Assembly (NCBI GenBank): GCA_029547605.1
Contig: JAKPPB010000063.1
Coordinates: forward strand, 1 to 64,000
DNA: 64,000 nucleotides
Reading direction: 5' to 3'
From: Methanobacteriota archaeon
GTDB taxonomy: Archaea; Halobacteriota; Methanomicrobia; Methanomicrobiales; Methanospirillaceae
Shown here: positions 1-64,000 of the stretch, one piece after another
Layout of the letters: each line of letters starts with the position of its first letter
How positions within the stretch are numbered: position 1 is the first letter of the stretch
The notes under the pieces: model-generated
Told to the model about the DNA's origin: nothing
Database searches by the model: none
What the model saw: only the letters and a program-made list of their open reading frames with translations
Made by a program: the position numbers and the translations under genes

Positions 1-356
1 TCGTTCCGTTGATCTTCTCTAAAAAGAACTTCTCAATATCGAAATTGATGAAGAAATGCATTTATCCCCTCTGGATCTTTGGCAGGTCTGATACCAGGGA
101 TCTTATGAAACGGTTTTCATCTCTGGCCAGACGATTGTTCATGCATCTCCGTGATGAGACACCGTTCCTGGAGAAGAGATCTCTCATCGAGGATGTCTTC
201 AAAACAGCGAAAAATGCATTCGGTTTAAGAAAAATCCACAAGTATACAACGAAATCCGTGAAAAAGACGGTTTGTTTGAATGTACTTTTACTCGGGCTCG
301 TGATTTCTTTGGGCTTTGACAAAAAGATCGATTTACAGAGGCTCGCTGAATTGTGA
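1..356 (+). mobile_element. 3' part of a DDE (IS4-like) transposase gene, truncated by the window start
   Basis: Frame is open to the window edge (VPLIFSKKNFSIS...). C-terminal motif RSLIEDVFKTAKNAFGLRKIHKYTTKSVKKTVCLNVLLLGLVISLG resembles the transposase C-terminal region. Confidence 0.6.
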
Positions 357-541
357 ATTGGTAAGGGGGCTATACAGCTTATTAGGGACATTACCGATTA
401 AACGCTATAAAGGATAAAAATACACATTGTCCTAAATAAAAAGATTAATGGAAAATACGGTATGTGAATTGAGTGAGATCTCTTTAAATTATTGCATCAG
501 TTTTAATAAGGGGAAATTAACAAGAAAATTTCAAGATTATT

Positions 542-2335
542 ATGATCGACAGTTTCAGGTCGGCCTTTGAATCATTGTCTCAAAAAAAACAATGGTCGAT
601 AAATAATAAACAATATTCTTATTTTATTAATCATTGTGAACGAAAAAATATTGATAATTTTGAATTACAAGGATCATCTCAATCCTTTTTATATCGTCCA
701 AGAATTGGAATGAATCTTTTCATCAGAAACGGCACAAAATACAAATTTCTTCATGGAACAATAGAATCTGTCCTAAATCAATCGTATGAAAACTGGGAGC
801 TATACATTGCAGTTCATGAATCAGCTCTCAAGCACGCAAATCGAACATTAAAAAAGTTCGAGAAAGAATTTAATCGCATAAAAATAGTCACCGTTTCTGA
901 CGATAAGGTCAATGCTGAAATTTATAATCAAGCCTTGGAAATTTCAACTGGTGATTATGTTGGCTTCATCAAACCGGATGATTTGCTTGCGCCATTCACA
1001 TTATCTGAAGTCGTGAAGGTCTTGAATAAACACCGTGATTTACACCTTGTTTATTCGGATGAGGATATAATCGATAAAAATGGAAACAGAAGTGATCCTT
1101 TTTTTAAACCAGATTGGTCTCCTGATCATTTTTTATCGCAGGATTTTATTAGTCGGTTTTATATTATACGAAAGTCATTTGCTTTGTCTGTTGGGGGCTT
1201 TTGTGCGGGATTTGAGGGTTCAGAACATTATGACTTCCTGTTACGCTGCACAGAAAAACTGGTTCCAGAATTAATTGCACATATTCCAAAAGTGCTTTAT
1301 CATCAAAGGAATGCTGGTTTTTTCAAAAGTCTTATATCACTTAACCTAAACGAGAACTTATATGTAGAGCTTTCTGCTAAGAAAGCATTGGAAGAGGCAC
1401 TTGTCCGTAGGAATTTGAATGGGGAAGTTTTTATTGGGGTATTCCCTGGAACTTACAGAATACGGTATGCAATTAAAGGTATTCCGAAAATATCTATTAT
1501 TATCCCCAGTAAAGATAATGTGAACCTTTTAAGAAGGTGCATTGAGTCTATTATAAAGAAAACGGACTATAATAATTATGAAATAGTAATCGTTGATAAC
1601 CAAAGCATTGAGAATGTTACATTTGCTTATTATGAATCACTGAAACAATATCCTCAAATAAGAATTCTCCATTGCGATACCCCATTCAATTTTTCAAAGA
1701 TAAATAATTATGCGGTTTCACAGATCGATTCTCCCTTTTTGGTGTTTTTAAATAATGATACAGAAGTAATCACAAGCGAGTGGCTTTCTGCCATGTTGGA
1801 ACATGCCCAGAGAACTTCTGTCGGAGCAGTTGGTGCCAAATTATTATATCCAAATAATCGTATGCAGCATGCAGGGATTATTCTGGGAATGAAGGGATAT
1901 TCGCACCAAAGTGGCTCTGCAGGGCACGCTCACAAACATTTACCCGATAAAGAAGTAGGTTATTATTCAAATCCTCATATTATTCGAAATTATAGTGCGG
2001 TTACTGCAGCATGCCTTATGGTCCGAAGGGAGGTTTTTCAGGAAATTAACGGTTTTAACGAAGAGTTTGCAGTTGCATTCAATGATGTCGATCTATGCCT
2101 GAAAATGAGAGAGAAGGGATATTTTATTGTATATACCCCTTATGCTAAGCTATATCATCATGAGTCCTACAGCAGAGGTTTCGAGAATACCCAAGAAAAA
2201 ATGGAACGTTTCAATAAAGAAAAAAATCTTCTGAGACAATATTGGGGAGAAGTAATCGATCGAGGGGATCCTTTTTACAATATTAATTTAGCCCTTATTG
2301 GCGATTTTTCCCATAGAATCCGTGAATTTGAGTAA
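542..2335 (+). CDS. Two-domain family 2 glycosyltransferase
   Basis: 597 aa; second GT-A domain PKISIIIPSKDNVNLLRRCIESI...LNNDTEVI; N-terminal GT2-like domain; paralogue of 3609..5450. Confidence 0.85.
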   Translation: MIDSFRSAFESLSQKKQWSINNKQYSYFINHCERKNIDNFELQGSSQSFLYRPRIGMNLFIRNGTKYKFLHGTIESVLNQSYENWELYIAVHESALKHANRTLKKFEKEFNRIKIVTVSDDKVNAEIYNQALEISTGDYVGFIKPDDLLAPFTLSEVVKVLNKHRDLHLVYSDEDIIDKNGNRSDPFFKPDWSPDHFLSQDFISRFYIIRKSFALSVGGFCAGFEGSEHYDFLLRCTEKLVPELIAHIPKVLYHQRNAGFFKSLISLNLNENLYVELSAKKALEEALVRRNLNGEVFIGVFPGTYRIRYAIKGIPKISIIIPSKDNVNLLRRCIESIIKKTDYNNYEIVIVDNQSIENVTFAYYESLKQYPQIRILHCDTPFNFSKINNYAVSQIDSPFLVFLNNDTEVITSEWLSAMLEHAQRTSVGAVGAKLLYPNNRMQHAGIILGMKGYSHQSGSAGHAHKHLPDKEVGYYSNPHIIRNYSAVTAACLMVRREVFQEINGFNEEFAVAFNDVDLCLKMREKGYFIVYTPYAKLYHHESYSRGFENTQEKMERFNKEKNLLRQYWGEVIDRGDPFYNINLALIGDFSHRIREFE

Positions 2336-2377
2336 TTTTTTTCATCCACAAGGTCTTAATTCGAGATTAGAGTCCCA

Positions 2378-3619
2378 TCATTCACTGAAACATCCTTTCG
2401 ACATGTAATCAAATATCTTCTCAATCTCTTCATTCCATCCCGAGAGTTCTGCAACTGTCCTGTAACCATTTTGTATCAACATCTCACGTGTGTCGATATC
2501 AGCAAGACATGTGTGCAATATATCAGCAATACAGCTTGCACTTGCTCGTGAAAGCAAACAATTCACCCCATCTCGGAGAAGCCATGTAGTTGCAGGGTTG
2601 TAGTTGGTGACAACAGGACATCCACATGCCATGAATTCAAGTGGCAGGTAGGAAGGATGTCGTGTAAACATCATCACAAGTCCTGCATCGCATTGCCGGT
2701 AGAGATTAGCGGTTTCTGCGTAGGTAAGAAGACCAAGATTCTCAACTATTCCATCCAACCCAAAATCTTTTGGAGACCATGTTGCACCACCGGTAACAAT
2801 TCTCACTTGATCTCCCATTTTTTGCTTCAACTTTTCAAGTGCTGAAATACCAAGCTCGAACCCGTTTCTTGGATGGTCAGGGCGGGCATAGAAAAAGACA
2901 GTTTTTTTGTCGTCGTTTTTCCTGCTTAATGGAGGGTAAAAAATTGTGCGATCAATTGAAGGGGTGAAGGATATTGAACACCCTCCGTAATAGGAATCAT
3001 AGATCTTTTTCAGTGAAATTGTATTGGTAATGCCGAAAAAGCCAAAACGGTACGTTTCTTCAATCAATGCGCTGATTGAGCCGGCAGGATAAAAAAGAGG
3101 TTCATAGTCCTGTATAAAATAGAATTTTCTTTTCACCTTATTGAATTTCAAAGAAAAAAACGCGGTTTTCCATTGCGAGCAGATGCTCACATCTCCGCTC
3201 GGCAATTTCTCAAGATCTCTCTGCCGTTTCAGGAAAAAAATCTCTTCATTTTTCAGAATTGGAAATGCAATAGAGATTGAATTGCGAATGGCAGCTTCAG
3301 AGTAATTGCCGGTTACTGCAAAGCAATTTTCAACACCATGACTCTCCTTGAAAAAATCTGCAAACCTCAGGATAGTGTGAATTCCTCCCCAGTATGGGTT
3401 GTTGATACCAGGGATAAACCAGATGATACGCTTAATCTCGAGCGGATCGGCATGGATACGATGAAGTTCCATGGATTGTTCAACGTCGTGTAAGTCGAAA
3501 TCGAATTGGCTGATAATATTGTTCGTTTCGAGAATATCCCGATTATCCAACACTTCGCTGAATCCAAATTTATTTAATGCTCTTACAGAAAGATTCAAAA
3601 ATGCTTTTTTATGATTCAT
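2378..3619 (-). CDS. Family 1/4-type glycosyltransferase
   Basis: 413 aa; PLEFMACGCPVVTNYNPATTWLLRDGVNCLL is typical of the GT-B C-terminal domain. Confidence 0.75.
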   Translation of the reverse strand: MNHKKAFLNLSVRALNKFGFSEVLDNRDILETNNIISQFDFDLHDVEQSMELHRIHADPLEIKRIIWFIPGINNPYWGGIHTILRFADFFKESHGVENCFAVTGNYSEAAIRNSISIAFPILKNEEIFFLKRQRDLEKLPSGDVSICSQWKTAFFSLKFNKVKRKFYFIQDYEPLFYPAGSISALIEETYRFGFFGITNTISLKKIYDSYYGGCSISFTPSIDRTIFYPPLSRKNDDKKTVFFYARPDHPRNGFELGISALEKLKQKMGDQVRIVTGGATWSPKDFGLDGIVENLGLLTYAETANLYRQCDAGLVMMFTRHPSYLPLEFMACGCPVVTNYNPATTWLLRDGVNCLLSRASASCIADILHTCLADIDTREMLIQNGYRTVAELSGWNEEIEKIFDYMSKGCFSE

Positions 3620-5450
3620 TCTTCAATACACCCTTAATATATTCAATTGGGAGTTTTTCACCAGGTTTTCGAAGGTTTGGCGTGCAGTCCCATAAAGATA
3701 AATTCGGATTGAAAAAAGGATCTCCCTTCTCAACGATTGGGGAATAATAACGCATTGAGAGCAAATAATCTTCTTGTGGAATTTTACATCCCCTGCTTGC
3801 TGACTCTAAGTGTTCCAATACCGCAAAAGGAGTATACAATATTCTATATCCCTTTTTCCGGACTCTCAAACAGAACTCGACATCGCTTCCACAGAGAATA
3901 AAATCCTCATCAAAACCCCCAATCTCATCAAAAATAGCACGTCTGACCATCATGCAGGCACCTGTGACAGCTGAATAGTTACGGTACCAATCTGTAGACC
4001 CAAACAATCCCATAGTATGGTCCGCACAAGCCTGAAAAGGATGACCGGCAAATCCTGTTAATCCCAATACGACACCTGCATGCTGAATGGTGTTATTGGG
4101 GTAAAGGAGCTTTGCTCCGACCACGCCAATACCATCTTTGATGGCCCAGGCGACCATCTCAGAAAGCCAATCAGGTGAAATGACTCTGATATCATCGTTG
4201 AGAAATAAAATGATCTCCCCTTTCGCATACTGGCTGCCAGTATTATTGACGGCGGAATAATTGAATGGTTTTTTATAGCGAATCATATTGAAATTTTGAA
4301 GATTTGATATTTTTTCAATGAAGGCTGGATCAATTGCTGGATCGATCCCAGTGTCGATTACGATGATCTCATAATTCGAATAACTTGTGAGCGAGAAGAA
4401 CGAATCAAGACAAATTTTTAATAACGATACATTTTTTGAAGGAATAATAATTGAAACCAACTTGTCGGTCGTGATCTCCCATTGGATATTTCCCCATCCC
4501 TGGGGGAGCAATCTCACATCCCCTTTTTGGTTACACCGTTCCAAATGCTTCTGGATTGCTTTTCGCTGCGCAGTAATGATATAAGGTTTGGCGTCATGTC
4601 CTCTCGTTGCACATGAGGCCTTGATACTGCGCCAATGATACAGGATTTTCGGGATATGAGAGATTTTATCGGTCTTTTCAGTAATTCTAAAAAAGAGATC
4701 CCAATCCTGTGCACCATCCATTTCTGAATCGAAAAATCCTATTGTATTGAGTATCGACCTTCGAATTACACATAAATGTGAAAGATAATTCACAGAAAGA
4801 AGCATTTCGGGAGACCAGTCCGGTTTGAATAGTGGGTCAAATCGGTACGTGCCATCTTCCGAGAGGAGATCTCTATCTGAATAGAGTAAATCCAGGGTAT
4901 CATTTTTATTCAATGCTTTTACAATTTCATACAATGCAAAAGGGGCAAGGGTATCATCGTGATCTAAAAAGAGGATAAAATCGCCGGTTGCCATTGAGAT
5001 CGCGATATTTGAATTTCCAGAAATACCCTGATTATTGTGGAGGTATCTCACCTTAAATCTCGGGTCGCTTCCTGAAAACCGATGTAAAATACATTTTAAT
5101 TCGGGATTATCTGAATTCCCATCAACAATACAGAATTCCCAATTCTCATAGGTCTGATCCAGAACCGATTGAATTGTGCTGGTAAGGATACTGGGATCGG
5201 GATTGAACACCGGGGTGATAATGCTGATGCAAGGAGAATAGAAAAAATTTTTTGATAGCTCTCTCTGTTGAAGAAGTTCTTCATAAGAAGGTTCATTTTC
5301 TGTAATCCATTCCGGGTATATACTCTCTCTCCATTGCAAGGAATGCACGTACCTTCTTCCCTTCAGCCATGCAGACCTCCATCCTTCGTCTCTTACTGTC
5401 CGCAAGCCTGACAGAAGGAGATGATAAGCATTGCACATTCTTGTCAGCAT
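3609..5450 (-). CDS. Two-domain family 2 glycosyltransferase
   Basis: 613 aa; ISIITPVFNPDPSILTSTIQSVLDQTYENWEF...FLDHDDTLAPF and a second GT2 domain VSIIIPSKNVSLLKICLDSF...LNDDIRV. Confidence 0.88.
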   Translation of the reverse strand: MLTRMCNAYHLLLSGLRTVRDEGWRSAWLKGRRYVHSLQWRESIYPEWITENEPSYEELLQQRELSKNFFYSPCISIITPVFNPDPSILTSTIQSVLDQTYENWEFCIVDGNSDNPELKCILHRFSGSDPRFKVRYLHNNQGISGNSNIAISMATGDFILFLDHDDTLAPFALYEIVKALNKNDTLDLLYSDRDLLSEDGTYRFDPLFKPDWSPEMLLSVNYLSHLCVIRRSILNTIGFFDSEMDGAQDWDLFFRITEKTDKISHIPKILYHWRSIKASCATRGHDAKPYIITAQRKAIQKHLERCNQKGDVRLLPQGWGNIQWEITTDKLVSIIIPSKNVSLLKICLDSFFSLTSYSNYEIIVIDTGIDPAIDPAFIEKISNLQNFNMIRYKKPFNYSAVNNTGSQYAKGEIILFLNDDIRVISPDWLSEMVAWAIKDGIGVVGAKLLYPNNTIQHAGVVLGLTGFAGHPFQACADHTMGLFGSTDWYRNYSAVTGACMMVRRAIFDEIGGFDEDFILCGSDVEFCLRVRKKGYRILYTPFAVLEHLESASRGCKIPQEDYLLSMRYYSPIVEKGDPFFNPNLSLWDCTPNLRKPGEKLPIEYIKGVLKNES

Positions 5451-6244
5451 TATGGCATCATATTTCCGGGTGATAAAATATTTTTATAATCCTTTACTAC
5501 TCTTTCTGCACTGCCTGAAGACTTAACTAATCCATCCTTTATTAAAACACACCGCTCGCACAATCTCTGCACCATTCCAAGATCATGCGAAACGAGAAGA
5601 ATTGTTTTTCCTCCACGCCGGATCTCATCAATCTTCTGGCTGCACTTCCTCTGGAATGACTCATCACCGACTGCAAGCACTTCATCGACGAGGAGAATGT
5701 CCGGGTTGGTCTGGATTGCGGTAGAAAACGCAAGGCGGACCGCCATCCCGGAAGAAAAATTCTTCAGTTTCATATTCTCAAAGCGTTTCAATTCTGCAAA
5801 ATCGAGGATCTCCTCATATTTCGATGCGATCGCCTTTTTCGTCAGACCCATTATGGCGCCATAAAGATAGATGTTCTCTTCCGCGGTGAGATCGGGATGG
5901 AACCCGACGCCGAGTTCGAGGAAAGGAGCGATCTTTCCGTTCATCTGAACAGTGCCTTTGTCCGGATACAGGACTCCTGCGAGGATCTTGAGCAGAGTGC
6001 TCTTGCCGCTCCCATTCGGGCCAATCACGCCAAATGTCTCCCCGTGTTTTACGGTAAAACTCACGTCTTTCAGCGCATCGAAAATCTCGTATGAATAGCT
6101 CCCTGCGATCAGTCCTGCGAGGTGCTGGTATACCGTGATCTTTCTCTCATGAGGGATACGGAACTGCTTCGAGAGGTTTTTCACCACAATGGCATCGTTA
6201 TTATCAGGATTCTTATTCTTCCCCGAATACTGATTTCCGGTCAT
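5450..6244 (-). CDS. Polysaccharide/polyol-phosphate ABC exporter ATP-binding protein (Wzt/TagH-like)
   Basis: 264 aa; Walker A GPNGSGKST, signature NFSSGMAVRLAFS, Walker B ILLVDEVLAVGD; adjacent to an ABC-2 permease. Confidence 0.9.
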   Translation of the reverse strand: MTGNQYSGKNKNPDNNDAIVVKNLSKQFRIPHERKITVYQHLAGLIAGSYSYEIFDALKDVSFTVKHGETFGVIGPNGSGKSTLLKILAGVLYPDKGTVQMNGKIAPFLELGVGFHPDLTAEENIYLYGAIMGLTKKAIASKYEEILDFAELKRFENMKLKNFSSGMAVRLAFSTAIQTNPDILLVDEVLAVGDESFQRKCSQKIDEIRRGGKTILLVSHDLGMVQRLCERCVLIKDGLVKSSGSAERVVKDYKNILSPGNMMP

Positions 6245-7006
6245 TCAGATAACCTCTGCAAACCGCCGTTCGAAACGTTTGAACACCAATTTTCCTATTA
6301 TCATCAGCATAGCCGCCGAGACCACAAGGTAGACCATGCTCCGCAACCCTGGCGGAACGCCGTAGATGAGGAAATTGCGATAGGTCTCTATCAGGATGGT
6401 GACGGGGTTCAGGACATAATAGGGAAGGAACTTCGGGGGGACAATCGTAATTGGATAACAGATCGGCGCGAGGAAGAACCCGAGCTGGATCACTACCTCC
6501 CAGATCTGGTTCAGGTCCCTGTAATATACATACAATGCCGCGAGTACAAGGGAGAGGCCGTAGACAATGAAGAAGAAAATTGCGTGGGCGATTGGGAAAA
6601 AGAGGATGTAAGGGGTGATATTTGCACCGAAGACGAAGAGGAGCGGGATGAGGACGCAGAATTCGAGGATTGAGCTGATGAAGGAAGAAAGTGTGGATGA
6701 AAGCACCAGGATATGACGGGGTATGTATATCTTGGTGACAAGGCTTGGCTTTGCGACGATCGACAACATCGCAGTAGAAGTCCCATTTGCCAGGAACCGC
6801 CACGCGATAATTCCGACAAGGATGTAAAGGGCGAAGTGTTCCTGGTTAAAGCGAAAGACATTGGCGAATACGAAGTAAAGGACGAGCATCATCAGGAGGG
6901 GGTTTAAGAGTGACCATGCAAACCCGAGGACCGAGCTCTGGTACTTTATCTTGAGATCGGTGATAGTCAGGTTCCAGATGAGGTCACGATACTGCATCAG
7001 CCACAT
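6245..7006 (-). CDS. Polysaccharide ABC exporter permease (Wzm/TagG-like, ABC-2 type)
   Basis: MWLMQYRDLIWNLTITDLKIKYQSSVLGFAWSLLNPLLMM. ORF track extends to 7126, but ATG at 7006 lies directly after the upstream GT stop (TAA-C-ATG) and fits better. Confidence 0.88.
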   Translation of the reverse strand: MWLMQYRDLIWNLTITDLKIKYQSSVLGFAWSLLNPLLMMLVLYFVFANVFRFNQEHFALYILVGIIAWRFLANGTSTAMLSIVAKPSLVTKIYIPRHILVLSSTLSSFISSILEFCVLIPLLFVFGANITPYILFFPIAHAIFFFIVYGLSLVLAALYVYYRDLNQIWEVVIQLGFFLAPICYPITIVPPKFLPYYVLNPVTILIETYRNFLIYGVPPGLRSMVYLVVSAAMLMIIGKLVFKRFERRFAEVI

Positions 7007-7007
7007 G

Positions 7008-7967
7008 TTATCCTCGTCCCGGGGAATACCAGGTATGGACCCACGAAGAGACCTCATGATCTGGTACTTTGTGAACAATAGTTTTTCTTTTTTGGAGTGA
7101 TAAATTGAGCCCAGAAAACGCATCAATTTTTGACCGGAGAATCACCCGCAGTTGGCCCTTCAGGGCATAGTACGCTATCACTCCGATATTCCTCCCAATA
7201 ATCCATGGCAGGGACGAGAGGAGGATTGAGGCCGGGAAGTTCTTGACCGCTATCCAGATGATGTTCCTGTTGCCGAAATACACGGCAGTGTCAGACCCAA
7301 CCCCTGCGGTTCCTCCATGGTGATGGTAGGCGACCGCTCCCGGTACATACATGCATTTCCACCCGGCAAGAAGTGCACGGAATGCGAGGTCAACGTCCTC
7401 CATGTACATGAAGAAGTCTTCGTCAAAGAGCCCAATCTCGTCAAGCATTGCCCGCCGGTAGAGTGCTGCACCCGCGCAGGCCCCAAAGACCTCTTCGGGG
7501 TGGTCATACTGGCCATGATCAGGCTCGTGTATCCCCCGGTCCCATGCAGCACCGCTCCGCGAGATGCAGATTCCCACTGAGTTGATCCGGCCGTCAGGAT
7601 AGAGCATCTTTGACGCGCAGATGCCAGCTTTCTCCTCACGTTTCATCGCAAGGACGATCTTTTCCAGAAAGCCCGGATCGAGCCGGGTGTCGTTGTTCAG
7701 GGTCAGGATGAATTGACCGCGTGAAGCCCTGATCCCTTCGTTTGTGCCGTGTGCAAACCCAAGGTTTGTGCTCTCCCGGATCAGGGCCACCTCGGGATAT
7801 AGCTTCTCGACGATCTCGATGCTCCTGTCAGAGGAGTGGTTGTCGACAAGATAGACCTCGAAATCGGTAAAGGATTGCGCACGGAGAGAGTCCAGGCAGG
7901 TCTTGAGAAAACGCTCACCATTATAGTTGACAATAATCACGCTGACTTCTGGACCCGCGCCTGTCAT
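7008..7967 (-). CDS. Family 2 glycosyltransferase (rhamnosyltransferase-like)
   Basis: VSVIIVNYNGERFLKTCLDSL...LTLNNDTRLDPGFLEK; close paralogue of 8319..9281. Confidence 0.88.
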   Translation of the reverse strand: MTGAGPEVSVIIVNYNGERFLKTCLDSLRAQSFTDFEVYLVDNHSSDRSIEIVEKLYPEVALIRESTNLGFAHGTNEGIRASRGQFILTLNNDTRLDPGFLEKIVLAMKREEKAGICASKMLYPDGRINSVGICISRSGAAWDRGIHEPDHGQYDHPEEVFGACAGAALYRRAMLDEIGLFDEDFFMYMEDVDLAFRALLAGWKCMYVPGAVAYHHHGGTAGVGSDTAVYFGNRNIIWIAVKNFPASILLSSLPWIIGRNIGVIAYYALKGQLRVILRSKIDAFSGLNLSLQKRKTIVHKVPDHEVSSWVHTWYSPGRG

Positions 7968-8318
7968 GGAAAATCCCGGGTATTCTCCTTATCTCGCAAA
8001 AATCGGATTGTCCTCAATCGTGTAATCATTCTCCCTCCAGGCATTCCAGGAACCTCCTGGCAAATAGAGAACCGTATTTGCCCCTGTGGGCGAAATGGTG
8101 TGAGAAGCCTTCAAAGAGATCGTTTCGAACTCTGTTCGGGTGTTCCGGGAAATGCCATTGTTCCTCTCTGATGTGGAAGGCGAGTACCGGATGAAAGTTC
8201 ACTCCTCTCGTACATTTCCTCCAGGATAGGGGGGAAATCCAGGTCTTGGTGAAAAACGATCTTTCATATAATCCAGGAGAGGGATGACAGGGACAGGGAT
8301 CGACAATTCTCGCGTCCC

Positions 8319-9281
8319 TCATTTCACATCCCCGTTTTGTCTCATGCTCTCCTTCTGCCACCAGGTCCGGACATATTTCATGATCTTGTCCCTGGAAACG
8401 CATATCCTGATCGAAGATCTCTTTCCTGCCGCAGCGGGCAGTCCACGCAGTGCGTCCATCTTTGACTTCAAAATAACCCGGATATGACCGTTCAGCGCGT
8501 AAAACGAAACCGATGCAATATTCCTCCCGAGAATCCAGGGCAGGGAGGAGAAGAACAGCCACGCCGGATATGACTTTGCCACAAACCAGAGGACATTCCG
8601 GTTGACATAATAGATGCACAGGTCTGAGCCGTAATCGAGAGTCCCGCTGTTTTCATGCCATACCACGGCTTTTGGCCAGTACAGGCATTCCCACCCGGCA
8701 AGAAAGGCCCGGAAGGAGAGGTCGACGTCCTCGTGGTATAAAAAGAAGTCCTCGTCAAAGAGCCCGATATCGTCGAATAATTCTCTTCGGTACAGTGCCG
8801 CGCCTGCGCATGCGCCTATCACTTGTCCGGGAGCATCGTACTGGCCGCGGTCATCTTCGAACATCCCGCGGTTCCAGGCCGCACCACTCCGCGAGATGCA
8901 CATGCCGGCCGAGTTGATGCGTCCGTCCATGAGGAGCATCTTGGGCGCGACGAGCCCAACCGCAGGACCGGTTTCGATCGCGGTCTTCACTTCTTCAAGA
9001 AAACCCGGCTCAAGCCGGGTATCGTTGTTGAGAGTGAGAATATAATGGCCTTTCGCCTGCCGTATCCCAGAGTTTGTTCCCCCCGCGAACCCGAGATTCA
9101 CAGGGTTTTCGATAACCAAAACCCAGGGGAACCGCTCTTTCACAAAAGCTACGCTTCCGTCACGCGATGCATTGTCGACAAGTATCGTCTCGAAGTCCTG
9201 GTACGTCTGCGCGGAGATTGAGGAGAGGCAACCCTCGAGGAAATGCTTCCCGTTATAGTTGGGAATGACAATGCTGATCAC
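8319..9281 (-). CDS. Family 2 glycosyltransferase (rhamnosyltransferase-like)
   Basis: ISIVIPNYNGKHFLEGCLSSI...LTLNNDTRLEPGFLEE; shares the ISRSGAAW, GACAGAALYRR and GLFDEDFF blocks with 7008..7967. Confidence 0.88.
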   Translation of the reverse strand: MISIVIPNYNGKHFLEGCLSSISAQTYQDFETILVDNASRDGSVAFVKERFPWVLVIENPVNLGFAGGTNSGIRQAKGHYILTLNNDTRLEPGFLEEVKTAIETGPAVGLVAPKMLLMDGRINSAGMCISRSGAAWNRGMFEDDRGQYDAPGQVIGACAGAALYRRELFDDIGLFDEDFFLYHEDVDLSFRAFLAGWECLYWPKAVVWHENSGTLDYGSDLCIYYVNRNVLWFVAKSYPAWLFFSSLPWILGRNIASVSFYALNGHIRVILKSKMDALRGLPAAAGKRSSIRICVSRDKIMKYVRTWWQKESMRQNGDVK

Positions 9282-9462
9282 CGGATGTGTATTCCCCCCT
9301 CACCCATTATACCTGTGTTCGCATCTCATTATGGGAGTCACAAGGTACAATAGCTTTCGCGACGGACCGCAAAGACCCCGAGAGTGATCCCCCTGGCATT
9401 TGTCTCTGCAGGAAGCGCCTGGAGGGGAGCGTAGCATTGAATACGGATCGTTGAGGAAAGAT

Positions 9463-10593
9463 TCATTTTTTTTGGCGGTTGCGCTGGATCGCCTCCAGAT
9501 AGAGAAGATGGTAACTATCAGCGATACGGTCCCAGGAATACTGCTCTCTTGCGATGCGGTTTCCCTCTGATCCAATTCTTTTGCCGAGATCGGGATGGTC
9601 CATGAGGAGCCGCATCGCCCGGCAGAGTTGCGAGGGATCTCCTGGGGGGATGACGAGGGCATTCTCCCTGTCCCTGCAGATTTCGGGGATCCCCCCCACT
9701 TTTGTCACAATGACCGGCAGTCCCGCCGACCAGGCTTCAAGGAGTGTCAACGGCATCCCTTCCCAGCGCGAGGGGAGTACGAATGCATTGGAAGATGCGT
9801 ACTGTCGCACCAATTCGTCTCTTGGCACGCTTCCGAGAAGTTGCACGCACCTGTCAAGCGATCCTGCAGAAATCTGCCGTGCAAGGTCTTCCCTGAGCGA
9901 TCCATCGCCGACAATATTGATGAGAAAATCGTCCCTCTCCTTCTTAAGAACCGATGCAGCCGCGATGAGTATGTCCAGTCCCTTCTGGTGTTCAAGCCTC
10001 CCCACGCAGAGGAACTGCATTTGGGGCCTTGGGGACTCGTTCCGGTGGACCTTGAAGAGTGCACTGTCCACCCCATTGGGAACATACCGTACACGGGATA
10101 TGCCGAGTTTCGAAAAAGCCGGGACGCTGCTCCCGTCAACCGTGGTGATACATTCAAATATTCCGTATTTCAAAAGGAAGGCTTCGACACCGCGCTTCAG
10201 CGGGGAGAAACTCTTGTCATTGAAGCAAATGCCGTGGCATGTCTGTATCACCGGGATACCCAAAAGACGGGCGGGGAACGAGGCGAAGAAACCCAGCTCG
10301 GCCGAATGAGTATGGATGATGGCCGGTTTTTCGGCCGCCATGACACGAATGGAGGTGAAGAGAAAGCACGCAAGTGATATCATCCTTTTTGGGGTAATCC
10401 TGTCGAGGTGCGCGGCGGTATCGTGGATGCCGAATACACGGACATTCCTCTTTCTCCTCACCTCCCTCGTGTCGGCAGTGAGGATAATGACATCATGGCC
10501 TGCGCTCTCCTGGTGGAGTTCGAGGCTGCGGACAACGTGGGCATCCCCTCCGATGGCGTCAGGATACTTTTTGGAGATATGCAGGATTCTCAT
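9463..10593 (-). CDS. GT4-family glycosyltransferase
   Basis: MRILHISKKYPDAIGGDAHVVRSLE start; C-terminal EGMPLTLLEAWSAGLPVIVTKVGGIPEI. Start trimmed from the ORF-track 10719. Confidence 0.87.
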   Translation of the reverse strand: MRILHISKKYPDAIGGDAHVVRSLELHQESAGHDVIILTADTREVRRKRNVRVFGIHDTAAHLDRITPKRMISLACFLFTSIRVMAAEKPAIIHTHSAELGFFASFPARLLGIPVIQTCHGICFNDKSFSPLKRGVEAFLLKYGIFECITTVDGSSVPAFSKLGISRVRYVPNGVDSALFKVHRNESPRPQMQFLCVGRLEHQKGLDILIAAASVLKKERDDFLINIVGDGSLREDLARQISAGSLDRCVQLLGSVPRDELVRQYASSNAFVLPSRWEGMPLTLLEAWSAGLPVIVTKVGGIPEICRDRENALVIPPGDPSQLCRAMRLLMDHPDLGKRIGSEGNRIAREQYSWDRIADSYHLLYLEAIQRNRQKK

Positions 10594-10885
10594 AAAGGCA
10601 ATTTCCTGGAGGAATATCTGACCTGGTCGGGGAAGGGGTGGATAAAACCCAACGGGTGGGAATGAAGGATCGTCCCTGTTGTTATTCTCCTCATCACTAT
10701 ATCCTCTCTCTGATTGCAATTAATAAAGGAGGTTACTCTCTGCCATTCTCGAGTTGGCAAAACGAGTATATCTCCTGTGTCCGGATTGAATACGAACCTG
10801 TTCACCCCTTTAAAAAAGCGATATCTATAACCAATGCAGGAGAAATATTCCCGTTCATCACCCGCTCAATGACAGGAAATCTCCC

Positions 10886-11944
10886 ATGCCCCGCCGCCGT
10901 GTAATGACGAGGAAACCCGGACTCTCGCCGGGAACGCTCGCTATCGATGGAAAGCACACCGAGGGCCCTGTCAGGATCACGGTAATTGACTACGATGCCG
11001 TTCATTTTACCGAGCGACAGGTCTCCAATGTGGAGGATTGTTACTCTTTTCGGGATACGAAGACGGTGACCTGGATCAACATCGACGGCCTCGGGAACAC
11101 TGCAGTCATTGAGAAGCTTGGGGGGCACTACCAGGTCCACCCCCTGATCCTTGAGGACATCCTGAACACGGGTCAGCGACCCAAGATGGAAGACCTCGAA
11201 GCCTACCTCTACGTGAACCTCAAGATGCTCCAGATCGCAGGTCCGGAGAAGACGATCAAAGGCGAGCATGTCAGCATGATCATTGGGTCAAACTACCTCA
11301 TCTCGTTCCAGGAGGATGTCGGCGATGTCTTTGACCCGGTCAGGGAGCGGATCAGGAAGGATGGAAGGATCCGAAGGTTCGGGCCCGACTACCTGGCATA
11401 TGCCCTGATTGACGATATCGTGGACAACTATTTCCTCGTCATGGAACACATCGAGGAGAAGGTAGAGGACCTCGAAGAGGAACTCGTGCAAAACGCTACG
11501 CCCGCGTCGCTGCAGAAGATCAACAACCTGAAGAAGGAGATGATCTTTCTCCGGAAGTCAGTCTGGCCGCTCCGGGAGGTCATCACTGCCATGGAGAGGT
11601 CCGAATCGCCAATCATCAGGGACACCACGGTCATCTACCTCCGAGACGTCTATGACCACGTCATCCAGATAATCGATACCCTCGAGACCATGCGCGACAT
11701 GGTCTCGGGGATGATCGACATCTACCTCTCCAGTCTCTCATACAGGATGAACGAGATCATGAAAGTGCTCACCCTCATTGCAACCATCTTCATCCCGCTC
11801 ACGTTCGTTGCCGGTGTGTACGGAATGAACTTCCATTATATGCCTGAACTTGAATGGGAATATGGCTATGTGACCATCTGGGGAATCATGATTGTAATGG
11901 TGGTGGTAATGCTCCTCTACTTCAGGAAGAAGCACTGGATCTGA
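10886..11944 (+). CDS. corA: Magnesium/cobalt transport protein CorA
   Basis: 352 aa; C-terminal TM pair with YGMNFHYMPE (GMN motif). Confidence 0.93.
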   Translation: MPRRRVMTRKPGLSPGTLAIDGKHTEGPVRITVIDYDAVHFTERQVSNVEDCYSFRDTKTVTWINIDGLGNTAVIEKLGGHYQVHPLILEDILNTGQRPKMEDLEAYLYVNLKMLQIAGPEKTIKGEHVSMIIGSNYLISFQEDVGDVFDPVRERIRKDGRIRRFGPDYLAYALIDDIVDNYFLVMEHIEEKVEDLEEELVQNATPASLQKINNLKKEMIFLRKSVWPLREVITAMERSESPIIRDTTVIYLRDVYDHVIQIIDTLETMRDMVSGMIDIYLSSLSYRMNEIMKVLTLIATIFIPLTFVAGVYGMNFHYMPELEWEYGYVTIWGIMIVMVVVMLLYFRKKHWI

Positions 11945-11984
11945 TACCGTTGATGGTAACCGGGGGTAATGGAGGGAAAAACAG

Positions 11985-12659
11985 ATGGAACAATGGCTGA
12001 TCCTCCTGCTGGCAATGGCCCCGGGGCTCCTCTGGCTCTATTACTTCTACTCAAAGGACAAGTACGACCCGGAACCAGTTGCATGGGTCCTGTGGATCTT
12101 TTTACTCGGTGCTGCTGTCACCGTACCTGTTGCAATGCTTGAAGGCCTGCTCGGGACCGTTGCGGGCGGGGTCCTTGCAGCAGTCCTGGTGGCCCCGGTA
12201 TGCGAGGAGACAGCAAAGTATCTCGTGGTCAAAAAGACTGTCTACCTCAGCCCGGTCTTCGATGAGCCAGTGGACGGAATAGTATATGCCGCGGCGGCGG
12301 GCCTCGGGTTCGCGACAGTTGAGAACATCCTGTATCTCTTCTCAGCGTTTGATGAATCTCTCATGCTTGCAATTCAGACCGGCCTGGTCCGGGGACTACT
12401 CTCTGTGCCCGGCCATGTGCTCTTCTCGGTGACCTGGGGGACGGCACTCGGCATGGCCAAATTCATGCCCGGGCGCGAGGGCGGGGTTCTTGTGCGGCAA
12501 GGTCTCGTGCTCGCCATTGCAGCCCATGCCCTATTCAACTACCTCCTCTTTTCTGCAATTGGTTTTGCAGTCCTTGTGCTGGTGCTTGTCCCGCTCCTCT
12601 GGGTGCTCGCCGAACGACATATCAGGAACTCGCTTGCCCATTCATTCTTCAGAGAGTAA
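11985..12659 (+). CDS. PrsW-family intramembrane protease
   Basis: 224 aa polytopic protein; PVCEETAKYLVVK, DGIVYAAAAGLGFATVENILY and PGHVLFS motifs; SD-like GGAGGG upstream. Confidence 0.85.
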   Translation: MEQWLILLLAMAPGLLWLYYFYSKDKYDPEPVAWVLWIFLLGAAVTVPVAMLEGLLGTVAGGVLAAVLVAPVCEETAKYLVVKKTVYLSPVFDEPVDGIVYAAAAGLGFATVENILYLFSAFDESLMLAIQTGLVRGLLSVPGHVLFSVTWGTALGMAKFMPGREGGVLVRQGLVLAIAAHALFNYLLFSAIGFAVLVLVLVPLLWVLAERHIRNSLAHSFFRE

Positions 12660-12680
12660 GAACGCGCGGCATCCTTCACT

Positions 12681-13847
12681 TCATGCCCCCGTATGTGAGA
12701 GTGACTTCCAGGGATACCGCACGAGCAGCATCAGGAGGAGAGACCCGATTACCAGCAGCGGGATGGTGGAGAGGGCTGCATCCAGGGAGAGACGGTCTGC
12801 GATCAGCCCGGTTGCAGCAACGCCGAGCCCTCCTGCCCCGACAGCGACCCCGAGCATCAGTCCGGAGGTCAGCCCGACATGGTCCGGCATGAGCTCATGC
12901 GCCATCGCGACAGTGAGCGCAAAACTCGACCAGAGTGCGAATCCAAAGACAAGCAGCGCGGCAAGAGAGAGGAGTCCGTCTGTTGCGAGGAAGGCCCCAA
13001 ATGCGGGGATGGAGAGGACGAGTCCCAGGATGACGAATTCCTTCTTCCCATACATGTCTGACAGGATCCCCCCGGACACCTGGCCGGCGACTCCGGCAAG
13101 AAGCATGAGGGTGACGACGAGGTTTGCCGTGAAGATATCAAGGCCCTTCAGCAAGAGAAAGGGCGGGAGGAACGCAATCGCGGCGAAGACCGCCCATGCA
13201 CGGAGCGTTGAGGCCGAAAAGAGGGTAAGGACGGGAGCAAATGAGGAGAACGTTACCGGCCCCGCCGGAGAGACCCTTGAGGACGCGGGGCGCCCTGGAG
13301 GATAAAGGGAGGATTTTCGCAGCACCAGTGCCATCACGAGTGCAGGGATAACGAGGAGGGGGAGGCCTCGAAGGCCGAATGTGACAATGATCGCCCCCGC
13401 AAGGATCGGACCGAGCGCATAGCCGACATTTCCCCCGACGACAAAGAGTGCGGTGACTTTCCCCCTGTTCAGGCTTGTCGCAAGGCGGCTTACCATGGTG
13501 AGGGCATGGGGATGGAAACAGGCGTGGCCGAGTGCCGCAAGCGCCGCACAGGCAAGCAGCAGTGGGTAAGGCTCCACCACGCCCATCAGCCCGATGAAGA
13601 CTGCAGAGATGAGGACCGAGACAGAGATGTGGATTTGCCAGCCTTTTTTGTCCGAAAGCCATCCGAAGATCGGCTGGGACACCGAGGAGGTGAGGTTGTA
13701 GGAAGTGACAAGGAGGCCAGCGAGGAGGTATGAATACCCCCTCGTAGAGATGAGCAACGGGAGAATGGCTGCGATCACCGGCATGTAGAGGTCGGTAACG
13801 AGGTGTGCCAGAAAAAGCCTGTATATTGGACCCGAAGGATATTTCAG
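12681..13847 (-). CDS. MFS transporter
   Basis: 12-TM-like protein; FGWLSDKKGW loop. The start in the ORF track (14117) runs through the upstream methyltransferase; end coordinate here assumes a CTG start overlapping the methyltransferase stop (CTGA). Confidence 0.8.
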   Translation of the reverse strand: MKYPSGPIYRLFLAHLVTDLYMPVIAAILPLLISTRGYSYLLAGLLVTSYNLTSSVSQPIFGWLSDKKGWQIHISVSVLISAVFIGLMGVVEPYPLLLACAALAALGHACFHPHALTMVSRLATSLNRGKVTALFVVGGNVGYALGPILAGAIIVTFGLRGLPLLVIPALVMALVLRKSSLYPPGRPASSRVSPAGPVTFSSFAPVLTLFSASTLRAWAVFAAIAFLPPFLLLKGLDIFTANLVVTLMLLAGVAGQVSGGILSDMYGKKEFVILGLVLSIPAFGAFLATDGLLSLAALLVFGFALWSSFALTVAMAHELMPDHVGLTSGLMLGVAVGAGGLGVAATGLIADRLSLDAALSTIPLLVIGSLLLMLLVRYPWKSLSHTGA

Positions 13848-14470
13848 ATCACGCGCCTCCTCAACACGATGATCTCGACAGGCGTCTCCCGTATCTCCTT
13901 TGTGTGGAATGCAAACGTCCTCTTCATGGAGAGAGTGCCGCCCACCACTTCCTCGACGTCTGCCCTCTCTCCTGCATATGCCTTCACAAAGTCCCTGCTC
14001 CCCGCATTGAATATCCCGTAGACTGCCGGGGCAATGGCTATAGCAGCATCGATAAAAGGCCGGTCCGCATGAGGGTCCTGGGCTCCGAATGGAGGGTTCA
14101 TAACGACGGTATCGCACGGCCCGACCAGTGAAGGGAGGTCAGGGTATGGGAGGCGTGCCTCGATAAAACGCGGGGAGACACCGAGTCCTTTTCCGTTCTC
14201 GTACGCAATTCGAAGTGCACCGGGGTCAAGATCCACGCCCACCACCTCCGATGCACCGAGGAGCGCAGCCCCGATGGCAAGGATGCCGGTCCCGCACCCG
14301 AGGTCGCACACACGCTGTCCACCGATGTCCCCCCGCATATAGGCATGGAAGAGGAAGCGGGCAGCAAGGCCGGGAGGAGTGAGGTACTGCTCGTGCCGCG
14401 CAGAAGGCGATGGAAACCCTTTCACCTTTGAAAGAAGCATCTCGAGCCGTTTCAGACGCATGCCTGTCAT
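13844..14470 (-). CDS. METTL5-family (Rossmann) SAM-dependent methyltransferase, probable rRNA m6A methyltransferase
   Basis: 208 aa; VCDLGCGTGILAIGAALLGASEVVGVDLD and catalytic NPPFGAQ; C-terminal FAFHTKEI. Confidence 0.82.
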   Translation of the reverse strand: MTGMRLKRLEMLLSKVKGFPSPSARHEQYLTPPGLAARFLFHAYMRGDIGGQRVCDLGCGTGILAIGAALLGASEVVGVDLDPGALRIAYENGKGLGVSPRFIEARLPYPDLPSLVGPCDTVVMNPPFGAQDPHADRPFIDAAIAIAPAVYGIFNAGSRDFVKAYAGERADVEEVVGGTLSMKRTFAFHTKEIRETPVEIIVLRRRVI

Positions 14471-15414
14471 GGAAGTTCGTCTACTACATAGTCCGAAAAT
14501 GAACGCTCGCCGAGCAGGATAGAGAACTCCTGCGGTGTGATGACCGGTGCCGGGAACCTGACCTGGTCGTCATAGGCGAGCCTCGGGCACGCGAAGTTCA
14601 CGTAGGCGGGAAACCCGAGGTTGGTGAGTTCTTCCGGGGATATCTCCCGCGTGAGGACGAGGATCGCCCTTTCGCACCTTGCAGCCATATCGCGGGCCAT
14701 TTCGTACCTTCCCTGGCCTGTCTTCGTGCTGACGAGGAGCCCAATCCTCTCTGCGGACCTGGCCTTCTCGATCAATGCGTGCCGGCGGCGCAGGAACTTT
14801 TCTGCACTCACCTCCTGCACCTGGCCTGTGAACGGGTCGAGCGCCACCACGCGAAGGCCGGTTGCCAGCTGTACGCCAAGGGGGTGGAACATACCCGTCC
14901 CGATAAAGAGGATCTCCTCTGCCCCTTGGACCCGGGCCGCCCCGAATGAGCATCCAAGTACCTGCCCTTCCGCGCAGCCCCTCGTCCCTCCCGTGGTCAC
15001 TGCCTCCACACCTCCTGCCGCGATCTCCGCTTTCATTGCATCGAGGAGGTGGACGTGCTGCGCGGTGGTGACAAGACCTACCCTTGCGGCTTTCAGGCAG
15101 GGAAGTGCCTTTTTGAGGATTCCGGGGTCAAAATCTATCCTGTAAGGCTCAAAGATGATCCGCGGATCGGGGTTTTTAAGGGGGGTATGCCCGAAGTGGA
15201 CAAGGATATCTGCGTACATGAGTGCCTCGATGGCAAGGTCGCAGGCCCCGTAACAGGGATCGCCGCTCACGATGACCTCAAAACCCCGTTCCTTCAGTGA
15301 CTGCGCGATCTCCCCTGCCTTCCTCTTCAGACCCGCCGGGAACTGGAGGGCGACGATCCTTGCCCCGCGGTCACGGAGTCGTTCTGCAAGGTCAGAATAT
15401 CCGGTCAACGACAC
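14467..15414 (-). CDS. dph2: Diphthamide biosynthesis enzyme Dph2
   Basis: 315 aa; conserved cysteines in [18 protein letters not shown] and [10 protein letters not shown]. Confidence 0.88.
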
Positions 15415-15940
15415 GCACCCTGTCAGTCACCTCGACGCTCACCAGGGTCTTATAGGGCCTTCCAATGTCGGCCGACCCCCTCTTTATGACGAAGCAGATG
15501 TCCTGCACCTCGGCGCCTGCCTTGTCGAGAGCCCAGAGAAGTGCCCTCGTGGTCCCGCCGGTGCTGATCACGTCATCGACAATCACAACCCTGTCACCGC
15601 GCTTCACGCCGTTCAGGAAGAGTTGCCCTTTCGAGTACCCGGTCGCCTGGTGGACGGCAACCTCGCCGGGGATCCGGTACTCCCTCTTCCTGACGATATT
15701 CATCGGCAGGTCTGTTGCGAGCGCGAGGACCGCCCCGATGGGAATCCCCATCGCCTCGGCAGCAAGGATCCGGTCCACACCATCAAGGTCCAGAACCTTG
15801 ATCATCGCCATGCAGACCTCGCGCAGGAGGTGGGGATCCACTTCGGGGACGCCGTCGGTGATAGGATGAATGAAGTAGTTGTACTCCCCCCGCTTTACGA
15901 GGGGGCAGGTCTCGAGTGATGCAATTAATCGTTCAAGCAT
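15392..15940 (-). CDS. hpt: Hypoxanthine/purine phosphoribosyltransferase
   Basis: PRPP-binding motif [17 protein letters not shown]; start [10 protein letters not shown] chosen (ORF track 15952). Confidence 0.85.
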
Positions 15941-17030
15941 TCTGTTCACCAATATCCTTCAGGAATGATTCCACCACCCCGGCGTGAACGTGCGGCATGC
16001 ACACGAGGCGAAGGTGCCCTTTTCTTGTCCATGAGACTTTCCAGGGGGGCGGGATACGGGCGGGGGCAAACGTGGCCACGTTCACGTCCGGGGTGGCGGC
16101 CCTCGGGATGCCATATGTTTCCATGCCGTCAATCAGCCTCCAGGTATTCTTCATGCAGCCTGCAACGATATCCCTCATCCCCTCCGCTCCCAGATATTCG
16201 AGGACCGCAAGCGCCCCCACCACTGATGCCCCGGGCCGGGTGCCGGAGAGCGTAAACTCTTGTTTTACCGTGAGGTAAGGGGTGTCGACTGACAGCGAAC
16301 AAAGAGATTCGGAGTCGCGCACGAGGAGCACGCCCGCCGGGATGGTACTCATTCCCATCTTGTGGGGATCTACCGCAATGCTGCTGACGCCTGGCAGTGA
16401 GAAGTCAAAGACCGGCGCGCCGTCAAGGAAGGGGAGGACCATCCCCCCGAATGCCGCGTCCACATGGAAGAAGACCCCGAGGTCTCCTGCAATCTTCGAG
16501 AGATCGCGTATAGGATCCGTCATCCCGTATTCTGTCGTGCCGGCGATTCCCACCATACAGCAGGTGTTGCGGTCAATCATCTCCGCCGCTGCCTCAGGGT
16601 CCATGCGGAGGTCACTGCAGAGGGGAACGGTCCGCATCTCGAGGCAGAGGATATCGCAGGCCTTCTGGAAAGAGAAATGCGCGGACTCGGGAATGACGAC
16701 GTTCGGCCTCTCTCTCCCGGCAAGCTGCCGGGCCATCCGGAGGGCTTGGATGTTAGACTCTGTCCCACCGGATGTGGCGTACCCGCAGGCTCCGGGCAGG
16801 TGGTAGAGGGTTCCTAGCCGTTCCACGAGGAGGCGCTCGAGCGACGCCGTTCCGGGGAAGAGGCCCGGGTCCCCAAGGTTTGTCTCCATGAACTCAAGAT
16901 GCGCTCTCACCGCGACCGGGTGGGGGACCGTGCACATCGAGCTCAGAATATGGGCATGATCGACATCCTCCTGCCTCTTCGACAGGAGGAATGAAAAGAG
17001 TGATTCCTCTGAGAGCCCGCACTCACGCAT
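15933..17030 (-). CDS. mfnA: L-tyrosine/L-aspartate decarboxylase (PLP-dependent, methanofuran pathway)
   Basis: [32 protein letters not shown]...[14 protein letters not shown]; start [10 protein letters not shown] chosen (ORF track 17144). Confidence 0.88.
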
Positions 17031-19293
17031 TCCGGGATCTCGCACTCTCCAGGAGTATCTGCTGCTCGGTCCTTGCCACGGTCTCGCGGATCTTGGCGAT
17101 GGCATCGATATTTGCAGAGACGCTCGTGATACCGTGTTCAACAAGCCACTTCACCATCGGGGGCTCGGAGCCGGCCTGGCCGCAGATGGATATCTCGACT
17201 CCATGCTCCCTGCAGCACCGGATGGCAGAATCGATCAGGGCGAGCACTGCCGGGTGCTTCGGCTGGTACATCCCCGCGACGTGCTCGTTATTCCGGTCTA
17301 TCGCGAGTGTGTACTGGACAAGGTCGTTTGTGCCAAAGGATGCAAACCTGATCCCGGCACGGATGAAGTCCTCGACAAGGATGGCGCTGCTCGGGATCTC
17401 GATCATCACACCAAGAGTGGCAGCCTCGACGTCGACTCCCCACCCCCGCATCATCTCGCGCGCCCTCGTGAACTCAGACGGGTGGGAGACCATGGGGAAC
17501 ATGATGCCAAGGTTATCATACCCCTGATCCCACAACCGCTTGAATGTCTCCACCTGGAGACGGAACTGGTCAGGGGACTGGAGGTCCCTCCTGATACCCC
17601 TCCATCCGAGCATCGGGTTATGCTCGACCGGCTCGTTCTCGCCGCCGGCCATGTTCCGGAACTCGTCAGTGGGGGCATCCAGTGTCCTCACCCAGACGGG
17701 TTTGCCATAGAACGCGTCGAGAACGGTCTTGATCCCATTGTAGAGCTCCTGGATAAACTCCTCCTCCCTGTTGTTGGCAATGAACCACCCGGGGGTCTTA
17801 TTCAAGCCAAGTATCAGGTGCTCGATCCGGAGCAGCCCCACTCCATCGGCGCCGGTAGCGGCAGCCCTGGCTGCAGCCTCAGGCATGGAGACGTTGACCT
17901 TTACGCTGGTGGCGGTAATCAGGGGGGCGGCAGCCGCAACCGTTGCCTTTGTCTTCTCCCTTGGGACCTCAAGACGTCCTTCATAGACGAATCCCTTCTC
18001 GCCATCGACCGTGACCGTCTGCCCGGTCTTCAGTACCTGGGTGGCAGTCTTGGTGCCGACGATTGCGGGGGTCCCGAGTTCCCTGCTGACGATCGCAGCG
18101 TGGCAGGTCATCCCTCCTTCATCAGTGATGATGGCCGCAACCTTCCTCATTGCAGGTACCATGTCAGGGTTGGTCATCTGGGTGACAAGGATATCGCCCT
18201 CCTTGACCCTGCCGGAGTCCTTGACATCCCTGATGATCACCACTTCACCGCTTGCGATCCCAGGCGATGCCCCCTGACCCTGGAGGAGGATCTTGCTGGA
18301 TCCTGCGTCGTGGGTAGGTGAAGCAGCTGCGATAGTCTTGATTGTCGTGATGGGGCGCGACTGGAGGATGTATATCTCGTTGCCCACCACTGCCCACTCC
18401 ACGTCCTGTGGGACCCCATAATGGGTCTCTGCGATCTTTCCAAAGGTGGCAAGCTTTCGCACCTCGTCGTCAGAGAGGAGCGGGGCATCCTGCTGGTCGC
18501 GCCGGATCTCGACAGTTTTCGTGCCGTGGTCACCGTCAGAGACGATCTTGTACCGCTTGTTTGCGATGAGCCGGTCGATCACCTTCCCGCTGCGCTGGTC
18601 GTATACATACTTGTCAGGTGAGACTGAGCCTGATACGACCGCTTCACCGAGCCCCCAGGACCCCTCGATGATGCTCAAAGGTTCACCGGTCACTGGGTGG
18701 GAGGTAAACATCACACCTGCCTTTTCTGAGTTTACCAGCTGCTGGACTACTACCGCGATATTTACGCTCTGGTGGTCAAAGCCCTGCTTGGCCCGGTAAT
18801 AAATAGCCCTCGCCCCGTAAAGCGAGGCCCAGCACTTCTGCATCGCGAGAAGGAGGTTCTTCTCGCCCTTCACGTTCAGGTAAGTCTCCTGCTGGCCGGC
18901 AAAACTTGCGTCGGGCAGGTCTTCCGCGGTGGCACTTGACCGGACGGCGACTACCATCCGGCCACCATCCATCTGCTGATAGGCCTCCTTCACTTTCTGC
19001 TTCAGCGATGCAGGGACGCGGGCTTTCATCACCAATTCCTTGGCCCTGTTCGCCGCCTTCTCGAGCTCCCCTGAATCTTCCACGTCGAGGTTTGCGAGGC
19101 CCGCAAAGAGGGTCTTTTCAATGCCGCTCTCGATCAGGAACCGCCGGAAGGCATGGCTGGTGACCACGAAGGCCCGCGGGACAGGGAGGCCGATGGCCGA
19201 CATCTCCCCGAGGGATGCACCCTTTCCCCCCACAGCAGCAATATCCTCTTTCCGTATCTCTTCAAGCCAGAGAATATCGGGCATCTCTTTCAT
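17023..19293 (-). CDS. ppsA: Phosphoenolpyruvate synthase
   Basis: 756 aa; PPDK N-terminal domain, swivelling-domain GGMTCHAAIVSRELGTPAIVG, C-terminal SICGQAGSEPPMVKWLVEHGITSVSAN. Confidence 0.94.
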   Translation of the reverse strand: MKEMPDILWLEEIRKEDIAAVGGKGASLGEMSAIGLPVPRAFVVTSHAFRRFLIESGIEKTLFAGLANLDVEDSGELEKAANRAKELVMKARVPASLKQKVKEAYQQMDGGRMVVAVRSSATAEDLPDASFAGQQETYLNVKGEKNLLLAMQKCWASLYGARAIYYRAKQGFDHQSVNIAVVVQQLVNSEKAGVMFTSHPVTGEPLSIIEGSWGLGEAVVSGSVSPDKYVYDQRSGKVIDRLIANKRYKIVSDGDHGTKTVEIRRDQQDAPLLSDDEVRKLATFGKIAETHYGVPQDVEWAVVGNEIYILQSRPITTIKTIAAASPTHDAGSSKILLQGQGASPGIASGEVVIIRDVKDSGRVKEGDILVTQMTNPDMVPAMRKVAAIITDEGGMTCHAAIVSRELGTPAIVGTKTATQVLKTGQTVTVDGEKGFVYEGRLEVPREKTKATVAAAAPLITATSVKVNVSMPEAAARAAATGADGVGLLRIEHLILGLNKTPGWFIANNREEEFIQELYNGIKTVLDAFYGKPVWVRTLDAPTDEFRNMAGGENEPVEHNPMLGWRGIRRDLQSPDQFRLQVETFKRLWDQGYDNLGIMFPMVSHPSEFTRAREMMRGWGVDVEAATLGVMIEIPSSAILVEDFIRAGIRFASFGTNDLVQYTLAIDRNNEHVAGMYQPKHPAVLALIDSAIRCCREHGVEISICGQAGSEPPMVKWLVEHGITSVSANIDAIAKIRETVARTEQQILLESARSRNA

Positions 19294-19429
19294 TCACGCA
19301 CCACTATGATCTGCACCCCTCCCGGTTTAATACATTCTCATCACCCTGGAAGGGGGGAGGGCATGCAGCGCCGGCGGGAGCATATCCTGGCAGACAATAA
19401 CCCTCAATTACTCGTGGTGCACATATAAT

Positions 19430-21043
19430 GTGGGTTTTAAAGTGACGTTCAGAGTGCTGGTCAGCGATCCACTGGCCGATGAAGGGCTGGAGATCCTGCG
19501 GCGGGAGTGCACCGTCGATGTAAAGACAGGCCTGAAGGAGGATGAACTCGTCTCCATCATCGGCGATTATGATGCCCTGCTGGTGCGGAGCGGGACCGAG
19601 GTGACCTCACGGGTGATCGAGGCCGGCAAAAATCTTCGATTTATCGGGAGGGCTGGTGCCGGTGTTGACAACATCGATATGGATGCTGCTACCAGGAAAG
19701 GAATTATCGTTGCAAATGCGCCTGAAGGAAATACCCTTGCAGCCACCGAACACACCATGGCCATGATGCTCTCTCTCGCACGCAGCATCCCGCAGGCGAA
19801 CGCCTCGCTCAAGCAGAAGGAGTGGAAGCGCTCCCGCTTCATGGGGGTTGAATTGAATGAGAAGACCCTTGGGATCGTCGGGCTCGGGAGGATCGGCAGG
19901 GAGGTCGCAAAACGCGCCCAGGCGATGGGAATGCATATCGTCGGCTACGACCCGTTCATCAGCAAGGACCGTGCCGCCCAGATGGGTGTGGAGGCGCTCT
20001 CCCTCGAGGATCTCTTCAAAGTCTCGGATTTCATCACGGTGCACACTCCCCTGATCAAGGAGACCAGGCACATCATCAACGCCCGGACCATCGCCACTAT
20101 GAAAGACGGGGTCCGTATCATCAACTGCGCCAGGGGAGGGATCATCGACGAAAAAGCCCTCTACGAGGGGATAAGGTCCGGAAAAGTCGCAGGAGCCGCA
20201 CTCGACGTCTTTGAAGAGGAACCTCCCCTCAACTCGCCCCTCCTTGGCCTCGACCAGGTGATCACAACCCCGCACCTGGGTGCAAGCACTGTCGAAGCAC
20301 AGCAGAATGTAGCCATCTCCATCGCCAGGCAGTGCCTCTCGGTCCTGAAGGGAGGTTCAGCGCGTAATATTGTGAATGCGCCGATCGTTCCTGCAGAGCA
20401 CGCAGACGTCATCGAGCCGTTCGCCATCCTTGCCCACAAGATGGGCAGGTTCCTCACCCAGATGGTGGGAGGGAGGATGGAGAAGGTAGAACTGACCTAC
20501 AGCGGGGAACTTGCGACGCTTGGAAACAATACCCGGTTCATCACTCTCATGGCCCTCAAGGGCCTCCTCGACCCCATACTCCAGGTACCCATCAATATCG
20601 TGAATGCCGAGTTCATCGCCAAGGAGCGGGGTATCAGCGTTTCGGAGACGACAACCCCTGACTCCGGCGGCTGGAAGAGCCTCGTCACAATCCGGGTGAA
20701 GACCGATACCATGGAGGAGACCATGAGCGGAACGGTTTTCTACAAGGGAAAATCGAGGATCGTCGCCATCGGGGGTTATACCATGGACATGATTCCCGAG
20801 GGGTACGTCATCGTATCTCGCCACCTCGACAAGCCCGGCGTCATCGGCAGAGCGTCCACTATCCTCGGGAAGGGGAACGTGAACATCGCCGGCATGCAGG
20901 TCGGGCGAATCAAGCCAGGCGAGGAGGCTATCATGGTCCTGAACGTGGACAGCGAGGTCTCGTCAGACATGATGGACGAGATCAGGTCGATGCCTGGCAT
21001 ATTTACTGCGGTATTCGCAAAGATCTCGGATACACTCATCTGA
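19430..21043 (+). CDS. serA: D-3-phosphoglycerate dehydrogenase
   Basis: 537 aa; NAD-binding LGIVGLGRIGREVAKRA, C-terminal ACT domain. A GTG at 19442 is a possible alternative start. Confidence 0.93.
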   Translation: MGFKVTFRVLVSDPLADEGLEILRRECTVDVKTGLKEDELVSIIGDYDALLVRSGTEVTSRVIEAGKNLRFIGRAGAGVDNIDMDAATRKGIIVANAPEGNTLAATEHTMAMMLSLARSIPQANASLKQKEWKRSRFMGVELNEKTLGIVGLGRIGREVAKRAQAMGMHIVGYDPFISKDRAAQMGVEALSLEDLFKVSDFITVHTPLIKETRHIINARTIATMKDGVRIINCARGGIIDEKALYEGIRSGKVAGAALDVFEEEPPLNSPLLGLDQVITTPHLGASTVEAQQNVAISIARQCLSVLKGGSARNIVNAPIVPAEHADVIEPFAILAHKMGRFLTQMVGGRMEKVELTYSGELATLGNNTRFITLMALKGLLDPILQVPINIVNAEFIAKERGISVSETTTPDSGGWKSLVTIRVKTDTMEETMSGTVFYKGKSRIVAIGGYTMDMIPEGYVIVSRHLDKPGVIGRASTILGKGNVNIAGMQVGRIKPGEEAIMVLNVDSEVSSDMMDEIRSMPGIFTAVFAKISDTLI

Positions 21044-21058
21044 TACGACAAACCTCTC

Positions 21059-21066
21059 TTTTTTTT
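21059..21066 (+). terminator. Oligo-T tract downstream of serA, candidate archaeal terminator
   Basis: T8 run located 15-22 nt after the serA stop codon. Confidence 0.5.
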
Positions 21067-21304
21067 AGCTCTTCACTATCTGGTATGGGTAGGATCGATG
21101 AATCAGATCCATTTTGTGCGGGCTGTTCACTCTCACATCCCCACATGCAATGCACACCGCCTCCCCCGAAGGACGCCCCGGCGGCAGTTCAGTGACTGAA
21201 TTGGTATACAGATAACAACCTCGATTCAGTCTCCCCACACAAACAGCGAGGAGGCCCTTTTCTCTCTCCTGCAGGGGAATGCGGGGCATGAATGGCCCCT
21301 GCAC
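21065..21304 (-). CDS. Small hypothetical protein
   Basis: 79-aa ORF in otherwise unassigned sequence; no family recognised. Confidence 0.25.
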   Translation of the reverse strand: MQGPFMPRIPLQEREKGLLAVCVGRLNRGCYLYTNSVTELPPGRPSGEAVCIACGDVRVNSPHKMDLIHRSYPYQIVKS

Positions 21305-21319
21305 CGTTCCCCCGGTTAT

Positions 21320-21679
21320 TCAACCGGTCTCCTCGAAGATCTTCACGGTGTCAGGGAGAATAGCCGGTCGCCGGTCTGTCATCAGGTACATGTAGGGCAT
21401 CCGGTGGACTATGTATTCAAGGTAACCCTTCGCAAAGTCCGAGAGGCCATGAGACCTCCGTCCAATAATGAGGATGTGAAACCACTGGATAACGAGGCAA
21501 ACGAAGGCGATGAGCCCGTACACCCAGGCGACAATCCCGATGGCAACCCAGTACACAATCCGGACGAGGAGTTCGATCCTCCCCGCATCATCGTCATACA
21601 CAAACAGCTGCTGAAGGTTCGTATCCGCCATGGTGCGCAACTTCCGGCTCTTCACCTGGTTGTATTGCGAATGCATCAA
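21320..21679 (-). CDS. DUF4389-like membrane protein
   Basis: RIELLVRIVYWVAIGIVAWVYGLIAFVCLVIQWFHILIIGRR...FAKGYLEYIVHRMPYMYLMTDRRP. Confidence 0.7.
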   Translation of the reverse strand: MMHSQYNQVKSRKLRTMADTNLQQLFVYDDDAGRIELLVRIVYWVAIGIVAWVYGLIAFVCLVIQWFHILIIGRRSHGLSDFAKGYLEYIVHRMPYMYLMTDRRPAILPDTVKIFEETG

Positions 21680-21762
21680 TATTGCTCTCCAAACGCAAGA
21701 AAAGAGAATAATTTTATACTGTGTTCACCCACATTTCTCCGCGCATTTCGCAGAAGAATTGC

Positions 21763-21836
21763 GGGCTCGTGGTCTAGCTGGTTATGACGTCGCCTTGACA
21801 TGGCGGAGGTCAGGAGTTCGAATCTCCTCGAGCCCA
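21763..21836 (+). tRNA. tRNA-Val (anticodon GAC)
   Basis: 7-bp acceptor stem GGGCTCG/CGAGCCC, anticodon arm TCGCC-TTGACAT-GGCGG, T arm CAGGAGTTCGAATCTCCTC; 74 nt, no encoded CCA. Confidence 0.93.
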
Positions 21837-22004
21837 TTCTCATTCTCCATGCTTTTCCCACAGTATACCGGGTCCTGACTCCCCTCCTTGTAATCCCTCT
21901 CTTGTGTTGAGCGGAATCACGGCAGTCTATTAAGGGGCTTCTCCATGTCAAATCCCTCCCAGGGAGGCGAGATATGAAGAGAATCATGCATTTTTTATCC
22001 TCAT

Positions 22005-22778
22005 GTGAAGATTACTTCTGGGGGAAAAGGACACGTGATCTCCGTTCTTTACATTGACGATGACCCTGATCTCCTCGAACTCGGGAAGAGGTTTTTGCAG
22101 CGCGAAGAGGGTTTTTCCGTCGAAACGCTCGACCATGCTGTGCAGGCGCTCGACCGCATCCGCGAGCAGCACTATGATGCGATAGTCTCGGATTACTTGA
22201 TGCCGGGGATGGACGGGCTCACGCTGTTAAAAGCGATCCGCGGGGATGGAAACAGTGTCCCGTTCATCATGTTCACGGGACGTGGAAGGGAGGAGGTGGT
22301 GATCGATGCCTTCACCAGCGGTGCCAGTTTCTATCTCCAGAAAGGAGGGGACCCACTGGTCCAGTTTGCGGAACTTTCCCACAAGATTCGCCAGGCGGTA
22401 GAGAAGAGGAGAGCTGAGGAGCAGGTACGACGGATGCATTGGGAGTGGGAGCATCTCTTCAATGCGGTGGAGAACCCCATTACTATCCTTGCACCCGATC
22501 ACCGCATCATCGCCGCGAACCGGGCAACGCTCGAGGCCATGGGGTGCACAATGGCCGAAGTCCTTGGAACGAGGTGTTTTGAACTGTTTCATCATCGAGA
22601 AAACCCACCTCCACATTGCCCGCTGGTGACGATGACGACCACGAAACGATATGAAGCGACGAAGATGCCTGTCGAGGCGATGAATGGGAGCTACCTCGTT
22701 TCCTGCACCCCCGAACTCGACGCGAACGGCAACATCGTGAAGGTCATCCATATCGCCACCAGAATCTCTGACCAATAG
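22005..22778 (+). CDS. Response regulator receiver plus PAS domain protein
   Basis: VISVLYIDDDPDLLELG, VSDYLMPGMDG and a K-containing FYLQKGGDP block; C-terminal PAS-like region. A GTG start at 22035 is plausible. Confidence 0.85.
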   Translation: MKITSGGKGHVISVLYIDDDPDLLELGKRFLQREEGFSVETLDHAVQALDRIREQHYDAIVSDYLMPGMDGLTLLKAIRGDGNSVPFIMFTGRGREEVVIDAFTSGASFYLQKGGDPLVQFAELSHKIRQAVEKRRAEEQVRRMHWEWEHLFNAVENPITILAPDHRIIAANRATLEAMGCTMAEVLGTRCFELFHHRENPPPHCPLVTMTTTKRYEATKMPVEAMNGSYLVSCTPELDANGNIVKVIHIATRISDQ

Positions 22779-22804
22779 AAAATTCCAATCCCCGGGATTA
22801 CCGC

Positions 22805-23014
22805 CTATTTTGCAAGGAGTTTATAAAGAAAGGTAAGGACTACGACCGTGAGAAATGCGACTCCCGTCCACCAGAGGCTGGAGGTGACCAGGTACACTCC
22901 CAGTGCTACGATGGCAGCAGGTACAAGCGACCATACAATCCTGATGAGGAAGAGAACGACTGCAATCCCCACGATCACGAGAGCCAGGAACCCGGCGAGC
23001 GAGATCAGATCCAT
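22805..23014 (-). CDS. Small hydrophobic membrane protein
   Basis: 69 aa with strongly hydrophobic segments. Confidence 0.5.
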   Translation of the reverse strand: MDLISLAGFLALVIVGIAVVLFLIRIVWSLVPAAIVALGVYLVTSSLWWTGVAFLTVVVLTFLYKLLAK

Positions 23015-23170
23015 GGAATCCCCGGTAACGGTGTGTGTCCTCCCCCTATATGGCCCTTTTGACAGAAATGGATTCTCTTCCCGAATACTTACCCGGGGAT
23101 GTTATGCCCCAGGCATCTCTTATTTTTATTCAGGAAGGGGAAGAGAATCTTTAAATTGAACGCTCAATCC

Positions 23171-24043
23171 ATGGCTAATATGGAAGCTCCCTCTCTTAAA
23201 AAACGTATATATGACGTGCTTGAACCTGGCTATGATCAGACGAGCGGCGGTGTATTCTTCCAGAGATTCTTTGATATCTTCATCACCCTGGTAATCCTCG
23301 TCTCGATTGCCATAATGGTCCTCTCTTCGGTAAAAACCCTTGATGCGCGATTTGGCATGGCATTTGATATTATCTTCTTTTTCACGACAATCGTCTTCTC
23401 TGTTGAATATCCTCTCAGGTTATGGTCCTGCACGGCCGATCCGAGGTATGCATCCCCCGTCAGAGGGAGACTGGCATGGATGGCCACTCCTTTTGCCCTG
23501 ATCGACTTTATCGTGGTGTTACCATTCTACCTGGAGTTATTTGTGGGAATCAACCTCACGGGGCTCGTAGTGTTGAGAGTATTCCGAATATTCAAGCTCA
23601 TACGGTATTCTGACTCCATCAACATGATTATACGCGTAGTGAAGGCCCAGAGGGATATGCTGATCACCGCATATCTTGTCCTCTTCATCGCCCTGATCTC
23701 TGCATCGACCCTTATGTTCCAGATAGAACAGCCCGGCCAGCCGGAGGTCTTCACGAGCATCCCTGCGACAATGTGGTGGGGCATTGTCACACTCACGACA
23801 GTGGGATACGGCGACATGGTGCCCATGACCGCCGCAGGGAAGGTCCTCGGCGGCTGCATCACTCTGCTTGGGATCGGCATCTTTGCCCTTCCGGCAGGTA
23901 TACTCGCATCAGGGTTTACGCAGGAGCTGCAGAGGCGGATTCTGGTGAAAACAAGGACACCTGGCGACCCTGAAGAGGAGGTTTATCTTTGCCCCCACTG
24001 TAAATCCGAGATACGCGGAAGAGACCTGTGGAAAAAGGGATGA
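23171..24043 (+). CDS. Voltage-gated-type potassium/ion channel
   Basis: Selectivity filter TLTTVGYGDMVP; S4-like VVLRVFRIFKLIRY; C-terminal LCPHCKSEIRG. Start MANMEAP chosen (ORF track 23099). Confidence 0.87.
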   Translation: MANMEAPSLKKRIYDVLEPGYDQTSGGVFFQRFFDIFITLVILVSIAIMVLSSVKTLDARFGMAFDIIFFFTTIVFSVEYPLRLWSCTADPRYASPVRGRLAWMATPFALIDFIVVLPFYLELFVGINLTGLVVLRVFRIFKLIRYSDSINMIIRVVKAQRDMLITAYLVLFIALISASTLMFQIEQPGQPEVFTSIPATMWWGIVTLTTVGYGDMVPMTAAGKVLGGCITLLGIGIFALPAGILASGFTQELQRRILVKTRTPGDPEEEVYLCPHCKSEIRGRDLWKKG

Positions 24044-24237
24044 GGGCTGCCAGGGAGAGGGGGTACATGACCAAATGGGTATCGGGGGCTGGACAGGGTG
24101 GGGGAAGGGAGTGAATTCCAGGGTGAACAATCGCCGCAAGGCAGCGATGCCTGCAACTGGAGGGCCGTCAATGCAGCGTGTTCGGATCAAAAACCCAAGA
24201 CCGCTGAGCGGAGAGGAAATACTGGAAGGAGTTCCTC

Positions 24238-24654
24238 ATGAGGTTTGACGAGTCCGTGCTCCGCAGGTGGATGAGCCTCGAGATGGGAAAGATCAACGAT
24301 GGAGTCGTGTCAGCGAGGGTTCCCCTCTCTCTCCTCCTTGAGATGGAAAGACCGGTTGCCACCACAAGGGGAGGAAAGGAGCACGTCTTTGACAGGGGTG
24401 TGATCAGGAAGATTGGGGCTACCCTCCCATTGCACCTGCGCTCCGCGCTCAAGCTCCCCATTGTCTTTTACTTTGACATGGAGGTCTCGGACAGCTGCAT
24501 GCTCGCAGATGAGGTTGCGCTTGCCGCGTTGCAGGAACTTGGCGATCTCTCGATAGAGAGGCGGATGGAGAACGGAAAGGCGTGGGTGGGGAGGGCACTC
24601 GTCTTTGCACTTCTGCGCAAGTATCCGAGCGCCGTTCAAATCATGATGGGGTAG
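24238..24654 (+). CDS. DUF61 (UPF0216) family protein
   Basis: 138 aa; LPIVFYFDMEVSDSCMLADEVALAALQELGD resembles the archaeal DUF61 family. Confidence 0.75.
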   Translation: MRFDESVLRRWMSLEMGKINDGVVSARVPLSLLLEMERPVATTRGGKEHVFDRGVIRKIGATLPLHLRSALKLPIVFYFDMEVSDSCMLADEVALAALQELGDLSIERRMENGKAWVGRALVFALLRKYPSAVQIMMG

Positions 24655-24736
24655 TGACGGAATGTGCCGGACAACTGTTATTTTTATCTTTCAGGAGGTC
24701 AAGAAGTGATAAAACGCGTGGTCGTTGGAGTGATTT

Positions 24737-26593
24737 ATTCTGATTGAGGTTCTGCTCGTCGATGACGAAGTATCCCTCCTTGACGTGACAAAGATCTTCC
24801 TCGAGAAGGGGGGTGATATGGCGATCTCGACTGCATTGAGCGCCAGTGAAGCCCTCGAGATCCTGAAGGCACGTGAATTCGATGTCATCGTATCGGATTA
24901 TGAAATGCCGCAGATGAATGGGATTGACCTCCTCCGGGCCACGAAGGCTGCCTACCCCCATATCCCCTTCATTATCTTTACCGGGCGAGGAAGGGAGCAT
25001 GTCGCAATCGAGGCCCTCAACCTTGGTGCAGCTTTTTACCTCCAGAAGGGCGGTCACCCCCGGTCTCAGTTTGCAGAGCTGCGGAACATGATCGAGCAGG
25101 CGGTGAGCCGGAAACGTGCTGAACTTGCACTCCGGAGGTCAGAGCAGAGGCTCTCTGATATCATCAATTTCCTCCCGGATGCGACTTTTGCGATCGACAG
25201 GGAAGGCAGGGTCATTGCCTGGAACTACTCCATCGAGGAGATGACGGGCGTCCCCGCGCGCGACATTCTCGGGAAGGGAAACTACGAGTACTCGATCCCC
25301 TTTTACGGTGAGAGGCGTCCAATCCTCATTGACCTCATCTTCGAATCTTCCGACGAGATAGCCAAGAGGTATTACGGGGTAGTCCACAAGAAAGGCGATC
25401 TTCTCATCGGTGAGACAGACCTCCCCAGGCTCGCTGGCCAGAAAGTGATCCTCTGGGGAAAAGCCTCCCCTCTCTATGACCACGACGGCAACATCATCGG
25501 TGCAATCGAATCAATCCGCGACGTGACAGAGCGCCGCCGGATGGAGGAGGCGCTCCGGGAGAGCGAAGCAAGGTACAAGGGGATTGTGGAGAGCCAGGAA
25601 GACCTCATCGCCCGTTTCCTCCCGGACGGAACATATATTTTCGCGAATCCTGCATTCTGCCGCTACTACGAAAGATCGTACGATGAGATCGTCGGGAGCC
25701 GGTTTCGCGCCCGCATCCCTCCGGATGAGCTCCCTCTTGTGCGAAAACATTTTAACTCTCTCACCCGTGAAAACCCGACTGGCTACATCCAGCACCGTGT
25801 AATACTGCCGGGAGGCGAGGTGAGGTGGCAGAGCTGGACTGACCAGGCGATCTTCGACGAGAAAGGGGAAATCCGGGAATACCAGTCGGTGGGAAGGGAC
25901 ATCACAGACATGGTCCAGGCTGAAGAGTCCCTGCAGATGGCAAACAGAAAGTTAAGCCTCCTTTCCCGTATCACAAGGCATGATATTCTCAACCAGGTCA
26001 CTGCACTCCTGCTCTACCTGGACATGGCAAAAGAGAATGCTGACAGCCCGTTGATGGCCGACCTCCTCGGGAAGATGGAGCGCGTTGGGCACAATATCGA
26101 ACGACAGGTTGCGTTCACAAAAGAATATGAGGATATTGGTGTGCACGCCCCTGTTTGGCAGGACATAAAGAAGGTCCTGCACGACGCCATTCATGCATTC
26201 GATCTCTCTCTTGTCCGCATCGAGTGCGATGTGAGGGACCTTGAGGTGTATGCCGACCCACTCCTCGAACGAGTGTTTTATAATCTCGTGGACAATGCAT
26301 TGAAACACGGTGGAGGCATCTCTGCGCTTGCAATCGGCATTACTATGAGTTCCTATGGGATCATCCTCTCGTTTGAAGATGATGGCATCGGGATCCCGTA
26401 TGATGAGAAGGAGAAGATCTTTGAGAAGGGATATGGAAAGAGCAGTGGTTTTGGCCTGTTCCTCGCGCGAGAGATCCTTGATATCACCGGTATCTCTATT
26501 ATCGAGACCGGGGAGCCTGGTATGGGAGCGAAGTTTGAAATATTCCTGCCGAAGGGAACGTTCAGGGTGATGAAACGGAATGATAATGACTAA
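24737..26593 (+). CDS. Hybrid sensor histidine kinase: REC-PAS-PAS-HATPase
   Basis: ORF track starts at GTG 24785, but the receiver acidic pocket IEVLLVDDE is encoded in frame upstream (24737/24740). Contains SDYEMPQMNG, two PAS regions, RHDILNQVTALLLYL (H box) and DNALKHGGG (N box). Confidence 0.87.
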   Translation: MLIEVLLVDDEVSLLDVTKIFLEKGGDMAISTALSASEALEILKAREFDVIVSDYEMPQMNGIDLLRATKAAYPHIPFIIFTGRGREHVAIEALNLGAAFYLQKGGHPRSQFAELRNMIEQAVSRKRAELALRRSEQRLSDIINFLPDATFAIDREGRVIAWNYSIEEMTGVPARDILGKGNYEYSIPFYGERRPILIDLIFESSDEIAKRYYGVVHKKGDLLIGETDLPRLAGQKVILWGKASPLYDHDGNIIGAIESIRDVTERRRMEEALRESEARYKGIVESQEDLIARFLPDGTYIFANPAFCRYYERSYDEIVGSRFRARIPPDELPLVRKHFNSLTRENPTGYIQHRVILPGGEVRWQSWTDQAIFDEKGEIREYQSVGRDITDMVQAEESLQMANRKLSLLSRITRHDILNQVTALLLYLDMAKENADSPLMADLLGKMERVGHNIERQVAFTKEYEDIGVHAPVWQDIKKVLHDAIHAFDLSLVRIECDVRDLEVYADPLLERVFYNLVDNALKHGGGISALAIGITMSSYGIILSFEDDGIGIPYDEKEKIFEKGYGKSSGFGLFLAREILDITGISIIETGEPGMGAKFEIFLPKGTFRVMKRNDND

Positions 26594-26680
26594 TGACCAT
26601 ATTTTTGCAGATCATCAGGTTAATAAAGCAGGTGTTGCAGATACCCTGATGCTGAAAGGGACAGGAGGGGGTATGAGAAG

Positions 26681-27058
26681 GTGACGAAATCAATCCTGAT
26701 TGTTGAAGACGATCCCGTCATCAGCCAGCTGATATCATGGCGCCTGAAGAAACTTGGGTACGAGGTGAAAGGTACTGCACAGACCGTAAAAGAGGCAATT
26801 TCCCAGATCAGATCAGGGACCCCGGACCTTGTCCTGATCGACATCATCCTTGCGGGAGGAGATGACGGGACCGCACTTGGCTCGCAGATCAGGCGAGAAT
26901 ATGGTATCCCCTTCATTTACCTGACTGCACATTCAGACGACGATACCCTCTCCCGTGCAATCGATACCGGCCCGAGCGGATTTTTGCTCAAGCCCTTCAA
27001 GGACGAGGAGCTGAAGGTGGCAATCGAGGTCGCACTCAAGCAGGTACCGGGTGCATGA
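26681..27058 (+). CDS. Stand-alone response regulator receiver protein
   Basis: ILIVEDDPVISQLISWRLK...LVLIDIILAGGDDG...PFIYLTAHSDD...GFLLKPF; 125 aa, no output domain. Confidence 0.9.
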   Translation: MTKSILIVEDDPVISQLISWRLKKLGYEVKGTAQTVKEAISQIRSGTPDLVLIDIILAGGDDGTALGSQIRREYGIPFIYLTAHSDDDTLSRAIDTGPSGFLLKPFKDEELKVAIEVALKQVPGA

Positions 27059-27185
27059 TGATAGTGGGGGGCTACCCTTGTATCCTCAATAATCAAAGCC
27101 CTTGTTTGATACCAGTGTCACAAGATCACGTCTTTCTTACTTTTTTCATTACCTTTAAATGAGGGTCTGCAGAGGGAGATAGTAC

Positions 27186-27893
27186 ATGTGGTTGCGCTCC
27201 CTTCATCTTCTTGCGACAGTCCTCGTGATCCTGCTGGTCCATGGAGCCCCAGTTATTGCGGACGACTGCGGATGCGGAAGTGATCCTGGTTCCGGCGATT
27301 CACCGGATGGAGGCAGCGCTGCGGGTTATGGCTCCTCAAGTGACCCCGCAGCCTTTGCGGCAGCCGGAAGGGATCTTACCATGAGTGGGCGCTATCAGGA
27401 GGCACTCGACGCATTCAACGATTCCCTCAGCCTCGATCCCAACAATGCCCAGACATTGATGGGAAAAGCGGAAGTCCTCTTCCTCCTGCAGCGCTACCCT
27501 GAAGCTGCCGGGGTGTACCGGAGAGTGGTGGAGATCGATCCACGCCACGATGGCGCATATTTCTGCCTCGGCAATACCTACCTTGTCATGAAGGAGTACC
27601 AGGCCGCGGCAGACGCGTACGAGCGATCGCTTGGTATCCGACCCGCGAACATTCCCGCGGCCGAGAACCTCAGGGTTGCCCGGTCGTATCTCGAAGAGCG
27701 CGTGCCAACAGGGACACCGATCGCGGAACTTTTTGTCACTATGGAACAGATAACCCCTGGAGCAAGCACGCCTCTGCCGCCAGGACCCATCACCACACCT
27801 ACGACAGCGCGCTCTGCACCCCTCCTGCATGGGTGGATAGGCGTGATCTCGCTTGTGCTCTCAATTGCGGTCGCCATTGCAGGAAAGAGGTAG
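27186..27893 (+). CDS. Exported TPR-repeat protein with C-terminal TM anchor
   Basis: Signal-like N-terminus, Gly/Ser/Asp-rich linker, TPR units, Thr/Pro-rich stalk and C-terminal hydrophobic segment. Confidence 0.8.
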   Translation: MWLRSLHLLATVLVILLVHGAPVIADDCGCGSDPGSGDSPDGGSAAGYGSSSDPAAFAAAGRDLTMSGRYQEALDAFNDSLSLDPNNAQTLMGKAEVLFLLQRYPEAAGVYRRVVEIDPRHDGAYFCLGNTYLVMKEYQAAADAYERSLGIRPANIPAAENLRVARSYLEERVPTGTPIAELFVTMEQITPGASTPLPPGPITTPTTARSAPLLHGWIGVISLVLSIAVAIAGKR

Positions 27894-27948
27894 TTAAAAG
27901 ACACTCCTTTCCATGAATAGGGCAATACACCATGCAGAAGCGGGGATG

Positions 27949-28476
27949 AACATTCTCATCACCGGCGCACCTGGATGCGGAAAGACCACCCTTATCGAAA
28001 ATGTCGCGAGGGAGCTTGCAGGTGCTCACCCTGCAGGTTTTATTACGAGGGAGATCAGAGACGCGGGAGAGAGGAGAGGGTTTGCACTGGTCTCATTCTG
28101 CGGCAGGAACGGCATCCTTGCCCACGTCAGTATAAAATCCCAGTGGCGTGTGGGGAAGTACGGAGTTGACGTCCCTGGTTTTGAGGCCTTCCTCCAAGAA
28201 TTGCACCTTTCAGACGCACGACTCGTGATCATCGACGAGATAGGAAAGATGGAATGCCTCTCTCCTCTCTTTCGCACGCGTGTGACGGAAGTCCTGGACA
28301 GCCCTTGCGTGCTGGTGGCCAGCATCGCTCTCAGGGGCACACCGTTCATTGAGGCGCTCAAGTCACGGAGAGATGTCGAGATCTATTCCCTGGACCGCCG
28401 GAACCAGGAACAGGTGGCAGGAGACGTTACGATGAGAGTAAGGGGGGCGCTCTGTATCACGGGCAGGGGATCATGA
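27949..28476 (+). CDS. THEP1-type nucleoside-triphosphatase
   Basis: MNILITGAPGCGKTTLIENVARELAGAHPAGFITREIR...LVIIDEIGKMECLSPLF. Confidence 0.87.
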   Translation, partial: NILITGAPGCGKTTLIENVARELAGAHPAGFITREIRDAGERRGFALVSFCGRNGILAHVSIKSQWRVGKYGVDVPGFEAFLQELHLSDARLVIIDEIGKMECLSPLFRTRVTEVLDSPCVLVASIALRGTPFIEALKSRRDVEIYSLDRRNQEQVAGDVTMRVRGALCITGRGS

Positions 28477-28547
28477 GTCTCTTTGTGGTGAGACCCTAAA
28501 TTGGGGAAGCCATAAGTGGAAACAGGGCCAAAGAGAGTATTGAGCGT

Positions 28548-29903
28548 ATGGAATCCGTCAAGTCCGTAATCCTCGCAGGCGGTATAGGTACCCGACTGTG
28601 GCCGCTCTCGCGCACTCACAACCCGAAACAGTTCCTGAAAATCAACGGGACCTCCCTCTTCCAGGATACCTGGCAGAGGGCGCTTCGGATATCCGGGCCC
28701 GATGAGATATTTGTGGTGACAAACCATGCACACCAGTACCTTGTCAGGAACCAACTCGAGGAGATTGGAATCCATGTGCCCGATGAGAGGATCTTAAAGG
28801 AGCCGGTGGGGAGAAATACGCTGCCAGCCATCACGTGGGCGCTGCAGCATGTCGAGGAAGAGTTTGGGACCAGTGACGTGGTGGTCTTCCCAAGTGATCA
28901 TTACCTCGACGTTGGGGCCATGGACGAGATTTCGGCGGCGAGGAGTATATCCACCCAGTACCTCGTCACCTTCGGTGTCGTTCCCACGCACCCCTACACA
29001 GGATATGGGTACATTGACCCAGGCGAACCCTTACCTCTCGGGGCACGTGTACGCAGGTTCCGGGAGAAACCGGATTACAACACGGCAAAGATATACATGG
29101 ACGCAGGGTTCCTGTGGAACAGCGGGATATTTCTCTTCTCGACGGGCGTCTTCTTCGACGAACTTGCGAAGCACCAGCCAGACCTCTATTCCCGGTTCAG
29201 GGAGGGGATAAGGGAGTACGGAAGCCTCCCCCCCCTCTCCATCGACTATGGGCTCCTCGAGAAATCGGAGAAGGTGGCGGTGGTCCCCCTGAAAGCCAAG
29301 TGGACCGATCTGGGGACGTTCCGTGCCTGGTATGATCACAGGCCGCACGATGGTTCCGGCAATGCGGGTCATGCAGAGATGATTGACTCGGCGCGCAATT
29401 TTGTCTATGCACCGGGAAAACATACGGCGCTGATCGGGGTGCAGGATCTTGTACTTGTCGATACCGGCGACGCCCTCCTTGCCTGCCACATGGACTCGAC
29501 AGAGAAGGTAAGCGAACTTGTGAAGCGGTTCCAGGAACGCGGCGACACCATCGCCGATTACCACCTCCAGGTGCATCGGCCCTGGGGCTTCTATACCGAT
29601 CTTGAACGGTCCAGGTTCTTCCGGATAAAGAGAGTGACGGTCAAGCCCGGCAAGAAACTCTCACTGCAGATGCACCATCACCGGAGCGAGCACTGGATTG
29701 TCGTGAGTGGCATGGCGGACGTGATCCTGGGCGACCGCACCATTCACCTGCGGCAGGGAGAAAGCACGTTCGTCCCTGCCGGCACGAAACACAGGCTGGC
29801 CAATACCGGGAAGATACCCCTCGAGGTCATCGAGGTCCAGATCGGCGAGTACCTTGAAGAGGACGACATCACCCGGTTCTCCGATGACTATCACCGGACG
29901 TAA
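28548..29903 (+). CDS. manC: Mannose-1-phosphate guanylyltransferase / mannose-6-phosphate isomerase
   Basis: 451 aa; VILAGGIGTRLWPLSRTHNPKQFLKI and C-terminal cupin VHRPWGFYTDLER...HHHRSEHWIVVSG. Confidence 0.92.
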   Translation: MESVKSVILAGGIGTRLWPLSRTHNPKQFLKINGTSLFQDTWQRALRISGPDEIFVVTNHAHQYLVRNQLEEIGIHVPDERILKEPVGRNTLPAITWALQHVEEEFGTSDVVVFPSDHYLDVGAMDEISAARSISTQYLVTFGVVPTHPYTGYGYIDPGEPLPLGARVRRFREKPDYNTAKIYMDAGFLWNSGIFLFSTGVFFDELAKHQPDLYSRFREGIREYGSLPPLSIDYGLLEKSEKVAVVPLKAKWTDLGTFRAWYDHRPHDGSGNAGHAEMIDSARNFVYAPGKHTALIGVQDLVLVDTGDALLACHMDSTEKVSELVKRFQERGDTIADYHLQVHRPWGFYTDLERSRFFRIKRVTVKPGKKLSLQMHHHRSEHWIVVSGMADVILGDRTIHLRQGESTFVPAGTKHRLANTGKIPLEVIEVQIGEYLEEDDITRFSDDYHRT

Positions 29904-30067
29904 GGGAATATTTTGTTGGTCCATGATGCAGGTTCCCGGCAGCCGGAGCGCACGTCTCGTGGCAGGTCTCGCAGATGGCAGTGCCGCTCCCCCGTGGCCG
30001 GAGATGTTGGAGCTCGAGGTATGATGGTTCAATCAACACACGAGGCGACACCCGGGTGAAACTGCGC

Positions 30068-31144
30068 ATGGAAAGGAATGATACATCCAGCATAAGAGAT
30101 GGTTCTGCAGGGGTCCGCCAGATTGTGATGGTCCTGCATGGACCCGAGATCTTTGATTCGGGAAATGCCGCGTGGCTTGCGAAAGTGCTCTCTCCGAAGC
30201 GGATCCTGGTCGCCGGTGTCATGGCAAGGGCCGCGGCGGAAGAATCCGGCCTTCCGAGCGAATTCATGTGCGTTCCCCCGAGCGTGGCGATACGGGCACT
30301 CGGGGAGCCAGGATTCCTCGCAAACCAGGGAAAGAACCCTGATTCGGGGCGAATATTCGGCGAGATGGTCGCCTCCCGCGTAGGGGGGGAGGGGCTTATT
30401 CAGGTGGAATGCGCATCCAGGGAGGTCATCTGTTGGAACAGGAATGCCGACGCGACTGCAGTCGACATCTCAGAGAGGACGGGGTATCCAATCCTCGAGA
30501 GAATTGCTCCTGTTCGTTCCTTTGACCAGGGATTCCGAATCATTCGTGGCTGCGTATCCGGGGAAGCGGTGTTTGTCAACGGGATCGTAATAGGGACCGC
30601 AACAGGCCCCGAGGTCATCATCCGTTCTGACGGGGGTGAGGTCATCGCGGTGTCGGGGATCAGGATCAAGCCGCATGGCCTTGAGAAACTGAGGAGGGCG
30701 GGGCCGGTGGATGTGAGCCGTGCCTGGTGCAAGACGGGAAACCTCAGGTCGAGGTCACCCATTTCCGCTCAACGCCGGGTTTGTACGGGAAGGGTGATCT
30801 TCATTGACCATTGCGGCCACCACCTCTACAAGGAGATCGGCGAGAAGGATGTCTGCGGGATGGTGACAGTTGGAGACGACACTACCGCAGTCTGCGGGCA
30901 TATCGGGGCGCATCTTGGCATCCCCGTTCTTGGCATCGTTGATGGAGACAGCGACAACATTGTTCCGGAAAGGTACGCGGAAGGGTCGCTCCTGGCGATC
31001 GCAAAAGGGGTCTCAGACGATGACCTTGGAAAAGAGATCTCGCATCTTATCCCAGGGGGAAGTACTTCCTGGGACGTATGCGTCAGTCACATCCTCGCAG
31101 CCATTGGCAACAGGGCAGAGATCCGAAAACCCCCTATGAAGTGA
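30068..31144 (+). CDS. DUF2117-type archaeal protein
   Basis: IVMVLHGPEIFDSGNAAWLAKVLSPKRILVAGVMARAAAEESGL; start MERNDTSS chosen, uncertain. Confidence 0.65.
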   Translation: MERNDTSSIRDGSAGVRQIVMVLHGPEIFDSGNAAWLAKVLSPKRILVAGVMARAAAEESGLPSEFMCVPPSVAIRALGEPGFLANQGKNPDSGRIFGEMVASRVGGEGLIQVECASREVICWNRNADATAVDISERTGYPILERIAPVRSFDQGFRIIRGCVSGEAVFVNGIVIGTATGPEVIIRSDGGEVIAVSGIRIKPHGLEKLRRAGPVDVSRAWCKTGNLRSRSPISAQRRVCTGRVIFIDHCGHHLYKEIGEKDVCGMVTVGDDTTAVCGHIGAHLGIPVLGIVDGDSDNIVPERYAEGSLLAIAKGVSDDDLGKEISHLIPGGSTSWDVCVSHILAAIGNRAEIRKPPMK

Positions 31145-31330
31145 CCTGTCCCATTCGAGTCCTGTTGCGGGGGTGATGGGCTTACCAACGCATTTGAACC
31201 TTGGGGCCTGAAGGATGCTCGGGGATTTTTCCTGATCCAAAGCATATGAACAGTCAACACCCAGGGGAAAGTATGCCCTCTCCAGTTCAGATGAAAAGAG
31301 CCATACACGGGAAAACATCCCCTGCCTTGC

Positions 31331-32995
31331 TCACTTCTTCTGACGGAGATAGCGTTCCCGTATCCCCTCAAGGGTCTCAATGTCTGCGATCCCCTTGTCG
31401 TCTCGGGCGCGGATGAACCGAGGGAACCGGAGGGCATATCCGCACTCGTAATTCGGGCTCTCCTGAATCTCCGAGTATCCAACTTCGAATACTAAGAACG
31501 GCTCCAACTGGACTTCCTTGCCTGATTCCGAGACGACGTGGTCTGAGAGAAGCTCATAGAGCTCTGCGAGCTGCTCATCCGAGAAGCCGGTCGCGACCTT
31601 GCTTACGGCAGTGAGCTCCCCCTGGTCCTGGCATGCGAGCAGGAAAGAGCCGAATACATGAGCCCTCTTGCCTTCGCCCCACTCGGCCCCGATGACCGCA
31701 AGATCCAGGGTGTCAACTGACGGCTTGATCTTCAGCCAGTTCTTGCCGCGGATGCCAGGGGTGTAAGGGGATGAGAGCACTTTGATCATCAGTCCCTCGT
31801 GGCCCGCGGTCAGGCTTTCCTGGTATACCCTCTCAATCTCGCCTGGATCGCTGCTCACCACCTGGGGTGCGATATGGCCAGAGAGTACGGAAAGGAGGCG
31901 AGCCCTCCTTTCGATGAGGGGGAGGTCGATCAGTGTCTCACCGTCAAGGTAGAGGATATCGAAGACGAATGGCTGGACCTTTACCTCCTTCTGCATCTCC
32001 TCGATCCCATGTTTCCTTCGGAACCGTCTGAGCACGGTCTGGAACGGGAGGGGTTTTCCATCCCTGACCGCGATCACCTCCCCGTCAAGGATCACGTCGT
32101 GGGTCGTCGCCCCGCCAAGAACCCTGAGCACATCAGGGAGGGCATCGGTGACATCCTCGAGTTTTCTCGAGTAAATCCTGCGCTCTTCACCTGCCTTGTG
32201 GAACTGGAACCTGCTGCCGTCATACTTGAATTCGGCGGCAACTGCCCCGTTCTCCTCAATCGCGCCGGAGATGGTCCCCTGCTGTGCAAGCATCATCTTC
32301 ACCGGGTGAAACGGCATGATGCGCACTTCACGGAGGGCTTTTTCTCCTGCCCGTGCAAGCATCGCCACTTCGCCAAGGTCGTTTCTTGCCTGGTATGCAT
32401 GCTCTACGTCGCGCGGGTCGACAGAGAAGGCCTTGGCGATGGCATCCCGAATAATGCCTTCCCCAACCCCGATCCTCAGGTCTTCCATGAGGAGACGTGC
32501 GAGGTAACGGCCTTCCAGGGGCGATGCGTTCTGAAAGAGGCTCTGGATGAGGGATAACTTCTCCTGCTGGGAGGCACGTCCACCCTGGCGGGCAATCTTC
32601 TCAAGCTTCCTGTAGACCCCCGCGAGGTCGAGTTCCTGGGAAAAGAGCGGAGTCTGGATGGTTGCCGCCCTTGATGACCTGCGCGACATCTTCTTCTGCT
32701 CGAGTATTGCCTGGACTGCGAGTCCTGCGTCCCCGCGCCGATTGATCTCCCCAATCACGTCGCTCCTGGAACCGTCGACAATGAGCGTGATCGCATCATA
32801 GAGGAGGTTTGGGCCAATCCCCATCTTGAGGGGGCTCCAGTCAGGGAAGATCTTTCCAGTCACAAACTGGACGAAGATAGGGAGATCAATCTCGTCGAGC
32901 CCCGAAATCACGCGGGAGATTGCTTCGGTCATCTCCAGGCGTCCCGATATTCCCTCGATCTCCTCGCAGATCCTGGCAAATTCTGCAAATTTCAT
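31331..32995 (-). CDS. lig: ATP-dependent DNA ligase
   Basis: Adenylation motif [21 protein letters not shown] and [11 protein letters not shown]; start [15 protein letters not shown] chosen (ORF track 33067). Confidence 0.93.
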
Positions 32996-33144
32996 GATAG
33001 CATAGATGTGGAGAATAGTCACTTTCGGCGAGGATAAGGGTTCCTCCCTGGGGGGATGCACGTTCACTCAGAGAGGTGTGTGCCGCGGACCTCTCTCACG
33101 TTGGATCAACGTTCTTATATTCTCAAGGATTATTCCTGTACATA

Positions 33145-34338
33145 ATGCCGGAGGAGTGGATCCCGGATGCCCTCATCGAGCAGAAGATGGGGCAGACCAA
33201 GCGGGAGATGATGGAGTACATCGAAAAGAATTCAGAGAAGATAGACTCAAACCTCCCTATCTTCTTCGGCCACGTCGTTTCAATCCTGGAGAAGAGCTAT
33301 CCCGATATCCCTGACCAGGCATACGACCGGTTCATTGACGACGTAACAGTAAAAGTCCTCGAAGAGAGCAGGCGATCTACTGATATCGAGTACATCGAGA
33401 AGCTCTTCCGGCATGCGACCCGGGTAAAACGGAAGTACACCGGAAGGGCCATATTCGATATCGTGCTTGGGATCAAGTTGATCGACAACGGCAAGTATAC
33501 GGATGCGATCGAGGTTCTCAAGAAGTACAGGACGGTTGATGCGATGGTCTGCACCGCGATCGCCTTCTGCTATTATGAACTCTCCTCGCTTGAGCTGCCC
33601 CCAGACAAGAAACCTGACAAGTCCACCACGAGTGCGATGGCGCTCAGCGCAAGAGAGCAGATGATCGAGCTTGCCCGCCTTCGTCCCCCGGTCAACCGGT
33701 TGCGGTTCCCGCAGGTAGTTCAGGAACTCCGGGTGAACAAGATTTTCTGGTTCATGATCAGGCTTGCCATCGACTGGTTCCCGAACGAGCCCGAATACCT
33801 GAAGATCGGCCTTGAGAAGGCAAAGAAGGACGGGAACAGGGAGATGAGGGGAGAACTCCTCAAGATCGCTTCCGAGCGCTACTACAATGACATGTTCTTC
33901 CTGCGGGACCTCTACCACTTCAAGCTGGAAGGGAGGGATGCAGGAGGGGCGACTGCCGTAGTGCGGCAGATGATGCAGCAGCATCCAGACGAGCTCGAGC
34001 CCGTATATTACGGCCTGCAGCTCTCCATCATCTCGTCCCAGGAGTCCGCCTACCAGAAGTTCCGGAGTACTGCCCTCACAAAGAAGATGCCAGCCCACAT
34101 CGTCCTGATGCTCGATCTCTCGTTCATGATCATATCCGGAAAAAAGGCTGAAGCGGAGGTCATGCTTGAGGATACAAAAAAGAAACTGCCGGCACTCGGG
34201 TATTACCTCGGAGTGCTCGAGTACCTGATGGGTGATATCTTCTCAGAAGACGAGAAGCGTTCCAGGTCCGCAAAGAAGCTCTTTCTTGATTCGATCGACA
34301 TGTACAGCCTCAAGTTGCTGAAGATGAAGGAAGGATAA
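33145..34338 (+). CDS. Conserved hypothetical helical/TPR-like protein
   Basis: MPEEWIPDALIEQKMGQTKREMMEYIEKNSEK start; helical repeat-like content; ORF track starts at 33076. Confidence 0.6.
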   Translation: MPEEWIPDALIEQKMGQTKREMMEYIEKNSEKIDSNLPIFFGHVVSILEKSYPDIPDQAYDRFIDDVTVKVLEESRRSTDIEYIEKLFRHATRVKRKYTGRAIFDIVLGIKLIDNGKYTDAIEVLKKYRTVDAMVCTAIAFCYYELSSLELPPDKKPDKSTTSAMALSAREQMIELARLRPPVNRLRFPQVVQELRVNKIFWFMIRLAIDWFPNEPEYLKIGLEKAKKDGNREMRGELLKIASERYYNDMFFLRDLYHFKLEGRDAGGATAVVRQMMQQHPDELEPVYYGLQLSIISSQESAYQKFRSTALTKKMPAHIVLMLDLSFMIISGKKAEAEVMLEDTKKKLPALGYYLGVLEYLMGDIFSEDEKRSRSAKKLFLDSIDMYSLKLLKMKEG

Positions 34339-34607
34339 AGCCTTCGTGATGAGTCCACCGTGAAATCAATTCACAGGTACGCCTCTTCCTCCTTTCGGCA
34401 GGTACAAAAAAAATCACCTTGTGACCCGCCCCTCCTGCCACGACAGGCTGCCTCTCACATGTTTTGAAGGTAAAACATTGGTCCCAAGGGGGAGAACGGC
34501 AGTCACGGGTAAGAGAGAACGCTCCATTGCTCCTAAACTATGTATCCTGGTGCACAGATACACAGAAAGAGGGCTAACCCGCTTTCTTCCACCCATCTGA
34601 AGCCGCG

Positions 34608-35396
34608 TCAGAGCCTGATACTGCGGGGCCAGGCTGCTCCTGTGTCGGGATTCGTGGCAACGGTGATCTCGAGTTCTGACGAGAAGAGGCCGGCACTCTG
34701 CCTTGCCGTCGCCAGCGCCTTGTCGGGAGTGTTGTTCATCTCGCTCAAGTGTGCGAGCATGATCGTATGCACCCTTGTGCAGAGCTCGTTCACGCACCGG
34801 GCGGCATCGGGATTGGAGAGATGTCCTCTGCGCGACCGGATACGCCGTTTGAGTACTTCAGGGTATGGACCGTTCTTCAGCATGTCGGGGCAGTGATTGC
34901 TCTCAAGGACAAGTGCATCGCACCGGCAGAAGCAGTCCATCATCCTGCTGGTTACCATCCCGGTGTCGGTGCAGCAGCCGATGGTGAGATCTCCTTCACG
35001 GACGAGAAACCCGCAGGGTTCCCGCGCATCGTGGGAGACCTCGAATGCCTCGACCGAGAAGTCTCCAACAGGGAACTGCTCGCCGTAATCCACCCTCACT
35101 GCCCGGATTGGATCTCTCCGAACCGGCCGGGAGTCGAGAAGGTCGAGGAGCGTCCCGCCTGTCGCATAGACCGGGATGGAGAGGTGGCGGGCAAGGGCCT
35201 CAACCGATGCGATGTGATCGATATGCTCATGGGTGACAAGGATTGCGGAGAGATGCTCGGTGGACCCGCCGGCGGCGTGGAGACGGGAGAGGATCTCGCG
35301 CCTGGATAGTCCTGCATCGACGAGAATGGATTGGGAACTCCCCTCGATGTAAAGGCAGTTGCCTTTGCTGCCGCTTGCAAGGGCAATACACCGCAT
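34608..35396 (-). CDS. MBL-fold metallo-hydrolase (YycJ/WalJ-like)
   Basis: MRCIALASGSKGNCLYIEGSSQSILVDAGLS, THEHIDHI motif. Confidence 0.88.
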   Translation of the reverse strand: MRCIALASGSKGNCLYIEGSSQSILVDAGLSRREILSRLHAAGGSTEHLSAILVTHEHIDHIASVEALARHLSIPVYATGGTLLDLLDSRPVRRDPIRAVRVDYGEQFPVGDFSVEAFEVSHDAREPCGFLVREGDLTIGCCTDTGMVTSRMMDCFCRCDALVLESNHCPDMLKNGPYPEVLKRRIRSRRGHLSNPDAARCVNELCTRVHTIMLAHLSEMNNTPDKALATARQSAGLFSSELEITVATNPDTGAAWPRSIRL

Positions 35397-35561
35397 TGTA
35401 TCATTCTATTGTTGTGCATCCAAGAAATGGGTGCCGGTTGAGAAAGGGAACGGTATTGGCTCTATGCCAAGGCCGGAATCTGGGAGTCCAGTTCACGGTT
35501 CAGACCTGTTCCGGTCGTTTGGATAAATGTTCACAATAATTTTGACTGGGATCGGAAGGTG

Positions 35562-36641
35562 TCATGGCGCCCTTGTCATGACATGGATGGCATTCGCCTT
35601 GAAAGAGGTATGTACGGGGGCTCCCGGCGAAAGGGCAAGGTCATCGTACGAACGGCGGGTAATGATGGCAACAAGTGAAATTCCCGCATCTACCTGGATC
35701 CTGATGTTGGGACCTACTGGTGTGACGCGGGATATTATCCCCCTGAGGGTGTTTCTGGCACTGCTCTTCATTCCATCCCCCCCCAGCAAGAGGAGTTCCT
35801 CGGGGCGAATAAACGCTGTCACTGCCGTCCCTGCAGGGTAATGGCAGGTGGCAAAAATTGTGGTGCTCCCGATAGTGATCGATGCCAGCCCGTCCTCGTT
35901 TGCAGTGACAGTTCCATCAAAGATGTTCTCAACCCCTACCATCCGGGCGACCTCCCTGCTCCCTGGCTGGTAGAAGATCTGTCTGGAATCTCCTACCTGC
36001 CTGATCTTCCTGTCCAGGATCACGGCAATCCGGGTTGCGAGGCGCTGGCCCTGGACCATGTCATGGGTCGAGAGGATTATCGTGGTCCTAAACCGCGTAT
36101 TCAGGGAAGAGATCAGGTTCTCGATTCGTTCAATTGAGCCAGGGTCAAGGTTTGCGGTCGGCTCGTCCAGCAGGAGGATCTCAGGCCTGCTGACCAGGGC
36201 CCGGGCGATCGCCACCCGCTGGAGTTCACCTCCGGAAAGTGTGGTTGCCTCTCTCTCTTCGTAGTCCTCGAGGCCCACGAGGCCAAGCGCTTCGGTGACC
36301 CTCTGGCGGATCTCTCCAGGAGGGATTCCCCGGAACTTAAGCCCGAGCGACACATTCTGAAAAACGTTCCCGCGAAGGGCGGCAGGCTTCTGGAAGACGA
36401 AGCTCATCATCCTCCTCAAAGCGACCCGTTCCCCTTCTGAAACCCTGGTGTCTTTACCGTCTATTAGGATCATTCCTGTTGTGGGGTCGTCCAGAAGGTT
36501 GATCAACCTGAGGATGGTGGTCTTCCCTGCTCCGCTCGGTCCGATCAGGGTAAAGATCTCGCCCTTCTCCACCCTGAACGTGAGGTCTTTGAGGACATCA
36601 TTCTCGCCGAATCTCTTGTCAACATGAACAAGTTCGATCAT
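35562..36641 (-). CDS. Tungstate/molybdate ABC transporter ATP-binding protein
   Basis: 359 aa; GPSGAGKTT, LSGGELQRVAIARAL, ILLLDEPTANLD and a C-terminal TOBE-like domain; next to a TupB-like permease. Confidence 0.85.
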   Translation of the reverse strand: MIELVHVDKRFGENDVLKDLTFRVEKGEIFTLIGPSGAGKTTILRLINLLDDPTTGMILIDGKDTRVSEGERVALRRMMSFVFQKPAALRGNVFQNVSLGLKFRGIPPGEIRQRVTEALGLVGLEDYEEREATTLSGGELQRVAIARALVSRPEILLLDEPTANLDPGSIERIENLISSLNTRFRTTIILSTHDMVQGQRLATRIAVILDRKIRQVGDSRQIFYQPGSREVARMVGVENIFDGTVTANEDGLASITIGSTTIFATCHYPAGTAVTAFIRPEELLLLGGDGMKSSARNTLRGIISRVTPVGPNIRIQVDAGISLVAIITRRSYDDLALSPGAPVHTSFKANAIHVMTRAP

Positions 36642-36642
36642 C

Positions 36643-37329
36643 TCATCGCTCCTGGACTAGGAAAAGGGCCACAGTAACCACCATTGCGATTCCGAGGAGA
36701 ATGATGCCAAGCGCGATGGAGAATGCAATGTTGCCCATTGATGTCTCGAGTGCGATCGCCGTGGTGAGAACCCGCGTGTATCCCCGGATGTTTCCACCGA
36801 TGATCATGGCGGCACCAACTTCAGAAATTGCCCGCCCGAACCCGAGGATCACCCCGCCCAGGATTGCGAACCGGGCTTCCCTGATGATCGTCATCACTGT
36901 CTGCGTGGTGGTAGCCCCAAGCGATACCACCTCGTCCTGGATGGACTGTTTCACACCGGAAAGGGCTATGAGCGTCATTCCCACCATCAGCGGGATGATG
37001 AGCACCGTCTGGCCAACGATCATCCCGGACGGGGTAAAGAGGAGGCCCAGGAAGCCGAATGGCCCCACCCTGGAGAGGAGCAGGAAGACGAAGAGGCCGG
37101 CAATCACGGTGGGGAGGGCATAAAGAGTCTGGATGATGGTGATAAGGCCGCGTTTTCCACCAAATTTCCGAAAATGGATAAAACCACCGATAGGGATGGA
37201 GATCAACGATGCGCAAAGGGTTGCGGCAAGGGAGATCAGGAGTGAACGTGCAGTAATCTCGAGGACCTCCGGATTGAGGGATATAATGAGTTCGACCGCC
37301 TGGATGAAGCCTTCAATGATCTCGCTCAT
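36643..37329 (-). CDS. tupB: Tungstate ABC transporter permease (TupB-like)
   Basis: 228 aa polytopic; GRAISEVGAAMIIGGNIRGYTRVLTTAI. Confidence 0.85.
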   Translation of the reverse strand: MSEIIEGFIQAVELIISLNPEVLEITARSLLISLAATLCASLISIPIGGFIHFRKFGGKRGLITIIQTLYALPTVIAGLFVFLLLSRVGPFGFLGLLFTPSGMIVGQTVLIIPLMVGMTLIALSGVKQSIQDEVVSLGATTTQTVMTIIREARFAILGGVILGFGRAISEVGAAMIIGGNIRGYTRVLTTAIALETSMGNIAFSIALGIILLGIAMVVTVALFLVQER

Positions 37330-37523
37330 TCACCCTCCCTTTGCCTGATCCGGCTATAGGGGTATCGTTCACAATGCGATGGCATGCCGCTGCAGCGTAT
37401 GTTCGATCCGATCTCCCTTTATGGTTGTTTTTTTTAGGGATAGAACTCTGGCGGTCATCGTTCCAGAGCAATAATTCACATTCTATCTTTTCACCCCTGT
37501 TCCGAGTCTGGAATTTCCTGGTA

Positions 37524-38525
37524 TCAGGTGAGGAGGGCGGGGACCTGCGCGTCAGCGGCCTTCCCACAGTCACACTTGAACCGGCTGCATTCTCCCGTCA
37601 TCGGGATGAAGAGGTTCTTGCCATATTTCTCCTTTCCGAACTCACCGATCGAAGCCTGTACCTCGGGAGAGGTGAGGAAGTTCACGAAGTTATTGGCAAT
37701 TGTGATCCTGTCGGAGGGTTGTGTTGGAGTGTAAACAGTAATCACACTGTAGACGTTCAGGAGGATATCCCCCTGTTCGATTATCGGGAAGAGTCCAAGG
37801 TTCCCCTTATACGCCAGGTAAGTCCCCTCGTCTATCAGGGTATAGGCCTGCTTCTCCGATGCGAGCTGCAGCGTCTCTCCCATCCCTCTTCCCGCCTCGA
37901 TGTACCAGTTCCCTGATTTCTGGACATCTCTGGTGTAATTATATCCTGCAGAATTCCAGATTGATTTTTCCGCGTAATGTGTCCCGGAATTGTCGCCCCT
38001 CGAGACAAAGGCGATCCCAGGTGTACCCGCCTTTCCCATCGTCATCAGCTTTGTGAATGCATCCTCGGGCTTCATATCCTTGATACTCGCCGGATCGTCT
38101 GCCGGGCCCACAATGATAAAATAGTTGTAGGCGAAGCAGCGGCGGTTGATGCCATGGCCTCCAGCCATGAAACCTTCCTCCTGGCTTGGAGAATGCACGG
38201 CCAGGATGTCGCAGTCACCGCGCTTCGCGATCTCGATCGCTTTGCCTGTCCCCTGGGAGGTAATCAGCAGATCGACGTGATGTTTCTCTTCGAACATGGG
38301 CTCAAGGTAATCGAGGAGGCCGGTATCGTACAGGCTTGTGGTGGTGGCCAGGAGCACCTTCGATTTCCCTATCGACTGGGTAGGTGCAGGGGTTCCCTGT
38401 GAGGGAGCGGTCGTTGTGCAACCGCAGAATAAGGCTCCGACGACGATAAGAGCACTGAGAGTAATTGAAACACACACTTTCCTGGGTTTAAGGGTCATAG
38501 GTCTCACAGGGAGTTTTAACCGCAT
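37524..38525 (-). CDS. tupA: Tungstate ABC transporter substrate-binding protein (TupA-like)
   Basis: Lipoprotein-type N-terminus; LLATTTSLYDTGLLDYLEPMFEEKHHVDLLITSQGTGKAIEIAKRGDCDILAVHS. Start possibly at a later M. Confidence 0.88.
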   Translation of the reverse strand: MRLKLPVRPMTLKPRKVCVSITLSALIVVGALFCGCTTTAPSQGTPAPTQSIGKSKVLLATTTSLYDTGLLDYLEPMFEEKHHVDLLITSQGTGKAIEIAKRGDCDILAVHSPSQEEGFMAGGHGINRRCFAYNYFIIVGPADDPASIKDMKPEDAFTKLMTMGKAGTPGIAFVSRGDNSGTHYAEKSIWNSAGYNYTRDVQKSGNWYIEAGRGMGETLQLASEKQAYTLIDEGTYLAYKGNLGLFPIIEQGDILLNVYSVITVYTPTQPSDRITIANNFVNFLTSPEVQASIGEFGKEKYGKNLFIPMTGECSRFKCDCGKAADAQVPALLT

Positions 38526-38645
38526 GATTGATGAATATTTCTTTTTAATTATTGATTGGAATTAATCACTTTTATTTTTAATTGAACCTACCAGGTGATT
38601 CGATTAAAAGAACCTTTAACATTCCGCCGGTCGAAGTCTTTTTCC

Positions 38646-39899
38646 ATGTGGAAGGCCGTATCGCTCGAGGATTGGATGGAAAACCGGGTCTCGGAGCTCT
38701 CATCGGTAAGGCCAGTCGTGGAGGAGATCATCGCGAGGGTCGGGAGCGGGGGTGACCGGGCCCTGCTCGAGCTCACCAGGAGATACGATGGAGTTGATGC
38801 CGAATCTATCCTCGTAGGAGAAGAAGAGGTCGAGGCGGCCTACCATGCAGTCAGTGATAAGGTCATCGCAAACCTCATCGAGGCTGACGCGAGGATCTCC
38901 CGCTTCCACGAACTGCAAAAACCAAAGGAGTTATGGCTTGAGGAGGTTGAGCCCGGCGTAGTTCTCGGGGTCAGGAACACTCCCCTTGACCGTATCGGGG
39001 CGTATATCCCGGGTGGGAGAGCTGCATACGCCTCAACTGCTCTGATGTGCACGATTCCTGCGAGGGTCGCAGGCGTACGATCTATCTGCTGCTGCAGCCC
39101 GCCTCCCATATCCCCGATGACGCTCGTTGCGATGGATATCGCGGGCGTGGACGAGGTTTATGCCGTCGGCGGCGCACAGGCGATCGCTGCCATGGCGCTT
39201 GGGACAGAGAGTATCCTCCCGGTCCAAAAGATCGTCGGCCCCGGAAACATCTACGTGACGATGGCTAAGATGCTTCTGCGCGACCGCGCTGAAATCGACT
39301 TCCCGGCGGGCCCGAGCGAGATCGTCGTGCTCGCAGACGATTCCGCACGGCCGGAGTTCATCGCCGCCGATATCCTTGCCCAGGCAGAGCACGACCCGAG
39401 GGCGGCAAGTCTTCTCGTGACCACGGACCCAGGTCTCCCAGGCCAGGTAGGCCTGCACCTGGAAACAGGGATCAGGGACTCGGAGAGGGGAGAGATCCTC
39501 GAGAAAGCCATGGAGAACACAGGATACCTCGTGGCGGCATCCATGGAGCATGCAGTAGAAACCGTGAACCGCGCTGCCGCCGAGCACCTCTCCCTCCAGG
39601 TTGCCGATCCCATGGGTGTCCTGCACGGCATCAGGAATGCAGGAGCCGTCTTCCTCGGGAGCTATTCGGCAGTGGCCTGCGGAGATTATGCATCCGGGAC
39701 AAACCACGTCCTCCCTACTGCGGGGTATGCACAGGTCTATTCAGGCCTCGATGTGCAGCACTTCTGTAAGCGAACCACCGTTCAGCTGATCACCAGGGAC
39801 GGTCTCGAGAGAATGGGGGATACTATCGAAGCCATCGCAGAAGCAGAAGGCCTTGACGCCCATGCCCGTTCTGTCAGGATCCGCAGGCAGTCGTCCTGA
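38646..39899 (+). CDS. hisD: Histidinol dehydrogenase
   Basis: RIGAYIPGGRAAYASTALM, KIVGPGNIYVTMAK, DFPAGPSEIVVLAD, ASGTNHVLPTAGYA; start MWKAVSLEDW chosen. Confidence 0.94.
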   Translation: MWKAVSLEDWMENRVSELSSVRPVVEEIIARVGSGGDRALLELTRRYDGVDAESILVGEEEVEAAYHAVSDKVIANLIEADARISRFHELQKPKELWLEEVEPGVVLGVRNTPLDRIGAYIPGGRAAYASTALMCTIPARVAGVRSICCCSPPPISPMTLVAMDIAGVDEVYAVGGAQAIAAMALGTESILPVQKIVGPGNIYVTMAKMLLRDRAEIDFPAGPSEIVVLADDSARPEFIAADILAQAEHDPRAASLLVTTDPGLPGQVGLHLETGIRDSERGEILEKAMENTGYLVAASMEHAVETVNRAAAEHLSLQVADPMGVLHGIRNAGAVFLGSYSAVACGDYASGTNHVLPTAGYAQVYSGLDVQHFCKRTTVQLITRDGLERMGDTIEAIAEAEGLDAHARSVRIRRQSS

Positions 39900-40055
39900 A
39901 CGGGGCTGATGTGTTCGGAGTGCTCGCTTATCGAGCAGCTATGAAAAAAATCTGCCGGACACGTGTATAGCGCCTGAATACTCAGTAGAACTCAAAGGGT
40001 TATGCAGGAGGACGAGAAACAGCCCGTGTTTTCCGGCATACAGGCTGCCTGGCGA

Positions 40056-40583
40056 TCAGCTGTGCCGCCTCCTCTTCGCAGCGAGAAGTGCGGCGGCGAG
40101 TGCAAGTGAGGCACCTGATACCTCCCATGGGATCCCAATTTCAGGAGAAGGTGGCCGGGAGAATGTAACATCAGTGTAGGACACGGAGATCTCATCGGTA
40201 TCGGTGAGCCTGTCCAAGTTCAGCGGGACGCTCACCGCATATATCCTGTAGGTTCCGGGGATGAGATGGCCCACGATAAAGCCCGTGTTCCACTCGTACT
40301 CGAACCTTCCGTCGGGATGGACATATGCAGACGTGAAATAGCCTGAACCTGCGGGAAGATGCAGGTTCTCGAGGGTGGCACCGGCGCGGTTCAGTCCAGG
40401 GCCGGTCACGAAGAGGTAAACTGCAATGATATTGGGGATATCTGAAGTTCCGCTGATGTGCACCCGCTCTCCGATGTACGATGTCCCAGGCTGGGCATCG
40501 ATGGAGATTGCCCCCGTGGCAGGGCCCAGAAAGAGCATCAGGCATAAAAGAGCGATTAGGGCCCTTGCGAGGTGCATGATCAT
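40056..40583 (-). CDS. DUF3821-type exported/surface-anchored protein
   Basis: Signal peptide, IGERVHISGTSD...IAVYLFVTGPGLN, C-terminal hydrophobic segment ending AAKRRRHS. Confidence 0.65.
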   Translation of the reverse strand: MIMHLARALIALLCLMLFLGPATGAISIDAQPGTSYIGERVHISGTSDIPNIIAVYLFVTGPGLNRAGATLENLHLPAGSGYFTSAYVHPDGRFEYEWNTGFIVGHLIPGTYRIYAVSVPLNLDRLTDTDEISVSYTDVTFSRPPSPEIGIPWEVSGASLALAAALLAAKRRRHS

Positions 40584-40685
40584 ATCTCTTTATTAAATGT
40601 CAAAAAAACGCATCAAGATTGTGGAAGGGGATCATAGGCACCGCGGCAGTTCTGGTAATGCATCGTTTTATAGGGATATGGGGAG

Positions 40686-41990
40686 TCAGAACTCCATCAC
40701 CATCACTGCTTCCTCCTCCTCTTTGAGCTCACCCTTGAGGTGGTCCGTCTCGAAGTGGTACTGCTCCCATGGATCGTATTCATCGTAGAGCTCGCACTTG
40801 TCCAGGACATCCACGAACTCTTTGAGGAAAATTCGCGGGATCACGTCAACCCTGCCCCCAAACTTGCTGGTCACCTTTTTTATCATCGCCCTTATGAACC
40901 TGTGGGAGACCCTTGACCTGTCAACCTCGGTATACGCGGCAGAGTAGATGTCGATCACCTTGAGGGCGACCTGTTCAAGCTTCTTTGCATCAAACTTTGC
41001 AAGAGTGATCTGGGGCTGACGGGGGTTCCTGAAACTTTCACCTGTCTGGACCACGCTTATGCGGTCATAGAGGGGGGGCAGTGTGCGAATTCCCCTCGGG
41101 CCGTCGAAGAAGGCGGGTGTCCCTGTGAAGATAAAATAGGAATGTGGGAGGTCGCCCCTGTCGAGAGAGTCGACCATCATCTGCAGCGTGCGGTATCCCT
41201 TCTCGCGCTGGTTGCGGGGAAGAGACTGGGTCGTCTCCACCTCGTCTACTGCAACCGCGAGCCCGCTGTAACCGGCACTGACGATGATCCGCAGCAGCCC
41301 CCGAAGGAACGTGAATGCCGTGGCTTCATCCACGTCCCCCCGTATCCCGGCTTTCTGCTTGAACTCTCTTCCGACGTTTGGTTCTGCGCATACCCACCCA
41401 ATTGCGGCCTGCGATGTCTGGAAGTCCCCCGCGTTGTTGGCCCGATAGTAGGTCCGGAGTGCCGCCGCAAGCGAGGTGTTCAGCTCGGATATACCGGCGA
41501 GCGCAGTTTCAATCTCTGCGAGGGTCGCCTTCTCGAGGACCTCGTCGGAGAGAGACTGGTCGCTCACGTTGAGGATCCGCTCCTCGATCCCAAAGAGCCA
41601 TGAATCGATGATGGACTTCTGGGCATGCTCCTCTTCCCGTGTGCGCAGGCTTGCACAGATCTGCTGGTAGATACCTTTTGTCTTGTGCAGTGGCGAGGAT
41701 GAGGATATGACCACGTGGGAGGTCACAAACCCTTTCTCACGCGCCATTTCGAGAGCCCTTGCGACGAGGAAGGTCTTACCGCTTCCGTAATCTCCCCTGA
41801 TGAACTTGATGTCTCCGCCGCCTCGTGCGACGAAATCGAGTTGTGCACCGATGACTCCCTCCTCGACATCGAGGCCGACTGCGATCCTCTCGAGACCACT
41901 CGCGGGGACCGTCCCCCTTCGCAGGGAATTGATGATGTTCTGGCTCTCCTGCCGCTCGCCAGGTTTTCGTTCAGGACCTCTTGTATGCAT
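40686..41990 (-). CDS. BrxD-like (DUF2791) ATP-binding protein
   Basis: NIINSLRRGTVPASGLERIAVGLD, Walker A RGDYGSGKT, Walker B LAVAVDEVET, IFTGTPAFFDGPRGIRTLPPLYDRI. ATG 41990 with upstream GGTGA; ORF track starts at 42011. Confidence 0.88.
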   Translation of the reverse strand: MHTRGPERKPGERQESQNIINSLRRGTVPASGLERIAVGLDVEEGVIGAQLDFVARGGGDIKFIRGDYGSGKTFLVARALEMAREKGFVTSHVVISSSSPLHKTKGIYQQICASLRTREEEHAQKSIIDSWLFGIEERILNVSDQSLSDEVLEKATLAEIETALAGISELNTSLAAALRTYYRANNAGDFQTSQAAIGWVCAEPNVGREFKQKAGIRGDVDEATAFTFLRGLLRIIVSAGYSGLAVAVDEVETTQSLPRNQREKGYRTLQMMVDSLDRGDLPHSYFIFTGTPAFFDGPRGIRTLPPLYDRISVVQTGESFRNPRQPQITLAKFDAKKLEQVALKVIDIYSAAYTEVDRSRVSHRFIRAMIKKVTSKFGGRVDVIPRIFLKEFVDVLDKCELYDEYDPWEQYHFETDHLKGELKEEEEAVMVMEF

Positions 41991-43788
41991 AGATCTCACC
42001 ATCCTTCCCAACCCCCCTCTTCTCGATCACGACGATACCGGCACTGGTCGCCTTCTGAATGATCCGGTTCACCATTCCTCCTGCCCTGCGGGTCCCAAGG
42101 AGGGTCCGGAGATCCATTTCGCTGGCCTGGTGGTGCGCCCGCAGGAACTCGAGGATCTTCTTCTCGTTCTCATCCAGGTCAAGAGAGAGTTCTGCCTGTC
42201 CTGCAGAGGATACCTTCTCATCCTGCAGCGCCGGAGCATATGCGAGGACTGGAAGGTCGCAGAGCGACCGGCGCTTGCATTCTTCAATGAGGATCAGGAA
42301 ATCTTCTGCCCTGATGCTCCGGGATGCCGGGGGGATATAGTCGAGGCCTTCAAGGCAGGAACGCTTGCACTGCGAGGTATCTCCGGCCTCCAGGCAGTGG
42401 GAGGCAGAGACAAGCAGGGTGAGTGCGAGCAGTTCGAGGCCGCGTGAAGAGAGCCCCAGTGCCTTCTCTTCGAGGCGTTCCCTGAGCCGCTCCATGAGGC
42501 GGGGCATCCGGTAGAGGGCGCGGGTATCCTCCATTACCATGCCTGCGACGCGGACGAGATCATCTGTCTTCCTGATGCTGTTGATGACGTAGAGCATCAC
42601 CTTCTCGCATTCTCTCACATCACCGTCTTTCTCGCAGAACCGTGCATATTCAGGTCCACCGGCCAGGAAATCGCTTCGGTATGCCCGGTAATACCATGAC
42701 CTCGCCTCTGTATGATCACCAATATCCTCGTAAAACGATGCCATGGAAAGGAGGCAGACCACATGCGGCTGCGATGCCAGCTTGAGAAGGAGCAGGGACT
42801 CCGCTTCCCTGACGGGGTAATGGGTCCTGAGGAACGCCTGGTAGCGGGCAAGCACCTGTGCAAGGAACGTGGGATCACTCAGGCTCTCCAGCTCGCGGTC
42901 GATCAACCGCGTGAAATGCAGGCGGGCATCCTCCTTATTCTTCAGCTCTGCAAGGATCTCGCACTCTTCCAGGAGATACCGGGGGTCGACTTCGCTTCGC
43001 GAGAGGAGGGGACCAAGTTCGAGAAGAGCGGAAGCCATTTCTCCCCGATCCCTCATCATCCGGACGTAATCGAACCTGATTTCCGGGTCATCCCTCTCTG
43101 CAAGCACTTTTTGGTATTCCACTGCTGCAGCACCTGGGTTGGAGCGTGAAAGAGCCGAGAGGTAACTCCGGGCATATGCCATATCGCCTGTCCGCTCGTA
43201 TGCCGCTTGGGCAGCGGCCGCCATCTCGTCATACTCTCCGGCTGCGGCCAGCGCCTCGATATATTCAATGTCCACGGGCAGGCCACGGCATTCCGGCCCC
43301 TTTCTCACCTCAAGCGCTTCCCGGGGCAACCCGTTCAGTTGCAATGCCTTTGCGAGGAGCAGGGAATCGTCTGCACGGCCTGATCGTGCCACAAGGTGCC
43401 GCAGGACAGGCACTGCTTTCCCGGCGTCGCCTGTTCCAAGGAGATAGGACGCATAGCTCCTCAATGCCTCGAGGTTCTCTGGATCGAGGGCAACGGCCCT
43501 CGCAAATTCGGAGAGCGCACCATCATCGCCCTTCCTCTCAAGTATTCTCCCAAGGTAGCTGTGCACGTGTGACGAACCCGGCAGAGAGTTGGCAAGATCC
43601 CGAAAATACGCCTCAGCCTCGTCAAGACGCCCCATCTGGAAGAGATTTGTTGCGCAGAGGATAGCCACGGAGGGGTCTGCTGATCCGGGGATAAGGTCGC
43701 GACAGAGTGAATACGAGCCTGTGAAGTCTCCCTGTTCGAAGAGCTGGAACGCAAGTCTCTTTTTCTCTTCTGCAGATTCAGCGTCCAT
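41971..43788 (-). CDS. Large TPR-repeat protein with C-terminal winged-helix-like domain
   Basis: 605 aa; TPR-like repeats, C-terminal DENEKKILEFLRAHHQASEMDLRTLLGTRRAGGMVNRIIQKATSAGIVVIEKRG; stop overlaps the downstream DUF2791 start. Confidence 0.8.
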   Translation of the reverse strand: MDAESAEEKKRLAFQLFEQGDFTGSYSLCRDLIPGSADPSVAILCATNLFQMGRLDEAEAYFRDLANSLPGSSHVHSYLGRILERKGDDGALSEFARAVALDPENLEALRSYASYLLGTGDAGKAVPVLRHLVARSGRADDSLLLAKALQLNGLPREALEVRKGPECRGLPVDIEYIEALAAAGEYDEMAAAAQAAYERTGDMAYARSYLSALSRSNPGAAAVEYQKVLAERDDPEIRFDYVRMMRDRGEMASALLELGPLLSRSEVDPRYLLEECEILAELKNKEDARLHFTRLIDRELESLSDPTFLAQVLARYQAFLRTHYPVREAESLLLLKLASQPHVVCLLSMASFYEDIGDHTEARSWYYRAYRSDFLAGGPEYARFCEKDGDVRECEKVMLYVINSIRKTDDLVRVAGMVMEDTRALYRMPRLMERLRERLEEKALGLSSRGLELLALTLLVSASHCLEAGDTSQCKRSCLEGLDYIPPASRSIRAEDFLILIEECKRRSLCDLPVLAYAPALQDEKVSSAGQAELSLDLDENEKKILEFLRAHHQASEMDLRTLLGTRRAGGMVNRIIQKATSAGIVVIEKRGVGKDGEIYAYKRS

Positions 43789-43794
43789 CGGAGA

Positions 43795-44574
43795 TCACCG
43801 TGCAAAACGGAGCCGAAAGAGGCCGGAGAGCATTCGGAGCACGTCCCCCCCTCTTACCCGGGAGTCGCCCCTGTCATGCCAGGTGATGGGGTGCTCCCTG
43901 ATGGTAAAACCAAGGTTGCGTATCCGCCAGAGGAGCTCAACATCGAATTCAAAGCCAGTGGAGACCATCTGTCCAATTACTGCGTCAATGGCTGCTTTTT
44001 TAAATACTTTTGCCCCGCACTGCGTATCTTTGAACGGAAGACCAAACATTACCCTGATGATCATGTTGAACACCCTGCTCTCGAATCTTCTGCCTATCCC
44101 CTGCTCACGTACGATGATCGAGCCCTCTAGCCAGCGTGATCCAATCACCACGTCCGCCCCACTGAGGATTTCGAAGAGGGTGAGCATCTGGGAAAACGAG
44201 GTTGAGGCATCCGCGTCCATGTAGCCTACAAGAGGAGCGCGGGCCTGCCGCATCCCCTCGAGAATTGCGCCACCCTTTCCAAGCCGACCCTCCCTGCGGT
44301 CACAACGGATACAGACATCAGGGTTGGCCCGCGCGAATTCTGAGATGAGCAAGGATGTGCGGTCATCACCCTCGCAGATGCAGATGACCTCACCCTTTGC
44401 CCCTGTAAGATCTGAGAGTAACCTTGGTATCCGTGCCTCCTCGTTGTATGCGGGTATGATCAGGGTGTAAGGAGGAATCCCGCTGCATGGGCCCGCAGAA
44501 CGGGAGGTCTTTTTTATCTCGTCACGGTCTCCGGCAGCAGGTGCTGGCCTGGCACCCGTCTCACTGGTGGCCAA
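43795..44574 (-). CDS. Family 2 glycosyltransferase (dolichyl-phosphate type)
   Basis: YTLIIPAYNEEARIPRLLSDL...VGYMDADASTSFSQML...VIGSRWLEGS. Confidence 0.87.
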   Translation of the reverse strand: MATSETGARPAPAAGDRDEIKKTSRSAGPCSGIPPYTLIIPAYNEEARIPRLLSDLTGAKGEVICICEGDDRTSLLISEFARANPDVCIRCDRREGRLGKGGAILEGMRQARAPLVGYMDADASTSFSQMLTLFEILSGADVVIGSRWLEGSIIVREQGIGRRFESRVFNMIIRVMFGLPFKDTQCGAKVFKKAAIDAVIGQMVSTGFEFDVELLWRIRNLGFTIREHPITWHDRGDSRVRGGDVLRMLSGLFRLRFAR

Positions 44575-44788
44575 CGAGGTGCTCCTTCAGTCCTGTCCCG
44601 GGACGGTACCGGTCTGCGATGGCGAGCGCGACATTTCTGAGCGCGCAGTGTTCTTCGAGACATGACTGGGGCGGGGGCTCCTTCCGCAGGATAGCCGACG
44701 TATTCTCGGTGATCTGGATGAGCTCTGTTGCGATCACCGCGTTCAGCCATATAAGGTCGGCGAGCATGGCCTTCTCTTCCGGATACAT
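44561..44788 (-). CDS. Small hypothetical protein
   Basis: MYPEEKAMLADLIWLNAVIATELIQITENTSAILRKEPP...; C-terminus overlaps the start of 43795..44574 on the same strand. Confidence 0.5.
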   Translation of the reverse strand: MYPEEKAMLADLIWLNAVIATELIQITENTSAILRKEPPPQSCLEEHCALRNVALAIADRYRPGTGLKEHLVGHQ

Positions 44789-44881
44789 GGGAGAGTGTTT
44801 GGACGCGCAAAAGAATAACCATGGCGGGTCGTATCTGCAGGGCCCCAGGTTCTTCATGGTATGCAACATACCTCCTTTTGT

Positions 44882-45304
44882 ATGAACTACCTTGAACGAA
44901 TCCGGAGCATGGGAAGGGATGCGAACCCATTCTTCAGACTCATGGGAATTGAGGTGGAGCAGGCAGGGGATGGACAGGGGGTCATCTCAATGAAAGTCCG
45001 GCCTGACATGCTGAATGGAGAGGGGTGGCTCCAGGGAGGAATGTTCACTGCGCTTGCGGATGAGGCAATGGTGCTTGGCATCTACTCGCTTACAGGTCCC
45101 GCGGAACAGATTGCGACAATCACTGAGACAACCACCTTTCTTGGCGGAGCACGCGAGGGGACCCTGTACGCGACAGGCCGGGTGGTCAGGAAAGGTAAAA
45201 GAGTGGTATTTGCCGAGGCCGAGGTCAGAAATGGCACTTCTGATGGCCGTCTGTTATCCCGGAGCAGCGCCGCGTTTGCGGTGAGGTCAGGCAACCATCC
45301 GTGA
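44882..45304 (+). CDS. PaaI-family hotdog thioesterase
   Basis: PFFRLMGIEVEQAGDGQGVISMKVRPDMLNGEGWLQGGMFTALADEAMVLGI. Confidence 0.85.
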   Translation: MNYLERIRSMGRDANPFFRLMGIEVEQAGDGQGVISMKVRPDMLNGEGWLQGGMFTALADEAMVLGIYSLTGPAEQIATITETTTFLGGAREGTLYATGRVVRKGKRVVFAEAEVRNGTSDGRLLSRSSAAFAVRSGNHP

Positions 45305-45507
45305 GAGTGCGTCAGCACCGAAGTGGGGGGGGAGATCCAGTGACGCGCATATGCATGCTTTCCCCGTGACGCATACAACTATCTCTGTTGGCGGCAAAAA
45401 AAAGAGAAGGAGAATATGGTTGCCTGGGAACGCATGGGTCGCCGCAGAACGGCAATCGCTACGCGATCACTCGGGAAAGTAGAGAGAGGGGCAGAGGGGA
45501 AATTCTC

Positions 45508-47094
45508 GTGAAATATATCTTCATTACCGGCGGGGTTATGAGCGGGCTTGGGAAGGGCATCACCGCGGCATCCGTGGGGCGAATACTGAAAAACAGGGGG
45601 TATGGAATTACCGCGGTCAAGATAGATCCTTACCTGAATATCGATGCCGGGACCATGAACCCCGGCCAGCACGGGGAGGTGTTCGTCCTCTCCGACGGGA
45701 GCGAGGTCGACCTCGACCTCGGCAATTACGAGCGGTTCCTTGATATCGACCTCTCATCAGCCCATAACATCACCACCGGGAAGGTATATCGGACCGTGAT
45801 AGAGAAGGAGCGGCGCGGGGACTTCCTCGGGGAGACGGTCCAGATCATCCCCCATATCACCGATGAGATAAAATCATGTATCCGTGCGGCGGCAGAGATG
45901 GAGATACCCGGGCAGAAAAAGGCCGATATATGCCTTGTTGAGATCGGGGGAACTGTTGGCGATATCGAGAGCATGCCGTTTCTTGAGGCAGTCCGGCAGA
46001 TGAGGGGAGAGCTCTCACAGCATGACACGGTTATCATCCACGTCACTCTGATCCCCGAGGACACGATGGGCGATCTGAAGACAAAACCTACCCAGCACTC
46101 AGTCAAGGCGCTGCGGGAACTCGGTCTCCACGCTGATATCATCGTTGGCAGGAGCGAACGGACCATCGGGTCCCATACCAAGCGTAAAATCTCGGCATTC
46201 TGCGACCTCCCCCAGAATGCCGTCATAAGTGCTGCGACGGCACCCGACATTTACCAGGTGCCGCTCGAACTCGAGAAGGAAGGCCTGGGGGACGTCCTTT
46301 CGGAGCATCTTGGTCTCGAAAAGCGGAAAGCCGACCCCTCGTGGTATCACCTGGTCAGCAGGGAATATACCGAACGGGTCAGTGTAGGCATCGTGAGCAA
46401 GTATGGCATAGAGGACGTGTACCTGAGCATCAAGGAGGCCCTGAAACACGCAGGGAGGGCACTCTCGACCGAGGTGAGGATCACGTGGCTCGATGCGGAA
46501 CGGTACGATCAGAAACAGCTTGCCGAGTTCGATGGGGTCCTCGTGCCGGGTGGGTTCGGAAAACGGGGGATCGAGGGGAAGATCGATGCCATTCACTGGG
46601 CCAGGACCAACAGGACTCCTTTCCTCGGCCTCTGCCTCGGGTTCCAGATGGCAGTGGTGGAATATTCCCGCCACGTACTGGGCTGGGAAGATGCCACCAG
46701 TGCCGAGATCGGGGAGGGCAGGCACGTGATCGCGATCCTGCCCGAACAATACGATGTGACGGAGCTCGGCGGGACGATGCGCCTTGGCAATTCCCCCATC
46801 ACCATCAAAGAGGGAACCCTCGCGATGCGCGTATATGGAGAGCGCGAGATCACCGAACGTCACAGGCACCGCTACGAGGTCAACCCCCGATATATTCCGG
46901 ATCTCGAGAAGGCAGGACTGGTCTTCTCGGGATCATTCGAGAACCGGATGGAGATCTGCGAGATTTCAGACCATCCATTCTTCATGGCAACGCAGTTCCA
47001 CCCCGAGTTCAGGTCGAGACCGACCAGGCCGTCCCCCCCGTTCGTCGGGTTCGTGAAAGCCTGCTGCACGCGAAACGGGAGAAGATCACGCTGA
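45508..47094 (+). CDS. pyrG: CTP synthase
   Basis: GTG start: [27 protein letters not shown]; class I glutaminase region [18 protein letters not shown]-track start 45388 is too early. Confidence 0.94.
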
Positions 47095-47107
47095 GGTGCG
47101 ATTCAAC

Positions 47108-48025
47108 ATGGTGAAAGAAGAGCAGTTTATATCTGATGCAGTCGAGGAGATCCGGCGCGAGGCCGGGGATCGGAGAGTGGTAATGGCACTCTCGGGAGGA
47201 GTCGACAGCTCGGTCTGCGCGGCGCTTGCTGCCCGGGCTATCGGGGACAGGCTCGAACCGATCTATGTGGATACAGGCCTGATGAGGAAGGGAGAGACAG
47301 AGAGGATCTCCCAGGTCTTTGGAAATCTCCACCTGCACGTCGTTTCCGCGGGCGATGAGTTCCTTGACGCCCTGAAGGGAGTCAGGGATCCCGAGGCAAA
47401 GCGGAAGGTGATCGGGGAGAGATTCATCCGGGTCTTCGAGCGGGAAGCGAGAAGGACCGGTGCTCGTGCCCTCCTCCAGGGGACCATCTACCCCGACAGG
47501 ATCGAGAGCGAGGGGGGCATCAAGAGCCACCACAACGTCGGGGGCATGCCTCTTCACATGGAGTTCGAGAAGGTCATCGAGCCGCTTCGGGACCTGTACA
47601 AGGATGAAGTCCGTGCGCTGGCCGGGGCGCTTGGTCTTCCCCCTGAGATCCAGCACCGGATGCCGTTTCCGGGCCCAGGCCTCGCGGTGCGCGTCATAGG
47701 CGAGGTATCCAGGGAGAATATCGAGGTGGTCAGGGAGGCTAACTGGATAGTGGAGGACGAGATCGTGGAGCAGTTCAATCCCTGGCAGTGCTTCGCCGCC
47801 CTTCTTGGCCTTGGGACAGGGGTGAAGGGCGACAACCGGGTGCATGGATGGGTGGTAGCAGTGAGGGCAGTCAACTCGCGTGACGGAATGACTGCGGATC
47901 CTCTCCATATTCCATGGGATGTACTTGACAGGATCGCCTCAAGGATCACGTCGGAGATCCCAAGCGTTGCAAGGGTGGTGTACGATATCACTCCAAAACC
48001 CCCCGCAACCATCGAATACGAATAG
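47108..48025 (+). CDS. guaAb: GMP synthase ATP-PPase subunit B
   Basis: [26 protein letters not shown]...[16 protein letters not shown]-terminal PPATIEYE. Confidence 0.93.
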
Positions 48026-48052
48026 AAAAGAGCAATCCATCAGTGAGATATC

Positions 48053-49183
48053 ATGCAGAACAAGGAAGATTACCGGGCACTCGAAGCCCGGTACTATATG
48101 CCCGCGTTCAGCCGGGACCTGATGCTCGTCCGTGGTGAGGGCTCAAGGGTCTGGGACGCGGATGGGAAGGAATACATCGACTGCGTGGCAGGGATAGCGG
48201 TCTGCAGCACCGGGCATTGCCATCCCGCTGTGACCCATGCCATATGCGAACAGGCAAAACGGCTCATACACTGTTCAAACCTCTACTATGTCCCCGGCCA
48301 GGCCGAACTGGCACAGAAACTGGTGGAGAAGACCGGAATGGCAAAAGCGTTCTTCTCGAACTCTGGTGCGGAAGCAACCGATGGAGCGCTCAAGCTTGCC
48401 CGGGTCAGGACGGGCAGGAAGAAATTCGTTGCCTTCACGCACGGGTTCCACGGGAGGACTATCGGCTCCCTTGCCGTGACTCACAAGCCCGCAATACGCG
48501 AACCCTTCGAACCGCTCGGAATCCCGGCAAAATTTGTCGAGTATGGCGATCTTGACGGGCTTAAAAGAGCCGTGGACGCCGATACTGCAGGGGTCGTCGT
48601 CGAGCCCATCCAGGGAGAGGCCGGTGTCATCATCCCACCCAACAGCTTCCTGGAGGGCATCCGCGAGATATGCGACAAGACCGGGGCGCTCATGATCGTT
48701 GACGAGGTCCAGACCGGAATGGGTCGGACAGGGAGGTGGCTTGCCATCCAGCACACGAGTGTGAAGGCTGACATTATCATGCTCGCAAAGGGGATCGCAA
48801 GCGGGTTTCCGATGGGGGCCATCCTTGCACGTGAAGGCCTTGAGTTCCGAAAAGGAGAGCATGGGAGCACGTTTGCGGGAGGTCCCCTCGCATGTGCCGC
48901 CGGACTTGCCACGTTCAAGGTGATTGAGGAGGTCTTGCCCTCCGTTCCTAAAAAAGGCGACCGGTTCCGCACCGCCCTCTCGCCGTATTCGCCACGGGTA
49001 AGGGGGCTGATGGTCGGGATGACAGTCGGAGACCGCTGCGCGGACGTCCAGAAGCGGTGCGCCGAAGGCGGTGTGCTCGTAAACTGCGCCGCAGACGGCA
49101 ATCTCCGCCTCGTCCCCCCTCTCGTCATCACCCCCTCCGAGATTGAAAGGGCCTGTGCAGTCATCCGTGATGCAATGAGCTGA
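48053..49183 (+). CDS. argD: Acetylornithine/LysW-type aminotransferase
   Basis: FFSNSGAEATDGALKLAR, LMIVDEVQTGMGRTG, MLAKGIASGFPMGAI. Confidence 0.9.
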   Translation: MQNKEDYRALEARYYMPAFSRDLMLVRGEGSRVWDADGKEYIDCVAGIAVCSTGHCHPAVTHAICEQAKRLIHCSNLYYVPGQAELAQKLVEKTGMAKAFFSNSGAEATDGALKLARVRTGRKKFVAFTHGFHGRTIGSLAVTHKPAIREPFEPLGIPAKFVEYGDLDGLKRAVDADTAGVVVEPIQGEAGVIIPPNSFLEGIREICDKTGALMIVDEVQTGMGRTGRWLAIQHTSVKADIIMLAKGIASGFPMGAILAREGLEFRKGEHGSTFAGGPLACAAGLATFKVIEEVLPSVPKKGDRFRTALSPYSPRVRGLMVGMTVGDRCADVQKRCAEGGVLVNCAADGNLRLVPPLVITPSEIERACAVIRDAMS

Positions 49184-49196
49184 AAAAGGGATTTCG

Positions 49197-49835
49197 TTAT
49201 TTTTTAAGAACTTTCTCCAGCCTCGCGTTCACCACGTCCCAGTGTGCAATGCTCCAGAAGTTATCGAGATACCTCGCGCGATCGTTCTTGTAGTCAATAT
49301 AATACGCATGCTCCCATACGTCGACTGCCATCAGGATGGGAAAAGAGGGGTACACATTGACATTGTGCTTCTCGATCTGCATCACGAGCAGCCTCCCGGT
49401 CTTCTGGCAATACGTGAGTGCAGCCCACCCCGAGCCCTCGACGCTATTGGCTGCCGTAGTAAATTCCTTCTTCATCCGGTCGAATGAGCCGAACTCCTTC
49501 TCGATTAAGGCAGCGAGGGTCCCTTTCGGGGCGCCCCCACCGGTCCCTGCGGGTGCCATGTTCTCCCAGTAGAGCGAATGAAGGAGAAATCCTCCGATAT
49601 GGAAGGAGAGTTCCCGCAGGACTGCCTTCACATCGAAGTCAGTCCCCTCTCTTCTCGCGTTGTCGAGTTTTTCGTATATGGCGTTTGCGCCGTTCACGTA
49701 GCCCTGATGGTGTTTGGAATGATGGATGCGAAGCTGCTCTTCCGAGATATGGGGAGAGAGCGCCTTGTAGTCATAGGGCAGTGCCGGCAATGTATAGAGC
49801 CTGTGTGGTTCCATGTTCAGCAACCCCTGATCCAC
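49197..49835 (-). CDS. sod: Superoxide dismutase (Fe/Mn type)
   Basis: [38 protein letters not shown]...[23 protein letters not shown]; start may be ATG 49814. Confidence 0.93.
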
Positions 49836-50014
49836 TTGTATCTGATTGCCCTATAAAAGAGTTCGGTTCATGGCCCCCCAATTCTATCAGGGGTATGAGT
49901 GCAAGGCCCAGGGACATTTTTTACCCCTCAATGGATCGCGCTCTGTCCGGTTTTTGCAACGCCATTATTAAGAGTAAAGAGCTTATACTGGAAGCACTTA
50001 CAGGAAGGGGCAGA

Positions 50015-51094
50015 ATGGCAAAAGAGAGTGGTTTTGGCTACACCTCACTTGTGCGGGATTGTTACCGCACTGGTGGCTACGTATTTGCCAGGCGTCCGGG
50101 GAGTGCAGGAGACGGTCAGGAGACCTGCAGGATTGCCCGGCTCGCAAGCAACGAAAACCCCCGGCCGCCATCCCCCCGTGCAGTGGAGATGGGTTGCCAG
50201 GCCCTGCGAGAGGGAAACCGCTATCCCGATGAAAGGATGAGCGATCTTGTCAAAGCCCTGCGGGATTACCACGGCCCGTATCATTTCGTGACCGGTGTTG
50301 GCATGGACGGGGTCATCGAGACAGTGATACGGACCCTGGTATGTCCCGGAGAACGTGTTGCGGTCTCGACGCCCACGTTCTCCTTCTATGGCCTTGCCGC
50401 GATGGCGCAGGGTGCCGAAGCAGTGAATATTCCAAGGAATTCAGATTTTTCGGTCGACACATCCTCCTTTATCAGCGGGGCGAAGGATGCGAAGCTCTCC
50501 TTTCTCTGCACGCCGAATAACCCCACGGGGAACGTGACCAGCCTCGAAGATGTCGAGGAGATCCTCACCTCGATCTCCGGCATGCTCTTCCTCGACAATG
50601 CATATGTAGAGTTCTGCGAGACAGATTACCGCCCCCTGATGAAGAAGCATGGGAACCTGATCCTGGGGCGGACCTTCTCGAAGGCCTTCTCGCTCGCAGG
50701 ACTTCGGGTAGGGTATGCGTTCGTGCCTGAGTGGCTGGTTTCCTGCTACATGCGCGCAGCGACGCCGTTTACTCTCAATTCCGTGTCTGCCGCCGCCGCA
50801 ATCGGGGCTCTTGGTGACCGGGAGCACGTCCCGGAGACCGTGGCGCATGTCAGGAAGCTCCGAAAAAAGGTCATCGAGGAATGCCGGTACCCTGTATTCC
50901 CCTCAGGTGCGAATTTCGTGATGGTGGATGTTTCGCCATTGACGGGGAGGGAGATGGCAGACCGTCTCTCAGAGCATGGGGTCATGGTCAGGTCGTGCGA
51001 GAGTTTCCCCGGGCTTGGACCAAACTACATAAGGGTAAGTATCGGGGAAGAATGGGAGAATGCCCTCTTTCTGGACGTGATCAACGCCTTATGA
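50015..51094 (+). CDS. hisC: Histidinol-phosphate aminotransferase
   Basis: MAKESGFGYTSLVRDCYRTGGYVFARR, RLASNENPRPPSP, LGRTFSKAFSLAGLRVGYAF; ORF track starts too early (49484). Confidence 0.88.
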   Translation: MAKESGFGYTSLVRDCYRTGGYVFARRPGSAGDGQETCRIARLASNENPRPPSPRAVEMGCQALREGNRYPDERMSDLVKALRDYHGPYHFVTGVGMDGVIETVIRTLVCPGERVAVSTPTFSFYGLAAMAQGAEAVNIPRNSDFSVDTSSFISGAKDAKLSFLCTPNNPTGNVTSLEDVEEILTSISGMLFLDNAYVEFCETDYRPLMKKHGNLILGRTFSKAFSLAGLRVGYAFVPEWLVSCYMRAATPFTLNSVSAAAAIGALGDREHVPETVAHVRKLRKKVIEECRYPVFPSGANFVMVDVSPLTGREMADRLSEHGVMVRSCESFPGLGPNYIRVSIGEEWENALFLDVINAL

Positions 51095-51603
51095 TGATCG
51101 GGATCACCGGCACTCCGGGAACAGGGAAAACGACGGTCGCACACGAACTTTGTGCACGGGGCCACATGGTCACTGCGCTGTCCACCACCATCACGCCCTA
51201 CATCATTGAGAGGGACGAGGTAAGGGACACGCTCGTTATCGACGAGGAGTCCTGGGCCCGGGAATTCCCAAGAGTCGAGGGGTTCGTCGAGGGGCATCTT
51301 GCCCACCTCCTTCCCTGCGACCTCATCGTGGTGCTGAGGTGCAGGCCCGACGTGCTGGCCGGGCGCCTCCGTGCACGAGGGTATCCTGAAGCAAAAGTGC
51401 GCGAGAATGTGGAAGCCGAGGCACTTGATGTTGCTCTCATAGAAACCCTGGAGGAGTTCCGGGGTGACCAGGTGCTCGAGATCGACACTACCGAGCGGGA
51501 CTTTGGGGAGTGTGCCAGTTTGATAGAAGAGTTCTCACAGGGGAAGATACCACCATCGTTTGGGAATATTGACTGGTCAGGGTATCTTGGGGAGGAGGTA
51601 TGA
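51091..51603 (+). CDS. Putative adenylate kinase (AK6/Fap7-like)
   Basis: MMIGITGTPGTGKTTVAHELCARG...DLIVVLRCRPDVLAGRLRARGYPEAKVRENVEAE; ATGA overlap with the hisC stop. Confidence 0.88.
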   Translation: MMIGITGTPGTGKTTVAHELCARGHMVTALSTTITPYIIERDEVRDTLVIDEESWAREFPRVEGFVEGHLAHLLPCDLIVVLRCRPDVLAGRLRARGYPEAKVRENVEAEALDVALIETLEEFRGDQVLEIDTTERDFGECASLIEEFSQGKIPPSFGNIDWSGYLGEEV

Positions 51604-52196
51604 CGCTCGAAGTCCTCCGCCCCTACATGAATGAGATCATGGCCCCGTTCATTTCCCTTGCCAAAAAGATTGGTCTCTCACCGAACAACCTCTCTGTAGG
51701 AGCTCTGGTAACCGCCGCCGTTGCAGGGGTCTTCTTCTTCCTCGGCAATGTGGTCGCAGGGACTCTCTTCGTGGCACTGAATGCCCTCCTTGATGGACTT
51801 GATGGCGCCCTCGCCCGCTCCGAGAACATCCAGAGCATCAAGGGGGATCTCCTCGACCACGTAATTGACAGATATGCGGATATCTTCATAATCACAGGGA
51901 TATTTGCCGGAGGTTTTGCGAGCTGGCCCGTGGGAGTGCTCGCACTCACGGGAGTGCTGATGTCATCCTACCTCGGTACACAGGCTCAGGCAGTAGGTGT
52001 AGGAAGGTATTACGGTGGTGTGCTTGGACGGGCAGACCGCCTTGTGCTCATCCTCGGTGCAGGGCTCCTCACCCTCGCCTTCCCCTTCCCATTCTATGGC
52101 CTCTCTATCCTGGGCTGGCTTCTCCTGGTATTCGGGGTGATGGGGCACATCACTGCCGCCCAGAGATTCATTTATGTCTGGAGACAGATGCCCTGA
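51600..52196 (+). CDS. CDP-alcohol phosphatidyltransferase family protein
   Basis: DGLDGALARSENIQSIKGDLLDHVIDR matches the DG-x2-AR-x8-G-x3-D-x3-D signature. Confidence 0.88.
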   Translation: MTLEVLRPYMNEIMAPFISLAKKIGLSPNNLSVGALVTAAVAGVFFFLGNVVAGTLFVALNALLDGLDGALARSENIQSIKGDLLDHVIDRYADIFIITGIFAGGFASWPVGVLALTGVLMSSYLGTQAQAVGVGRYYGGVLGRADRLVLILGAGLLTLAFPFPFYGLSILGWLLLVFGVMGHITAAQRFIYVWRQMP

Positions 52197-52299
52197 AGGG
52201 AGCCGGTCCGAAACGACTCCCATCAGGCAGTCCTGAACACAGGCATTGGTGTAGTGAACGTGGTCCCAGGATAAAAAATGTCATCTTAGGGGGAAAATA

Positions 52300-53304
52300 T
52301 CAGGAGAACCAGGAATCAAGGGTCTTTTGCCCCGCCTTTGCACCCATGCTGTCAAGGGCTTTCTGGATGCGCTCCTGCGAGAAGTCGAACCTTTCACAGA
52401 GCATGCGGATGATCCCTTCTCTGTCAGGGGGATTCCAATGGATTGAATAACTGTCCGTTGCAGGAGGGGCCAGGAAGAACTCCATGATTGCCTCCCATTC
52501 CGTATCCGGGAGTCGCTCTCTCATGGTCTGCTCAAACTCCCCCCTCTGAACCACCCTGAGCGCGGTCTTCGCACCGACACCTTTGATCCCTGAATTGAAA
52601 TCCGTGCCGACCAGGAGTGCAATTCGGACGAGATCGCTGCGGGTCAGTGAGAGACCTCTAAGCACATCCGACAACAGGATTCTCTCGGGGTACACAGAGA
52701 TTGTCCGCCCCCTCACTTTCCGTTTCCCGCTGACTGCAAGGTTCCTCACGAGAACCGGTGCCCCGAAGAGGAGCGTGTCGTAGTCCTGGGAGATCACGTA
52801 CCCTGCATCGCCCTTCTCAACCATGTGGGCTGCCTGGGCCTCGCCCTCGCTCGGTGCCTGGACGCAGGGAATCCCGAGGAGAGAGAGGAGTTCACGGCTG
52901 GTCCCAATCACGTTCTCGTCAATCCTTGATGACGATCTTGCCTGTTTGTATGCTTCCGCAATGTCTCCCCTCTCCAGTGCGTCCTGCCATCTCTCCCCTG
53001 CCCGGTCCCTTATGGCGCGGCGGACCTCGATCGTCTCCTGCTTAAAGTCGGGAGGTGTCCCATCAAAGACCCAGACAGGCCTGATGCCTTTCTCGAGGAA
53101 ATTGGCGGTCCGGAAGAGGATGCCCGAGAGGTGGGAAGTGACTCGCCCCTCCTGGTCCATCAAGGGCGTCCCGTCGGGCTGCCTGATGATGCTCAGGAAC
53201 TGGTACAGGGCGTTGTGGGCGTCTACGGCGGCAACTCCCGCAAGAGCTTCCCACCCCACCGTATCCCTGAACTCGGTGAGGATATCCCGGAGTGCTACGC
53301 CCAT
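52300..53304 (-). CDS. fen: Flap endonuclease 1
   Basis: VAAVDAHNALYQFLSIIRQPDGTPLMDQEGRVTSHLSGILFRT, GIPCVQAPSEGEAQAAHM, C-terminal GQKTLDSWFS PIP-like box. Confidence 0.93.
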   Translation of the reverse strand: MGVALRDILTEFRDTVGWEALAGVAAVDAHNALYQFLSIIRQPDGTPLMDQEGRVTSHLSGILFRTANFLEKGIRPVWVFDGTPPDFKQETIEVRRAIRDRAGERWQDALERGDIAEAYKQARSSSRIDENVIGTSRELLSLLGIPCVQAPSEGEAQAAHMVEKGDAGYVISQDYDTLLFGAPVLVRNLAVSGKRKVRGRTISVYPERILLSDVLRGLSLTRSDLVRIALLVGTDFNSGIKGVGAKTALRVVQRGEFEQTMRERLPDTEWEAIMEFFLAPPATDSYSIHWNPPDREGIIRMLCERFDFSQERIQKALDSMGAKAGQKTLDSWFS

Positions 53305-53332
53305 GAAGACGGTCTCCGTGCGGGATCAGAGG

Positions 53333-53647
53333 TCAACGGTAAACCCTTTTCGCAAACTCTTCCACCACGCTGTCGATATGCGATATGTGGGTGTCGTATT
53401 TCTGTGACATCTTTGCAGCGATCTCCTCCATGTTCATCCTGATCATCCGCTCCCTTTTTGCGAGGCTCTTTTCGATGAGCCTCACCTTCCAGTGCACGAG
53501 GAAGATGAGTCCTCCTAGAGAGAGCATCATGAGGGCAGCGGCAAACGATTTGATAAGGTCAAAGTTCAGATTAAATACCAGGACCAGGGTGGAGATCACC
53601 AGGATGAGAAGAAGGAGAAGATCCCCCAGGTATTCACGAATATCCAT
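53333..53647 (-). CDS. Small membrane protein
   Basis: MDIREYLGDLLLLLILVISTLVLVFNLNFD...; two hydrophobic segments then a charged tail; start trimmed from 53722. Confidence 0.6.
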   Translation of the reverse strand: MDIREYLGDLLLLLILVISTLVLVFNLNFDLIKSFAAALMMLSLGGLIFLVHWKVRLIEKSLAKRERMIRMNMEEIAAKMSQKYDTHISHIDSVVEEFAKRVYR

Positions 53648-53704
53648 GATTTTACATGATGAACACCAATGCATAAAACTACCCCCGGCTATGGTGATCA
53701 CTGG

Positions 53705-54592
53705 ATGAAACTCTTCCGCCATATTCCCCTGCTTGCAATGCCTGCCATGCTCGTCATCGTGGAGATCGGGGCTATATTGCTCTCCCTGCCCATGCAGGAG
53801 GCAGGTTTTGCGGCGTTTGAGGATCCGTCATCTGTTGCAAATCCGCTCATATTTGTCGCGATCCTCCTCGTTTTTACAGCATTCCTTCTCCTGTTAATCA
53901 GGTTCAAATTGCGCCGCTTCATCTCATTCATCATTGCGGTATCCATATTCTTCACCTTCGTCTATATCTTCGGGTCGATATCCTATGCCCTGACCACCGA
54001 CCCAATCGCGGGACTTGCGGGCAGTTTTGTACCTGCAGTCCTTGCCACGCTTCTGCTCTACCTCTACCCGGAGTGGTACGTGATCGACACTCTTGGCCTC
54101 CTCATCGCTGCAGGAGCTGCCTCAATCTTCGGGATATCACTCGAGGTTCTCCCGGTGATAATCCTGCTGATCATTCTTGCAGTATACGATGCCATCTCAG
54201 TCTACAAGACAAAGCATATGATCGCGCTTGCAGAAGGGGTGGTGGAGACGAAAAGTCCCATCCTCTTCGTAGTCCCGAAGAGGAGAGGGTACAGTTACCG
54301 GAAGGAGGGACTGGGGCCCCTTGAGGAGGGTGAACGGGGGGCGTTCATCATTGGGATGGGAGATATGATCATGCCGGCCATACTCGTCGTCTCGGCAAAC
54401 ATCTTCTCCGGGGGCATGAGGATTGGCCCCCTGGCAATCCCGGCGCTTGGCGCGATGGCAGGCTCTGTCGCGGGCCTCTCACTGCTGCTTGTGTATGTGA
54501 ACCGCGGAAAGCCCCAGGCAGGCCTTCCCCCGATTAATGGCGGAGCAATACTTGGCTTTTTAGCAGGGTTTGGCCTGACCCTGCTCCTCTGA
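53705..54592 (+). CDS. Presenilin/signal-peptide-peptidase-like intramembrane aspartyl protease
   Basis: Polytopic; catalytic motifs VYDAISVY and FIIGMGDMIMPAIL; start MKLFRHIP chosen. Confidence 0.87.
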   Translation: MKLFRHIPLLAMPAMLVIVEIGAILLSLPMQEAGFAAFEDPSSVANPLIFVAILLVFTAFLLLLIRFKLRRFISFIIAVSIFFTFVYIFGSISYALTTDPIAGLAGSFVPAVLATLLLYLYPEWYVIDTLGLLIAAGAASIFGISLEVLPVIILLIILAVYDAISVYKTKHMIALAEGVVETKSPILFVVPKRRGYSYRKEGLGPLEEGERGAFIIGMGDMIMPAILVVSANIFSGGMRIGPLAIPALGAMAGSVAGLSLLLVYVNRGKPQAGLPPINGGAILGFLAGFGLTLLL

Positions 54593-55516
54593 TCTCTTAC
54601 GGTAGGCCAATAGCGTCTCCAGCACCTCGCCGACGCCTTCGCCTGTCTCCGTGGACATGTTGATGTAGCCGTCAAAGTAAGCAATATCCGACTTGTTCAC
54701 CACTGCCTGGACCGGCACGGGGACCATCGCCTCGATCTCATGGAGAAGCCTGAACTGGTCCTCAAGGGGATACCCGCAGTGCTCGCTTGCATCGATGATG
54801 ACAAGGATCACCGAGGCGAGGTTCACCATCGCCGTCAGGGCCTGGCGCTCTATCCCGCTTCGTTCTTCAGTTGGCCGGTCGAGTACTCCGGGTGTGTCAA
54901 TGAACTGCATCCTCTCCTTGCCGACTGCCCGGTGACCGACGATGATACCCTTGGTAGTGAAAGGGTAGGCAGCAACCTCGGGGGTCGCAGTTGATACCAG
55001 CCGGATAAAAGAGGATTTGCCGACGTTTGGATATCCTGCGACGACCACGGTGAACTCATCGCTCACATGGGGGAGTTTGCGGATCACATTCCGGACTTCG
55101 TTTAAAAAGAGCAGGTCATCTCCCACCTGGTGCACGACCGAGGAGAGCCTAGCCACCGTTCTCTTTCGTATCTGGGAAGGGTTTTCAGACTTCCTTGTCT
55201 GGTAGGCAAGCCCCGGGCCGTGGGTACGTGCCCACCTGGCAGCCCATCCCACTCCCCCGAGGGCCTTCCTGACCCTGTCCAGGCCCCACAGAATATCAAC
55301 GATATCCCTGTAGAATGCAGGGAGGGCATCAAAATCGGGGAAAGATTGGATAACCCTTACCAGCCTGTCATGGATTGCCTGGCTCACAGCCCGGACAAAC
55401 TCCTCGTTTGCCCGGTCCTTGTTCCTCTTGAGTTTCATCTTTGATGCAGCCCGGCGGAAGCTGCGATCGAGGATCTCATCGGCGGTGGGCACTGTGGGAA
55501 TAGTCTCAAATTCCAC
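54560..55516 (-). CDS. NOG1-like GTPase
   Basis: VVVAGYPNVGKSSFIRLVSTATPEVAAYPFTTKGIIVGH, DTPGVLDRP, VNKSDIAY. Confidence 0.9.
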   Translation of the reverse strand: MEFETIPTVPTADEILDRSFRRAASKMKLKRNKDRANEEFVRAVSQAIHDRLVRVIQSFPDFDALPAFYRDIVDILWGLDRVRKALGGVGWAARWARTHGPGLAYQTRKSENPSQIRKRTVARLSSVVHQVGDDLLFLNEVRNVIRKLPHVSDEFTVVVAGYPNVGKSSFIRLVSTATPEVAAYPFTTKGIIVGHRAVGKERMQFIDTPGVLDRPTEERSGIERQALTAMVNLASVILVIIDASEHCGYPLEDQFRLLHEIEAMVPVPVQAVVNKSDIAYFDGYINMSTETGEGVGEVLETLLAYRKRSEEQGQAKPC

Positions 55517-55532
55517 TCTGGTTCAACCTAAC

Positions 55533-55540
55533 TTATATAT
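55533..55540 (+). promoter_or_regulatory. Candidate TATA box for 55564..56442
   Basis: TTATATAT centred ~27 nt before the ATG, consistent with a leaderless transcript. Confidence 0.55.
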
Positions 55541-55563
55541 GCCCATGCAGATGATAAACCATT

Positions 55564-56442
55564 ATGGATTTGTCCCTAATCCAGAAAGACATCCTTATTA
55601 CCCTAATTACGCTGTATCACCAGCATTCGCATCCGATAAAGGGGGAAGAGATTGCGGAGGTGATAAAGAGGAACCCTGGAACGGTCCGGAACCAGATGCA
55701 GGCGTTGAAAGCCATAGGCCTCGTGGACGGGATACCCGGGCCAAAAGGGGGATACAATCCAACTGCCCAGGCATACCGGGCGCTGAACCTGGACATATCA
55801 GGAAAAGAATACGATGTCAGGATTGCCAGGAATGGCGAGATGGTCCAGGGAGTAAAGGTTGTGGAGATCGCGTTCACCACTCTCTGCCACCCTGACATCT
55901 GCCAGGCGAATGCGAAGCTGATAGGCTCGGTGAAGGTATTTGAGATTGGGGACCAGATCACCATCGGGCCAACGCCGGTGAATAAACTGCTGATCCGTGG
56001 TGAGGTGTACGGGAGGGATGAGGTATCCCAGACCCTGCTCATCTCCATATTCGAGATGATATCACTTCCGAAAAAGCCGATTCGATACTACATGAGCAGC
56101 CCTCTGATCTCGCTTCGGGGAACCGACACCCTGAAAAACGCGCTCCATCTCTTCAATTTTCACCGTATCAGGGGTGCGCCGGTCATTGAGGGGGACAGGC
56201 TGCTAGGGATTGTCACGATGAGCGACGTGGCAAATGCGATCGAGAAGAACCTTTCCATGGATTCTTATGTCTCTACCATCATGACCTCCGATGTGGTCAT
56301 TGCTCCGTCTTCTGTCCAGCTCTTCGAGGTGATCAGGAGTTTCAAGGAGCGGGATATTGGCAGGCTCATCGTCATGGAGGAGGGGCGTCCGGCCGGAATC
56401 CTTACGCAGTCGGACATCATCAAGGTCTTCCCTTCACTTTAG
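55564..56442 (+). CDS. CBS-domain protein with N-terminal HTH
   Basis: N-terminal wHTH LIQKDILITLITLYHQHSHPIKGEEIAEVIKRNPGTVRNQMQALKAIGLV; two C-terminal CBS repeats. Confidence 0.88.
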   Translation: MDLSLIQKDILITLITLYHQHSHPIKGEEIAEVIKRNPGTVRNQMQALKAIGLVDGIPGPKGGYNPTAQAYRALNLDISGKEYDVRIARNGEMVQGVKVVEIAFTTLCHPDICQANAKLIGSVKVFEIGDQITIGPTPVNKLLIRGEVYGRDEVSQTLLISIFEMISLPKKPIRYYMSSPLISLRGTDTLKNALHLFNFHRIRGAPVIEGDRLLGIVTMSDVANAIEKNLSMDSYVSTIMTSDVVIAPSSVQLFEVIRSFKERDIGRLIVMEEGRPAGILTQSDIIKVFPSL

Positions 56443-56541
56443 AGTGCAGTTGCAGGTCTCCCGAACCGGGTGATGGGAATAAATCCAATGGTGCACATAA
56501 CCTGCTTCGAAATAGGGACCAATCCGGCGATTTTAAACATA

Positions 56542-56550
56542 TTTATATAT
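56542..56550 (+). promoter_or_regulatory. Candidate TATA box for the PRC-barrel gene
   Basis: TTTATATAT centred ~27 nt before ATG 56573, consistent with leaderless initiation and supporting that start. Confidence 0.55.
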
Positions 56551-56572
56551 GAATAGGGTTACACCATTTTTC

Positions 56573-56824
56573 ATGTCACGAGTCCTGGCCCGAAGTCTCT
56601 CAAAGAAGAAGATCGTCACAAACGAGGGGAAGGTAATTGGAACCTTAAAGAACCTGGTGGTTGATTTTGAGACCGGCCAGGTGGTGGACCTTGTCATCTA
56701 TCCTGATCCCTCTTTTGACACATCCGGATACCGAACCGAAGGAGACCGCCTGTATATCCCATTCGAGGCAGTAAAAGATATCAAGGATTATATCGTGGTC
56801 GATCGCTACCTCTCCAGGAAATAA
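56573..56824 (+). CDS. PRC-barrel domain protein
   Basis: MSRVLARSLSKKKIVTNEGKVIGTLKNLVVDFETGQVVDLVI. Confidence 0.88.
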   Translation: MSRVLARSLSKKKIVTNEGKVIGTLKNLVVDFETGQVVDLVIYPDPSFDTSGYRTEGDRLYIPFEAVKDIKDYIVVDRYLSRK

Positions 56825-57540
56825 GACAAATATTTTTTCACGCCTTCCACGAATCCCTCGCCATATTCTCTCGTTGTGATCAAGTCAGCAGTCCGGGCCA
56901 GGTGTGGGTGTGCATTTGCAACTGCCACCCCTACACCAGCCCTTCGAAGCAGTTCGATATCGTTCTCCGCATCGCCTACAGCCATAAAATCACTGGTCTT
57001 GAGGCCCATCAATCCTGCGAGTTTCGAAAACGCAATCCCTTTGTTGACTCCTGGCGGGTGGATATGGATTGCAAACCCCGTATCAAGAACCTCGACTGGA
57101 TGGTTCTGCACAATCTCCCGCACTTCATCGGGGGGCACTGTCCGGGCGAAAGCCACGTCAACGAAACGGTAAGGGAGGCTGTAATGCTCGATCTCGATGC
57201 CCCGCGCCCGGTAAGCCTCGACGAGAGTTTGGAGGGCGTTCCTTGGCGCGACACCATCACCGAGAAGGACTATGTCATGGGCAAAACCGTTCCTGATAAT
57301 CCCGCCGTTCTCGCCGATATAAGTCCCGGGTGTGCCGACCATTTTTGAGATGGCGTCCATGAAACATGAGGTGTTCCCGCTCGCGAGGACGACGAAGACC
57401 CCCTCCTCCATCAGCTCGCGAATGAGATCGATGGCACCAGTATGAATCCGCCGTTTCGGGTCGGTGATGGTGCCGTCGATATCGGTGATAAGACCTTTGA
57501 GGCGCAAAGATCGGTCCATCTGTCTGTTCCGGATATTCAA
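56806..57540 (-). CDS. Archaeal phosphoglycolate phosphatase (HAD)
   Basis: LKGLITDIDGTITDPKRRIH...LASGNTSCFM...MAVGDAENDIELLRRAGVGVAVANAHP. Confidence 0.9.
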   Translation of the reverse strand: MNIRNRQMDRSLRLKGLITDIDGTITDPKRRIHTGAIDLIRELMEEGVFVVLASGNTSCFMDAISKMVGTPGTYIGENGGIIRNGFAHDIVLLGDGVAPRNALQTLVEAYRARGIEIEHYSLPYRFVDVAFARTVPPDEVREIVQNHPVEVLDTGFAIHIHPPGVNKGIAFSKLAGLMGLKTSDFMAVGDAENDIELLRRAGVGVAVANAHPHLARTADLITTREYGEGFVEGVKKYLSYFLER

Positions 57541-57839
57541 TCTCGTCCAGGGATCCTTATGCCTTTGGATTCAAGAATAAGAGGGCGGATCATCCACACG
57601 TGTCCTCTCATCCGGTAAGAAATAGCCCGCGGACAGGGGGGGCCGGTACAGGGTGAACATGGACCTCTACTGCAGCACTGGCCATATTGCCCTGATGGAA
57701 ATACGCACTCATGCAGGGTTTCGGTGCTATGTGTGGAATTATGGAATGAGTGACGTATTCTCAGTATAGGAAAAAAATCATTCTCGCATTATGGCCAGTG
57801 AAGGCAGTGGTCAGGGGAAAAAGAGTGTGGACGGAGAAA

Positions 57840-58811
57840 TTATACGGGCTTGAGCCCGGCCTCTTCCACCATGAATGCGGCCTCTCCTTCGGGGAGGTTG
57901 GGGCTGTCGACAAGGCGGGCGATGCGTTTTCCGCCTTTGCTCTTCCGCAGGTAGATGCGGAAGGTCGCGGTGTGGCCCACGATATTGCCGCCGATGGGCT
58001 TGGTGGGGTCTCCGAAGAAGACGGCTGGGTTTGAGAGGACCTGGTTGGTGACCAGCCCCACGGCGTTGTGTTCATCAACCAGCCTGAAGATGTCGTGCAG
58101 GTGGCGGTTCAGCTTCTGCTGGCGGGCGGCAAGGGTGCCCCGGCCTGCGTACTCGGCCCTGAAGTGCGAAGTCAGCGAGTCCACGATGATCAGGCGCAGC
58201 GGCCGGTCAGAGTTCTTCAGCTCCTGGGCTTTCTCCTTCGCGCTCTCGACCATGAGCATCTGGTGATCAGAAGTGAGCGCCCTCGCCACGTGGATGTGCT
58301 CGAGGAATTCCTGGGGGTCTGCATCGATCCCGAGGCCGATCACCATCTGCTCAATACGTTCGGGGCGGAAGGTGTTCTCGGTGTCGATGAAGATGGCGGA
58401 TCCATTCAGCCCGCCCTCCTCCTCGGGGAGCTGCACGTTGACGGCGGCCTGGTGGGCAACCTGGCTCTTCCCAGACCCGAACTCGCCGTAGAGCTCGGTG
58501 ATGGCCTGAGTCTCGAGTCCCCCACCCAGGAGGGCATCGAGCTCGGGCACGAGAGTCCTCAACTTCCGCACCTCCTTTCTCTGCTCGAAGACATCCCTGC
58601 CCGTGCGGAACCCTGCGAGGTCCACCATCTCGCGGGCGGCCTTGATCATCTTTTTCGCCGTTGACTCGGCGATCTCGGCAGTCTCTGCCAGTTCCTGGGA
58701 CGAGGCGGTTGCAATGCTCTCCACGCTCAGGAACCCTGCCTCGCGGAGCTTCTCGGCCGTGGTGGGTCCCACGCCGGGAAGGTCTTCAAGTTCAATGGGT
58801 CCGTTACTCAT
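57840..58811 (-). CDS. radA: DNA repair and recombination protein RadA
   Basis: [75 protein letters not shown]. Confidence 0.96.
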
Positions 58812-58844
58812 CTGTTGTTCACCTGTCGTGGAGAGAGAGTATAC

Positions 58845-60182
58845 TCACTTGCTTATATCTTGGCGGCCGTGCGGGGTGAAAGTATTCCCGCTGTCAGTCA
58901 TCGCGAGGAATGCGTCTATCCTGGCATTCAGTTCTGCCATGTCAGGAAGGATCTCTTCGAACGAGTGGAGGGAGATCCGTTTTCCTCTCCTTGTCACCCT
59001 GGCCCTGACCTCATGTCCGTGGGGAAGGTTGCCGCGTACCAGGAACTGCTCCTCTCCTGTGTCCAAAAAAGTGCCGTCCGACGTGGCAATCACGGTCCCG
59101 GAGACCTCTTCTTCCACTGCCTCCTCCACATGGTGCACCTTTACCATGCTGCCTCTCCCCGCATGAAGTTCAAGATTGCCTGATCTCCCTTTCCGGGCAG
59201 AGCAGAGATAAAGGGTCACCCGGTCTCCAGGGAGAAGCTCGGTCCTGGCATGGTCCTCCCCCCAGAGTACGACCCCTATCTGATGCGTTCCGTCTGTGAG
59301 GAGCAGGTTTCGGACGCATGAGACCCTGCCCTCCTTCGTCGAAAACGTCCGGGACGGCCTGCAGGATAGTACTGAACCGCAGACCGAGAATGAACCGCCC
59401 TCCTCCACCTCCTGGATCGAATGTATCTTTGCGGGAATATCCCCTGGTGCTTCCTCGATGGTGCTGCGTTCATCGATGCTGAACTCTTTGCCATATTTTC
59501 GCACCTTCTCGAGCGCTCCCTGAATCTGCAGGGTTGCTCCCTCTCTGATTCCCTCGATGAGATCCGGCACCCAGCATGAGATGCGCACGATACCTTCGTG
59601 GCTCCCGACGATGAGGTCCTGCACCTCAGCCTCTGTCCCGTCCCGCCTGGGCACCATCCGTAACTCTCCTATCGCCATCACCCTGACCGTCAAATCCCTT
59701 CTCTTTGGGGGCGTAAGGGACGGTTCGACCTGGGTAGGTCCGACAATCTCCACCATTGCCTGCCGCATGGCCATGACAGTGATCTCAGTAGGGGTCCGGT
59801 TGGGATGGCGCCCTATCACCTCGAGAACATCTCCGACTTCTATCTCCTGCGCTGCCATGGCCTTCTCATCCCAGAGAATTGCCCTCACCTGGCCGGTCTC
59901 GTCGCCGAGGATAAGGCTCGTCACAAGGCCCCTCTCTCCGCCAGGGCGCTCAAATTCGCGGGGCGGGTTCTTCGCGATGACTTTACCGAAAAAAGAGAAG
60001 AGGCTTGACCGGCCCGAGAGGTCCTTGATCTTCACATGGTGCCGCCCGCAGTCCTGTACCACCATCATTGCCGCCGTCACTTCGTCAACAAGGTCCCCGC
60101 AGGAATCCATCTTCTCCTCCACCCGCCGCTCGAACTCTTCCTTCGAGAAGAGGTCATCAACGAGGGCGTAGTGGAACTGCAC
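58845..60182 (-). CDS. Replication protein A (multi-OB-fold single-stranded DNA-binding protein)
   Basis: 445 aa; repeated OB-fold segments such as VTSLILGDETGQVRAILWDEKA and VRNLLLTDGTHQIGVVLWGEDH. Confidence 0.88.
   Translation of the reverse strand: MQFHYALVDDLFSKEEFERRVEEKMDSCGDLVDEVTAAMMVVQDCGRHHVKIKDLSGRSSLFSFFGKVIAKNPPREFERPGGERGLVTSLILGDETGQVRAILWDEKAMAAQEIEVGDVLEVIGRHPNRTPTEITVMAMRQAMVEIVGPTQVEPSLTPPKRRDLTVRVMAIGELRMVPRRDGTEAEVQDLIVGSHEGIVRISCWVPDLIEGIREGATLQIQGALEKVRKYGKEFSIDERSTIEEAPGDIPAKIHSIQEVEEGGSFSVCGSVLSCRPSRTFSTKEGRVSCVRNLLLTDGTHQIGVVLWGEDHARTELLPGDRVTLYLCSARKGRSGNLELHAGRGSMVKVHHVEEAVEEEVSGTVIATSDGTFLDTGEEQFLVRGNLPHGHEVRARVTRRGKRISLHSFEEILPDMAELNARIDAFLAMTDSGNTFTPHGRQDISK
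58851..58860 (-). promoter_or_regulatory. Candidate TATA box for radA
   Basis: Minus strand AGATATAAGC ~45 nt upstream of the radA ATG; AGGTGA SD-like motif just before the ATG. Confidence 0.45.
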
Positions 60183-60197
60183 CCGGCATCCTCTCCT

Positions 60198-61490
60198 TCA
60201 GGACTGCCATGGGGGCGACCGCATGGTACCAGTGATGTCGTCGATAGTCTCGGCGCGGCGCATCAGCGCAGGCGTCTCATGGTGTATGATGACCTCCGCG
60301 CACCGGGGTCTGCAGTTGTACTGGGAGGACATGGCGAACCCATATGCCCCCGTGTCAAGGACAGCGATGATATCTCCTGCCCTGATCACGGGGAGACGCC
60401 GGTCCGATGCAAGGATATCACCTGACTCGCATATGGGCCCGGTGATGGTATAGGTCTCTTCAGGGACGCGGTCTGCGCCCTGGGCTGCGACGACTTCATG
60501 GTAGGAGTCATACATCGCCGGGCGGACGAGGAGGTTAAAGCCGGCGTCCACGTTCACGAAATTTTTATGAGCTTTTTTGACCGAGTTCACCCTTGTAAGG
60601 AGCACAGTTGAGTCTGCAACCAGCGATCGCCCGGGTTCGATCCAGAGCTCGGGAGTGATGCCGAGCGCCTCTACTGCCTGTGTGAACACCGGTACTACTG
60701 ACGCAGCGTATTCTTCAGGGGAGGGCGCAGTTTCGGTCCCGTGACGGTAGGGGATTCCAAGCCCCCCGCCAAGGTCGATGAATTCCAGATCGATCCCCAT
60801 CGCCACAAGGTCTGCGGCGATGCGCATCATCACCTCGGTGGCCTTTCTGAAAGGTTCAAGGTCAAGTATCTGGGACCCGATGTGACAGTGGAGGCCGCAG
60901 GGCCGGATGTGTGTACACCCAAGCGCTTCCCTGTAGGCCGCGGGGATGAGGTGGTGGGCAATTCCAAACTTGCTGGTGGCAAGCCCCGTGGCGATCTTCG
61001 GGTGGGTAGGAACATCGAGGGCTGGATTGATGCGGAACGCAATCCTCGCGGTCTTCCCAAGGTTTCCGGCAACCTCGTCAAGCTGGTAGAGTTCATCGAG
61101 GGAGTCCACTGAGACCGGGACATCCTTCTCCACGGCAAGCGCGAGGTCAGCCCTGCTCTTTGAACTCCCATTGAAGAGGAGCCGGTCAGGGGACATCCCG
61201 GCAGCGAATGCGAGGGTGAGTTCGCCGGATGAGAAGACATCGGCCCCCGCACCTTCGCGGCTGAGCGCAGTGAGGATTGCAAGGTTCCCGTTTGCCTTCG
61301 CGGCATAGAGCACCTGGACACGGGGATAGTGCGAGGTGAGCGCTGACTGATAGCGGTGGAACTGGTCGACGATTCGATCCTGGTCCGTGACATAGAGTGG
61401 GGTTCCGAACCTCTCCGCGAGTGAGACGCAGTCGAGACTGCCGATGGTGAGGAGGCCGTCCCTGATTCCCAGGTGTGGGGGGAGTCTCAC
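60198..61490 (-). CDS. lysA: Diaminopimelate decarboxylase
   Basis: VLYAAKANGNLAIL, GLHCHIGSQI, EFIDLGGGLGIPY, ICESGDILA, DTGAYGFAMSSQYN. Confidence 0.94.
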   Translation of the reverse strand: MRLPPHLGIRDGLLTIGSLDCVSLAERFGTPLYVTDQDRIVDQFHRYQSALTSHYPRVQVLYAAKANGNLAILTALSREGAGADVFSSGELTLAFAAGMSPDRLLFNGSSKSRADLALAVEKDVPVSVDSLDELYQLDEVAGNLGKTARIAFRINPALDVPTHPKIATGLATSKFGIAHHLIPAAYREALGCTHIRPCGLHCHIGSQILDLEPFRKATEVMMRIAADLVAMGIDLEFIDLGGGLGIPYRHGTETAPSPEEYAASVVPVFTQAVEALGITPELWIEPGRSLVADSTVLLTRVNSVKKAHKNFVNVDAGFNLLVRPAMYDSYHEVVAAQGADRVPEETYTITGPICESGDILASDRRLPVIRAGDIIAVLDTGAYGFAMSSQYNCRPRCAEVIIHHETPALMRRAETIDDITGTMRSPPWQS

Positions 61491-62665
61491 AGGCCCATCG
61501 CCTCCATCCTTTCGAGGGCCTGCCCGATGCGTTCGGTGGACCGGGTGAGGGCGAACCGGACATATCCATCGCCACCTGACCCAAAACCGATGCCCGGGGT
61601 GACCACGATCCCGGCCTCATCCAGCATCCGGGTGGCAAAAGCCATACAGTCATCAACAGCCATCCAGACATAGAAGGTTGCACGGGGAGCCTCCACGGCG
61701 AATCCAAGTTCCCGAAGCCCGCCGACCAGCAGATCGCGCCTCTCCTTGTAGATGCGGCAGGCATCCCTGACACAGTCGTCCGGGCCTGAAAGGGCGGCGA
61801 TCGCCGCCCTCTGGACCGCATCGAAGACTCCTGAGTCCACGTTTGTCTTCACCCTTCCGAGCCCTGCCAGGATCTCTCTGTTCCCGACCGCCATGCCGAT
61901 CCTCCACCCCGTCATGTTGTAGGTCTTCGAGAGGGAGTGCATCTCGATGGCAACCTCCCTGGCGCCTTCCGTCTCGAGGAACGAGGGCGCACGGTAGCCA
62001 TCGTAAGAGATCTCCGAATAGGCGTTGTCGTGGATAATGATGACCCCGTGTTCGCGGGCGAATTCTACTGCACTCTCAAAGAATCCGGGGAGGGTCACCG
62101 CAGATGTGGGGTTGTTTGGGTAGTTGAGGAACATCAGGGTTGCAGCGTCGGCAACCTTCTTCGGGATATCTTCGAGTACTGGGATGAAGTGGTTCTCGGC
62201 GAGGAGCGGCATCTCGTAGACCTTTCCCTCGGCAAAGAGTGTGGAAGTCCGGTATACGGGATACCCCGGGCTCGGTACAAGGACATAGTCCCCGGGATTC
62301 ACGAAGGCCTCGGGTGCATGGGCTATCCCGTCCTTTGAGCCCATCAGTGCCAGCACCTCTGTGGCAGGGTCAAGGTCCACACCGAAACGACGGCGGTACC
62401 ACGCCGCGACAGCCTTCCGGTAATCAACCATCCCTGCGTAGGAAGGGTAATGGTGGTGGGCGGGATCTCTTGCCGCCCGGCAGAGTTCCTCCACCACGAA
62501 GGAGGGGGTGGGGAGATCCGGGTCGCCCACCCCCAGGTCGATGACATCGACTCCGGCCCGGATCTTCGCTGCCTTCATCTCGTCGATCCTGGCGAACAGG
62601 TAGGGGGGGAGCATCCCCATTCGTTCCGCGTACATGTGAGAGGAGTATAGGGGCTGCTCATTCAT
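61487..62665 (-). CDS. dapL: LL-diaminopimelate aminotransferase (class I/II)
   Basis: DVIDLGVGDPDLPTP, FLNYPNNPTSAV, HSLSKTYNMTGWRIGMAVGN; ATGA-type overlap with lysA. Confidence 0.9.
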   Translation of the reverse strand: MNEQPLYSSHMYAERMGMLPPYLFARIDEMKAAKIRAGVDVIDLGVGDPDLPTPSFVVEELCRAARDPAHHHYPSYAGMVDYRKAVAAWYRRRFGVDLDPATEVLALMGSKDGIAHAPEAFVNPGDYVLVPSPGYPVYRTSTLFAEGKVYEMPLLAENHFIPVLEDIPKKVADAATLMFLNYPNNPTSAVTLPGFFESAVEFAREHGVIIIHDNAYSEISYDGYRAPSFLETEGAREVAIEMHSLSKTYNMTGWRIGMAVGNREILAGLGRVKTNVDSGVFDAVQRAAIAALSGPDDCVRDACRIYKERRDLLVGGLRELGFAVEAPRATFYVWMAVDDCMAFATRMLDEAGIVVTPGIGFGSGGDGYVRFALTRSTERIGQALERMEAMGL

Positions 62666-62750
62666 TAAGGATCACCCCGGGGCCTGCACCAAAAGAGCCA
62701 CCGATGCTGCCAGATCCGAAAAAATACCCTGGATTGGGTGTATTGGAACA

Positions 62751-62787
62751 ATGCACTTATATCCCGCGCCCGGGTAACTAAGTGCAT
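62751..62787 (+). repeat. Perfect 9-bp inverted repeat ATGCACTTA-N19-TAAGTGCAT in the cutA-fdhD promoter region
   Basis: Left arm 62751-62759, right arm 62779-62787; overlaps a TATA-like TTATAT. Confidence 0.75.
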
Positions 62788-62869
62788 GCGCACCCCTCTG
62801 CAGCTGAGGGGGGATGTGCAGAGAAGAAAAATGAGGAGTCTTCAAATGGATGGAGAGGAGGTGTCTCAG

Positions 62870-63175
62870 GTGCGGGTCATCCTCGTCACTGCAAGTCGAC
62901 GGGAAGGGCCCGGGATTGCCCGCCACCTCGTGGAGAAGAGGCTCGCTGCCTGCGTGAACATCACCGAGATCAGTTCATGTTACCGCTGGGAGGGCAGGTA
63001 CTGTGAAGAACCTGAAGCCCTCCTTGTGATCAAGACGACGGATGAGAAAGTCCGGGAGACTTTGGCGGCTATCAGGGACGTGCACTCCTATGAACTCCCG
63101 GAAATGATAGTGCTCCCCGTCATCTCAGGCTACCCCCCCTATCTTGCCTGGGTGAAAGAGGAGACACTTTCATGA
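62870..63175 (+). CDS. cutA: Divalent cation tolerance protein CutA
   Basis: GTG start preceded by GGAGGTG-tctca: VRVILVTASRREGPGIARHLVEKRLAACVNITEISSCYRWEG; ~101 aa, typical CutA length. ORF track starts at 62738. Confidence 0.88.
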   Translation: MRVILVTASRREGPGIARHLVEKRLAACVNITEISSCYRWEGRYCEEPEALLVIKTTDEKVRETLAAIRDVHSYELPEMIVLPVISGYPPYLAWVKEETLS

Positions 63176-63939
63176 ACACGGTCACCATACACGGCATCCA
63201 GGTCAGGAATGGACAAACCTGTGCGATCCATGACACTGTGATCCGCGAGAGCCGTTTCTCCCTTTATCTGAACGGGACATATTTTACCGGGATGGTGGCA
63301 AGTAACGACCAGCTCGAGGAACTCGGCGCAGGGTTTGTGACGTGCCAGGGAATCTCCGGCAGGGTTGACAAGGTGACCGTGACGGGAGATGAGATCCATA
63401 TCAATGCCCCCATCACGGGAGATCTGCTCCAGGAGATAATCTCGACCGGCGCGGTCGGGGTCAGGAAACCTTTTCTTCCTGTCACCTCGTCTCTTACCCT
63501 CACCCCCGATGACGTGTACCGAATTACGGGCGAGATAGAGACAGAGACATGGCGGCGGACCGGTGGTGTCCACTGTTCCGTCCTCTTCCACGAGCTTGAG
63601 CTTCTGGTGAAGGCCAGCGACCTTGGCAGGCACAGCACGGTCGACAAGGTGGTGGGACATGCCGTGCTAAGGGGAATCGACAGGTCAAGGTGCATCCTGG
63701 GTTGCACTGGCCGGCAGCCACGTGACATGGTGACGAAGGCCGCGCATGCGGGGATTCCGGTGGTCATATCCCGTGCGGCATCGACAGAGCAGGGCATAGA
63801 AACTGCAAGGAAGGCAGGAATCACCCTCATATGTTTCTCCCGCGGCGACCGGTTCACAGTCTACACGCACCCTGAGAGGGTGAAAGGGCTTGAGCACTTT
63901 TCCGCGAAGGATTGGAGTGGAGAAGAGGAAGTGAAATAG
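63172..63939 (+). CDS. fdhD: FdhD-like formate dehydrogenase accessory/sulfurtransferase family protein
   Basis: ASDLGRHSTVDKVVGHAVLRG and CTGRQPRDMVTKAAHAGIPVVISRAAST; ATGA overlap with cutA. Confidence 0.85.
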   Translation: MNTVTIHGIQVRNGQTCAIHDTVIRESRFSLYLNGTYFTGMVASNDQLEELGAGFVTCQGISGRVDKVTVTGDEIHINAPITGDLLQEIISTGAVGVRKPFLPVTSSLTLTPDDVYRITGEIETETWRRTGGVHCSVLFHELELLVKASDLGRHSTVDKVVGHAVLRGIDRSRCILGCTGRQPRDMVTKAAHAGIPVVISRAASTEQGIETARKAGITLICFSRGDRFTVYTHPERVKGLEHFSAKDWSGEEEVK

Positions 63940-64000
63940 GCAAGGTAAGCATTATCTGGTACGTGAGGGAGGGAACTCATCATCGCTACAGGAAAAGAGA

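Follow-up and report, generated by a model that had tools for sequence, protein, structure and literature searches.

A BrxD-like ATPase encoded with no BREX genes beside it raises the question of what such a protein does outside BREX. One lies in the window, the whole 64,000-nucleotide stretch of DNA analysed here, from a Methanospirillaceae archaeon. The original prediction for this locus coupled the ATPase with a large TPR/winged-helix (wHTH) protein and suggested that the two may be an independent two-component module, annotated only by analogy to BREX. We examined the two proteins and their neighbourhoods, and searched the rest of the genome and the order Methanomicrobiales for possible partners.

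A BrxD-family ATPase and its TPR/winged-helix partner

The two predicted open reading frames exist, with the same coordinates, strand and overlap (Table 1). At least 90% of close orthologs retain the first methionine of the ATPase, which supports the ATG at 41990, and a TTG 21 bp further upstream is a possible alternative start. The 20-bp overlap suggests translational coupling of the TPR gene and the ATPase. Both Walker motifs of the ATPase proved intact, as had been proposed, and their key residues (G69, G71, K72, D249 and E250) are conserved across all BrxD-like groups compared.

Table 1 Features of the gene pair, its neighbours and the unlinked helicase gene (window positions unless another contig is named).
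Feature	Position	Strand	Details
TPR/winged-helix gene	41971..43788	(-)	605 aa, proposed adaptor; TPR families in Pfam
TPR superhelix, residues 6-507	42268..43773	(-)	AlphaFold2 secondary structure
C-terminal wHTH, residues 540-602	41983..42171	(-)	AlphaFold2 H540-552, H557-564, H569-582, E588-594, E597-602
BrxD-family AAA+ ATPase	40686..41990	(-)	434 aa; ATG 41990, stop 40686
Overlap of TPR gene and ATPase gene	41971..41990	(-)	20 bp
Walker A GDYGSGKT, ATPase residues 66-73	41772..41795	(-)	intact
Walker B VAVDEVE, ATPase residues 246-252	41235..41255	(-)	intact
GT2 glycosyltransferase, neighbour only	43795..44574	(-)	Pfam PF00535
175-aa ORF, N-terminal signal-like stretch, downstream neighbour, not a part	40056..40583	(-)	no Pfam match
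hisD, convergent downstream gene, synteny anchor, not a part	38595..39899	(+)	
BrxHI-type SF2 helicase, full-length	G000 (window's genome) contig C119:28634-30775		BrxHI model search of window's genome

At the level of sequence the ATPase belongs to the BrxD protein family: it passes the curated NCBIfam model BREX_BrxD NF033438 (418 bits, cutoff 350) with its ATPase motifs intact. It also matches Pfam PF10923 BrxC_BrxD with 435 bits and, among the PADLOC models, BrxD with 423 bits and SngB with 158 bits. An ortholog on JADFCY010000002.1 is 98% identical, and no homologue was found in the phage records searched. Outside archaea, BrxD proteins encoded on bacterial plasmids are the closest annotated homologues, with about 40% identity; the inspected ones mostly lie in BREX-2 or BREX-6 operons, usually adjoining a DEAD/DEAH helicase gene. 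A more distant homologue from Deinococcus also adjoins a helicase, at a locus with no annotated BREX genes. Saying that the ATPase is annotated by analogy alone thus understates its link to BREX, since it is about 40% identical to genuine BREX-2 BrxD and falls in one clade with it.

The AlphaFold2 model of the ATPase is of moderate confidence (pLDDT 71.6). Fold searches with this model gave weak matches to ORC4, ORC5, Cdc6, archaeal ORC2 and NLR STAND proteins, none significant (E >0.01), the best ORC/Cdc6 match having an E-value of 0.033 and a TM-score of about 0.3. The modelled fold is therefore compatible with ORC/Cdc6 at a level short of significance; BrxD has been classed as an ORC-Cdc6 AAA+ ATPase (PMC12839542). 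Comparison with PDB sequences revealed no detectable similarity to ORC/Cdc6.

For the TPR protein, AlphaFold2 gave a confident model (pLDDT 89.5), and the winged helix in the original prediction was borne out as a predicted fold of H-H-H-E-E topology, in a region with a strongly conserved E..LR..L..RR..G..N stretch. The top Foldseek matches of the model were the TPR scaffolds Ctr9, OGT, NatA and Ski3, which are generic to TPR superhelices. No PADLOC model matched the protein. The possibility of a distant SngA was rejected on a profile comparison probability of 0.5%.

The pair is fixed in three families of Methanomicrobiales

Six families of the order are referred to here by code, f1 being that of the window. 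PF10923 was run against 150 Methanomicrobiales genomes, and ATPase and TPR-protein profiles against both phylum and order. Full-score orthologs of both proteins were found only in f1, f4 and f6. A single ATPase of the window type is present in 34/34 f1, 12/12 f4 and 30/32 f6 genomes, the two f6 genomes without it being incomplete bins, and in none of the 72 sampled genomes of f2, f3 and f5; the system is thus not essential to the order. Across the phylum and order searches the TPR protein occurs only where the ATPase does, with an identical distribution. All three genes considered below are under purifying selection, with dN/dS of 0.03-0.05 for the ATPase, 0.07-0.18 for the TPR protein and 0.09-0.21 for the helicase; the TPR adaptor is the fastest-evolving of the three proteins.

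The TPR gene lies directly upstream of the ATPase gene, in the same strand and order, at all 69 orthologous loci from the three families, and the two overlap or are separated by at most 10 bp at 68 of them. The expectation that the pair would stay adjacent without BREX partners across the Methanomicrobiales therefore holds. Neither of the outcomes named as refuting it, a pair always beside complete BREX operons or an ATPase alone among unrelated neighbours, was seen.

Apart from these two genes the neighbourhoods vary. The GT2 gene noted in the original prediction is confirmed by Pfam and lies immediately upstream of the pair on the same strand, but it does so at just 33/69 loci and was rejected as a part of the system. 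The downstream gene that had been called DUF3821 (40056-40583) has zero Pfam matches, so that this label was not confirmed; its cluster (cluster 8) occupies the +1 position at 25 loci and is a neighbour in the window's family only. A second HisD is encoded in the window's genome (contig C104, 12584-13858) and in several f1 relatives, with 61% identity to the HisD of 38595-39899.

An OB-fold/HD (YhaM-like) gene (L117:8485-9462 and orthologs) immediately follows the pair in f4 and in part of f6. It also occurs in f2 and f5, which are without the pair, and was not found in f3 or in f1, which has the pair; it was accordingly rejected as an obligate fourth component. In many f2 and f5 genomes lacking the pair this gene is convergent with hisD, at distances from 110 bp to several kb, and f1 retains the pair and hisD with the OB/HD gene missing. 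These arrangements fit an ancestral order of pair, OB/HD gene and hisD, which makes loss of the system more likely than gain.

The system is neither BREX nor Shango

A search of the whole genome with PF08665 gave no match for PglZ, and PF10923 matched the window ATPase alone, so that no BrxC/PglY was detected. No PglX methyltransferase was recognised among the conserved neighbours of the loci, and no BREX genes adjoin the pair. The earlier claim that BREX genes and a BrxHI helicase are missing here stands for the immediate surroundings and, for PglZ, genome-wide; a BrxHI-type helicase gene does exist elsewhere in the genome. NF033438, an equivalog model, nevertheless passes its cutoff on a core gene (40686-41990) in a genome without PglZ, which makes single-gene BREX annotation misleading here. 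The locus is a cautionary case, in that surveys counting single genes would credit BREX to genomes lacking it.

The ATPase is likewise not closest to SngB of Shango and falls in a separate clade, and the surroundings of the 69 loci yielded no SngC/BrxHI-like helicase (cluster 16). The order also has further BrxD homologues, 25-30% identical and of SngB type, which occur in about 9/150 genomes and, where inspected, lie in SngA-SngB-SngC (Shango) cassettes. A patchy defence system and the fixed pair can thus be told apart in the same genomes.

An unlinked BrxHI-type helicase accompanies the pair

Searching the window's genome with a BrxHI model revealed a full-length SF2 helicase with intact SF2 motifs on another contig (540 bits; Table 1). 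Among the PADLOC models it scores best against BrxHI with 541 bits, ahead of SngC with 366 bits. The genes for the BrxD-type ATPase and the BrxHI-type helicase are apart in other genomes too, and the helicase adjoins the pair in no genome examined; core genes surround it, and purF and a thioredoxin-like gene are often close by. Helicase orthologs (358-1600 bits) were found in 77/150 genomes, all from f1, f4 and f6. The BrxHI-type search detected in f2, f3 and f5 just a common Lhr-type helicase, with up to about 250 bits. A second match in the window's genome (C76, 386 bits) was considered as the partner and rejected, being the Lhr-type helicase, which reaches the same level in families that lack the pair. 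Outside the order, the next best helicase matches belong to a linked dyad of the lineage coded f12 g56.

Cross-tabulation of the ATPase and the helicase over the 150 genomes gave 75 with both, 72 with neither and 3 mismatches, all in bins 74-78% complete. The co-occurrence has a Fisher p of 3e-39, a value not to be read as independent evidence, since the table is not phylogenetically independent, the RNA-polymerase tree is not resolved and a single joint loss is allowed. The species tree was built from four proteins of the RNA-polymerase gene region, and f1, f2, f3 and f5 are poorly resolved in it. FastTree implied two joint losses, and IQ-TREE set f1, f4 and f6 together on the same side of a branch supported at 39, reducing these to one possible event; a count of independent joint losses was therefore dropped. 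As one joint loss may account for the phyletic pattern, the strongest evidence linking the two genes comes from rate covariation and tree congruence.

Trees were constructed for the ATPases and helicases of 40 systems, in 19 of which the two genes are adjacent. The window-type ATPase groups with BREX-2/6 BrxD at 100% bootstrap, and the window-type helicase groups with BREX-2/6 BrxHI at 96%. Shango and haloarchaeal pairs group together, apart from the window type, in both trees, and f12 is also apart. The deep branches thus match in the two trees, which would not be expected of an unlinked helicase of other origin; the two proteins share their ancestry with the BREX-2 dyad.

In 24 f1 genomes, with CTP synthase, thioesterase and GT2 as controls, ATPase-helicase covariation gave a partial Mantel r of 0.795 (p = 0.0005), the highest of all pairs tested, the next being 0.57. 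With RpoB' as a further unlinked control (14 genomes), r was again 0.795 and the next pair gave 0.65. The helicase-TPR values were 0.43 and, with RpoB', 0.40; ATPase-TPR covariation was weak, at 0.28 and, with RpoB', 0.05. Because only a handful of controls were used, the majority of them located close to the pair, the evidence is good but not genome-wide. The module is accordingly probably not self-contained as first suggested, since an unlinked BrxHI-type helicase shares its distribution, tree position and rate covariation.

Proposed mechanism and alternatives

In BREX-2, BrxD is tightly paired with BrxHI as a dyad and has been suggested to load or activate it (PMC12839542). In almost all other lineages examined, the BrxD-like ATPase and the helicase are encoded side by side. 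The third protein differs between lineages, with PglZ upstream in BREX-2, the TerB-type SngA in Shango, a 258-aa protein in f12 and the TPR/wHTH protein here, which suggests one shared ATPase-helicase engine whose specificity part can be exchanged. We propose that the pair represents two thirds of a split BrxD-BrxHI-type system, in which the ATPase would be co-produced with the TPR/wHTH adaptor and act, probably as a physical complex, with the unlinked helicase. The TPR/wHTH protein would pick either a site on DNA or a partner bound to it; the ATPase would assemble there, switch with ATP, and load or activate the helicase on DNA. Rate covariation and the common distribution give indirect support for such ATP-dependent loading. 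The most likely job would be chromosome maintenance, that is, replication-fork or repair processing, as opposed to that of a mobile anti-virus cassette, because the three genes are single-copy, fixed in three families and placed amid core genes. We consider it about an even call that the pair belongs to a BrxD-BrxHI helicase-loader that is split, fixed in the chromosome and equipped with a TPR/wHTH adaptor, and that serves chromosome maintenance more probably than patchy defence.

The same parts and mechanism could instead be directed at foreign DNA, as a resident, constitutive anti-virus or anti-plasmid system fixed in the three families rather than mobile. Most close relatives of the ATPase and helicase with annotated context do lie in BREX-2/6 and Shango. 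However, the genes occur in every near-complete genome of the three families, in single copy amid core genes and with low dN/dS, a pattern different from that of the patchy Shango cassettes in the same genomes, and no methyltransferase, PglZ or nuclease is conserved at either locus. We therefore regard defence as a serious but clearly less likely reading and rank maintenance ahead of it. It is improbable that the pair is instead a signalling or transcription unit, a STAND-like TPR/wHTH regulator switched by its ATPase, with the helicase working elsewhere: TPR and wHTH domains are common in regulators, the adaptor evolves fastest, and the non-significant ATPase fold matches include NLR STAND proteins beside ORC/Cdc6, but the helicase shares the ATPase's distribution and its strongest rate covariation, and elsewhere the corresponding genes adjoin in nearly every lineage examined. 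If the genes were instead the decaying leftovers of a BREX-2 operon, this would explain why BREX-2 BrxD and BrxHI are the closest relatives and why the genomes keep these parts while lacking the remainder of the operon. All three genes, however, have intact motifs and low dN/dS; this, together with retention in nearly all f1, f4 and f6 genomes and a conserved TPR/wHTH partner lacking in BREX-2, makes the reading very hard to credit.

A wider proposal, to which we give slightly less than an even chance, is that the BrxD-BrxHI helicase-loader is a core chromosome-maintenance system in three methanogen families, BREX-2 and Shango being defence versions of a general AAA+/helicase module with specificity conferred by the swappable third protein. 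The kinship of these genes to parts of BREX, in genomes where the remainder of BREX is missing, suggests a shared origin of defence machinery and a machine for routine DNA handling. If the maintenance reading is true, it adds a further helicase machine with both a housekeeping and a defence use, a combination already proposed for YprA helicases (PMC12458937). We found no report in the literature of a biochemical role for BrxD or BrxHI, and PMC12839542 offers loading as a suggestion; a natural version lacking every other BREX part, and having a single adaptor and a single helicase, offers a minimal system for a direct test of the loader idea. Among open-licence papers we found no description of the split system, which is not proof that none exists.

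Comparison with known systems

The ATPase resembles ORC/Cdc6 initiators and helicase loaders in its proposed fold class and weak fold matches, but differs in that sequence similarity is undetectable in the PDB and the fold matches fall short of significance. A TPR scaffold acting with a helicase recalls, by analogy only, Ski3 and Ski2 of the Ski complex; Ski3 is among the fold matches of the TPR protein, and BrxHI has been called Ski2-like (PMC12839542). However, Ctr9, OGT and NatA score as well as Ski3 or better, and the present system has no Ski8, no exosome link and an extra AAA+ ATPase.

The cassettes of f12 g56 (L219-L221) also encode a BrxD-like ATPase followed immediately by a BrxHI-like helicase (714 aa). 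In contrast to the window system, their helicase is linked, their third gene encodes the different 258-aa protein, and they form a separate branch in both trees. One of these three-gene cassettes (L220) lies near an apparent type I restriction methyltransferase gene.

Shango shares the order of large protein, BrxD-like ATPase and BrxHI-like helicase, and its SngB and SngC are homologous to the ATPase and the helicase. It differs in its ATPase (the window protein scoring far lower against SngB than against BrxD), in the unrelated SngA, in its separate clade in both trees, and in being patchy in Methanomicrobiales, where the window pair is fixed in three families.

Two further arrangements of such genes were observed. 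A four-gene cassette at L131:6397-12009 (-), L130 (+) and L133 (genome G060) encodes two divergent tandem BrxD-like ATPases of 411 and 368 aa, together with a short BrxHI-like helicase of 527 aa and a protein of 315 aa with no Pfam or PADLOC match, and is possibly an undescribed defence system. On a plasmid of halophilic archaeon DL31 (L144, 5455-17061), an 830-aa protein, an SngB-like ATPase and a helicase are followed by metallophosphoesterase, SMC and NurA genes.

Closest is the BREX type 2 dyad, for example in Polaromonas pPNAP01 and a Streptomyces sp. NBC_01334 plasmid (L140 and L142), whose ATPases are 35-41% and whose helicases are about 31% identical to the window-type proteins over their full length and group with them in the trees. 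Unlike BREX type 2, the system described here has no PglZ genome-wide, no BREX gene at the locus and an unlinked helicase; it carries a TPR/wHTH protein at PglZ's place, and its genes are fixed in the core genome.
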